A program made the position numbers and the translations under genes. The notes beneath the pieces are model-generated. The model had not been told where the DNA came from. It saw only the letters and a list, made by a program, of their open reading frames with translations, and made no database searches. 64,000 bases of DNA from Neelides folsomi (Eukaryota; Arthropoda; Collembola; Neelipleona; Neelidae): NCBI GenBank assembly GCA_034687125.1, contig JAQGBZ010000156.1:79246-143245 (forward strand), written 5' to 3'. Positions within the stretch are counted from its first letter, which is position 1. Every line of letters starts with the position of its first letter. This document shows positions 1-64,000 of this stretch, piece by piece.

Positions 1-2479
1 GAATCCCTCTGAAGACAAATGTCGTAGATATTCTGACAAGATTCTTCGAGCTTCAAGACAAGTTGTAGTAAGATATGCATGTATAATCCATTTGTCATTT
101 GTTCTAAACTAAATTTTATATAACTACCGCTGTTAATTTAATCATTTTCCAGAGGAAATACTTTTTAAGTGCTGGGTACAAATTAAGCGTCTAATATAAA
201 GACATCATGCTTCAAAGTCAATTTATAAAAACAAATTACGCAGAGCTTTAAGTTGAACTTGTTTGCCGATTTCAAATTAGATAATGTTCCAGCTTTTTAT
301 TAATAAATAAGTTTATTGGTGGTGAAATGAAAGTAGTTTTTAATCAAACTAGAATGTATTTCCTGTGTTTTTAATGATAAACCTTTTAACGAGGTTTGAA
401 CAAAATAAAAGCAATTTAGTAGAACATTTTATTATGAGCTAAAAGGGTGGTAAATTTTTATATTTACTTAAAGAGCAAACTATAAATTGATTAATTGGTA
501 TGTGCAGCTCATTTCGTTTTAAGCTTTTAACAGTTTTTACAAACGCAAACAGACCCCATTAAAAATATTTCCAAATAAACCATTTTCTTACTTGTAATCA
601 TGAACGAATTTAATTTTTCTATTCCCATCTTGAACTCTGTTAAAGCTGCATATTTTACCCAATCTAATCAACATACTTTAATACTTAATAATGTACATAC
701 CAAAAATTTGCATTCTTTAATCGTATGAGAGGTATGAGGAAACTTCAGAGAAAGATTTTATTTGATAAAGGGCCTTTGAAAAATTATTTTATGTATGAGA
801 GATTAGTAATTCAATTCATAGAGGCAACGAAGTTATCTTGAGTCGATCTGTTCAACAGATATTTATTCCATCTTTTTTGAAACACAAGTGATAGGACTTC
901 AGAAGTTTTAAATGGACTTGTTTAGTATATTTCGAGAATATTAGATTCTTTTGATGTGGCTAATGGAAGTGGAAGAGCCTTTTTTCCATGGCATACATTT
1001 TAATCATATTATCCTAGCATTAGCTGCAACGCTGGCACTTTACCACATCGAATACCACATCGCATACGTACGTATTTTACTGGAATGAGGAGACAGAAAG
1101 AAGGACAGGAAAGAAAATTTTGCATATTGAAAAAGAGTGAAAGCGAAAGAAATTTGCATAAAGGAGGATCAGACTTTCTTTAGATATGTGTAAACATGTA
1201 AGTATACCTAGTATGGACTTCAGTTTACATTAGATAACCAACAATACGTATACATTTATATGTATATTCTCTCTCTATCGTTTTTATACGTATCCTACTA
1301 TTGTACATTAGTTAGATATAAATTCATGCAGCTTCATATAATGAGAATGACTATTGGCATATGAAATACTGATATGATCAAATGGATCAGCTCTCAATGT
1401 CAGCACACATCTATCTTTGGTATATGTCATCTCTTATAAATATAATAGCAGGTATCTGCATATAAAATATTAAATGTATGTTATTTGTAACGTACGGGTA
1501 CGTATGTATAATATTTTACTCTGTTAGATAGCTCTTGAAGTAAAAGCTTTCTCTCCCACTACCTTTACATCTCTGAAATGTTTGAAGTGACTTATGCTTA
1601 TGAGAGATAGCTTCAGACCTCCAACGAGTAGCGAAATGTGTTGGAAAAAGAAATAAACGGTTGGGTAGAGCTAAATCGATTTCCCTTGCTTGTTTTAATT
1701 ATCATGAAGTGTTTGCATTACGTGCATTGAGAGAAAAAAGTAAAAAACCAATTACATTTTTAAAATGAGGTACAATGTCTAAAGTACCAAACGATATCAT
1801 CAAATGCCTTATAAGATGAAGAACTCATAATATTTGAATAATATTTAACGTTAGTAGAGGGGCACTCTAGATTTGTTTAAAGTAAGAATTCTAAATGAAG
1901 CAATCAAAAATAACAAGCATTGACAAAAAGATTAAAAATTTTATGGCTTTCGATGAGCATACAAAGTTGGTATTACATGGGTACTTGGCATGGTACGATA
2001 TGCAATATGTCCGTGTTGTGACAGGTAATAAAATATCAACTCTCATGAATAAAATATTTCGAATTGAGGATGGGAATTGGAACATGCCATATGGAGAAAG
2101 GAAATTGAATTCTTATGAAAATGTTGTAAAATGAGACTTCAATATTGAGCCAATGAAAATATTAAACACACAAGTTGGTATGTAATATTTTCTTCAAATA
2201 AAAGCGATCTTCTTAGAGCCCAAGATCTCAACTCCTAGCTACATTGTACTTACATTTTACGATCTTTGGTATTTATGTATAATATATTAAGGTAAATTGA
2301 AGTCTACAAGACCTTTCAAAATTGCGGTACACCTTTTATGCCTTTGTATCTTTCATGAACTCCCCCAGTTACCCACATTTGAGATTTTGAGTACGCCAAG
2401 GGTGCGGATAACGATGGAACAGAATAGTCAAAAAAATGCGAAAAAAAACTTTAATATTTGGATTTTCTTTTGTGCACAG
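1..2479 (+). other. Intronic or upstream sequence of the ASPP gene
   Basis: The first ASPP exon I can support begins at 2480 directly after a splice acceptor (pyrimidine-rich stretch, then CAG ending at 2479) and starts inside a codon, so the 5' part of the gene lies further upstream. This stretch is AT-rich. Its longest open frame (1895-2134) has no recognisable domain and no splice context, and I see no convincing exon. The expected upstream parts of the family (ubiquitin-like N-terminus, first coiled coil) are probably outside the window. Confidence 0.6.
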
Positions 2480-5400
2480 GCTCTGACCTCGAGTCCCTCC
2501 GCGCGGTCTTCAATGAGAAAGAAAAAGAGCTCTCTTTGGCGGTCGCGAAAGTGGATGAGCTGACGAGGCAGTTGGAGGATCTTCGACGAGGAAATAAAGA
2601 CCCTGCGAATGGACAAACAACAGCTGCCGCTGAGCTCGAGAAACTGAGACGTGAGCTAATGGTAAGGATATCACATGCTATCATGGCATTATCGGTGCCC
2701 TATTCATTACACACTCACCCTGCTCCTCTTTTCCTGGGCCACTATGGGAGGAACATTAATTATATGGACTTGTGAGGAGGACGGAGCGGATCTCATTCCT
2801 ACCAATTACATGCCATCAGCGGTCGTTGGTTCCAGAGAATATTGAAAAAAATCATTGTATGGGAAGCCACTTCTGACAAAATGAGATCCTCATGCCCGGT
2901 TTATTGTGACAGTCTCCGTTCCCTCGATGTATATGCGGCTGTGTATGTGGAGCTAGGAATGAGTCCCTTATTGATAATAGAACCTCCGGAGCTAAAGTAT
3001 TAAATTCATTCTCACTGTCATCAACTCTTCCACATCTCCACTCTTGTGACAGCCAGGCTGGGACTAATTATTCAAACGACAGGCCATGAATGCGATCTTT
3101 GTCGTGGGTTTGTATTAGTTGCGGAATAGAGGGCTATCTGCTGTAAATTTATTATAAGGATGAAAACGCAAACATAATTTCCCGGATACATTACAACAGA
3201 TATCTGCACGTAATGACGTCTCTCTCCGTATATTATAGTACATATTTGAACAAACTCAATCTAATAAATTTTCACAAACAGTAGCTCAAACAGTAGGCAA
3301 CCTATTTTTAATTAAGCTGTTACGCCTTCTCTAACGAGCACAAATTCTCTTCAATATATTTCTAATTTGATGGAAAAACCCGCCTAACAATTATCTTGCT
3401 CTCATTTAGGCCTCTTTTTAGAGCTAGGATGAACATGGATGACTGGTGATAGAAATTGGGAAAAGCTTCATTTCAACCATTTTACAACTTTGATTATGAG
3501 ACTGAAAGCTTTCAAGCTAATAAAATGGTTCATAGGAAAAGCATTTTATCATTATACGAATTATACCTTGTTAAATTATAAAAACTTCCCAGAATCGTGC
3601 TCATTTCATGTTTCATCAAAAATACCCCAAATAAGCAATGCTTCCCTTTTGTTCATTTTGTTTCCGTCGTTTTTCTACAATGCGAACAATATTTAATATA
3701 ACTAGGTATCTATTATATACCTAATATGTTGTACACGCTACAAATTCTGGGAGTGAATCATTTGACCTGAAAGTTGAAAGAAATTCTAAGAATGGAGCTT
3801 TTAGTATTTTACTAATGCTCTTACATTCCAAATTCCCATTGAAAAAAGTTGAAAGGGATTTATTCATTCGTCGTAGAAACCCTTTGTTGAAGACAAAATA
3901 ATTTTTGAGAAAATTTGAGATGTCATTCGCGTCAAATCTTAACGAAGTTTGTGTTGAAAGAGGAAATTCCTTCATTTTCTTTCTCATTTCCCCCACCCGG
4001 GTGTTTCTGACTTTCTCAGAACAACTTGAAGTTATAGTGAGAAGAGAACAAGAGGAGAGTAATGAATATTTAAGATTCATCCTGAGATTGGAAGGATCAG
4101 CAGGGATTCATGGTTAATATGATCTATGAAGATGGGATTAATAATTTGAGAGGGGTAAAAGAAAGAGTTTCAAGCTTACGGGAGTTTGGAACATATAAAA
4201 TTCCCCTCTATGCTTTTCTTGTGATATAAAATCACTTTGAATACTTTTTAAGTTAGGTTAGTTTATTGTAAAGAGTCTAATTAATAATATATAGGGTTCT
4301 TTGAATCTATTCGATATTCACTACGAGTGATAAATTTGCCCGAATTCTCGTGGGAACTGAACTTAAAGGCGGCCTTTGAAGCCCTTGACATGGTCCGCCT
4401 CTGTTCGCTATATATTAATAATTCACCTCCTACTTACGACGAGTTGAATAACGCATTGGATCTAAAGAAGGTCTCAAAACCTCACCTTCTTATTATAATA
4501 TTAGATACCTTAAACTATGTAGGGTAGCTAAGAATAGAAGGGTTAGGCTAACTAGAAGCGAAACGACTGAACCGAGGGATTACACACGTACGAATATCGA
4601 TAATACCTTTGTATAAGATACAGAATAAATAAATAGTAAAAGGAGCGAAGAGAAAGGGGAAATCGGGTCGACGAGGCCCCTTAAGGTTCCCCCATATAAC
4701 TATTTTAATACATTTCTTCCAAATGTGATTATACGGAAGAGGTCCTTGTTTCACGAGATACTGATGTGTCATTCGGGTGTCAGGGAGGGGATAAGGTGCC
4801 GGGCGGGCAAAGTGGCTTCTTCTACACTCCTTTAGGAAACTTGAAGGATTAGAACTTCCCAGAGTGAGTGAGTGAGTGAGTGAGTGGGTGAGTAAAAGAA
4901 TTGAGAGACGTCTGCGAAATCACTTCTAGTTTCTTCTTCATTGAAAAACACACGAACTTTTCTCTCCTCGGACCCGGATTGTGTTTTGTTCAGGGGCTTC
5001 GATCCGGAGGGAGCTTGGAGAATTTGGATCAATCGGAGAAGCTCCTTCCACTCCCAGCGTATATAATATATATGCTGATTTCCCACTAGTCATTGAGCGA
5101 CTCGGCCGAAGAGAGAGTTCACTCTCCCGTTTACAAATGATCTCACTGGGAAACATTTTAGGGACTCATTCAATGCATTCCATTATTGTTTGTTTGTTCG
5201 ACCCGAGAAACTTTCATGAAATGAAATAAAGAAAAAATACTTTTGTTTCATTACATCATCGGCTAGTGTGAGAACTGGAAATATTGTGAATCTTATAAGA
5301 GGAGACGAAAGAAACTGGACAAACTCAGAAAGATTATGGTGAGACTTGAGATCTGCATTTTCCAATCTTATAAATCTTCTTTTATCTTTTCTCCCAATTT

Positions 5401-8400
5401 TCTCCATTTTTTTTACTTCATGTCTCTTTTATGCTGATGAAGGCGATTGGATATTCATAACAATATTATCTGTAAAGCTTAACAATGCAAAAGATTCACT
5501 CATCTGTCAACTAAAGAACTTTTTATAAACTTCCCATGTCTTGTGAAAGTTGTAACGAAGTCTCAAGGGATGACGGTTCCCTAATTGTTGTTTCAATAAT
5601 AATTCAAACGAAAGAGGAGTTTAGAAATAATGATGAACCCTCAGAGTTTTGAATTATACAACAGTAAGGTATATGTATTTTTCTTTCTTTTTTCATTGTC
5701 CTTCTTTCAGATGAGTTGTCAGCGGTTCTATTTACTTTTCCCTAGGTGCAATTGACGCGAACCGTATTATTTTTTCTTTCATTGAATCACAAATTGGCGA
5801 AACTAATAGATTCCTATTGACATAATTATATAACTTGTATGCTTTTAGACTTTGCTATCTAACTTGACTTTATTTTTTCTAAAGCATTCGAATTCTTCAA
5901 ACTTTCTTAGGTCTTTGTTTTTATAAAGATTAGTAAAAATAATGACTTGAAAACATTTTTATTTATTTTATAGCTCTTCTAATAGATATTGCATGTAGAG
6001 TAAATTTTACTCGTAATAAGTACATTGATTGAATTTTACTCAAACCATTTTATGGCTGATTAATCATTTTTATTTGTTTAAAGTTTTTTACAATTTTACG
6101 ACCCTAAACAAAATGTATCTTTGGTTTTCATTTCCCACTACATAAACGCTAGATCTTAAAGCAAATTACAAACATCAAGAACCTCTGGAGAAATAGCTAG
6201 GTGAATAATTTGAATAGGAAGACGATTCGTCTACTTTATTGATTTGCTGCTAGTAAATTGAAAAGGCCGTTTCGTGTAATCTAAAGTGGAATTAGAATGA
6301 TGGGAAAATTAATGGGGCATCTTAGGTAGCAGGAATTTATTAGAGACATTATAGCGAAGCGGGGAGTCGCATTGAATACTGAATAGGTTACCTGCGTGCA
6401 TCCAAACATTTGAATAATTGTCAACTTAATCTACTTAGCCAATAAATTCACAAAGCAGCAAATTATTTAAGCGAATTAAAATTGTAAATTAAAATGATGA
6501 AGAAACTACTGATATGTATTGTAGATAATATGTCCTTACCAATAATACCCAAATATGTTCTTACCCATACCTTCTTTAAGTACCTACTTTATGAAATTAA
6601 AATCGAATAAGTTGCGTGTGGCATACGCAAACCCTTTGCACCGATCGTGGTTTTTCCCTGGGCACTCGCATTTTCCAAATGTGATTTATAACTAAAATTG
6701 ACATAAGGTCAGCAATAAATCTTCTAATGGTTTTAATCTTTTTATAGTATCGTCAAAAGTTACGGGAGGCCCAAGCGACCCGGGTGGCAGCTCAAAGAGC
6801 GGCTCTCTCTCAACGGCAAGAAGAATCTTTGCGGGTCGACCGGCGAATTGCCGAATTGCAAGAGAGATTGCATCGGAAGAGACTTTTAAATCACCAGCTG
6901 GCTGCTACACTCAAACATCAGGTAAGAAGATTGATTGTCCAGACTTTCTCTCCCGCTCATCTAATTGAGTGAGTGTATATCCTTATGTGTGGTAGCCACA
7001 TTCCCTCAACTATTCCCATTTCCTTCCCAACTTTGCCAATTGGATAAAAAGGAGTCGCCTCCGTCTCCTCCCACTCTGGATCATTCGATTACTATTTTGT
7101 GGAAATACAGAGTAATTGTCCTTGACACTAGGTATTTAAGACATGAAAGCCACTTCCTCTCTCACCACGATGTTTGACAAGAAGGTAGAGGAAATGAGAC
7201 ATTTTCAGAGATAACTTCGTAGCTTACATTTAATCCAATTAGTGAAGGAGTTTCTCTTCCTAACCCCTAGAGAACCCCAAACTTGTGGTTATAATGTCCT
7301 ATTTATTACTCGCCACATCACACACATCCGCTCGTATTGACGTCTTAGTCCCTTTGGCCCCCAAAAAGTTAAGAACTGGAGATCATTATGGTCTTCTTCA
7401 TGGGGTTTTACCCAAGTGGAGTGAGTTGTCTTCAAGCCCCCAGATTTCTGAGTATTTGATTGGGGATTTGGGGATTAACGACTCTCGAAATTGATGATTA
7501 AGCCAAAGAGCCTCTGTGTCGATTCTGAGATGAAATGATTTGAAAGCGTTAAAGTTCTTTTAAGACTTTAATGGAAGTTGAAAGAATCGAGGCAGAAAAG
7601 ATGAAAATGAGGCAGAAGAACTTTTTTAAAATGACACGTCAATATGTCAACTTGAGGCTTTTATAAAATTAATGAATGGTTAGAAATGTCTCGGATTATT
7701 CATATTTTATGAAAATTCGTTTCATATAAAGTAGTAATTTATACAATATTACATAAATTGATTTTTAATCAAGACACCTTATTTTATTCACCACCAAAGA
7801 ATACGAAAGAACTCAACTCGTACAATAAAATTTCTATCAATTTATTTGTGCAATATTCTAGTAAATACGCTAAAGTAGGTAAATACTTTCTTCTAAATAT
7901 GCATTATTATGCAGTACGTATAAGTATGTATTTATTTTTTCGTAAACGCATCAAGTCTTTAAGAAATGAGAAATGGCAGGGCGGAAAATTTTCATTTTAT
8001 AAATGTGGCTCAGAGTTCAGGTGTGCCGAACTTATCGTTAAGAAAGTTTTCCCCTGGTAGTCTTCTCAACTTTTTTGTGGGTTATTTTAAAGGGAAAAAA
8101 GAAAGCGAGATAAGTGAAGAGAAGGAGTGGGAATGAGATTGAGAGCCAGGAGTTTATTAAAAGCTCTCAACTTCAATCCTCATTAAAGAGAGTGAGTCGT
8201 CGCTTCCCCCGGAGCGAATCTTCTAAATAACTACTTCGCATCTTTAATAATTCCAGCGTAAGAAAAAGTCAAAAAAGTAGGAAAATAGGAATTGCAGATT
8301 CGAGGCTTCCCTATATATCCCAACGAGGGTCTGAGAAATTTTCATTTATAATAAAGAGCCCGGAACTTAATCACTTAAATTAAGGGCTGAGGAAGAAAGT

Positions 8401-11400
8401 TGGAGCTAATGGCCGTAGCGGGGAGTGAAAGAGATGAAGAAAGGAAATTGATTGTTAGAGAAGAATATTAAAGCAAAACCGTCGTTCTTCTTTTGCCCTC
8501 TCTGGCTCTCTGCGGTGCTAAGAATGCTGTTTAATAATAACCTATATTTATTGTACGCAGTCATTATAAATACCGAGGGGGTTTCGATTATTTACTAAGC
8601 CCCATGGTAATATCGTAATAATTGCCAAGATCTCACTTCTTAGAAACTAAATAAATTCGCCGAGGTCTCTGGACGACTTTAGCTGGGAATAAATGAGGAA
8701 AGTTGAGGAGGAATAGGGTAATAAAGATTGCATATTTTTCATTAGTGTGAATATTCCAACTGCCCAGGGACTCTTTTTTCCTTCCCGCAGAGCTCTCGTT
8801 GAGAAATTTGCGGATTTTGATAAAGGTCATGAATTTTTAGTAATTACATAGCCCACCATATTGTTCCGTCATGGGCTATGGCTTAACGTCCATAAAGTTG
8901 TTCTCGCGTTGACGTAAACGAAATATTTGGAATTTCGGTTGGCCGAGGTTCTCGAAAATTCTTCCTCCTTCCTTCCAACTTCAAGTAATATAAAGTAAAA
9001 AAGGAGCGTGAGAAGGGAAAATATGGAATCAAATAGAGAACAATATGTCTAAAAGAATAATGAAGCGAAAGTGAGACCACGGACCCGTAAAATACCAATG
9101 GTTAAATAATGAGAAATTCCATTCCGAATTTCGGAGTGTTTTGAAGGACGAACTTCATATTAATATAAGGAATCAAAGGTCGAAAAGGAAATATTCAGCC
9201 AGATCGAAAGTTGAGTTGACTCGTGCGGGAAAACATTGTTATCCAACATACCGCCCTCACACACTAATCGATCTTCTCGCTGGTTACCGATATAGGACCC
9301 TTTGTGTTTGGGTGTGTTGATGTGAGTGAAGGAAATGGGAATAGCATGTACTCGTGGTGGAAGCGGATGCGTGAGGCGACAGACAACACGCTCCTTTCCA
9401 CTCGGAACTCCTCAATGTGGAGGAAATCGGTGAAAGATTGATGTATTGAATTGGAGGCTAAAGAGCATTGTATTTATTTTCACACAGGAGAGCGTCGACG
9501 ACTTCGTCTCCGGTCCTAATAAGAATGATCCAAAATATCAGACCTTGCCTTACAACGCGAAGCTCTTTGCCTTCTCGGCCAACAAAGATCAGCAGCAAGA
9601 GAATTTCGAGAAGGCTATGCAGCACCAGATGCAAATTCTTCAAATTGACCAATCTTCTCATCATCAGAACAAAACTCCACTTTCTAACAACGTCCAAATC
9701 CATCAGATCTTAGCTCAAAACCACATCAATGCCAAGAGCGGGCTCATCCACAGTAACAACATCATGAGCCATGGACATCATAGTAATTCTCAACCTAATT
9801 CACCCGTTTCGGCCTCCACAACGACGGCAAGCATTCCGAATGGACTTCAAATGGTTCATAGTACCATGGCTAACAACAACGTGTCGAGGGGAAAAGCGTT
9901 CCCGATTTCGACAGAGAATAATTTCCCACTCGTGCGGCCGAGCAACTTTGTTCCGACTGGAGGCGCTTCTTCAAACTCCATCCTACTCAATCTTGGCTAC
10001 AATGGAGGGAACAGTCAGCAGGTAATTCCATTCTCTCGTCCTCAAAAATTGTTTCCTTAAAGTAAATATTGAAAGAGAAAGAAATTGTTTTCCATCAGAC
10101 TTTCATGTTCGCAATCGGGAATTTTCAATAATTAATGAGTTTCCTTCAACTTTCCATCATGCAAGACGAGAGACTTATGTGGATATTATATATATTGCCA
10201 CTGTATTTCTTTTCTATTTACCTTTAGCCTTTAAATTACCCTGTGCTACCACGAGTGGAGGAGGTGAATACACAATGCATATACCAACTTTCCACTTACT
10301 GTTTGAATATTATGCGGACTAGGACTTGTAGCATTACGATATGGGAAATTGCAATATAGGAATATACGTTTTCTACTTATATTGTGATATTTACATTTTT
10401 CATGAAGTTCCGATTTCAATTTTAAAAATTTAAAAATCTATCACTTCACTGTCTCAACTCGATGTCAAAGTTAAATATTTTATTAGCAATTTTAAGACAA
10501 GGATGGCTACAATATTGTCATATTAAAAATGTAGAGCTATCCATATTCACCCAAAATATTAGTTTTGTAGAATCTACAAATTACACAATTTCAAATGCAT
10601 AATAGTACTTATATGGAAAGGTCAGACATGTAAGTTATAAATAAGGGATAAAGAGATGTGTAAAGAAAAAATCCCAAGATGAAATGGAAACACAAATCCT
10701 CGAGGTACATAAATACTCCACTTATAAGCCCAAGCACGAGACGGAGAAAAAAGTATTTATCTGTATATGAGACAGCATGGTAAATGTTGTGTTGGTTCGG
10801 GCAAGAGAACCGTCATGAGTCTCATCTACCAAATGGAAGTTGAGCGAAATTGTGGATGCATTTAGAGAATTAAAGGAGAAGGAAGAGAATTTTTATTTAT
10901 GGCCTTGAAGCTCCTTTGGTTCATTGGGGATTTAGTGGATAAATCATATGAGGGAGTGATTAGTGTGAAAAGAAGGGGAAAATCCGAGTAAAAGTGGGCA
11001 AAGTCATTTGTGCTTCATCTTCCACTAGCATTTCCTTCCGCTGGCCTTCGGCTCTCCTCTCAAAGTGGAATGTGAATGAGTAGAAAGAAAAGAAATCTCT
11101 CCTTATGAGAAAACCATGGAAGGTAATGAGGAAAGAAAAATGGCTCTTAGAGAGAATTCCAAGAGAGATATTTGAAGAAAGTCAGGATTATTTGAAAGAT
11201 TGATATGCAGGATGGAAGATAGTTCCTAATAAATGAATCTTGGATTGTTTACTCGCGTGTCACTAGATACACGGCGAGGTTGAGGGTGCTTCAGGCGTCT
11301 TCAGTGACACTTTCAATCGTGGGGTAAGTGAAAGAAATGGAGGAAACCTTAATCTGGTCATCCTCAGAGATCCCCAAATCCTCATATAGATATAATAAGA

Positions 11401-14400
11401 CATATTCGAACTTACTATATGGTACATTTCTCCCTCTTTTCTCATTGAAAGGGCATGTGAGGGCTTAATATGAGAATTCCGAATTCCAATGGTACTACAT
11501 TAAGTACAGTAGTGCGGCGTTCCAGATAGAGTTAGGAGGTTCCTTTTAACAGAGACTGAGAATCTCATATCCTTTTCAGCTTCGAAGTTTAGTCACCTCT
11601 CACGAGTGAAGGAAGACTTTATAAATCTTCTTTTCAACTCTGGTCCCTTCATCAGATTACCCTTCTTCCGTGATCCTTGAGTCTAACCCACAAGTTTCAA
11701 CTCGACGATGTGGATCTGAGAGTGAAAGAATATATCGTGTATTAGAAAGTATAGTCTACTACGAAAACAATCCCATTCCAACCCCACCCGCACGTTTTTA
11801 AATCAATGGTCTAGAGACATTTTATGACACTCTCAGCGGGAATCTTTTTGATTATGGATTTTCACTATTTGAGAATGGAGCTCAAATCGGGTTTCCAACT
11901 CTCCATTTTCAATAATAGTACTATACACTAGAATGGAACAAAGCATGGACTAGATGTTATTATTATATAACGGAAAGAATTACATACTTTAGACTGGAGA
12001 AATGGAACAAGAAAAAATTTGATTTATAAAATTCGATTGTAGGTCGTTGGGCCAAAGGAAAGTTCGTCTTCCGGGAGCAATGCGTCGGTGAGTGGAAGCA
12101 GCGTGAGCGACGGTTTCAGTACTGGAATAATGAGTGGAATGGGAGCTCCTGGGCGACCAGCAAAACCGGCTTTACCACCAAAACCGCCGAAACCTACACC
12201 ACCGCCCAGACAAGCCCCCGATGTCTTCTCTTTCAATCAAAGGTATGTGCTTTGTGTCTCCTCCATTCTTTTCAGAATCTCTCCGGTTGCCTGTGTGCAG
12301 AGGATGGAGATAAAGGATCGGATAATAATGGTTCCACGAGACCCAAAATCCGATTTCTATTCCATTCTTCCTTCATATTGAGAGCGGATCTGCTCAAGAG
12401 AGGAAGTGAGATTGGGAAAAGAGTATTGCTCCGGGACAGAACTTACCCGGAGAAGGTGGAAGAAATTGATTCTGACTCTTTTCCTAATGATTGTGTGGTG
12501 AGGAGCGAAACCGGAGCCTCATTTTTCTTTTTCTCCAATGATAGATCTTCTTCAACGAGCGGAGGGCAGAGCGAAGGAGTGATGCATGACAGGACTGAAT
12601 TACCCATCAAACCCAAACCCCTGTTTCTGAAAAAACACATGGGAGGCTCACACTCTTCCTCGGCTAATGCCCAGCTGTCAAACTCTTCAGAGAAAGAATC
12701 CAATATAAGCAGTACGACGGTGAGTATTTTGCCAATCTCTTTGCCTTTCACTACTCCAGTGTACTTTGTATCTTGGGTTTGTTTGAGGAGGTTTTTTGAG
12801 GTTTGGCCGTTTGCCTCGGGTATTTGAATTTGAGAAAAAGGGTAATAAAATTCACATGGAGGACCCCAGAGAAAGTTCCGGACTGAGAGCGGAACCACTC
12901 TCCGAATTGCTCTACAGAATTGAGCTCATTTGACCGTATTGTGTGTTTAGGTTCGAGTGTCGATCAATCGGCGGATCGAGATGCCACCCGCCTTCCTTTT
13001 CCCGGAAAGCGATCCTCCACCATCTGATTTGATTCCGGAACATCAGTCATCGTCATCCTTCAAGCAAGGAGACGTCGTAGAGCAAGACAGCGTGGATTCC
13101 TCAGCTTATCCTAAAAACAATCACCTCCTTCCTGAAGAATACACCTTGCCCGATCTCTTCCCAAGCCCCCGCCTTGACTTCCTGGAGTCGATGAAGGCCA
13201 ACGAGCAGAGCATGAAGGAACATCTCTCAAACGAAAATATAATCAATAACAATGAGTCGATGACTGGAAACAGGGTCAATTCACTCACGACAAACTTGAA
13301 TCTCTTCCGGGGAAATAATGTGAATTTGGGTCCAATCTCTGGAAATTTCCCGGACCCTAGTGAGCTCTCACATCCTTCCGACGAGAATCGAAAGGACCGA
13401 GATCATCATCACGAAATGAGAGAGAGTGAGACCAAGGGCCACGAGGAGAACCACATCAGTGTGATGGAGATTCAAGTCGGAACTGAGGGTCTCAAGGAGA
13501 ACCAAAACCAAATAGAAACCAAAATCGATTCCGCTAATCAGCTTGAATCTTTAGGTTTGCCCAATTTTCAATTACACTCTCCAGAGTGGAGATCAATACG
13601 TTTGATCTAATTTCTCATGACTCTGCCTTTTTCATTTCAGAAGCTGGGGGCGAGGTACAAAAAGGAAGCGAGAACGAAAAAGATTCCAACTTCTCTGAAA
13701 GTTCCAATTCCACCCCGACCGGAATCGTCCGTCGAATCAAAAAGGGGAATTTGAAATCGGGGAATAAGGTGAGAGATCAATATGCTGCGGCATATTGTAA
13801 GATATTGAATTTAGGTCTTAAATTGACATATTGCCATAATACACATTATACGTAAAGTCAATTCTAATAAGATGTTGACCCTGTAGGACCACGCTTCTGT
13901 CGGTCGACGTGTGAGCTTCGATCCGTTGGCTCTTCTCCTCGACGCGTCATTGGAAGGCGAGCTGGACCTCGTCATGAAAACGGCCGGTGAGGTAGGGAAC
14001 GCATCTTCAGCCAACGACGAAGGAATCACGGCTCTCCACAATGCTATTTGTGCTGGTCATGCCGACGTGGTGAGATTCCTAGTGGAGTTCGGATGTGATG
14101 TCAACGCCCAAGACAGCGACGGATGGTGAGAAAGGATTAAGAAGTAATTAAGGGTGAGCTGATGATTAACGAGGGTCTCTTTTTAGGACTCCGCTCCACT
14201 GTGCCGCGTCCTGCAACAATGTCGGAATGGTGAAATTCCTCGTTGAGCGTGGAGCTTGCATTTTTGCGACAACGTTGAGTGATCATGAGACAGCGGCTGA
14301 AAAATGCGAAGAGGATGAAGATGGTTTCGGTCCATGCTCTGAATACCTTTACAGTAAGTTTAAGACGTGATATCGATTCCCTCACCTTGGCCTCCCAATA

Positions 14401-15054
14401 CTCCTCATCTTCTTTTATCGCCGGTCCCAAGGCGGTGTTTGAGGGCACGTCGGGCGGATTAACTACCGCTGTCGTCCTCATCATCTAATCTCCTTAATGG
14501 CTTCCCCTAGGCAATATCCCCAAGTGGAAGATCGAACGTCGGGATGATTCCTCATTACTTTATCATTATGAATCAGAGTTTGAGGTCTGGAGGGCTGGAG
14601 TGAATTGGAAGGGGCGAGGAGTTATGGGAGCCCCAACTTTCCCCCTTTTGTTGTCCTACTCATCCTGTTTGTCTTTCAGGCATTCAAGAGAAGTTGGGGA
14701 TCATGAACGGCGGGGCCGTGTACGCCGTCTTTGATTACGAGGCCCAGAATCCCGATGAGCTCACTTTTCGCGACGGGGAGAAGCTCGTTATTCTTCGGAA
14801 AGGAGACGAGTTGGAGCGGGAGTGGTGGTGGGCCGCAGCGGGCGATAAGCAAGGATATGCTCCAAGGAACCTCCTCGGCGTAAGTTATTCCACACAACTA
14901 ACCCTAAGCCCCGCATTGTCTCGGATGTAATAAGACCGCAGCAGAGGTCTACATGCGACTCACAATTCATCCCATCCAACAGTTGTAAAATCTTATTGCA
15001 TATTTTCAGCTTTATACAAGAGTCGTCCACAAGCTCAAGGACTCATCCTCCTAA
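2480..15054 (+). CDS. ASPP: ASPP/PPP1R13 family protein (3' part, 11 exons)
   Basis: Apoptosis-stimulating protein of p53. In the family it binds p53-family proteins, PP1 and junction proteins through C-terminal ankyrin repeats and an SH3 domain. Exons: 2480-2661, 6748-6921, 9488-10021, 12043-12242, 12545-12719, 12951-13554, 13641-13768, 13887-14125, 14187-14353, 14680-14879, 15010-15054; phases agree at every junction and give 881 residues plus stop. Seen in order: a coiled coil (exons 1-2, rich in E/R/L heptads), a Gln/Asn/Ser-rich linker, a proline-rich block (12145-12210, PPKPPKP type), an acidic/Ser-rich linker, the PP1-docking motif RVSF (13908-13919) followed by [18 protein letters not shown], ankyrin repeats ([28 protein letters not shown]) and an SH3 domain (ALYDY-like [29 protein letters not shown]). 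The C-terminal third is near-collinear with human ASPP1/2. The 5' end is missing. Vertebrate ASPP1, ASPP2 and iASPP cannot be told apart here, and invertebrates usually have one gene. Confidence 0.95.
2662..6747 (+). other. Large ASPP intron (4.1 kb)
   Basis: This intron lies between two coiled-coil exons, with donor GTAAGG at 2662 and acceptor TTTATAG ending at 6747. It holds a GAGT microsatellite near 4.87 kb and a somewhat GC-richer patch (about 4.32-5.2 kb) with short open frames on both strands but no recognisable domain. I see no second gene in it. Confidence 0.7.
4862..4893. repeat. GAGT tetranucleotide microsatellite
   Basis: Eight tandem GAGT units, one of them changed to GGGT, lie inside the first large ASPP intron. 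This is a simple repeat with no evident function. Confidence 0.95.
6922..9487 (+). other. ASPP intron (2.6 kb)
   Basis: The donor is GTAAGA at 6922 and the acceptor CACACAG ends at 9487. The sequence contains several purine-rich and GC-richer patches (7.0-7.5 kb, 8.4-9.1 kb) but no open frame with a recognisable product and no transposon ends that I could see. Confidence 0.7.
10022..12042 (+). other. ASPP intron (2.0 kb)
   Basis: It separates the Gln/Asn-rich exon from the proline-rich exon. The donor is GTAATT at 10022; the acceptor AG is at 12041-12042. I see nothing coding or repetitive in it. Confidence 0.7.
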
Positions 15055-17264
15055 TGTGCCATCGGTCCCGTGTGGAGTCTGAGGGTCATTTCTCCGGCTT
15101 ATTCCAACAAACTTTTCAAAAAAATTAATACTGACGTATTTGTGTACCAGAAACCTATTTAGAAGTTACTTTAGAAAAATCAATACGACACGAACAATAT
15201 CGATAACAATTATTGATACTTTTATTACAAGCTTCACCTGAAATCAAAGAGAAGACAAAACACAAGTGAGACATTCATTGAGCTAACTTTGAACGAGGGA
15301 GGTATCCCGATGCAAATACCAACTCTATCAATTAATTATCATTAATGTTAAGTGAATGTAATTGAGTAAATGAACACATATTATGTATGTATAAATAAAT
15401 AGTTTTGATATATTGTACCCGGATCTAATCAACAGTCCAAGTCGGATTATTATAATTACCGAATCTCTTTAGGTTAATGTGAGTTGCCAATCATTAAAAT
15501 AAATTATTCATAACGTGTAATCTTATACAACAAACTTTGTATCTACAACACGTCGTTTAGTTTAAATCTATCGAAAGTTTAACCTTTTAAGCACAATATA
15601 ATATTTATAACAAATATATTTACGAATTATATAACGATCCTTATCATATCAATCCCATTATTTGTTAAACTAAATGTATTACTTACCTAATACTTATTAA
15701 GAATAGAATAGAAGATACATTATATAATAATGAACCCAACTTTCCGAGTCAATGTTTACTTGGGCTTTTATAAATGGATATTAGTATGTATTATTATTAT
15801 TATTTCCACCCCTCGAGTCCTTCGCTCTCATTCCTAATTTCTAAACTCCTTTCTCTTCCCGTTTCAACTGAACTTTGAATGGCTCTACATAATAAACATT
15901 CTGTTGATGCTCGGTGCATATCAAACAGCACGGACCGTTTTCATATTTTCCTTATATCTTACTTTTGAGAATATTGCCAATATGCTGCTTCATGTTTCAC
16001 TATTATTAACATTAATGGAGAATCGATGAGTTGATCTTGCCTTTTACTTCCTGAATCTTCAACAATGGGCAATCATTTATTGAACATTGACGAGTTCATG
16101 TCACTGGCTTAAAGAGAGCCGATGACAAAAGATGAATCTCCTTATATGTTTGAATGCATCTTTTAAATCTCAACAACCACCGCTTTTAGTTTTTTTTATT
16201 CCTGTGTATGTGTACACTTTGAAACAATGCACAATTATTATTTGAATGGTAAGACTCTCGGGAATAAGTCGATCTTATAAAAATGTTATAGCTTATTAAG
16301 ATTATTTTAATGTTAAGAACCTTTGTTAAATGTACCCATACAATATACATACCTATAGTTATTGTTTTTCTATTAAATGCACAAAGTACTTTATGCTGGA
16401 AGTGCTTATTTATTGATGCTACCAATTGCTTCTACTGTAGGTATATTAAAGTAAAGAATACACATGTAATTCATTTTATTTTGTTATTACCTAACATATG
16501 AATGAAACACATTGTAACATGATAATGTTATATACAATCAAATGTTCGAGAGTTAATCTTTAGTTAGGTATTCATAAAATTAGATTTACGTACCTTTGGA
16601 TAAATATTAGTTGATACTACGATATACATAATTTAATTGTTATAAACACATAATTACATATATAAATAGCTATATAAATATGACGAGAAAATATAAACAA
16701 AAATATAAACGTCAAACCTAACCAAAATACTACAATATTTTAGGAAAAATAATATTATGAAACCTATCCAAGTTGAATTGTGATATTAGGGAAAAGGTTC
16801 TATAAATTGTAAAATTAATGATATAAGATTGTTCCAATAGAATGTTAACACTGTACTAATACATGTGTTACCTTTCATTTAGAACAATCTTATATTACAA
16901 ATTAATTAATTTGCATAATGAATGTGTAAGAGATTTTGATAAATAAATAAATTGCAACTTATTGAAATTAATTTTATTTATTCATATAAATAACTCTCAA
17001 TCATAACATAATATTTAGCTTTTATATAATTTACCTATAATTTATTCAGAATTAATAATCAGAATTAAAATATTCAACAATAAATATAAAAATTGATCAG
17101 TAGTTTGGTGATTCAACTCCAAAAGAAAGTTACGTCCACGTAAATTAATATATCCTTATGGTTAGCATTTTATAAAGCATAAGAATAAATTGAATCAACC
17201 AAACGCAAATAAGATTTTTGGAATATAATATAACAAATATATATTTACAGGAAAAACGAAGCTA
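15055..17264. other. Convergent intergenic spacer (ASPP / symplekin)
   Basis: The 2.2 kb between the ASPP stop and the symplekin stop is very AT-rich, with AATAAA-type polyadenylation signals on the ASPP side (around 15390-15400). One clear hairpin is at 16821-16895. The short open frames on both strands (16186-16501) look like chance frames. Confidence 0.7.
16821..16895. repeat. 75-bp hairpin (inverted repeat)
   Basis: The left arm 16821-16851 and the reverse complement of the right arm 16864-16895 share ATATAAGATTGTTC and then match imperfectly to the loop-proximal end (TTAACAC against GTAACAC), leaving a loop of about 12 nt. It could be a small MITE remnant, a structured 3' element or a miRNA-like hairpin. 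Only the inverted repeat itself is seen directly. Confidence 0.75.
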
Positions 17265-20200
17265 TTATTGATCGATGTATTCAATGGGTTCGTCTTTGAT
17301 GGCGATCGACAATTCATCCCCTCCAGGAGACCTCTGAAAATAAAAGATTTGAGCAATAAACTTCAAAAACTTTTTTCAAATTGTGGTTCTAAAGGGCTTA
17401 GCAGAATGTTTATCTCTTTGCATCCCAATTCCCCTCAACTCATTGACATTCGTGAGGAACTCCTCGAGTGGGGTTCTGAGTAGGGGAAGGCGGGGCAGGA
17501 ACTCCCCTCTCTGCTTACCGGTTCGTCTTTGATGTGAGCTGGGTTGTTCCGATCTCCAGGACCTCCGTTCTCGTCCGCAAATTCCCTTGCATAGTACGCC
17601 TCGTCTTTCACGAACATCTCGTCCTTCACCGTCCCCATCACAATATTGAGAAGGATGGGCGGCATGCAATTTCTCTGCAATTTGGATATTTGGAAGTCAG
17701 AGGCTTTTAAAGTGATTGGTACTGCCTTGACGGCACATAAAACTCCCCGGGATGTGTAATCATTTCATATCAATATCGTAATATGTGTAATGAATAGAAA
17801 AGCAATTCCTCACCTGTTGCTGGGAGAATGACATGAGGTGGTGGGAGAGGGGATCACGAAGTTCTGGAGCTTCATCGAGAGCCGCCTTCAACTGGGCTGG
17901 CGGGAGCGTGAGGAGAATTGGGATGCTCTTCGGGATCGTACGTTGGCAGCATTTAATGAATCCTTCCCACACTTTCGGTTCTGTCCACACCTGGAGGAGA
18001 AGAAGGGGAAATTATCTCCTGGAACCAATCCAATTTCAATGAAGAATCCTCTTAGTCCCATTCGCCCTCCTTTATATGCTCATCGGAAGTTGGTTGAGAG
18101 TACTTTGTCCTCCGGCCCGTGAGGAACTTAATTTGTGGGCTACCAGGAATGGAACCTCCTAGCTCTATTCTTTCCATATTACACCCACATTGAAAGGATA
18201 AGCGGCTTCCAAAACGTAATAAAACGCTCCACATCCCCAAACCCAAAGAAAAGAAAGAAAATAAGGAATTATCTATAGGACTCGTCTACTATAACTCTCC
18301 ATACTACCATTATTATTCACATTTGTGGGAAAATTGTAGAGAAAGTTGGGTGAGAGTCAAAGAAAAGACGGAGGATTAAATTCAGCAAAGAAGTGGAAAT
18401 CTGATTGAGGCTTCGAACAAAATGAGATGACAATGTATGAAAAAGAGTTTTGAAAAGAAGTTTAAGGAAACCTGACCTTTTTTTCAACGAGCCTCGTTAG
18501 TGTGTTCATGATGAACCCTGCGAGCTTCGAGTGAAGAGCCAATGTTTGTATTACGGTACGCATGAGGAGCGTTGGAAGCGGATTCTGCTCCATCAGCTGA
18601 TTGATGACAGCGGCAAGGACTTCCGCTGTGTACACTTCCGTCTCGTTAAAGCAAAGTGAAGTTGCTGTGTAAATACAATCAATTCAATCAAAACAGAATC
18701 TTCAATGACTTCAATCGCAAAAGAATACTTTATGACCCTTGTCATGTACTTAAAAATGTATGGAATTCTAAAACTTTTTCTTTAAATGTAAAAAGTTGAA
18801 AACTTGTGGAAAAAACATATTTGTCCCATGTGTATCATCAAAATTATTTTCTAGAAGAAAAAACAAAAAGTTAAAGTAAATTAACTTACATTTGATTACA
18901 GTTTTGAAGTCGCATTTGCTTGGTTCGATGTTATGTAAAGCAACCATGAGTTCCACTGGAGAAATTGGACTTGCATGCTGGGTTTTTGCATCTGCATGAA
19001 TTCCCAATAGCCGATTAAAGACCTGGAAAGTTAAACAAAGAGTTGAACCCGCAGTTGGCTTTAATGGTCTGTCCTTTATATATCCACCACTTACTTCTTT
19101 CACTACGTTTGGGTTCAATTTGATGAGTTTGGGGAGGGCGGAAAGTATCTCAGTCTTAGTGAGTCCATTGATGACTGGAATTAGGAAACGGACGTCGGAG
19201 ATTCTCTTTGCGTACAAATTTCTTACTCGGTTCACCAAGTCGATCGTGGGGAGAGCTGTGGGGTGAACAAAGACACTTTGGATTACCAAATCCTTCCACA
19301 AACAAATTCCTCCCAAACTTTGGGTTCTTTTCCCTTACTTTTGTCCGTGAGGATGTGAATTATTCGAGTCATTAAAGTTTCGGATCCTTTAGGAAACGTG
19401 TCTAAAAGTTTCATGAGGTCGGGTGACTCCATTCCTATTTTCCTAATCGGAACTTCGATGTATCTTAGAATACTCCGCTTCACATCAGAGGAAGTCTCAA
19501 CGTAAACTTTGGCCAGCCTATAATTTCATACTTTATTATATATTAAATTATCAACATTTAGTTTTAGTCTTAACACTAAATTCCGATCTTCTCCTCATTT
19601 CCTCCCGAGGCGAAAAGATAAGAAGAAATCCGTAAGTTATGAGCTTCATATCATTCATATGACAAGGAAATCCTTACTCGTGGATGAGAGAATTCTTGAT
19701 AATGAGGAGCTGGAAATAAAGATGTAGGCACGATTTTACAAGCTCCTCGTTCCATTCTTTCTCAATATTTGGTCTTCCGAGCTCTGGAGTAAATAGGATT
19801 TCAGGAGGTGAAGGGAGCCGTAGAGAATTAAGAAACGTCTGGACGGCTTGATCATCAATAATTGCTTTGACGCCTTCCGACGACTCGTACAATTGTAAAA
19901 TGCATGTGACTCCATGGGCTCGGATCTAATTGTAGATAAAAAGGTTATAAATTGAAGAACGAATCCGGGCCAACTCCACCTCTTCGTTGGAATGGGAGCA
20001 GAACTCGAGGAGGGCCGAGAGATAATGGAGCTTTTTTGGCATTGATCGCTTCATTACTGATTCCTTAAGGAGGTTCATTCCTTTGCTTGCGTGTGCCGGA
20101 ACACCGCATAATTCCTTGAGGAGTTCCAGACCTTTGTCGGGAATGACGCTAGATTCTGTATACAGACGCCATGCTAAACTAAAAAAAGCACAAAAATTAG

Positions 20201-23200
20201 ATCTTTTAAAATCATATTTAAAAACTTACTTTGACTTTTCTCCCTCGATGGGTGAGTCCAAAATTGCTTTCATTAAATTGAAAAAGGTCCACTCGTGCCT
20301 AGAAAATGAATAATTTACATTTCCACAGTCCGCAACGGAAGGGGTGAGCAGGATGGAAAAATACCTGAAGCTGAATTCATTTTATAATGTTTTAAACATA
20401 CCGATCTTCTGTAGATTCATTCCTCACAGTAAAAGCCTTTTTCAAGTAATTCTGCTTGAGCATATATTCAGCAGAGAGCCACTGAAGCCCCAAATCCAAT
20501 CGATTCTGTATATCTTCTTTGATGAAGAGAATAATAGCTGGAAGGAAATGAAATTTAAATTCTTTAAAACTTCCACAAAAAGATTTCCATATTAAATTGA
20601 CGGTAAACGCATAAAGTCTTTACAATAACGTATATCAAATGTTCCTGTAAGGGCGATGGCTGATAAAATCTTTCCTCTGTTATTCAATTTCTCTCCACTC
20701 GTAAGGATTCTACGAAGGGCGTCAGTCATAAACTTTTGTCGCTCTTCTTGTGAAAGCGGTTTCGTCACTTCGCTAAGCTTCAATGATTTGAATAACTTTT
20801 TCTTGGGCTGACTTCCAATTCCAAGTAGGAACGGCTTCAGCATATCTTGTCCAATTGCATGACTCCCAGTGGAAGAAATGAGCGTTGGAATCCTTGTTGA
20901 ACCCAAGGTTGACTCCATATCATCATTATCATTACCAAGATCGTCCTGCATTTAAAAACATTAACTTAATTTTAGACTAATTAAATGATACTCATAATAA
21001 TCAATTATGATTTCAATTTTGTAACAATTTTTATAAACAAATAATCCAACCATGTAAGACGTTTGAAGAGCAGCGGCAGTTCCATACTTAAATGCCGTGA
21101 TTTGAGCCGACAGAAGCCTCGCCACGTGCTTTATTTGACTCTCGGTTCCAGCAATAGCAATAGGAGTGTACGAAGCCATAAAATGAGCAGGAAGCAAATC
21201 AGGAAGGTGATCCTAGAAAGAATCATTTCAACATCTTTATCGTACCACAGACATAAAAAGATAGAAGTTGGAGCATTACGAGGGAAGCCATAACGATTTC
21301 GACAGTCGTCTCAAGACTGAGCCTTTCCATGACACTTTTTTCTAACTCTGTAAGATCAGAAAAGCGATCTTTTGTCTCCTCTTTAGGCTTTTCCATGTCT
21401 TCATCGTCGTCGTAATCCTCTTCGAGGGTGTCGACCAAAGGCTTCTCGAGGAGAAGGCGAGGTTTTTTATTTTTGCTCAACGAATCTTCCAACATGGCTC
21501 GATGCTTCCTTTTCTTTTCAGACTTTATTTCGTCCCAGTTAGGAAGTGCTTTGTGGAGCTATAATATCGTTAAATTGATTAAACTCTAGAATAAAACAAT
21601 TTTTAATAATGTGAAAATGCAAGGAAATTGATATAATAGTACTTCTGAGTTGGTGGCTCCTAGATCCGTGAGAAGGGTTGTGATATTATCGTAAAAGTCA
21701 ACAGCTTTGGGGTGCCTTAAGAGCCCAATAAGTTGAACCTTCATGTGCCTACTTACTGACTTTACTTGAGACCTCTCAAGTGTCGGTGGTAGAATCGCTA
21801 TCAAAATAAATTTAACATATTTTTAACCATTTGAAAATTCTGAATGTTACATTTAATAAATATAAAGTGCAATTTACCATTTAATTTTTCAATGGCTCCA
21901 ACAACTTTCCCCATAAACCTGGGCCTCAGCTTTGCAATTAAAACTATAGCTCCCATCACAGTCATGAGATTCACGCTTGTCGCGTGTCTGGATCCATGGA
22001 ATTTCAAAAGTTCTTCAAAGAGGTTCCTGTGAACAATATATGAAAATTTGTACATTAGTAATTTCAAAAAATATAGAATCGTAAAATCAAAACGTACCTT
22101 GCATCTTCTTCTAGTTTTCTAGGGCGGGCGACTTTAACGTTAATCGGGACATCATCCAAACTAAAGTTATTCCCGGGCCTTTTAATACTATCCGGTTCAG
22201 TGTGTGTTTGTAAAAGGATGATTGTCTCAATGAATTTAACGGTGTGAGTCCTTATTCTAAAAGCATCATTAATTTGTTAAGCATCATTTTAATTATCATC
22301 GCCAACATGTCATATTTTGAAACTAACGCATCATAGTCGCTGTCTATGAATCTTAAAATAATTCTTTTAAGCTCAATAACAGAACTCCAAGCTGCTTCCA
22401 TTTCTTCGCTCACAGACTTTGAACTACAAAGCCACATAAGAGTGAGTGTGTAGATCTTGCCGCTTATTTGAATAGCCTTTTTTTCAACTGATACAGACGG
22501 ATCTTTCAGCATTTGATGAATTGATGGTATTATCTTTGGAATCGTTTCAGGATCCGCTTTACTGTGAAATATTTAAACCGAATTTCATTAAAATCATATT
22601 TCATAATTATTATTAATTATTGAAAAATTGAAATAAATAAGTTGTTTGAAATCTAATGTTTAGGTAAAACTGATATTTAGTTAGGATATATAAATAGGCA
22701 GTAATAAGAGAGAAAAAATGAATCTTTTCTATAAATGTCACGATGAAAAATAAAGGGTATGGGTATGGGAATAACAACAAGTTCAGATTTCTATCACTTA
22801 TTATATGGGTATGCACACTTAGGATACTTATGTATCTATAAATTATCTATAGTATATAAAAATATTTTAAAACAATAATATACTTATTAACATGATGCAA
22901 TTAAAATTCATACAATAATCTTCTTGGGGAAATTTTTATATCGGCTTAATGAGCTCATTACATTAAGTCTAGCAGGTAAAATAGTGAAAGTAAAATAAAA
23001 AATAAAGAAAACTATTTGTGAAACTAATTAAATAAAAAAACTAATTAGTAAAAACCTAGCTTGTACTTTGATCGATCTTAATTTTTACAATGGTTCAGAG
23101 GTATTACCTAATAAGATAGGTATATAATGGTAAGCTTCAATGATATACATAAAATACCTATATATAGCTTATTTTTATATAGGGGAAAAGTGTTTTTTAT

Positions 23201-23777
23201 TAAATAATGAGTGCTATGTATTTTGATTTTATACAAGGTATCATATTAAATATATATAAAACTTCAAGTTAAAAATTATTTAGAAAATAACAATAAATGT
23301 TTATGTAAGCCTACCAAGCTTCTCCAATGAAATCTAAAATAAATCGTCTAACATCGGGGCTATTATCGGACTGAAAGTTGAGCATCTCGACTAGGAAGTT
23401 GTCGAGTAAATCAGGCTGGTTATAAACAATAATTTGTTGAACTCGTAACAAATTTTCAATTTTAACTTCATCGGAATTAGTTACGGCGGCTTTATGAAGC
23501 ATTTCAACAACCTATGTAAAAATATAGAAAATCAGTCAAAAATGTTAAACAATTATGGTTAAAGTGGTTTAGCTTTAAATTAAAAAAGTATACAATATAC
23601 CTCCTTTTCTTCTCTGTAGTCATTTTGTTCAAATGACGAATCTGGCTTCCTCTGCGGAGTCGGGTCAAGGTTCCTACCCGCCTGTCTCTGGAGCCGGTTC
23701 CTGGAGGAATAGTCCTCCGACATACTTTCCTCATTTTCTTCAATAAAAAATTGCGCAGCGGTAGATCTATGAGCCAT
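17265..23777 (-). CDS. SYMPK: Symplekin, 20 exons
   Basis: Scaffold of the mRNA 3'-end processing machinery (CPSF/CstF and the histone cleavage complex) and cytoplasmic polyadenylation; nuclear. Exons in transcript order: 23777-23601, 23511-23315, 22561-22328, 22256-22098, 22026-21878, 21797-21643, 21558-21280, 21212-21051, 20945-20624, 20537-20402, 20298-20230, 20178-19980, 19925-19678, 19517-19339, 19255-19095, 19022-18890, 18664-18477, 17990-17814, 17674-17519, 17333-17265. They sum to 3549 nt, 1182 residues (human about 1270). The N-terminal HEAT region is present ([28 protein letters not shown]). So are the middle region ([19 protein letters not shown]) and the conserved C-terminal domain ([48 protein letters not shown]). 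The long Pro/Ser-rich human tail is replaced by a short acidic tail with four [VI]KDE motifs. Start ATG at 23777. Least certain donors are those ending at 21051 and 19980. Confidence 0.97.
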
Positions 23778-24417
23778 CCTCAAGGGTCAAATTCGTAGTC
23801 GATTAATGCAATCGTCTCTCGTCTCAATATGGATGACCTCAGTTGCTGAAAATATGATTCATAAGCATCGAAGCCTTTCCAAAACTTCAATTAACTTTTG
23901 ATAACTTCTGGAAGGGAATTGGAAAGGAAGATGAACGCTCTTCACCTCTGTCTCTGTCCCTACTTTCAGATTTCTAATTTCAAGAGAGAAAAAGGCGGGT
24001 CTATTGAATTCTGCAAATCCATCTCAGCTTCTAAGGCCTACTAACTCTTTAAGGGTAATGATAGACTTTCATTCTAATGACAATATTACTAAAATGAACA
24101 TAAACGTCATCCATTGTTAACAGAATTTAATATGATTAATGATAAAATGCGATACTTATTGGCAATATGGTCATATGGTTTATTTTATCATTTATGATAC
24201 TAAACGTGTCATGCAATGAGATAACTAATATGCTGTCTGTTAAATGAGAAGAAAGAGTAAAGAGAATGTCTGGTTGGCCAATCACATGAAATTAGAGGCG
24301 AATGGATAAATGATTTTTCATTAATTTTATTTAATCTGCATGCTAATATTATTAATTATTCACTAATGATCCCGCCCCTCGCCTTCTATAATTGGAATGT
24401 TCGAGATTTCTGTATTT
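23778..24417. other. Spacer upstream of symplekin, downstream of V-ATPase D
   Basis: A same-strand spacer of 640 bp. It should hold the symplekin promoter or 5' UTR (an acceptor-like TTTTCAG on the minus strand ends at 23845, upstream of the ATG) and the V-ATPase D 3' UTR. I see no other gene. Confidence 0.65.
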
Positions 24418-25542
24418 TTAGAAAAGAAGATCTTCATCATGATGGTCGTCAAAGATGTTTGCTGAATTATCGTCTTCTTCGCCAGCTTTCAAAAGAGCCT
24501 TAGCTGCTTCTGCCTTTTTCTTTGCGATTTTCTTCTTATCTTGGATCTTCTTAAGTCGATAGAACTCCTCTCTTTCCAACTCGTCGAGTTCTGAGATAAT
24601 GTATGCCAGCGTGCGTTCAATTCTTGGAATAATCACTAAATAAAAAAGTCAAATTCATCCAAAAGGTCCAAAACAAATATTTAACAATGGTATAAATAAA
24701 TGGCGCTGATTTATAAGAGATTTGACATAGGTTAATATAGAATCAAGCATATACCATGTTCAATTGCGTTGACTCGTCTGTTCGTAATTTTAATAGCCTC
24801 GTCGAGAGTGACAAATGATGTTTGAAGGGAAGCAAGATCAACTAACAAATTGATGGCCTTCTGATAATTTTTCTTAAGTTTTGAAAGTTGTTGGCCACCA
24901 CGAGCCAGGCCAGTCAACTCGTATGAATCTGTTCCTTCTTGATAAGCCTCAAAGACTGGAAGGCTCACTCCAGCGACATTATCTTTCTTTGTCCTCACCT
25001 TTTAAATAAAACAGTTTTGAAATTAATTTAGGACATAATTTAACAATATTTATAATGTACTATACTTATTTGCTATATGAAAATCACCTTGATTTGGGCA
25101 CGTGACACATTTTGGACGATTTGTTGATTGAAATCGCCACTCGCGAATTTAGCTTCAGCCAAAGAAAATGCAGCTTCTTTCATCACCTCTCCCATCAACG
25201 TTTTAGTCTAAAACAAAAAGATTTCCATAAGCAATTAAAATAATCCTTTATTGCATCAATATTGAATTGAAGATTATCATTACTTCTATGATTTTCCCGA
25301 GAATTAAACGGAATCTCATTTGAAGGGCATCTGCTTTCTTTTTTAAAAGACTGTGGCCTGTTTGAGCTCCTTTAAGACGACTTTTCATGAGGGTTTGAGC
25401 ACTGAAATTACACAAAATATCCAAATAAGTTAAGTTTAATGTTTAATTATATGCAAATATTTCTTATCCATTGAAAGAGATAATTTATCAGAATTTCTTA
25501 CCCCCGAGATGGGAAAATGGGAATTCGATCTTTTCCCGACAT
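24418..25542 (-). CDS. ATP6V1D: V-type proton ATPase subunit D, 5 exons
   Basis: Central-stalk subunit of the V1 sector; its long coiled-coil hairpin forms the rotor shaft that couples ATP hydrolysis to proton pumping on endosomes, lysosomes and specialised membranes. Exons in transcript order: 25542-25502, 25401-25284, 25207-25088, 24998-24755, 24635-24418; 741 nt, 246 residues, against 247 in human. Diagnostic sequence: start [33 protein letters not shown], then [31 protein letters not shown], and the helical, Lys-rich C-terminus ending in an acidic EDDNSANIF tail. Complete, with no odd features. It is divergent to SGT1, with the ATG codons 569 bp apart. Confidence 0.98.
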
Positions 25543-26111
25543 GGCTCCTGGCCTTTATAGACTAGAAAACTTAAGGAATCTCTATTTTTATATTCAATTA
25601 TTTATTATTTACAATAAAGATTAAAGAAGGAATAAGGACGATTAAAGGCGTTTCCACCTTTAAATCTCAAAATGCCCCAACCCAGTATGGTTAATATTCT
25701 TTTGCAATGCGTAGTTTAGTTTCGGATCTCCTTTCTTCTTCCCGGTTCAAACTTTGGCACGAACCGATTGTCTCGTGCTTTCATTATAAAACCAAAATTT
25801 TCTGAGGCTTCTTCAGAATTCTTCTCGTCTCGCGGCGGTCGGCTGAGTCGGCTCTTCTCCAAACCAACTAAACATTAATTAACAATTAAACTTATATCAA
25901 AAAGTTTTCGGTTAGGCTTTTTCTTGAGAGTCGACGTCGAGAGAAACCTATCTGATTTGAATCAACGTAAAACGTAAGTAAATTAAAAGATATTCTATTG
26001 CGTGGCTTATAACATAACGCTTATGAATCCGAACATTTACAGTCTTGTCATTAGTTGAGGATGAAAAGAATGTAATTGAAGTAATAATTGAAATAACTTA
26101 TTTTCTTTAGG
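25543..26111. promoter_or_regulatory. Divergent promoter region and SGT1 5' UTR intron
   Basis: 569 bp lie between the divergent start codons of V-ATPase D (-) and SGT1 (+). On the plus strand a donor (AAAAC then GTAAGTA, intron start 25974) and an acceptor (TTTTCTTTAG ending at 26110) predict a 137-bp intron in the SGT1 5' UTR, ending one base before its ATG. A shared promoter is inferred. No TATA or initiator motif could be assigned with confidence. Confidence 0.6.
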
Positions 26112-27071
26112 ATGGAAGTCCGACGCGATTGGTATCAAACGGATTCTGACATTGTTGTCAATCTTCTTACTAAAAATTTGAAGAAAGAAGACGTCAATGT
26201 CGAATTTGGCGAAAAAAAGGTTTCATACTGGAGCTAATGAAAATTGCATAATTATTATAAAATAATTATTATCATTACAAAATCAATTTATTTTGAGAGT
26301 TCACAATTTCTACGTAATGTATTCTTTTAACAAGCTCAAAGTAAAGGCTGTTTTGTCTGATGGTTCTAATTATGAACTCGATTTGGATCTTGCAAGCGAT
26401 GTCAATCAGGGAGCTTGTTCATGGAAAGTATTGTCCACGAAGGTAATTTTTATGATAAATACATTCTCATATTTATTTAACTTTTAATCCTTTCGTATTT
26501 ATAGATTGAGATTAAGCTTCGAAAGGGTTCTGGTGGAAAATGGGCAGATCTTGAAGCAGCAAAAGCAAAAGGTTTTTAACTTGTCTTCTATATAATTTAT
26601 AGTGATCTAATCATTATTGTAAATTACAAAACTTGTACATTATTTCACGATAACAAAATGATCACTGATCACTAAATTTTTCTCAATAATATTTTGGGAT
26701 TTTAACAGAAGAAGTCAAACCAAGTTATCCATCCGCATCAAAGAAAGACTGGGATAAAGTTGAGAAGGAAATTGCAGGTCAAGTTGAGGAAGAAGGAGAT
26801 GTCAACTCACTTTTCTCAAAGATCTACAGCTCTGGGGACGACAACATGAAAAAGGCCATGATCAAATCATTGGTAAAAAAAAGAAGCACTCAAACATTTA
26901 TCATTTTAATTAAATATCGCTTCCATCAGTTTTTAATTATTCAAAATTATTTATGTATTGTAGCAAGAGTCTGGAGGAACTGTCCTCAGCACCAATTGGG
27001 AAGAAGTTGGCAAAAAGAAAGTTGAAGTGAGTCCTCCCGATGGAATGGAATTCAAGAAATGGGACGCTTAA
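26112..27071 (+). CDS. SUGT1: SGT1 co-chaperone homologue without TPR domain, 5 exons
   Basis: SGT1 is an HSP90 co-chaperone needed for kinetochore assembly, SCF ligase function and, in other lineages, innate immune receptors. Exons: 26112-26219, 26335-26442, 26505-26571, 26709-26872, 26964-27071; 555 nt, 184 residues. An N-terminal CS domain ([19 protein letters not shown] to [18 protein letters not shown], about residues 1-90) is followed by a linker with [16 protein letters not shown] and a C-terminal SGS domain ([43 protein letters not shown]). Yeast, plant and vertebrate SGT1 carry an N-terminal TPR domain; here the frame starts directly at the CS domain, as in insect Sgt1. The ATG lies one base after a splice acceptor, so an upstream coding exon was considered. 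The preceding predicted 5' exon is short and shows no coding signal, so the TPR loss looks real. Confidence 0.93.
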
Positions 27072-27875
27072 ACATGCTAACTCCAAGAATGATTTTATAT
27101 ATAAAAAACATTTTGAAAATTAATTTCTAGCTTTCAAAATATACCAATCCTATAATACTATACAAAAACAATATACAATTCTTTCTAATTGTTTGTATAA
27201 TTTTTTAATTAACTATTAATTTTAACTCTTCGAGCTGTTTGCCATAATAAGCTGAAAACATCTTGTCTTTAATTCCATGTACTTAAACCGAGTCTTTTTC
27301 AATTGCTATATTTAATATCTTACCTTCTACTCATTCAAATTTGTCTTCCTCAAAATTTCGAATAAATAAACAAATAATTATAAAATTAATAATTATCCAC
27401 CAAACTCTCATCACATCATTTGCCTAAATTTTACCTTTTTGGCATTCTCTCTAGGATAATGTTTAATGTTGATTTATAGTGTACGGTGTATGCTAATAGA
27501 AGGACAAGAAATGAGGGAAAGTTGAAAACATTTTTAATTTAGGGATTAAATGTCATTTTTATTTCCGGATTTAGTACACGTGATTTAATAGTATTGTATT
27601 TAAAGAATTTTAAAATGAAACATTAAACTCTTCGCATTTTACTTAATTGGATTTAAAAGGAAAATTAACACAATGACATTCAATTTATTTAAACTTCGGA
27701 AAAGAACAACGAACTGCTCAAATTATCTCTAATTCGATATTAATAACATAAATATAAGCTAAATGAAATGTAATGTAAATATAAACTACCCATATTTGTT
27801 TAAGATATACAAGATAAAGTTATACATCATTTTATTAATTTTACCATACTAATTCTCGAATACTTATTTTTTAGG
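27072..27875 (+). other. Spacer between SGT1 and ABCC10
   Basis: 804 bp of AT-rich sequence between tandem genes. It should contain the SGT1 3' UTR (AATAAA at 27361-27366) and the ABCC10 promoter or 5' UTR. An acceptor (TTATTTTTTAG ending at 27874) sits one base before the ABCC10 ATG, implying a 5' UTR intron or a trans-splice site. No other gene is seen. Confidence 0.65.
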
Positions 27876-30800
27876 ATGGACTCGTTAGAATGTCGAAGAT
27901 ATGAAGACTTTGAGGTTTGGAACGCCGAAACTAACGATTTTAATTATTGTTTCTTCAACATTTGTCTTCTCCTTCCGACATTGTCATTCTTGGCCATTTC
28001 TTCGGCATATTATATTGGAAAACGAAGATTTATATACACTTGTCACACGACATGGAACACTTGCCAATCAGTCAAGATTTACTCAAGATCTGGATTTGCT
28101 GCAATTCTTTGTCTACTTCCAGTAATCGATTTAATGGTTCAATTAGATGTTTTCGATAATCGGCTCACCTACGTCCAAATCGCCACTGGATCCTTAAAAA
28201 GTTTCACATGGTTCCTTCACATTATTTACATTCTTCGACTCAAAAGAGGAATTTCCTACAATACTCGAGGCCCAAAACCAATAATTCTCTGTTGGATTCT
28301 TACAGCCATAGTCTCTTTATTGCATTTGCGCTCAGAATATTTATACGGTGAAACAGTGACAGTCAGCAACGAAGATTTATCCCAATTACCCAAAGAAGCA
28401 AATGACATGACAAACGAAACTTTAAATTCATCTAGAACATTTAATGAGTCAACATGGGCATTGTGGTTGAGTATAGTTGAAGCCACATGTCAAGGCCTTT
28501 ATTTCTTAAGTTTAATTCCCGAAGCTTTAGAAGAAGTTCAATATCGCTATATCTTCAATGGAGGAGGAAACGCTCACGAGAGTCATTCATTTCTCGACCA
28601 CGAGACAAATTCTTTTGTTGGATTCCAAGAAGAAGATGAAGATCCCATGTATCTTGGAATTGCAAAAGAAAATTCAGGATGGATTTCAAAACTGTTCTTC
28701 GCCTGGGTGAATCCACTTCTCCGCAAAGGAGCCTGCGGATTTCTTCGATATTCTGATGACCTTTTTGACCTCCCGGGAAAACTTTCAGTTTCTCATGTTG
28801 CCACATCATTTCAGAAAGCCAATGAAGGAAAGACGATCATTCAAGCTCTTCATTCATCATTTGGATTCGAATTCTATTGTATTGGAGTTATTAAGTTTAT
28901 TGGTGACGCTGCGAGTTTTTCTGGCCCTATTTTCCTCAATCTCCTTGTCACATACATTGAAGAAGGAGATGAATGGAAAGATATTGAAATTAAAGGATAT
29001 TATTATGTTGTGGGCCTATTCTGTGTCTCTCTATTAAGTAATTGACACTTTAATATTAAGTATGTAGCTTATATCGATAAAATTACATAAATATCATTTA
29101 TTTATTAGTATATATTTGGAAGACTGATTTTTTCTATATTTTATATTCTTTCCAGGTTCATTATGTAATGTTCACTTTAACATGAGAATGGCTGAAGTAA
29201 CTTTAAAGATGAAAGCTGCTCTAAATACTGGAATTTACCAAAAGACTGTTCATTTGAAGAAAACGACGCTTGAAGCTTTTAGTGCTGGGGAAATCATGAA
29301 TTTCATGAGTACTGACATTGATCGAATAACCAATTTTTGTCCGAGTTTCCACGCGTTTTGGAGCTTACCTTTACAAATCGGAGTTTCTCTCTACATGCTT
29401 TTTTCACTTATTGGACTTTCGTCTCTTGCTGGACTTGGGTTCTCTATATTGCTCATTCCCATCAACAAAGTCATTGCGAATAAAATTGGTAAATTAAACT
29501 TTTTATATATAAAATCAAATCTTTTAATAACTCAATTTTAAAATTGATTTAATATAAAATTCAATAATGCTTCTAGGTTCAATAAGTCAGACGATGATGC
29601 AATTTAAAGATTCAAGGGTCGATTTGATGTCTGAAATTTTATACGGAATACGAATACTTAAGTTTCACTCCTGGGAAGATTTCTTTATAAAGAAAATTAA
29701 TAGTAACTTCCATATTTTTAAAATCGTGCTATTTTAAATTGTTTCAATAAATATTCATTCGCTTTTAATGATTTTTGACAGAAATACGTAAAAAGGAACT
29801 ATCTAGTTTGAGAAGTCGTAAATATTTGGATGCAATTTGTGTTTTCTTTTGGGCCACCACTCAAACATTTGTATCTCTTTTTACATTTGGAACTTATGTT
29901 CTACTTGGAAATCAACTAACGGCCTCAAAGGTAAAAGGACGTTTACATAAAATTATATTTTGAAAAAATACGTATTTTAAAAGAGTTGATTCATAAAAAC
30001 TTTGCTTTTGTTTTTAGGTTTTCACTTGCATAGCCTTATTCAATATGCTAATTGCACCTTTGAATGCACTTCCTTGGGTTATAAATGGAGTTGTTGAAGC
30101 ATTTGTCTCTGTTAAAAGGCTCTCACATCTTTTTGAGGTAATTAGGAATGGTCTTTTCGATTCAATTAAAAAAATGATATAATTTATTGATATTAAATAT
30201 TTTATTTATAATAGAAAGAAGAAACTGATCCAGAAATGTCTTACGAATTACTTACGCCTTCGCATAAAATAACACATGACATAATCATTGAGAATTCTTC
30301 TTTTTCATGGAAAGCGAACTCCAATGAAGAAACTAATTTCACCATTGAACTTTCCGATTTAGAATTCAAAAAGGTAATGGAACTCATGTTCGTATTCATG
30401 GTTTGATTTTTTGTTGGCTTGTGTCAAACAGGGTAAAAGTAAATATTTATAAATTCACTTTAAAGGGTGATTTCATTGGGATTGTTGGTGAAGTCGGAAG
30501 TGGTAAAACGAGTTTACTTCACGCGCTTATGGGAGAATTAGAAAAGAGATTCGGTCACGTTTCTGTTTCTAATTCAATTCTTAATCAAGGTCATTATCTT
30601 ATTTGTTTTTATAAATACGTACTTATCATAATAATAATTTATGTTATTAAATTGTTATTGTTCTTATTCTCGAAGGTTGTGGCGTTGTACTTCAAGATCC
30701 TTGGGTTCAAAGGGGAACAATCCGAACAAATATATTATTTGGAATGCCTTATAATCCTACAAAATACAAGTTTGTTTAATTTGAAAAAATATTATGAAAT

Positions 30801-33800
30801 ATAGTAAAAGGTAAATTATTGTACAAACTGTTTAATGATTTTATTTAGGACTGTGATCGAGGGTTGTTGTTTGGACGCAGATTTGGCTGAATTTGAAAAG
30901 GGTGATGAAACTATTGTTGGAGATAGTGGGGCCACATTGAGTGGTGGTCAAAGAATTCGCCTAGCACTTGCTCGTGCTGTTTATCAGGTTGGTCAGTTTG
31001 TCCGATTAAAGAGGATTAAGTAATTAAAAATCTTTTTAACCATTAAGATTTTTATGTGGTTTCAGGACAAGAACTTGTATTTGCTCGACGATATATTTTC
31101 TGCAGTTGACTATAATGTTGGAAAGGACCTTTACAAAAAATGTATTCTTGGCCTTTTAGAAGGAAAAACGAGGGTTGTTGTGACACACCATGTGAGTTTT
31201 CTCAGAAATGCTAATCTCATTATCGTGATGGATAAAGGAAAAATTATTAAACGAGGTGGGTAACATACATAGAATATTGTAAAATTTTCTAATAACGATA
31301 ATATAAATAATGTTCAAATTATTAAATAAAAGGTATTAACTTTATTTTATGTTAAAGGTAAACCAAGTGAAATTCTTCCCATATTTTTTGAAGATGAAGA
31401 AATTTCTTCACTCGATGATACACAAATGGAAGTAAACCCCTCCAAAGCATCTCTCTATCAATCAACTGAATACCATACAGAGAAAGATAAAGGGGGAAAC
31501 GAAGAGAATCGAGAAATTGGAGCCATTCGACTTCACGTTTATACCTCATACTTTTCCTCAATCGGAAAATTCCTTTGTCTCAGCGTCCTGATTTCCCTCT
31601 TGGCTATGCAAGGAACAAAAAATGCATCGGATGTTTGGCTCGCTTATTGGATCTCACAAATTGACAATAATGGGAGTATTCCTGTCCCGGCTTTTACAAC
31701 ATCCACAATTCCTCCTCCCACTTTTGAATCATATAGAAAGACTGAAGAAGGACTTGATGTACTCAATGAAGAAAACGCAAATAACTTATATTTCTCGTAT
31801 TACAAAAGTTTATGGCCAACAAAATTGATTGGCGAGAGCTTTCAGCTCATGCAGAATTTAGATCCTAAAGTTGAATATTTCTTTTCTGTCTTCATATTTA
31901 TTGGACTTCTCAATGCATTTTTTACTCTCGGAAGAGCTTTTCTATTTGCTTATGGCGGAATCAAAGGAGCTGCCGAAACACATACAAAACTTCTTTCATC
32001 TGTCTTAAAGGTTTTACTATTTATCTTTAATTTAACCTTACACTTATTTACATTAAATATTTAATTGAATAATTTTTTTATACCCTGGGTTTCTCAATAT
32101 AAGTAAATTTTAATAGGCAAAAGTGAGTTTTTTCGACTTGACTCCTATTGGAAGAATTATTAATCGATTCGCTTCAGATATTTTCATCGTTGACGATTCA
32201 CTGCCGTTTATTCTTAATATTCTTCTAGCCCAGTTCTTTTTACTTTTAGGTAACTATTCCGCTCTATTAAATTGTCTATTGTATATTTCTATCTGTATAA
32301 TTATTTTTATTAACAATAAATAAGTGTGTATTTGTTAATTGATTTTTTTAAATTTTAGGTACGGTTGTGATTACGTGTTATTCTCTTCCTTGGATTCTTA
32401 TCATATACATTCCTTTACTCCTTGTTGCAAATAACGTTCAAGAGTTTTACAGAAAGACTGCGCGTCAATTAAGGAGGCTTTCCTCAATTGCACTTTCACC
32501 CCTCTTCGCTCACTTTTCAGAAACCATGAAAGGGCTTGTTATAATTCGATCTATGCGAGCAATAAGAAGGTAATTTATAGATTTAATCCTTCTTATATTT
32601 ATTAACGTTGCAGTTGATAGGATAATTAGTTCCTCGTTTATACAGATTTGAAGATGAAAATGAAGCTTATTTGGAAGGGAGTCTTAAAGCTGTTTATTCA
32701 ACTCAAGCTGTAGCTCAATGGCTAAATCTTCGTTTACAATTTATCGGAGTATTTGTCATAACAGGAGTTGGTCTTATCGGTGTCATTCAACATCATTTTC
32801 GTATTGCTGACCCTGGTACGTTTAATTCTTTATACTTAAAACTAATACATACCTACTTATTTACGAATTCTCATCTGTAAACAATTAACAAATTTTTTGT
32901 TTACAGAATTTGTTGGACTTGGAATTTCTTACTCCTTAATTTTAACGAGCTCTTTGAGCGGTTTCATCAACTTCTTAACAGAAACCGAAAAAGAGATGGT
33001 CGGGGTCGAACGAGTCATTGAATATACAGAAAAAATAGAAGAGGAAAGTAATGCTAAAACTTTAGTTAAGATTCCTTACGCGTGGCCGACATTAGGAATC
33101 GTCACTTTTCAAAACGTTTCTTTAAAATACAGGTGATAATTAAAATGAGCTATAATATCCCTTTCTTTTATTCTTAATAAAACAATCATTTTCTTAATTT
33201 TATATCTTCTACTGATATAATAGAGATGAGCTTGGTTATGCTCTCCGCCAAGTTTCATTTGAAACCCGACCATTTGAGAAGATAGGAATTGTTGGAAGGA
33301 CTGGATCGGGGAAATCTAGTTTACTTCAAGCACTATTCAGAATGGTCGACTCTTTCGAAGGAAACATCTTAATTGACTCTGTTAACACAAGGAACGTTAA
33401 CATAAAAGATTTGAGGTATGTATTCGGATTGGGTGTTTAACATTAAATTTTCTTACACTGCATGGCATGCTAATAAAATTAAAGGTTATAGGCAAATTGT
33501 GTAAAAGAACAATAAATGAATAATGACTGTTATTGTAATTGAATGTAGGAAGAAGCTCTGTATCATTCCTCAGCAACCTTTGATATTTACCGGAAGTTTA
33601 AGAGAGAACTTGGATCCAAAGGGAAATCATAGTGAAGAAGAAATTATAAGAGCAATTGAGAAATGTCAACTCGGAGGGTTCATGACAAGAGTTGGAGGAA
33701 TTGGAGGGAGCGTGGGAGAAGGAGGGAATTTACTTTCGGCTGGACAAAAGCAATTACTTTGTCTCGCTAGAGCCATTCTGATTAACGCAAAGGTTTGTTT

Positions 33801-34352
33801 AAAAAGCTACCTCATAGTATTAATTAATTTTATTTAGAAATATTATTTATGAGTAAATTATTTATCAATAACACCCAAATTTCATTAAATAGATCTTATG
33901 TATTGATGAAGCGACTGCAAATTGTGATCAAGAAACCGACAAAATAATTCAATCGACAATTAGGACTTCATTTAGGTTTGCTAAATATCACTATTATTTT
34001 TAAAGTCTAAACCTATTAGCTTTACAATATTTTGGTTACAATATCATTATTTAATTTCTTTATGCTAATATATTTGAAAATTTAATTGTAGGCATAATAC
34101 GGTTATAACAATTGCACACCGAGTGCATACTATTCTGTACAATGACAGGTAATGTCAAAATTATTCCAAGTAATTACAAGGATATTGGATGAGAAAAGTT
34201 TAATCTATAGATTTTTCATTGGCCATACCTATTTATCTTTTTTCAGAGTGATTGTGATGAACAAAGGTGAGATAGTCGAGTTTGATGGACCGCAAGAACT
34301 CATGTTAGACAAAGCGTCCCATTTCTACCGTCTTGCTCATGGAGTCATTTGA
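27876..34352 (+). CDS. ABCC10: ABCC10/MRP7-type ABC transporter, 20 exons
   Basis: Full-length ABC subfamily C exporter. Relatives pump amphipathic anions, glucuronides and drugs across the plasma membrane. Exons: 27876-29037, 29156-29488, 29577-29702, 29782-29930, 30018-30137, 30215-30373, 30466-30589, 30676-30769, 30849-30987, 31066-31255, 31358-32010, 32117-32249, 32359-32569, 32646-32815, 32907-33132, 33224-33415, 33549-33792, 33893-33975, 34092-34148, 34247-34352; 4671 nt, 1556 residues (human ABCC10 about 1490). An N-terminal TMD0 of several hydrophobic helices is followed by TMD1. NBD1 has Walker A GEVGSGKTS about 691-699, LSGGQ 786-790, and YLLDD 807-811 with Asp in place of the catalytic Glu. 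TMD2 follows, then NBD2 (GRTGSGKSS 1354-1362, LSAGQ 1456-1460, CIDEA with Glu 1481, H-loop IAHRV). The TMD0, the degenerate NBD1 site and the overall order fit ABCC10 rather than ABCC1/2, but orthology is inferred from recall, not a tree. Confidence 0.9.
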
Positions 34353-36174
34353 AGATCAAATTTTGCAATTTTAAATTTTATTAGATGCATTTATTCAATG
34401 CTATTATAACTTAACTTTAGTCCCTTTAAAACTATTTATTTTAACTTTAACTAAAGACATTGTGATTAAAATATTACCATTTCTGATGCAATAAATTATT
34501 TTAAACTAAAATATGATTGCTTTTATTTCATTGCTCCGTCATATCGTTCATAATAACAATTAAGCAAGCTGAACTTTTTAGCCATAAGGTTAAAATCCAA
34601 ATCTTTATTATTACTTTATTTATGATGCATTCAATTTAAATCAATATAAGAACGATTAAGCAAAATGCATAAAATAATGATGTCTAAATTGATGACATAA
34701 ATAAGGGTAAAACATCCATTTTGGTCACATTTTACCATTTAATAAATATACCATTAGTGTTACCATTTTATACATAGATTAGACCCATTCAATTCGGGCC
34801 CAATAAAAAATCAAGAGTTGAGATGTTGGGAATTGGTTGATTACTGCTTTTGTCCAATTTGAACCCTCGCGTTATTGATGTGTTTTAACATGGTCTGGAT
34901 GTAGTGCAAGTGGAAGGAAGGAAGATGAGTCACGAGAGAGCCAAAAATGAAAAAGAAACGTCATACAGAAAAAACCGCGTGTTTGAACTTGAAGGAGGGA
35001 AGAGAAGACAAGTTACAATTCGCCTTCGCCTCATAACAAAGCAGGTCATTGACCCCGATCAGGAGACCCTTCAAGTTCAATGAGATTTTATTCCACCTCT
35101 TCGTTTGTGCCTGTTTCATCAGAGGTTTTCTTGACACTCACTCCGATCCTTTTTTAATGAAAAGGCTCTCTATCGTCTTCTCGGCCCCTTCAATGTACCC
35201 TGCTCGATTTCTTATCTTTCAACTCGATTCGACATTGAAAAGGTATTTAAATAATTAATTCCCTATTTATCAATATTTTCTCTTCTCTCTCTTTCATACG
35301 ATCTTGTATATTTATATGTTAAACTCCAGAATAATTTTGAGGTATTGTACAAATGCAAAGTTAATACCTTCGTTATTAGTACAATCTTTCTTTATAAAAT
35401 GCATTTTGGATAAATTTATATGATGGTCACCTTCGCACGATGTCTTATATAAAAGGTCATGATTATATTCAGTTTCGCGGTTGAAACTGATCACATTGTT
35501 GATGTTGTGAATGCCCCGTGCTCCCGACGCCTTGAACTCTTCTTGAACGGCTGACGAGGCTTGTACATAGCTCAAGTATGTAAATTTAATAAACAACCTT
35601 TTTAAGAACCCTGCTTATCTAAATAAGTTATCTCATTTACCTATTAAAGAGAAACTTAAAATGACCGAGAAGTCAAAGTTTTCACAAACTACGTCGTAGT
35701 TTATGAAAAGACCTCTCGTTTATGCTTTATATAAATATAAATTATATTCTTTCTTTCATTGAAAATGATTAATTATACAATTTTTCAGGCTTTACATATT
35801 TTTATGAATAATAATAGTTCTCTTTTGTGAGATGCTATCTAATTGAAAGCTTGTATGACCTGGTGAAGAAATTCGAGCAAGTGAGTGAAATATATAATCA
35901 ATGTAAGGTCTTTGGATTCTAGGCATTGGGAGGAGAGACACCGTGAAAGAACGTTGAAAACAAACTTCTCAAAAAGCTTCATTTAATATTAGTGTAGTGT
36001 ATTTAAAAGGTGATATGACTTAACTTTCTTTAAAGAGAAGCTAAATTCACTGTTAATTTTCTTTGAAAAATTGAATCACGTTGAAACATTTAAAAGTGAT
36101 ACCCAATTTAATGTTTTCTTTCTAACTCTGCCGTTAGTTAAAATATATTAATTTAAATATTCATTCGGTTTGCA
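34353..36174 (+). other. Spacer with possible 5' UTR exons of the BH3 gene
   Basis: 1.8 kb between the ABCC10 stop and the BH3-candidate ATG. The GC-richer segment about 34.85-35.25 kb ends at a good donor (AAAAG then GTATTT, near 35242). A second donor-like GTGAGT is at 35881. A pyrimidine-rich acceptor ending CCGTTAG is at 36137, 37 bp before the ATG. These may be non-coding 5' exons of the small gene downstream. Open frames here (35049-35258 +, 35312-35596 -) have no recognisable product. Confidence 0.45.
34490..34495 (+). terminator. Polyadenylation signal candidate, ABCC10
   Basis: A canonical AATAAA lies 138 bp after the ABCC10 stop codon in an AT-rich 3' UTR, the expected place for cleavage and polyadenylation. 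Confidence 0.6.
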
Positions 36175-36777
36175 ATGGCCAAAAGAAAAAGTTCTCTACC
36201 TTTGTCCATCCCACGCCGAACTTCATTCTCGTCTTTCAACGTAGGGCAAGGAATGAATTGTAAGTTTAATCCCGGGAAAATATTTGTTATAAAGATCCGG
36301 AAAATATACGAGGTCGGGATATATGATAATGTTTTGATTTTCCGATTTTTTAGCTTTTGACTCATCTCCACCAATAATGGGAGCATCATCATCCGCAATG
36401 AACATTTCTTACTCTCCTTACTATGCGAATTCACCTTCAACATTCATGACCGGTCCTTCCCGAGAGATTGGAACTCAAACACCGACTGAAAAATTGACTT
36501 TCGACTTTCCAGATTCACGACGCGGCTCACGAGACTCAAACTCAACGGATGACGAAACGGGTAAATTTTTTTGTAAAGTAACTTTAAATAACGTTTGAAG
36601 CGTAGTTAAAGTTTATTTAAAGATACAATAAAAGTAAAATACAAATTTATCTAACTTATTTTTGTTACTTCAACAGGGGATGTGGGACGAAGTTTGAGGA
36701 TGATCGGTGATGAATTGGATCGTCGTGGTTCGTCGCGAAGAAATTCTCTTATCCTCTTCCTTCGAAAATCCCTTTAA
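36175..36777 (+). CDS. Candidate BH3-only protein, BIM/BMF-like, 3 exons
   Basis: Exons 36175-36259, 36354-36560 and 36677-36777 join in phase (splits in Ser29 and Gly98) to 393 nt, 130 residues. The protein is Ser/Arg-rich and probably disordered. Two motifs stand out. EIGTQTP (residues 66-72; TQT at 69-71) resembles the dynein-light-chain (DYNLL) binding TQT motif of BIM and BMF. SLRMIGDELDRR (103-114, encoded 36691-36726) has the BH3 pattern L-x-x-x-G-D-E with hydrophobic spacing, close to the BIM core LRRIGDEF. A short hydrophobic, basic tail (SLILFLRKSL) ends the protein, where BIM has a membrane-seeking tail. The order TQT, BH3, tail matches BIM/BMF. If correct, the protein would bind pro-survival BCL-2 proteins at mitochondria and be restrained by dynein light chain. 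The ATG has G at -3 and +4, and an in-frame stop lies at 36154-36156. Conservation is limited to short motifs, so function is inferred. Confidence 0.7.
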
Positions 36778-37267
36778 GGTCAAAATGTGAATTATTCGCA
36801 ACAATGGCTAAAAGATCTGTTTCAATGGAACTTCGACTAGGACCCTTCTCGCTTCTAAATATCCACAAGTATAGAATGCTCATTTGTAAAATCCAATCTT
36901 CATCTTTTGGTTCTTTCTAAAATACGAAAAAAATGTTAAACTTGTTTCTTCTCTTATAGTTGGCTTCTACCATTAAACTTCTCAAGATGTATTAGATTAA
37001 AATTAGTATTAATTAAATTAAGAATTTAAGAATTACGCTTCGAAGTGCTAATAAGGCTGGGATTATTTGTTTTAGTCCTTTCCATTCAGCCAATCGACTA
37101 ATAAAATTGATAGTTTTAACTTCAAAGAGTTCTTCATCGCATGCATCCTTTTCCGAAAATGTTGGATGATAAGACTGTGATTCAAATATTGATCATGTTA
37201 ATTATGCATACTTTATTATTTATGGTTAAAATGTAATAACTACTTATATAATTTATAAGGTTTCGTT
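36778..37267. other. Convergent spacer (BH3 candidate / ANAPC1)
   Basis: 490 bp between two convergent stop codons, AT-rich. I looked here on the minus strand for the missing APC1 C-terminal exons and found no open frame resembling them. Confidence 0.65.
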
Positions 37268-40200
37268 TTATATATCGCTATACAATGTAGAATCATCGGC
37301 TAGTAAAAAATTTTTATCAATGCAAATTACGTGTTCTTCTCTCCATGCCATATTTTTCATAAAACCATGATCAAACGCTCCAATTGGCTTTAAAACAAGG
37401 TTAAGAATTCCTCCACCTTCAACGATTTTTTTCAAGTGGCCTAAATCTTCAGGTAGATTGAACTCAACAGGATTGAACTCAGACTCATCCATCCAAATCT
37501 AATTTAAATAATCAAATTTATCAATAGCAATCATAATTAAAACATTAAAATCTGAAAAAATTACTCGTTTAATGAGATAGAATGGAGGGAGCAAAACAGG
37601 AGCAGGAGTTTTCCAATTTTTTCCATCATTAAATTCGATATTGAAATACAATTTTGCATTGTGAGGCATAGGTTTCGGCAGGATTAAACGAGGCTGAGTG
37701 GCCAAGACATAAAGATGCCGAAGTGCTTGTAAATGATACCTTGTAAAAAGCATGATAATTATATTTTAGCTTTTAATAAAATGTTAATAGATTTCATTAT
37801 CTTATCGTTATAATTCTTATAATAAATAATGTAAAAAATTAAGGAATAATACCTATTGTCATTGGAATTGATTGGCCATTTGGGAAACACAGAAGCTAGA
37901 AGAACAGCAATACTCTTATCATCGTTAGATAAAGAATATCTCCCACCTCCAAGGAACAAAATGCCAGTGGCCATTGACACACACATTTCGAATCCATAAG
38001 TATTACTTGAAGAAGTAATTTGAGTTGTTGAAATTTTTGATTGAAGATAACGGCAGAGTCTAAGGGCCGGGATATTTCCTGTTCCAGCCATTACAAGGCA
38101 GAGTGAGAGCAAAAGATTACAAACGGAAGAATCCAAAAAGTTCTTAGGAAAATATTCAGCGACTGTTGTTTCCGATGTAAATAAATGAAGCATAGCATTG
38201 ATATAATGCCATAGGGTCTTTTCAACTTGTGAATCCGAAGTGCCAGCGAAACGTATTCCAAGGCCAAGACAATATCCACACACTATACTTGCCCATGCTT
38301 GACTAAAATTGAAAAAATTAAATTGGGTTAAATATTACCTTAAATCAATAATAATAATTATTATGTACATGCATATTATTTGTATTTAATTTATAATCTT
38401 TAGTACTTGATGCTTTCATGATCAATTCTCAAATTGGGATCTGGTTTTCGAAGGGCTTTTTCTAACAAAGAAGTTGGCATTAAATTCTCTTCAAGCCAAA
38501 CGTAATTGGGCTCGGAAACTTCTTCCATGACGAGGATAGAAGCAAGGGCACGAAGCATGAGAAGATCCGGTCTCACGCCATCAAGAAGGTGAAGTGTGCT
38601 TGGAGGTGACAACCACTTCAACACTGCTTCATTACCACCTTAATTGAATTATAATTTCATGTAAGATTAACAGAAATATTGCGATTAAAGATAGAGTTTT
38701 GTTTTTTATAAAAAAATATTTTACTTCTGAGGTAAATCAAAGCAACTGCTATTATGGCAGAAGGAGTTGTTACATCTACGTTTACATTATCCCCTTCTTC
38801 AATGTGACAGCATCGATATTCTTCCCAGAGTGAAGGAAGAGTTTGACCAAATTGATTAAAGGGATCTTCTTCTTCTCCATTATTGTAATAGGTCGGTTTT
38901 GGTCCTCCAACTACAAATCTTCGTAATATTCCATCAAACCCTTCATCTTCTAAACCAATACTTAGCCGTCCTTTGCCCAAATTGACAAACCCAAGGCCAA
39001 ACCCTTTAAAATCACAAAACAAAATATAAACACTAACATATCATAAAAACTTTGTAAAAAGACATTTTTTAAATAATAATTTACCTGCACAAAGGGAGTG
39101 AGCTTCACGATCAGCAGCCATTCCACTAGCTTCAATGACATTGATATTTGATGTCGAATTGTTTGCAGTACCGCCACCGAACACGCTGAGTGGACTGTAT
39201 TTTTTCGATATTTCTCCAATGAGTATTTTCCCTATATGGCTGTTATGAGTTCCCATGAATAAAAGGCCAAGAGCACATGGGGCCACCAGTGTAGCCAAAC
39301 GAGGAATTTCTAACTCTGTGGTACATGTTGGAAGCATAGCTCCTATGTGCAAACTCAAGAGCTTCCAAGTTGAAATATCACCAGTTCCTAAAAAATTAAA
39401 TGAGCTTTAAAAGATTTGATTTATATAAAAAATTGCCCTAAGTTCATCTCCCATAATAAATGAATAAACCTTTTATTGTTAATATTTACTGTATATGGAG
39501 CTTTACCTGCCAAATTAGCTGAAAGACCCAATAGCATTGCCATTGTAGTAAATGAGTTTTCTTTTGATAAATGGTCATGGCGAAGAGTTGGAGGCATTGA
39601 AGATAAAATACCATTTAAACCAAATCCAAGGACCATTCCTGCTTGTTCGGGACCATCGGTAGTTTTAGATTTATTGTAAGCAAACCTAAATTGTATAGAA
39701 TTTCCATTTTTATAAGAAAGTTAATACAATAAAAAGTGAATTTTTAACTTACCATGCATCAGCCGGTGCATCGGTAAAATGAACTGAAAGAGCCGAAGCT
39801 ACTGCATTATGAAAATTAGGCCAAGAAGTGAAACTGACTGGTAGTTCAGAATCATTCAGTTCAACTGAAGTTCCTTTAATCACACATTTACCAGAAAGGC
39901 ATAATCTGAAAATGATAAATTCAGTTTTAAGTTGATAATGTTATTAATTATATGGGAAAAGTCTGATACTAATAATACTTAAAACATTTTTTAAAGTTAA
40001 GTCCACCTCGGAATGGTTATAATGCTTGTAAGGTTCGCATAATTCTTTTCTTCAGTTCTAAGGGTGAAAGCGGCTCGTCCAACAGAAGCAGCAAAACTTA
40101 TTTGAATAAGTTGTAAAAGATGCTTCTCTTGTTCTTCTACGTATTCATGGTCAGACATCTCCGATCTTTGCTCCACATCAACGTTAATTGGAGAAGAAGA

Positions 40201-43200
40201 ATCAAGAACTCTGCAAACTTCCTCAAGTCTCCGATCCTCAGAAAATACTTGCTATAAAATAATAATGAAATAATATATAATTATTTAATTTTGATTTATA
40301 GCTATAAAGAAAAACAATCACAAGTAACAAATACTAGAATACAACTTATATTTATTTATGATATGGGTTTTATTTCGCAAAATAGAACACACCATGTTTA
40401 AGACAGGATTGACCCATGAAGCTTCTTCAGAATACAAATCATTTTTCTTATATGGAGAAAAAACTTCAAATATTTTATCCTTCATGATGCTATTTGCAGC
40501 ATTTTCTCCACTTAAGTAATCGGTCCTTCCTACAGCGCTTATCACACATTCAGGCCAATCAAAACGAACATTGCTCCTGTTTCGATGAAAGACATCAGTT
40601 ATGAGAATTTCAAGCATCGGAATGAATTTTTCTTCTTTTTCATTCATTCGAGCCAACTTTTCTAACGATTTTATGTTGTCTGGATCATTGAGAAGAATTT
40701 GCATGACTTCTGGTAAAGTTTGAAATTCCATCAATTCGGTCGCATTTTCACATAATATCATGTTTTTGAATCTGGAAAATATTGATGGAGCTTTCTCATA
40801 TATCTAAAACAAATAATAGTATGTTACATTATATATTTTCAATTTGTACAATTCACACAATTGTTATAATATCGATTAAATGAAATGAAATAAAACAATT
40901 TTGTTTACCAATTTATCCGAAATGCAATTTTTAAGTTCATTTTGCAGAATTTCCAATCTCTCAATATCAAACACTTTGGAGTAGTATATTTTATTAGCCT
41001 ATTTAATGAAAACAGTATTAAAATCACAAGTCGTATTCGCTTATTTGCAAAACTTTGAATTGGCATAAAATGTAAGAGCTGAATCAAACCTCTCTGAGGA
41101 TGTCAATTTCTTTGATGATTTTTGTTCCAAGGGATTGAATTGAATCAAAAGGTTCTATCATCAAAACTGTTTTGAGTGATTGAACAAAATCTTCCCATTC
41201 TGTTGTTGAGTCTGGAGTTCCAGCTTTGGTATAATTTATTATAATGGAAGTAAGCTGCTTGCTCGTAACATTTCCTTTTAGTGAATCAATGCAAGTCGCA
41301 ACTAGATTATTTTCTCTATAATTTCGTAACTCTAGTTTAACTAATTTCTTTGAATTGTCCTTCATTTCACAAATTATTGTATCTCCGTATAAAATGTTAC
41401 TCACGGATACAACTTTATTCGTCCCGAGATCATAAGAAACAAACTGAGCTGAAAGAATATTAAAATTATCGTCGAGCCAAGCTATCTTAAGTTGGCCAGT
41501 AGTTTCTAAAATGACCACAAACGGATATTTTTCTGAGTCTGGCCCAGTTGGGCAACAGAAATCTTCAACGTTTTTAATTGCATAATGATTAAGTATCGTT
41601 CCAGATCCAAGATCTACGCCGTGTAAATACAAATTGTTTTTAATGAGAGACCAGAGTCCGATTTTGTTTCGTTTTACTCCTTCGAATTTAACTTCATACA
41701 TTGATAAAATGAATTTTCTTGGAGGCTCCCAATATCCCTTTGCCAGGTTTACAATAAGTATCGTATTCAATGCGAGTTCTACATCATCGTAGACGCAGAC
41801 ATGGGGAGGATAAAATCCATGTGCAAGACCAGGATTTACAGAATCGCTGAAGTCGAAAGTTGGCCAATAGTATGTTTGATTTCCTTCTCTAAATAAACAA
41901 ATAAAATAAATAATAAAAAGAATTTAGGTATGTAAATAGTATTTATAAACTCTAATTAGCATTTAAATTTCACTAACTTGTTGACTTTCATTGCGGATTT
42001 TTGAGCAGAATATCTATTGAATGGAAGAAACATATTCGAAGTGTCTGCATTTAAAAGTTCTTGATTCGAATACAACGATGCGTTTAATGTTGTACTGTCT
42101 GTTATATCTTTCTTTGCGAGTTTAACTAATTTCCTCAATATTATTTTATTGTCGACAAAGTTCCAAAAGACACAGAGATCGCTCTCGCACCAAAGCAAAG
42201 TTTCTCCTTCACTTTCATATTCTCGATAATCTAAATAGATTTATATATTATGTAATTTTATTTAATCAAATGAAATTGATATTTTATACATGTAAATACA
42301 TACAAAGTAAATATTTGTAATATAAAATATTATTTTACCAGGAAAAGATTTTAGCCAAATTCGACTAATTTGCTTTACAGGGTTTGTCAAAACATAAATT
42401 CCCTTTGTGTAATGTTTTCCATCAATTTTTAATTTACTTCTGATTGGAATAACAATCATTCCAAAACAGCATGGTATAATCTCTTTTATTTGAAAATCCG
42501 GCATATACGCAACATGATTTTCGCTGCTATCTTCTGAGTATAAAGTAATTCCACCTTTCTCAGCCAAGCAGATATAAGCTTCTAAATAAAAACAAAATAA
42601 TAATATATAATTAATAATAATATCCAATCCATATTATACATATGTGACACTGTTGAATGTTTAAATCTTATAAATATCGTACAATCCATTAGATTGACAT
42701 CACAAAAAGAAAAAATTATCAAAATACCTTTTGTCGAAGAATCAGAATCTTTATTGAAATATGCTTTGATTGCACTCCTGATTCCAATTCCGGTCCCATA
42801 TGATGTTTGTGGTCTGTAAAGTGCTTTGAGCTTCGATTGCCCTCCGAGAGGTCCAACCGAAAGAAGGCAAACACCTTTTGAAACAAAAAGTTCTTCTAAT
42901 TCACCACGCAATCCATTCAAAATTGGTAAATGCTGAATCGTTTCTGTGAAATCGGAATCTTGTGGAGGATCCAGTCCAGTACGAACTGGATAATTTTGCC
43001 CGTACTTTACTACTTTGGATTCTCCCAAAGTTAGGGCGATAGCAAGATTTGGCCATTCATTGCATAACTCTTGAGGATACCACGGAGTATTTTTTTGAAC
43101 TTGTAAGCCAAATGGTGTTACAACCTAATTTTTTATAATCAAACAAACATAGGATAAGTACCATAAAAATATCATTTTTCGCATGTATTCAGCGGTTAAA

Positions 43201-43264
43201 TTTTAAGGTTTTATATAATTAATTTACTTACTGACGCTTTTATTGATAAAATTTCAGAACCCAT
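37268..43264 (-). CDS. ANAPC1: Anaphase-promoting complex subunit 1, 16 exons
   Basis: APC1 is the largest scaffold subunit of the APC/C ubiquitin ligase that drives mitotic exit. Exons in transcript order: 43264-43232, 43124-42728, 42581-42339, 42230-41978, 41888-41090, 40998-40909, 40803-40393, 40251-40007, 39905-39753, 39685-39507, 39387-39085, 39003-38725, 38638-38407, 38302-37853, 37739-37565, 37498-37268; 4473 nt, 1490 residues (human 1944). The N-terminal part is the degenerate beta-propeller (VTPFGLQVQKNTPWYP onward). The C-terminal half has the proteasome/cyclosome repeats: LGFGLNGILSSMPP, MAMLLGLSANLAGTGD, PCALGLLFMGTHNSHIGKIL, LGLGIRFAGTSDSQ, TGILFLGGGRYSLS, then DNRYHLQALRHLYVLATQPR. 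The SDHEYVEEQEKHLLQL segment before the repeats is also conserved. The human Ser-rich propeller loop is much reduced, and the protein ends about 200 residues earlier than human APC1, just after the GHLKKIVEGGGILNLVLKP segment. Confidence 0.96.
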
Positions 43265-44344
43265 TTCAATCGCCACTTTCCAACTAATTAGAAGGTCTAT
43301 AATAAACCGATGTTGATGCACATATTAGCTAAAACGAATTTATCATCATAAATTAATGGCTTTACTGAGATAATAATATGTGTTTTTTTATTTTAACATT
43401 TAATTTCTTTCTATTAATGACAATATTGTTACCGATAAATTGAGCTTTGTTGAGCCTGCAGCCTGCAACCCAATACTTCAGCTAGGTCTCCAAACTCCAA
43501 TGTGCGCCTTGGGTTTTGAAGACGTCAAAGAGACAGTCTAACAGGTGAAAAGATCATGATCGAGAGTCAAGAGTGTCACTGACACTACATCAGAAAGAAA
43601 ACCGGAATTTCGGAATATTTATTATTTAGGAATCGGCAGGACAGGGAGTTTTATTCCCGCTCTTCATTCATCATTGCAAAGAGCAGTACAATGCAATTGC
43701 AAGAGCATAAGAGCAAGCTATAAAGACTATGTGAATAGGTGAAAGTTGCGAACCAGATGGGATATTCAAATACCGCTGAGTGAGCTGAAGTATCAACAAA
43801 TTACAAACCTAAATAAAATTAACAAAATATTGATGAATCGACGCTAAAAATATAAAAGGTATGATATTTAATATTAATTTTTTGATATATTAAATATTTT
43901 ACATGCAGTTTTATGATAATTAAGCACTTGTAACTCGAAATTAGTTAAAAACAATATTATATTCGATTTAATTCACATTTTAATAAAGCAATTATTATTG
44001 TAGACATCAATTAAATACAATTAAGTATCTACAAAATCGACTGTCTTTTATTCGCTGCTCTCAACCTTAAGAAAATCCAACTGATGTGAATTAGCTAATA
44101 AATTTTCTTAAATTATAACATAACACATTCACAATTAAGGTAAAATATCCCAAAACATAATTATTAAATAAAATCTCAACCGCATTAGTTCATCGCATAG
44201 ATTAATTAAACGTACACAAGCATCTTTGTATTATTTATATTTTTTATATATCGATGTATTGAGACATCCAAATAATCCAATATTTCGATTGGATTTTACC
44301 TTATAAGCTATAAAATCTAATTAAAATACAAAATTTAAAATGTT
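43265..44344. other. Spacer between ANAPC1 and the SLC46-like gene
   Basis: 1.08 kb of AT-rich sequence upstream of ANAPC1 and downstream of the SLC46-like stop (both minus strand). On the minus strand an acceptor-like TTCTAATTAG ends at 43284, 19 bases before the ANAPC1 ATG, suggesting a 5' UTR intron or trans-splice site. A GC-richer patch at about 43.44-43.8 kb may be the promoter and 5' UTR. No other gene is seen. Confidence 0.6.
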
Positions 44345-46956
44345 TTAGGATAGGCTCGTTCTTCTGTAATCAGCATCAATTGCGTTAGAGCCTGTTCCAA
44401 GTAAAGCTGTCAAATCGTTCCCGTCGAAGCTCACGATTTTCAATTTGGAGGCCCAGAACAATACACTGGTAAGGGACAACAATTGCATTCAATAAGTTAA
44501 TATGATCGATAATACATATATTCGTTAAATATATAATTATGAGTATTACCTAAAAATTAAAAAAATTAAAAGACAAATTCCAAGAGAAAGATAATATATC
44601 GCTGCTGGTTCATAAGTGAGCGTATAAGAGTATACTAGAGAATAGAGAGGAACAGCCATCAAGGGAACCAGCGCTTCAATGCATCCAAGAAATGCGAATA
44701 CTTTTCCTGTGGTAAATATTTAAAGGAATTTATTCCAAAAAGTATTTATGTTTATGATCAATTAACCAATTATTGGTTTATATTATCAGTTTATATTTAG
44801 TATTTAAGATATAAATTACCTCTTTCATCTCGAAGAACACATTTAGAAGCCAAAGATCTTGCTGATAAAGGTCCAATAATCCCAACAATATCAATGACCG
44901 AGCCTGAAAAAATACATTGGTATAATCAATTGTTTTAAATCGAAATTGTAGTCAAATTCTTATTGAAATATCCACATGGCTTTTATATTTGTAGTTATTG
45001 TGTATTATACTCTTATTTACCAAAAAATAAGTATTTTGAAGAAGGAGAAAGTGCAATGCAAAGTCTCGACATTGCCTATTAAAAATAAGATCAAATGCAA
45101 CTATGAAGTCTATACTAAATATTACATAGTACTATACATGAGTAATAAAGGTAAATATGAATAAATAATTGTAGTACTAAATTCTATTAAAATTTACCCT
45201 TCCGAATGCGGCTATTGCTCCCGATAGCTGATCACTTAACTTAAAGACTTTACTAATTATGGGCAAGATTACAGTCAAGCCACAAACAATCATTAAGCCC
45301 TCAAATATTGTCCAGTAACTGAATTGTTTTTCTCTCCACTGGAATTTGTTCCTTGTAAAAAGATACTTCATGCTCATCTCTCCTATAAAACAAGATATTA
45401 TAATAGTTAGTATAACTTTTATTTATAGTTAATACAAAGATAATATTATAATTTTACCATGAAACACTGTTCCATATAGAAGCATAATAACTCCTAACAT
45501 AATAAGACAAGTTCTTGTATGGTTAGGCCTTTTCTTAATGATTGATTTCATGGATCCCACAACAAACTCAATCACTCCAGTTTTGTTCTCTTCGATAACC
45601 GAGATGCTACCAGACTCTTCATTGTCGTTCTCTTTTTTGAGTTCTTTGTTATTGTTGTCGCTATTTCGATACGATCCTTCGTTTTCACTGAAGAATCGAG
45701 CTCTCTCAAGGGTTCCATATCCTGATTGCTTCACAAAATATTGAGGCGGACGTGGTTGAGGCACTTCTGGCAAAATAAACGTGGTGTATAAAACAGCTAT
45801 CAAGTGAAATGTGAGGCTTGTGCTAAAGACGCACAGATATCCACCTTGCTCGAACAAATATGCCCCTAAAAAGTATCCAATGGGAGAACCTAAAGGAAAA
45901 GAAAAAAATCAATTTTTAAAACTTATAATTATAACTTACATAATATGTAGTAAGCAAAAATTATATGATATAATTGATCAGTCCAGGTTGCTGTAAATAA
46001 GTAATTGTTACCTAATTGCCAAAATGCTTCAGCTACTCCAAGTCTCCAAGTCCTACTTCTTGGCACACTTGAATCAGCAATGTAGCTAAAAAAGACCAAT
46101 TAAATTGCAATGAGTATTAAGGATTTTTAAGATATGGAAAGTAATCCAAATAAATGTGAGAAACATTTACCAAAAACTGCTCATGTGGAATACTGCATTA
46201 GAACCTCCAAGACTTTGAGGAAGAGCACATGTTAAGAGAAGAATCAATGGAGGCCAATTCATAAAATAAGCGTTTAGTAGAAGTCCACAAGATCTAAAAA
46301 ACTTTCCTAACAGCGAAATCAAAAGTGGGGGTTTTCTTCTTCGGTTGGCGTCACTCCAAACTCCAAGGAAAAGGACTAAAATGACAGACAGGGAATTCTC
46401 AACTAACGAATTGTATAGGAGAAAGTTTGACGATGAAGTCTATAATGAATATCAGTTTAATCAATTTAGTAATGTGCATTATAACAATTGGTTCAGGTAT
46501 AGTAATTAAGTTTTTTAAAGAATTTTGATAGGAAAGATTAATTATGTAAATCGTAAATCTGACTCAGGAGTTTATTGAGATTCTTGACGTCGAGTTCATA
46601 CCTGAATTTTTTGCATTATTCGAGTATCTTCTTCCGTCATATTCCCCACATCTTTCTCTTTTGCAAACCTGTCACACAATTCGTCACCGTATTTCAAGTC
46701 GGTCCGGCATATCTAAAACGTTCATTTTGATTTACTATACATTTTAAAATTGTGTATGGTACATACATATGTATGATATATAATGTAGATTTATTGTCAA
46801 TCTTTAGAGAAAAGAAAATTTTAATACTTTGTCGATGAACAAGTTTTGATAGATGACGAATGTCAGCGTGTCCCCTACCATTTGAAGGAACATGACAGGT
46901 TCAACTGTTACTAAATTGGTCCACTTCATTTTACTTTTTATGTTGGTATAAGACAT
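44345..46956 (-). CDS. SLC46-type major facilitator transporter, 10 exons
   Basis: MFS solute carrier of the SLC46 family, which includes the proton-coupled folate transporter and insect adenylate cyclase/folate-transporter-like proteins; multi-pass membrane protein. Exons in transcript order: 46956-46828, 46712-46602, 46439-46171, 46085-46012, 45889-45458, 45382-45198, 45075-45021, 44903-44820, 44706-44550, 44465-44345; 1617 nt, 538 residues. The family N-terminus is seen: TVEPVMFLQMVGD then NLFIDKICRTDLKYG, an extracellular Cys-containing loop. The MFS loop 2-3 is GVWSDANRRRKPP, then GSPIGYFLGAYLFEQGGY, a long hydrophilic central loop, KYLFTRNKFQWREKQFSYW, and the late RSLASKCVLRDERGKVFAFL. 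The 55-nt exon 45075-45021 has no long open frame of its own and was placed because it restores phase and the missing transmembrane segment. The substrate is not predictable; human SLC46A1, A2 and A3 differ. Confidence 0.88.
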
Positions 46957-48010
46957 TGCAACGGATTGTGAATTGGAACTACAACTACCAACCCTTAAAA
47001 TATTAGTCTTCTCTTCAGCTTATGTGCAAAGCTTGAGTTGACTGAATGTGAGTATTATTTGAATATGTCTACCCATTCAAATCAATCGTTTAAAAATAAA
47101 AAAAACATTATTCATAATTTGCATAAAATACTAATGTGATTTTATTGGCACATAAAACTACAAATAGGAATTAAAACTTAAGAATTCATTTGAATTTTTT
47201 GAGACAAATTCGAATGCAGTGTAAAAAATTCTAAAATTTTAATAAACTTTACACGTGCGATGAATTACCTAATTACCTACCATATAATAATACCATATAA
47301 TAAATAGTCGAACTACCACGAATCACTGTTCAAATTACATGAGCACAATTCTGACATTGAAAATAGGAACATGTTCTTGCTGACTATCTTATCTTTTCTA
47401 TTTATTACCAAATCAAAAGGTTCTCGTGCAGATATAATTACCTAGCCCCAGCCACACTTTAATAATTCTTAGGTAAACGAGTATTGGATACAGACCTATA
47501 CCTACAATTATATATTTAATAATATAAATATTCCTTTATACATTAAATATTTAGCCATACCTGTAAAGTAAGCATATTGAAGAATACCCACCTTTCATTT
47601 ATCTTTCTTTATCGTGTTTATTGATTGACGATAAATGCTACTCATAGTAAGTCAGATGTTGAAAAGCTGGATATAATCGTGTTTATGTTGATAATTTAAA
47701 TAATATTATGATAACATATGCCTATATGAACCACATCCTTTAATGTAGACGCTTACCAACTACCGGAAGGGAACCAGAGCGTTGGATAATACTAGGCTCA
47801 ATTTATTATAAAAAAATAGTTTTGATTGAATGAGTTATACATTCTTGTTTTGTTAATTATTGGATAATTACATACGTAAGTAAATTACAAATCACTAAGT
47901 TATCTTAACTTTATCTGCAACCTTCTACGCTATATTTAATCAACTTTAAGTACAAATTGTACTAATCTGCACTTCTATGACTAATTTTTTTATTGCGTTG
48001 TAGAACAGAA
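46957..48010. other. Divergent spacer (SLC46-like / INTS14)
   Basis: 1.05 kb between divergent start codons, AT-rich. On the plus strand an acceptor-like TTGCGTTGTAG ends at 48003, seven bases before the INTS14 ATG, so INTS14 has a 5' UTR intron or trans-splice site. No coding sequence is seen. Confidence 0.6.
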
Positions 48011-50374
48011 ATGCCTACGGTGATTGCCTTGGACGTTTCTTTATCGATGCTTCGGCAGATACCGGGAAATGTATTGCCAGACACACCTGAAGATGAAATT
48101 CCTACAAGAAAGCGTCTTGCTATTGAAGCTATCAACTTTTTTCTTGATCACATTTCCGCTCATTGCAAACTTGAATTTGTCGCAATGGTATGATATCAAA
48201 CATGAAGTTCAAAATTTTTATTTGCTAATTATTACTAAATTACAGATATTACATTAAATGTTGAATTTTATGTAAATGCAATCCATTATTTACAGCTAAG
48301 TTTCTCAACTCTTTACGAACTTTTGATACCATTCACACGAGAGCTCGATACAATCAGAGAAAAACTCACAAACCTAGAAGATTATGATAAGACCAATTTT
48401 GAATCATTCATTAATGGCGTAAATCAAGTGGTAATTAACCATTGGGGTTCGACAACTCCTGTTCAAATTCTTTTAATAACGGATGGATCTGTCGGCTTTG
48501 GTACAGGGCGTCTCAGTGACGTTATAAAGAATGCAAAACCATTTCAATTTCCTGCAAAAATGAACATACTCTCATTAAGTAATTAATTCGATTTTAACAA
48601 TGAATCTACTTTAGCTCTGCGTTTTATAAGTTTTTAATTTGCTATTTTATCTCAAGGCGATCCTGACGATAAAAATTTTACTGAAAATTCGCAATTGCTT
48701 CAAAAGCTTATCGAAGTGACATGTGGAGATGGAGTAGTTTATTTTCCAGAAAATCATCTTAGTTCAAAGGTGAGTTATTAAGTTTATATCGATCTTTGAT
48801 TTTTTAGCATGTATTGTCTCATAAAAATTACATAATATTTTCAAATACTTTGTAATATGAATCTTGTTTATTTAGGGATGCAGTAGTGCTGTATCAAAAC
48901 TTTGTGCCAAAGATTTCACTCCATTTAAGGGATTGTTAAAATGTGGGCAATTAAGTTCGAAAATTACCCTTTGCCCTCCTCCTCAACCCTTTGTTGCAAG
49001 ATCTGACGAAAAGAGATACGACTTTTCAGATATTATTGAAATAATTGGGTTTATTGACTCAAATGATCTGTCGAGTCCACCTTTCATTTCTAGGCATTTA
49101 TTACTTCCTTTGAAATCTGGGGGTAAGTTGTATGCATTTACTCCATTTCATATTCACAGTCAGTTTAAATAGCTATAAATAAATCACATTAAATATGTAT
49201 TTTTTAGAAAATTGCGGACAATTTCCAAACATTAGTATTAAATCAGAAGACAACATGGAATGTGATTACGAATCTACATTACCAAACTTTTGTGTTCTTT
49301 TACATGGCGCCTTAAAGGTTACGTAACATTAATTTTAATTAGAATTAAAACATAAATTCCCTACAATAGATATTTATTAAAATTCATGTACTAATGATAT
49401 AAAATGTTTCTATTGACTAGGTTGAATCATTATGTGCTATATGTAAAGTGGATACCAATGATGAATGGTTTGGATTCATTTATTCGTGGGCTGATAATAA
49501 AAAGAAATCAAATCTTATGCTCTCAATATTACCTCCTGGTAATGATATGACAAAAATACAAGCTATCCGTTTTAAAATCTTACTATAAGAAATATTTTTA
49601 TACAGGATCTATTTTTTAATTTTTCCTTTTGATTTAAGGTTGTGACGTTGTTCCATGGCTGGGAATTATGCAACAACTTGGTCCAAAAGATGAATTTCCA
49701 TTAAAAAAGATTCCAAACGCAACTGTTCCTACTTTTCCAGTAAAATCAAATGAAAAGAAAAGCTATGCTTCAAACGCAACAGTTTGGTTATCAGCACAGT
49801 CGCTTAATGCTGATATAACAAAGCTGCTTCGTCATGCTAGAAAATTACCGGAGAAAAATACACAATTTTATAAGGTATAATACAATTACAATTACAGATC
49901 AATTATCTGTAGTAGTATACCACAAGGGGTTCAGGAAATATTTATTACCATTTAATTTATTACTTGCACATTATTGGTATACTAGCATGTTATGTGATAC
50001 AATTTGATTGATGTTGGTTTACAGGAACTTAATAGGATGCGGAAATGGGCAATGACACTCGGATTTAGTGAAATAGTTGAGACAATTGCTCTGGTATGCA
50101 ACACTTATTAGATTTTATCTTTTCTAATAAATACAAAAAAACGCTACAAAATTTCATGATATGTTTATATATTACTGATTAATTTATTGTACAATGAGTA
50201 ACGGTTTGCATATTTCAGAGCCTCGAAAGAGAATGTCTTGCAAATACATCACTCACTTCAGAGGCTACTATTCAATTAACTCACGCAGCTTCTCAGTTAA
50301 GACTTCCGTCTAATTTCAATATGACCATTCAACCAAACAAATCTGCTCGAGATAGAGACGGAAATAGTTCCTAA
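48011..50374 (+). CDS. INTS14: Integrator complex subunit 14, 9 exons
   Basis: INTS14 (VWA9) belongs to the INTS10-13-14 nucleic-acid-binding module of the Integrator complex, which processes snRNA 3' ends and attenuates Pol II transcription; nuclear. Exons: 48011-48187, 48296-48578, 48657-48769, 48876-49122, 49208-49317, 49421-49538, 49639-49874, 50025-50093, 50219-50374; 1509 nt, 502 residues (human 518). The N-terminal VWA domain starts MPTVIALDVSLSM with a MIDAS-type DxSxS, followed by FVAMLSFSTLYELLIPFTRE and LLITDGSVGFGTG. Next come the beta-barrel region (DSNDLSSPPFISRHLLLPL, NFCVLLHGALKVESL) and the C-terminal helices (HARKLPEKNTQFYKELNRMR, TIQLTHAASQLRLP). It is complete and collinear with the human protein. 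Confidence 0.96.
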
Positions 50375-51239
50375 GATTTTTTAAAAAAGATTAAAAACAA
50401 GAAGGAAGGCAAATGTGTATAAACATGTAATATTTATGTTTTTTAGCCATTATGGCCAACCTTATTTTAATTTGTATTTATTAATGCATATCTATTTATA
50501 TTAAAAGTAATGAAATTCTGTTAAACATAATTAAATCATAAAATTACTTTTATAACCAAATAATTATTTAATTTTCATCAAAGACCCAATTAAAATTGTA
50601 TTACATTTAACTACATTTTAAATGAATAATAAAGAAGTAAATTAGTCTATTTATAAAAAATTATTTGACAAGAATAAATTCATAATGAATTTATGATAAT
50701 AACAATAACATAAAATTCAATTCATGTAAGTAAATTTCATTTATCTAAATACCTCAACATAATGTAATTTCATTGATTCTATACAAATCCTCCATTCCAT
50801 TCCACCTTAAATGATAAATCATATCCAAGTTGAGTATTCGATAGAATCTCTCTCCTATGCTATGAAATGAAAGAGAAATACGGAAGTAAATCTGGGCTTG
50901 GGGTGACTTGAAAAATTTATCTCTTATTGAAAATAGTTCTAGCGACTAATCCCTTCTTTCTCCTTAGGTTGTTAACTTGTTCATGTTCATGATGGGTGGG
51001 ACTAATTCTCACTCCATTTCTTCACTTTCTCCATTTACTTTTATTGTGTTGTATTATTATTCTTTCTCTTCCGTTTTCACTTAATCATTAAGAGCACATT
51101 GAGATGAATTAAAGGTTTTAAAGGTTTTAAATCTTAATAATCATTTAATTTTGTATCCTATTTGTTATTTAACAGCCTATTATATTATATTAGATATTAA
51201 AATTTAGGAAGAGTGTTAAAAAATAAACATCGATAGACA
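50375..51239 (+). other. Spacer between INTS14 and UNC79
   Basis: 865 bp between tandem genes. An AATAAA lies at about 50629-50634, 255 bp after the INTS14 stop. The rest is AT-rich, with a pyrimidine-rich stretch around 50.94-51.09 kb that may belong to the UNC79 promoter. No other gene is seen. Confidence 0.6.
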
Positions 51240-54200
51240 ATGGGGACGCGAGCAGCAGCATGTAAGAACATTATAACAATTTAAAAATAAAGTTCATTTT
51301 AATACCTAATTTCATTACTGATTTAACTTTTGAAAATGATAATTTAGTTACAGCAAAAATTCGCAATCTACAAGATTACCATTCAAGACTCACAAATGGA
51401 ATTATGCCTCTTCCTACTGGGATTGATATTGCAAATACACTCAAACATTTCTCTCAAACTTTATTAGGTTCGTTTTTAAATTATTGTTCTTTTTATATAA
51501 ACATTTAACATTTATAATCATTTCTTTATTTATTGAATATTACTTCATAATTACTAAATGCACATTTATTATAGTTGTGCTGAAAGATGTGCCTGATTAT
51601 CCTCTCGAGATGTTAAAATTGCGAAGTGAAGATGCAAACCGAATGCAGTTATTTCCAAATTTAGATTACAAATCTCTCTTCACCGTTGTTGTACAACTGA
51701 TTGATGTGACTCCAACAGTGCAATTTGGGGTTCAAGGTAAATTTTTTGTCTAAATGCAGTATTTCTATTTTGAGGAAATTTCATCACGATAATCTTGTAA
51801 ATATTCATTTGGAATAATCAAATTTTTGTTAATTATTTTATTTTTAAGCATTTGGACAAGCGATATTACAGACAATTGCGACATTGCTTCCATTTCTAGA
51901 ACACGAATTCATTGACACTCTCCCATATATTGTGGCAGCTTCTCTTGGAACGTTTCCTTGTTCTCTACATCAAGATATAATTGACTTGCTATGTCATTAC
52001 TTGATTCCTTTTACTTTATGTGAGAACTTTTCTCAGCCATAAATAAATCATAGAATTAGATCTTATTTTACAGATTCTGATATTATTGGCTTTTAATTTT
52101 TTAAATTACTCCATAAATTATAGATAATTGTCATGATATCAGCGATAAATTCAATTATGCAAGTCACTCAGTTTCTGCTGTTTTGATGATGGTGCTTCAA
52201 TACACTACAAGTTCGGGTGAGTTATTAATTAATTTTACATAAATATATTACAATTTTATGATTATAGAACAAATCAATCATTGAATGGAGGATTTTGTAT
52301 ACAATAATCTATTAGTAATATTTAATCTGTTACAATCTGTTTAAATTAGTTTAAATGATTATGAATATTATATGAATACACACATTCGAAATATAATTTA
52401 ATATTAAAGTAGTGATAACATATTATTTATTTTCAGAATTCCATTCTCAAGTTATGGAATGCATAATGAGCTTCAAAAGAGATGCTGTTAAAGACGTACT
52501 TTGTGTGGTCGCATATGGAACTTTAGAAGCAAGAAGCGTTGCAATAAATCTTCTTGTTTTTTATTGGCCTCACATTAATCCAACATTATATGACAGAAGA
52601 AGCATAAATTTCAAGTTCAATGGTAATTTTTCTTGAATTTTTGGAAATTGGAATAAGTTTTATTCCTACTAATTTCAAAAAAGTTGGGTTTTTATTAAGA
52701 CTTCTAACTGACCATAGGCTTTAGAACGCCCACTTGTCGAAGTGAAATGTGCAGCGTTAATAACGCTGGAGGTTGTGCAGACGCAGTTAAGATTTGTCTC
52801 GATCATTCGATAGGAGTTTCTCTTGCTCCCGAAAATGCACCTCCTCTATTCTTGTGTCAAGAATGTGCCACGAGACTGACTCACGATCAGCCTGCAGCTT
52901 CTGATCATCTTTATGATGTTCTTCAACCTATTCAGCAAGTTCCAATGACTTGCGAAAATAAAGTTAGTGTGATTAAGAAATATATTACTCATACAATATC
53001 TTTTTTGTATAATACCTTTACCCCTTTTCTAATATTCTAATTTGTAAATTCTTCTAGAATTGCCGATCAACAGAGAAAGCTGCAATTATAATATGCTTCT
53101 CTGCTGAATGTGCGAGTTATAATGGAACAAAGCCAATTCGCTATTGTGGACAGTGCCACTCAATTAGGCATAATAATAGAAGAGGAGGTGACCATATATT
53201 TCATATGTGTCTCGGATCTCCAATGAAAATGGATAATGATTGCCTTACTTATGATGTCGAAGCAATTGTTAGGTAAGTAAATGATTTACATAATACTAAA
53301 TAAGTGTTATTTTTTATAGTCCAATGTTTTTTATTTTAACATACCTATGTAAGTATTGTTAAACTTCTCAATTTTTTGCATTTTCCAGTTTACTTTTAGA
53401 AAACGAGCCATTGATAAGCCGTGGAGGAGTTAAAGATAACATAGATCAACAAACAAGACTCCGGCTGTTCACAGATGGTGAATTTACGGATCCAATATCC
53501 CTTGAAGATAGGAGATTGATGGGAAGATATGGGATTTGGCTTCTCGTTGGTTTCTTCAATCCCGAAGATCACATTTCAAACGATGTTTTGGGAAGACTTC
53601 TTTCAGCCCTTTTCCAATGGTTCAATACTACAGCTTATCTTGGAGATGGTACTTGGCTTAAAATATTAAAGTACAAATAGTATAAAATCATGATTTCTAT
53701 TTTCCTTTTAGAATTAACTTAATTTACAATGAAATTAATATAAATATTTTTTGCTAGATCCGAACGCCAATTCTCTTGAAAGGCTTAAAGCAGAAGTTGT
53801 TTGCCCCTGGATAAAAAGAATTATTAAATCTCATTTTGAAACGTTTGTTTCTTGCTTGCTTCCACATCCTCCAGAATTTGCAAGAGTTGGAGGGCATTGG
53901 TTAGTATATAGATTAACATCGCTTTAAACAAAATGTTCCATGTTATTCAATAATATAATCATAAAAAATATTTAACAGGGATGTAATATCGAGTCGAACA
54001 TTTCATCTGCGTGAAGGGTTCAATAGGCTTTTCTGCTTGGTTCCATATGAAGTAATTTCATGTGAAATATGGAGTCAAATCATGCCAAATTGGATGGAAG
54101 CAATGGCGTCAGAAGTCCCAGAAGAAGAAATGGCTGAACTTAAAATCATATTGAGGTACTTAATAATTATTTAATGAAATTTATTTAAAATGAATGGAAT

Positions 54201-57200
54201 GGATAATCAATTTTTAAATTATCACAAATTCAGTAAAGTGATGGATCCTGAAATGAATCCACTTGGATTTGACGCTCGTCAAATGTACCAATTCATAGCT
54301 GTCAGGTTTCATCAAACGTCTCACAAAGTGAAAGAGCAAGCGTTGAAATGGCTTCAGGTTTGAATTGTTGTGATTTCTTCTATTAATTTATGATGATGAT
54401 GTGATTTCTTCTGTAGCATTTCAAATTCCAATATTAAGTACTTAAAGTAATTTCATTTTAGGTCTTATCAAAACTTGAGATTGTCATCCCTCTCTATTTC
54501 ATTTTTTCCATATTTCGAGAAGGTATAAGAGTAAAAGAATCAGAGAAAGTTCAAAAGCGTGGGAGTGTCTCCGCTGATGCCAATAAAGAAATAATATGTA
54601 ACTTTCTATTAAATTGAACACAATATCATAACACTCTTTTTTCGACTTTACATACAGATAGTTTAATAATCAACTAATGTTGGTACAATTTGTATCGTCA
54701 TTTCTTTCTAGCTGCCATATGTCAAGACGACTCAAGGAATGCTTCATCATTATCAGATGACGATGATGAATATATTGGATTAAGAGCCGAACAACAATCC
54801 GATAGTGAACTCATGTTGTCTTCATTTATATTCATGCTTGACATCATATTAAAACAGGCAAATGAAGGAAAACTTTTTTAGTACATATTATAATACTTGG
54901 ATATTATCCATGCTCTACCAATGCAGTGGCAAACTCATTTTTAATTTTGCTGAAATCTTTTCAGTTGGAACTGCAAGAAGTTGAACAACATAAAGGATTA
55001 CAAACAGTTGTAGCTAAAGATGCTATGATTTTACTTCACAATATGGTTGAAATGCCATGGCCAGGAAAACATACTTGCCATGAGAAGGAGAATAACGAAT
55101 GTCAATTTTGCGAAATGGGCGTTTTGTGGTATCAACTTGCGCTAGAAATTGTTCAAAAATTGGCACCTGAAAAAGGAATTGAACCAGATGTAAACTAATA
55201 ATTAAAATCATTTAACAGTATATAGTAAATATTTCTTAAAGAGCTAAACACTATTATTATTTAATACAGACCATTTTGAGCCCTGATGGCGAATTCGGTG
55301 GTAAAATGCCGGAAATGGACAAGAAGTTGGACGTGAAATCAGAGAGCAAGCCATCAGTGTCACCAAAATCTGAAACTTTGGGAATGGGTCTTGAAGGGAT
55401 AATGGTCAACATGCCACAGGTATGCGGTGTACGTTGTCGACTTCGTTTTTCTCTCTTTCTCTCTAGTCTCTTGTGCATTCGTCTCAACTCTTCTGTCACT
55501 ATTTGGTCAACATTTCTCGTAATACTTTTAAATGTGCTTTCATTTAAGCATTTTTGTTAAATGTTTAAAGGTAAAACGGGTTAAACGTTACATTCTTACA
55601 ATTATGTACCATATACGGTACATATTGTACATGTTTTAATGTATAAATTAATACACGAATAAAAGTCATATAAAAATGACATGAATTTTAAATTTTTATT
55701 AAAGTATTAATGTGTTATTTTATTCAAATATAGATTTTAACAGCTACTGTTGAGACTGTCACAGATATGGATTTAGCTCCAATAATTCCTTCTGAGAAAA
55801 TTGTGAAAGCCGTTGCGCGTGCTGTGACAATCACAGAAACAGATACTGCAAGTGCTTTCGCTTCCGTCGCATCTGCAAATCTGGTTGGTGATGGTGAAGA
55901 AGCTGATGAAAAGTTTGAGGAACCTGGCAAATTCTGGAATACGAGTGTTGGAAAATTCAAGTTTTCGATTGATGAACTCCCTCCCTACCTCCAATTCACT
56001 TATGAACTTTTAAAGGTTTTCTTAAACTACTTTCTAATATTAGTTTAGTTGCTATTATTAGATTGTTTGAGTAAACCGAAAAGGGTCTTTATAACTATAA
56101 ATGTACTCTATTATGTTTGGTATTATATGTCAGTGATTAAAAAAGGATTTTTATTCTTAAATTAGAAAATTCCTGACGAAGAAGACTCTGAATTGCTTTA
56201 CCACTTGTTGAAATGCCTCAAAATTTTATTCATTCATGGTGAAGTGATGGTGAAAGCTGCAAAGGATTACAGGGGATTCTTAATTTGGAGCCAAGAAAAT
56301 CTTTTGATCAAAAAGTAATGACAATTTACATTTGTAAATATCGTACTAACACGCACATAATTTTACAACCTACAATACTATACCTTTACATAAGTTTACC
56401 AGACTATTTATGAAATGCCCAAATTCTACTCATGAATTTTTTAAATCATTGACTTTTACATTTGAAGCTTGTGGGAGCTAATGGATGCTGAATACAGTCA
56501 AATATGTGAGCAAGCAGTGCCAATATTGCTTCACTGTATCACTTTACCAATTGGAGCTGACGTGTTTTGGAAACAAATTGAAAATGACTTTCATAGTCCG
56601 GATTGGAGAATACGCTTCACCTCAGGTTTTTATTCGCGAAATATGCAACATTAAGCCTTTACAATTTTATATTAAACAATGGCTATAATTTTTGCTTAAT
56701 TCTTTATGAAGTTGAGAGAGTCATAACGATAACCCGCTTCAGTGATACTCATCCAATGAGGAAAAGTCAAGCTTTGCAAACTGCTCTGGCCAATGCGCTT
56801 TGCTATGTCATTTCATCTCTTGATGATCCACATGTCGCAGTAGCACAGAGGACAGCATTATATCTTGGTACTATTCATGACACAGCAGTACAGGTTTGAT
56901 CATATACACGATAATGACCTATATATCAATTCCAACGTTTAATATTTATCAAATTGTACATTCGTTTAATTGTTTTCATTTGTTTTCTTAGAATTTATTG
57001 TACTGCCTTCAATCTCAATTTGATACTGTGATTATTGATCGCCCACTTATTCTCCAGTCTTTATATTTGCTCTTGAATTCAGTGAGCGATAGAAAGATTC
57101 TTCGCTGGGACTTTTTTCTCAACTGCTTCGATACATTGTATTTAGAAGCCCAAATCAATTTGGAAAAAAGCGGAGATGTTTCTTATTTAAAGGGTAAGAT

Positions 57201-60200
57201 TCTTTATTTCACACAATACCAGTTACTTGTTCTTTCCAATAAAATGCTTACTATGTAATTGAAACATTTAGCGTAATCTTTTATGCTCTTTTATAAAAGT
57301 TGTCGTATTTAACTTTTAATTCTAAAATAGATTTGAGAAATTCTGAAGCTGGGTCAGAACATTTGATTCAAAAGCTTGGAAGAGTTCAAGAAGCTATTGT
57401 TAAATATGAATCGAATAATCAAGCACATCTCTCTAAAACACTTTCTTCAAGTCTTGGTGAAAAATGGCCATACAAAAGAACAATGTCTGCTCCTGGATTA
57501 TGGTTTAAACATTCTTTGAATGGTATTTTTGCAAATTGTTATACACAGTAGATAAGATGTTGATTACAATGTGTAGTAAATAATCAAATTAACTTAAAAT
57601 CTAAATTTTGTTTTATTAGAAAAAGATAAAATTTATACACGACAATTCTCTGCTCCAGTTATTAAACGGAAAGGTTCTCGCCACGGAATTGGTAATTTAA
57701 AGATTTTTGTCGAACGACATGAATATAATAACAATTATTAAAAATTGGATTTTTAACAAAATAGACAATCACGTTCATAACTTAGGAAGTGGAGAAGATG
57801 CACATTTAATCACTTTCTTTCCTCGAATTATCGAGTTTATTGAAACTGACAAAGATACCATACATTTGCTTGTATTCTTGTTCATGCAGTTTTTATCAAG
57901 ATATAACCGCGGGGTAAGAATAAATATGTAAACAATATTTATTTCATATGACTACTAAATTACTTTTACACACATCTCTACTCTATTATGATACATTTTT
58001 CATAATAACTTAAAAATATACCAATGACATTCTTAGACAATTCCAAGTGAGAACAAGGCTCTTGGACGAACGCAAACGATAGTTCTTCGACACTTAACAA
58101 TGCTCTTAGGATATAACCCTCAAGAGAAAGCATTTTTCCTCAATCCTGCTCGGATCAGATCATCGCCTATATTCAACTCGTTCTTATCAAATCTTCATCA
58201 AGTTCTTGATCAGAACTATTCAGTTGGAGCAACACTTGTTCCAATTGCACTAACTGTACTTCATTATTGCCCTGCTCCGAATAGGGCTTCTGGCAATCGC
58301 CTACATCCATTTTACTCACTTTGGCTTCTTGAGGCTCATATTAGAAGAAACTGGCTTGTTTGTTTAATTGTTATACTCTATAAGGTAAAACACATTTACC
58401 ATATAATATTATACGGTTCTACAACATCTAATCTCAATTTCTAATACTAGTATGAATATGGCGTACTTCCACTTGCAAACCAAGTCCAAACAGTAATTAG
58501 AATAGTATTGAACACATTAAATAGTCAAGAACACTCTTGCAGACCGATGCCTGCTAATATTTCAGATGAGCCTCATACACGCTCAAGAGGTTTTACTTAT
58601 TTTAAATACTCTGATTATAAATTCTCTTATTTGTACGTAGATACTTTGGATCCAATGATATTAAGAAATTATATATTATCTTGTAGATTTGAGTCAGGCA
58701 ACGTTAAACACGGGAGATTTGGAACATATTGCTGAGCACGATACTCCTCCAATGACACCGAGCAATCAGAATTCTCCTATAAATATCTCACAGAAAGAGC
58801 AAAGGAAAAGCGTCGGCAGTCTTTCATCAATGATGCAACAAAAAAATAAATCTCAACCAATTCCTGGTGTTGCAGAGTCGTTTGAAATGACTCACGAGTA
58901 TGATGAATATTTATTTTTCTATATTTTTACTATAGAGTATATAGTACTATGCACTCTACTACTATTTACCATATTACAACCCAATCTACTAAATTTCCTA
59001 ATTTTCTTTATTATCAGGTCATCGACAGAAACTGATGAAATTGAGCCAGAGTTAGCAGCAATTCCAGAATCTCCAACATCACACAATTCCTTGGATGAAG
59101 TTGTAAGCTATACAAAACCAATCACTTATAATTTTTCATTGTGCATTGATTCATGATATGTTTAGGGAACGTTCAGAGAAATTGGCGAAGGATCTGAGAT
59201 AGCCCCTTTCCAAACTGCTGTCGCTCGTCAAGTTCATTCAAGAGATGAATATCAGAGAATGGATGGATTACAAACTTATACGTCTGTTGTTCATTCAGAA
59301 AGCGCCAAAATTGTAGATGCTAATTCCGAAAGGGGAAAATCAAGTTCTTGGTTTGGTGGCTCTGGGAAAAGCGAGGAATCTGATGCAAAATCCTCTTCAT
59401 CTGGAACAAGTACAAGCACTAGTAAGAGCGGAAAAGGTGCTCCTGGTATGGATTTCCCATGGCACTTAAGCGTTAGTGCCGCTTTCCAAATTGCAAAGAT
59501 ACAAGCTCCCCCATTAGAGAGACTTTTACCTGTTGGGCCTGCTCCTCTTTCGCCTTCAGTGAAAGTTAAAAGTCCTTATGAATCGCCTGAATCCCCAATG
59601 TCAAGGATGGATATGATTACTATTGGTGAGATATATTATAAAACCCATTAAAATTATAAATTATAAATACTGTTTATATTGAACATGCTAAAGATTATTT
59701 TTCATTCAGGTCCAATTGTCAGAATTGATGACAGTGGGGGCGATGGAATCTCTCTCGATGAAAGCGGATCTTTAGAAAAGCCACCAATGGAAAGATTGCT
59801 TTCTCTATGCAAAAAGACTACTGAAGAGAGATTTACTTTTAAGCCTGGTAAATTATAAAACTAAAATATTTTACATGGTGTCTATAATCATTGAGTAAAT
59901 TGTATACGTATAATATGATATGATGAAGAATTCAATTGATTCTTCACTGTTGATTTATACTAATGATTTTCTTTTATAATTATAGAAGAATATGCGAAAA
60001 GTTTGCATAAAAGCGAAGTAAGTGTTAACTTATCTCAATTTTATCAATTATCACTTCGGATCTATTGTCTTTTGTCTAATAAGAGCTTATTTTACAATAA
60101 TCTTTTAAATGATCATGTATGATTATATTGAATGTTTTAGGGGAGAATTTCGCCAAAAATACTGGTTAAACAAACTAACGTTTTTGAGTCTGATAATGTT

Positions 60201-63200
60201 TTTGAAAGTGAGAAACGAGAAGATGCAGGAGCTCAAGACCCTACAAAATCTGTTGGATTCATGTTAGTTCATACTCGTATTTTAAAATATTAATAATTTA
60301 CTAGGTACTATGTACAATGGGTATTTTATATTTTCCCAAAAGCCTGAATCATAATATATTCAATTTTTAGATCTACAGAAAATTTAAATACTAGATTTTC
60401 GATGTTTGGAATGAGACAAAGTAGTTTTCGAGTTGGAGACGATTGCGTGCAAAATAGATGCAGTGAATGTGGAGCAGTATATGAATTTTACAACAATGAA
60501 GAACTTGGATTATGCATTGTAGCTCTTGAGACATTTATTCACAGAGAACCATCGCTTGCAGCTCCATTTATGCCTGAGATCATTAAGGCTGTTTGCAAGT
60601 ATGTTCATTATAAAATTCGATATTTAAAAAATGGACTTCTTGAAACTCTGACTTTAAATTATTTTTATTTTAATAAGGATTGCAATGAAACCACTATACC
60701 CGTGGCAAGCTGAAAGCACTATATATCTGGTTGGAGGTGTTTCAAGTGTAGCACATCAATTCATAAGATGCGTTTTCCATCAACTCGCTCCTTATGGGGT
60801 GTTTGTACAATTGTTCCAAACAAGGTTTCCAGGTATTATATAACACAATTATATTTATTACAATTCAATTTTAATATATTTTAGTATAAAACGCTTAATT
60901 AAATTAATAGATAAATCTAAAATGGAGATATTTAGAGCTATTTCGTTCGCTCTAACCGATTTTAATGAGTTGAATCCTGTTGCTCCTCTTCAACTTCTTT
61001 TCGAGGCAAGTTTATCAAAAATATTCAAATACTGATATATCTGTATTTGTGTATTTTGTTTGTAAATGTTTGATTTATAGGCTCTCAATGGCCGGAAAAC
61101 TTTGATAATGGATTCGATGGCCACTATTATTGAAAACATTGCCATTTATTTGGAATGTTTACCAATGGAAGCAGCTTCAGCTAACTGGGGAACTGTCATT
61201 CCTCACTGCGAAACATTTCTTCGGAAAATTTTACCTCTGGTTCATCCTGTGGCTGGAATTGAAGGTCTATTAAGAACTATGGCTAGCTTAATGCGACTTC
61301 CTAATATAGGCGCATTCAAGGTGAGTTTAACGAAAAATTGATGATTGAGATAATAATGTATGTATAAGAACATAACTACATAAGTAATATGCAAATTAAT
61401 TGAAGTTATGAAAGAAATATTCGAATTATAGGGAATACTGGACCCGTTTTCGAAGATATTAAGTTACGTTTGCCAAAACTGTACAATGAAATATACCGTT
61501 CTTTGTGATTTGTGTTCTTTATGTCATCGAGCGTTTATCAGGGTAAATATCAATTTTTAAGACCAAATAATTAAAATAATTTTGTAATAATAGTCAATAA
61601 TAACTAAAGCTAGGTAAAGTTATATGGGCGGCATCCATATATTTAGTATTTTATAAATTAATTTCAGGAACGAGAAAAACTTTTATTGACAAGAATTGCA
61701 GTATATGAATTGATTCAAGCTTTAAAGTTTAAATCAAACATTCCTGATTTAAACCTTCTTCTCATAATAACGTTTGTTTTACAAGTGAGTACTCTATGTA
61801 ATATATCTCTAGTATTATACTTTAAAACTTATTTAAGTAACTCATTTTGACAATGTAAAATATCCTCACATTTTATCTGACTCTTAAATATTGGTTAAAA
61901 TAGGATGCTGGTGGATCTTTAGCTCCATACGTATCACTTGAAGATATACCAAAGTTTCAAGGAAATGAGTTCACAAATGTTCCTAGTACTGGAGCAGCTG
62001 AATGCATGAGGCAACATTTGACGGATTCAATTGATTTTCTAGCGGACTTTCACACATTGAGTAAAATCAAGGTATTCATAACACAATAAGCAAACAATTT
62101 ATAATTTCTAAATGCATAATTTGAATTTAGAAATTTAGTATCAATAATGCATAATATCAGTGCTATTTGTAAAAACATTTACTTTTAACGATTAATGTTT
62201 AAGCATGGATGAATCATACAATTTATTATAAAAAATACATATCTTTTTAGAGCAATTACAAAGGGAATGCTTGCGGATTAAATGAGGATACACTTGGAGG
62301 TGTCATTAAAGGAGGAATATCACAGTATATTGCACTAGAGTTTTCGCGGGGTGTAAATAGAGAAAACAGGTCAATTGCAAGACATTTGCCTTGGCTCTAC
62401 AATCCCCCTTCTGCTATTCAACAAGGGTAAAGAAATATGTACTGATATTTGAACATGATGTTATATTACCTATGTCCTTTATAAAATATTAATATTCATT
62501 AATATTATGTAAACTGTAATATAGTGCAAAGGAATTCCTTGATTGTGTTTCGCACATTCGAGTCTTGTCTTGGCTCCTTCTTGGAAGTTTGACACATACT
62601 GCAATGTTCGGAGTAAACGCCTCATCTCCTTGCATTCCGATTCATCTTGAAGCCTCTTGCCACGTTGCTGATCATGTTCACGTCATTTTGACTGGATTTG
62701 CAGAACATTCAAAAGCGTCTGTTCTTCACATGTCATCTCTTTTCCATGCATTCATTTTATGCCAGGTAGGTGGATTGGATTTAATTATACAAGTAGATAA
62801 TATAATGATATTATCTATAATTACGACTGATTTATTAAAGGTCTGGACTGTTTATCTTGAGCAAATTGGTCCTTTCGCTCAAGTTACAAATTCAACTGAT
62901 CCTCAGAATGTTTCTACTAATATACTCACTGATTTTTGGGGGAAAGTTACTCCAGCTATTCTTCAACTTATTTCTCATTCTAGAGTCGTAAGTGTTGTTT
63001 AATATGCAACAGTACCTATGAATGATGTTTAATATAGACAAGAACTTTCATATATGCAGATGCAGATCTTTTATTATTTCTATAAAACTTAATCATCATT
63101 TAGTACATAATTTCACTGTTCTTAGTTGGCTGAAATGGTGAATCTTCATTTTCTAACTTTGTTAGAGTCATTACTGGAGTGCAATTCCAGCGTCTTTAGT

Positions 63201-63637
63201 CGATTACTTCCTCTTTGGAGCCCTGTTCTTTATGCACAGAACAAACAGGTAGATATTTTCTGAATACTATACACATTTTCTTGAAAACAATTTAGATCAG
63301 AATATAAAAGGGCCGTGAGTAAATTACAGCGCTTTATTATTTTTATGTTATGTCTAATCAAGTGTTGCCTTTAAAATTTAAATTACTTAAATTCTAGCTT
63401 CCAAGTCATGTTCAAGTAAGACTGCAAGCTTGTCTTAATTATCCACCTCCTGATGCTGGATTCAAAATTGATGAATCAAACTCAAATGAAACACAAATAG
63501 GAGGAATCGAATTCCCAGTTCATACTTGTGGTAAAGTTCATAATCTCATTTTACTTAAATGGGTTCAGAGGCTTCAATTTAAGATGGGACAAATTGAGCT
63601 TCAATCTTCCGCTGCAACTCAATTTTACCCACTATAA
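51240..63637 (+). CDS. UNC79: UNC79 homologue, NALCN channel scaffold, 44 exons
   Basis: Large HEAT-like auxiliary subunit that with UNC80 stabilises the NALCN sodium-leak channel in neurons. The exons run from 51240-51261 and 51348-51467 to 63126-63248 and 63398-63637, sum to 7536 nt in frame and give 2511 residues (human about 2635). The start is MGTRAAAFTAKIRNLQDYHS and the end LQFKMGQIELQSSAATQFY, both matching the vertebrate protein; the stop is at 63635-63637. Conserved landmarks: GIWLLVGFFNP with FQWFNTTAYL, GIDIANTLKHFSQTLL, RVGDDCVQNRCSECGAVYEF and SVLHMSSLFHAFILCQ. Four Cys-rich clusters are encoded at 52718-53272, 54965-55189, 60371-60598 and 61432-61542. Two introns have GC donors (54858 and 61006). 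The Ser-rich middle (58.5-59.8 kb) is the variable linker. All phases agree. Confidence 0.97.
54858..54964 (+). other. GC-AG intron in UNC79
   Basis: The exon ends CAG at 54857 and the intron begins GCAAATG. The next exon starts at 54965 after TTTTCAG. The join gives LKQ-LELQ, matching LKQMELQ of vertebrate UNC79. The nearest GT donor (about 54881) falls after an in-frame stop, so a GC donor is needed. Confidence 0.85.
58898..59017 (+). other. Stop-free 120-nt intron in UNC79
   Basis: Donor GTATGATG at 58898 and acceptor TTATCAG ending at 59017 flank 120 nt, a multiple of three, with no stop in the reading frame. The frame through it encodes a hydrophobic stretch (F, I, L, Y-rich). Removing it joins a Ser/Glu-rich linker. 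Retention would add 40 residues. Confidence 0.7.
61006..61080 (+). other. Second GC-AG intron in UNC79
   Basis: The exon ends GAG at 61005 and the intron starts GCAAGT, a strong U1 match apart from the C. The acceptor TTTATAG ends at 61080. The in-frame join is LLFE-ALNGRKTL. The alternative GT three bases downstream shifts frame and meets a stop. Confidence 0.85.
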
Positions 63638-64000
63638 GGTTGGATTGGAAAGTTGATATATAAGTTTGGTCCAAGTCGAGTGAAACACAGTCTTTATGGA
63701 AATCGGAAAAAGTTCCAATTTTTTATTAAACTATTCGAAAATTAACAAAATTATCAAAAAATTATTATCTTGGAAATGGAGATTTGAATGATACTTTTAA
63801 TAGTAGTGAAAAAAAAATTTATTTTCATGTTTCCAATGTAAATTTTCGATTTTCTATGACTCTTCATTTCACTCGACTTGGATCAAACTTATATTTCACT
63901 AGTCGTTTGTTATCAAATGTCTTCTATAGTTCATTCACGGTGAATTTGCGCTCGAGTTATAGGATAGCCCCTGCATCTGCATTATTTAAATTTTGTTACC
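63638..64000 (+). other. UNC79 3' UTR and flank
   Basis: The sequence after the UNC79 stop is largely occupied by an inverted repeat (63655-63897). The last 100 bp show no gene. The 3' end of the transcript cannot be fixed within the window. Confidence 0.6.
63655..63897. mobile_element. MITE-like inverted repeat
   Basis: The left arm 63655-63689 and the right arm 63866-63897 are inverted copies sharing ATATAAGTTTG and CCAAGTCGAGTGAAA with one mismatch between them. Weaker pairing continues inward (GAAATCGGAAAA against GAAAATCGAAAA). Total span is about 243 bp with no open frame, as for a short non-autonomous DNA transposon. It starts 18 bp after the UNC79 stop, so it may be transcribed in the 3' UTR. 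Target-site duplications were not clear. Confidence 0.65.

Follow-up and report, generated by a model that had tools for sequence, protein, structure and literature searches.

Structure and coding signal of the candidate locus

According to our analysis, positions 36175 to 36777 of the window, by which we mean the whole stretch of 64,000 nucleotides analysed here on contig C156, hold a three-exon frame on the plus strand that encodes 130 residues. The original prediction had described this frame, with EIGTQTP at residues 66 to 72 and SLRMIGDELDRR at residues 103 to 114, and all of these elements were confirmed from the sequence. The features of the locus are listed below.

36175..36259, plus strand: exon 1, 85 nt, residues 1 to 28 plus one base, from the first ATG of the open frame; donor GTAAGT
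36260..36353, plus strand: intron 1, 94 nt, GT..AG, phase 1, GC 0.31
36354..36560, plus strand: exon 2, 207 nt, bearing the DYNLL-type motif
36464..36484, plus strand: DYNLL/LC8-type motif EIGTQTP, residues 66 to 72, from the sequence and the LC8 motif rules
36561..36676, plus strand: intron 2, 116 nt, GT..AG, phase 1, GC 0.20, between the TQT exon and the BH3 exon
36677..36777, plus strand: exon 3, 101 nt, with the BH3, a short hydrophobic tail and the stop TAA
36682..36720, plus strand: BH3 core VGRSLRMIGDELD, residues 100 to 112, from the PDB search, the BH3 profile and the genome-wide pattern
36730..36774, plus strand: C-terminal tail SSRRNSLILFLRKSL, residues 116 to 130, short, hydrophobic and basic
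37100..37105, plus strand: possible polyadenylation signal AATAAA, about 320 nt past the stop, read from the sequence

The two introns are bounded by the donors GTAAGT and GTAAAT and the acceptors TTTTAG and CAACAG. GC content is 0.44 to 0.47 in the exons, compared with 0.31 and 0.20 in the introns and 0.27 and 0.29 in the flanks. A codon score was trained on 19 stretches (2,870 codons) of the window that were picked by eye; it gives the joined frame 35.7 bits, or 0.27 per codon, and the training stretches themselves 0.18 to 0.45 in-sample. Base shuffles of the joined frame (n = 2,000) have a mean of 10.1, a standard deviation of 7.0 and a maximum of 32.9, with 6.4 stops on average where the frame itself has none. 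In exon 2 the coding frame stands out, being the sole stop-free one among six and reaching +21.7 bits where none of the other frames exceeds +7.5. Neither exon 1 nor exon 3 is decisive by itself: the coding frame scores 4.7 in exon 1, where a reverse-strand frame reaches 9.0, and 8.6 in exon 3, where one reaches 7.7. Codon usage and the GC contrast thus support a real gene at 36175 to 36777, one that is presumably transcribed. That the locus is not a gene, and consists of chance open frames in the intergenic DNA that separates an ABC transporter gene from a minus-strand gene, could draw on the ambiguity of exons 1 and 3 as plus-strand coding sequence and on the reverse complement of the joined frame, which reaches up to 23.3; set against a codon score of 35.7 that lies beyond the highest shuffle, and against the abrupt changes in GC where exons meet introns, this reading is very improbable.

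The upstream neighbour is the ABC transporter gene, located on the plus strand with a Pfam ABC_tran match at 33216 to 33440; its last open frame, as judged by eye, ends at 34352 and has no Pfam match of its own. The downstream neighbour is a long minus-strand gene whose last open frame reaches 37268 and which, by eye and without Pfam support, we take to be ANAPC1. Elsewhere the window contains an UNC-79 exon (52708 to 53037, plus strand, Pfam E 7.6e-19), UNC-79 being a subunit of a cation-channel complex, and the C-terminal domain of Symplekin (18771 to 19334, minus strand, Pfam E 7.2e-17).

The protein encoded at the locus is small and probably mostly disordered, as far as composition alone can tell for residues 1 to 96, where disorder-promoting residues make up 77%. 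Its start, MAKRKSSLPLSIPRRTSF, encoded by exon 1, is rich in Ser, Arg and Lys. The hydrophobic basic tail that had been predicted at the other end is real, but it is short and less hydrophobic than the tails of BIM and BMF (best 8-mer NSLILFLR, 1.24 versus 1.62 and 1.97).

A BH3 core in the third exon

As expected of a BH3-only protein, VGRSLRMIGDELD contains the L-x-x-x-G/A/S-D core and hydrophobic residues at all four positions, h1 to h4 being V100, L104, I107 and L111, with G108 and D109 between the last two. When all 130 residues were searched against PDB chains with phmmer, 22 matches were returned at E<=10, and 20 of these were BAK BH3 chains; residues 97 to 117, TGDVGRSLRMIGDELDRRGSS, were aligned to the BAK BH3 MGQVGRQLKIIGDDINRRYDS. 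The best match has an E value of 0.15, which is suggestive and below significance.

A BH3 profile was built from 13 known BH3 segments. The candidate 13-mer scores 27.0 bits with this profile, 26.1 bits when BAK is omitted and 23.8 bits with a profile of eight BH3-only proteins, and the best that eight shuffles reach on the three profiles is 15.8, 16.2 and 17.4, respectively. In leave-one-out scoring the known BH3s range from 16.1 to 32.5 bits; the candidate tops 10 of the 13, and BIM, PUMA and BIK score higher. No other 13-mer comes within 6 bits of it in the 6,078 six-frame open reading frames of at least 25 codons found in 264 kb, made up of the window plus 200 kb from contig C12. Assuming independent and identically distributed (i.i.d.) residues, the number of 13-mers expected at the candidate's score in the six frames of 75 Mb is 0.026 with the 13 BH3s, 0.051 without BAK and 0.28 with the eight BH3-only proteins.

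We also scanned the whole genome (75.1 Mb in 840 contigs) on both strands with a strict core pattern, L/F-x-x-hydrophobic-G-D-D/E-hydrophobic-N/D, written as a degenerate DNA pattern. It occurs at 14 places, and a reversed control pattern at 7. The candidate is the best of the 14 (27.0 bits, the next scoring 16.5) and the only one that has TQT, whatever the forward frame, in the 700 nt upstream. The runner-up, SQGELKALGDDFD at C47:228695-228721, has those 16.5 bits and lies in an open frame of 60 codons with no TQT upstream; it may be another BH3 or a chance match.

AlphaFold2, run without alignment on the 40-residue frame 36655 to 36774, gave one helix with a mean pLDDT of 65.6 (75 over GRSLRMIGDE), a model which says little beyond helix propensity. 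The human BIM and BAK BH3 peptides found nothing in the genome at E<=10; this search is blind to short queries, since it returned no candidates at first look, the present locus included. On the negative side, Pfam returned no family for the candidate protein at E<=10, with filters that discard most matches above about 0.1, and the Bclx_interact model had no match in the genome, its control likewise being without any match.

One alternative is that the gene is real and encodes an ordinary LC8-binding protein or some other disordered protein, in which the BH3-like helix is there by chance. Minimal BH3 patterns are loose, BH3-like motifs may arise by chance or convergence, and the likeness of the Drosophila protein sayonara to BIK was called fortuitous by its authors, according to the excerpted text (PMC10107002). 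Against this, the candidate has the four hydrophobic positions, Gly and Asp all present, and a nominal proteome of 8 million residues would be expected to hold 0.007 to 0.056 such 13-mers (i.i.d.), the TQT requirement being left aside. We regard this alternative as unlikely.

A DYNLL-type motif ahead of the BH3

In BIM and BMF a TQT motif lies N-terminal to the BH3, and the candidate has the same order, with the predicted motif GTQTP 35 residues ahead of the BH3 Leu. For LC8, phage selection yielded V-S-R-G-T-Q-T-E as the consensus, and DKSTQTD is the natural consensus peptide (PMC3078936); position +2 favours Pro, Asp and Glu, and position -3 often has larger, positively charged side chains, as excerpted from PMC6607443. 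EIGTQTP matches the G-T-Q-T core of the evolved consensus (PMC3078936) and agrees with the LC8 rules from -2 to +2, disagreeing at -3, where it has Ile.

By itself TQT is expected in 0.7 to 1.5% of 100-residue stretches and TQT[PDE] in 0.12 to 0.25%. Multiplying these figures with those for the BH3 under the i.i.d. model, both motifs in one protein have an expected number of at most about 1e-3 per nominal proteome, or of at most about 4e-3 when the count extends to all six frames of the 75 Mb; these values apply to a pairing chosen after viewing the sequence, TQT being the sole partner motif prescribed by BIM and BMF. Taken with the PDB matches, the profile, the LC8 rules, the strict pattern and the chance model, the earlier description of a BH3-only-like protein with a DYNLL motif in the BIM/BMF order has good support at the level of sequence architecture.

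Bcl-2-family and dynein light chain genes in the same genome

Bcl-2-family exons scoring above the Pfam cut-off occur at three places in the genome, on C12, C384 and C125, with a weak match beside the last. For PDB searches the exons at each place were joined by eye. The C12 product resembles BCL-2 and BAX (E 9e-11 and 6e-10), and the C384 product resembles BCL2L10 and BCL-xL (E 1.5e-4 and 5e-4); C125 found nothing in PDB at 0.01 and has Pfam support alone. At the BH1 site an arginine precedes Ile in C12 (TRERI) and C125 (WGRI), as read by eye, and C384, a likely pro-survival partner, has NWGK instead of NWGR (also by eye). Dynein_light matches were found on C180 (two), C171 and C305, and three of the four run across stops, as matches entering introns do. 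The DYNLL exon on C180 shares 52 of 53 residues with 1rhw, a dynein light chain 1 chain. An Apaf-1 gene may be represented by a pair of NB-ARC matches on C267. Further NB-ARC matches lie in long open frames of 285 to 451 codons on C829, C824, C369, C235, C305 and C341, and may stem either from bacterial contigs or from an expanded family.

The candidate locus itself shows, among the Pfam matches listed, neither BH1 nor BH2 nor a sign of the Bcl-2 fold, as befits a BH3-only protein. Among the matches listed there is no Bcl-2 Pfam match on C156, and therefore no sign of a multidomain member; BAX and BAK have BH1 and BH2 after the BH3, and here the frame ends 18 residues past the core. The possibility that the exons are part of a multidomain Bcl-2 gene was rejected, no BH1 or BH2 match being listed for C156.

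It could still be supposed that a BAX/BAK-like gene became BH3-only via loss of BH1 and BH2 and gained its DYNLL motif afterwards. The PDB matches speak for such an origin insofar as they are to the BH3 of BAK, a multidomain protein, whose likeness to the candidate extends over both flanks of the core. However, the matching flanks are short and easily alike, GRELRQLADAF, the BH3 of the BCL-2/BAX-like gene that the organism has on C12, is unlike that of the candidate, and no BH1/BH2 match is seen on C156 among the matches listed. We judge this origin to be improbable.

That the organism is an arthropod, as originally proposed, is supported by a mitochondrial contig (C742, GC 0.32) on which ND2, COX1, COX2 and ATP6 were read by eye in that order. 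This is the ancestral arthropod order, and it suggests the affiliation. Notostracans (tadpole shrimps) are described as retaining the ancestral pancrustacean order in their mitochondrial DNA (PMC6537178, in part). A tRNA scan of the mitochondrial locus with the bacterial code located none, and a search of the genome with an 18S stretch gave no match.

Relationship to BIM, BMF and other BH3-only proteins

The comparisons below were made with the human BIM and BMF sequences. BIM (BCL2L11) shows the same succession of TQT, BH3 and hydrophobic C-terminal stretch, and the BH3 cores are nearly identical (LRRIGDEF in BIM, LRMIGDEL in the candidate). From TQT to the BH3 Leu there are 35 residues in the candidate, 38 in BIM and 67 in BMF. 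BIM is longer, with 198 residues against 130, and has 41 residues after the BH3 Asp, where the candidate has 21. BMF likewise combines a DYNLL motif and a BH3 in one small protein and has ILLFL in its hydrophobic tail, compared with LILFL in the candidate, whereas its BH3 has Ala-Asp in place of Gly-Asp.

The earlier suggestion of an arthropod orthologue or a convergent BH3-only protein holds as regards the BH3-only architecture, while orthology finds no backing in sequence similarity. Of 3,000 shuffles, 349 score as high as the candidate against human BIM, 1508 when the BH3 is masked and 1574 when both motifs are masked; the corresponding numbers against human BMF are 1280, 2921 and 2820. These results are non-significant and Pfam returned no family, so that no homology was found outside the motifs. 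An apparent N-terminal likeness to BIM (RR.S, SFD..SP) was discarded, its score of 30 being no better than that of shuffles (mean 30.7). On the sequence as it stands, we would not file the candidate as a BIM/BMF orthologue: it has TQT before BH3 and shows no significant similarity beyond the motifs.

Because disordered proteins often lose such a signal, the missing similarity is compatible with true orthology, the stronger form of our preferred reading, in which a DYNLL-tethered BH3-only protein older than the protostome-deuterostome split would have been lost in flies and nematodes. We hold this as a tentative proposal. It is favoured by the order of TQT, BH3 and hydrophobic tail, by a spacing near that of BIM, and by the location of TQT and BH3 on separate exons, an arrangement also suggested for BMF by isoforms with the DLC motif and without the BH3 (PMC12811263, as excerpted). 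Besides the non-significant shuffle tests, the excerpted text of PMC8998228 weighs against it, giving deuterostomes and possibly lophotrochozoans as holders in a survey that started from the human proteins Bim, Bad and Bmf, and stating that BH3-only proteins were not identified in insects.

No second copy of the candidate was seen in its own genome, where, besides the three exons, the only match among those listed is C155:50218-50376 (E 1.84, with an internal stop), which we put down to chance. Pattern matches in viral contigs (28) and in prokaryote contigs (154) yielded no confirmed relative, as was expected of both. We know of no DYNLL motif in EGL-1. This C. elegans protein is an ecdysozoan BH3-only protein (PMC8998228, in part). 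Within the arthropods, sayonara (CG14044) of Drosophila, published after the survey cited above, is a BH3-only protein that interacts with Bcl-2 proteins; it is a member of coiled-coil family PTHR21974, with a BH3 of dipteran origin that its authors regard as convergent, and the excerpted account mentions no DYNLL motif (PMC10107002). The statement that flies lack an obvious BIM/BMF may stand, yet a BH3-only protein does exist in Drosophila, according to the same excerpt. Among the open-licence papers listed for invertebrate, arthropod, mite, crustacean, chelicerate and Daphnia BH3-only proteins, the titles and opening parts of abstracts reveal no BIM/BMF-like protein in arthropods.

Proposed mode of action and implications

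In the reading that we prefer, and which we consider probable, the locus at 36175 to 36777 is a real gene, of which the matches listed show no second copy, and it encodes a DYNLL-tethered BH3-only protein working like BIM and BMF. Its GTQTP segment would add a strand to the DYNLL dimer, and DYNLL binding would tether the protein to motor or cytoskeletal complexes. Regulation would be by release or induction, upon which residues from about 100 to 112 would form a helix in the groove of the organism's own Bcl-2-family proteins; V100, L104, I107 and L111 would be buried there, and D109 would point at the groove arginine. Such binding would neutralise pro-survival members and/or activate a BAX-like member, by which the protein may kill cells, and the short hydrophobic basic tail could aid membrane contact.

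Reviews describe ecdysozoan apoptosis as reduced via gene loss (PMC7022251 and PMC8998228, in their excerpted parts). The candidate raises the possibility, which we put forward with reserve, that an LC8-gated mitochondrial death pathway predates the vertebrates, the cytoskeleton-tethered BH3-only sensor being a bilaterian invention that one or more arthropod lineages retained and that flies and nematodes lost. An arthropod protein that joins a DYNLL anchor to a strong BH3 would mean either that the BIM/BMF design is of bilaterian age or that this two-motif design evolved twice.
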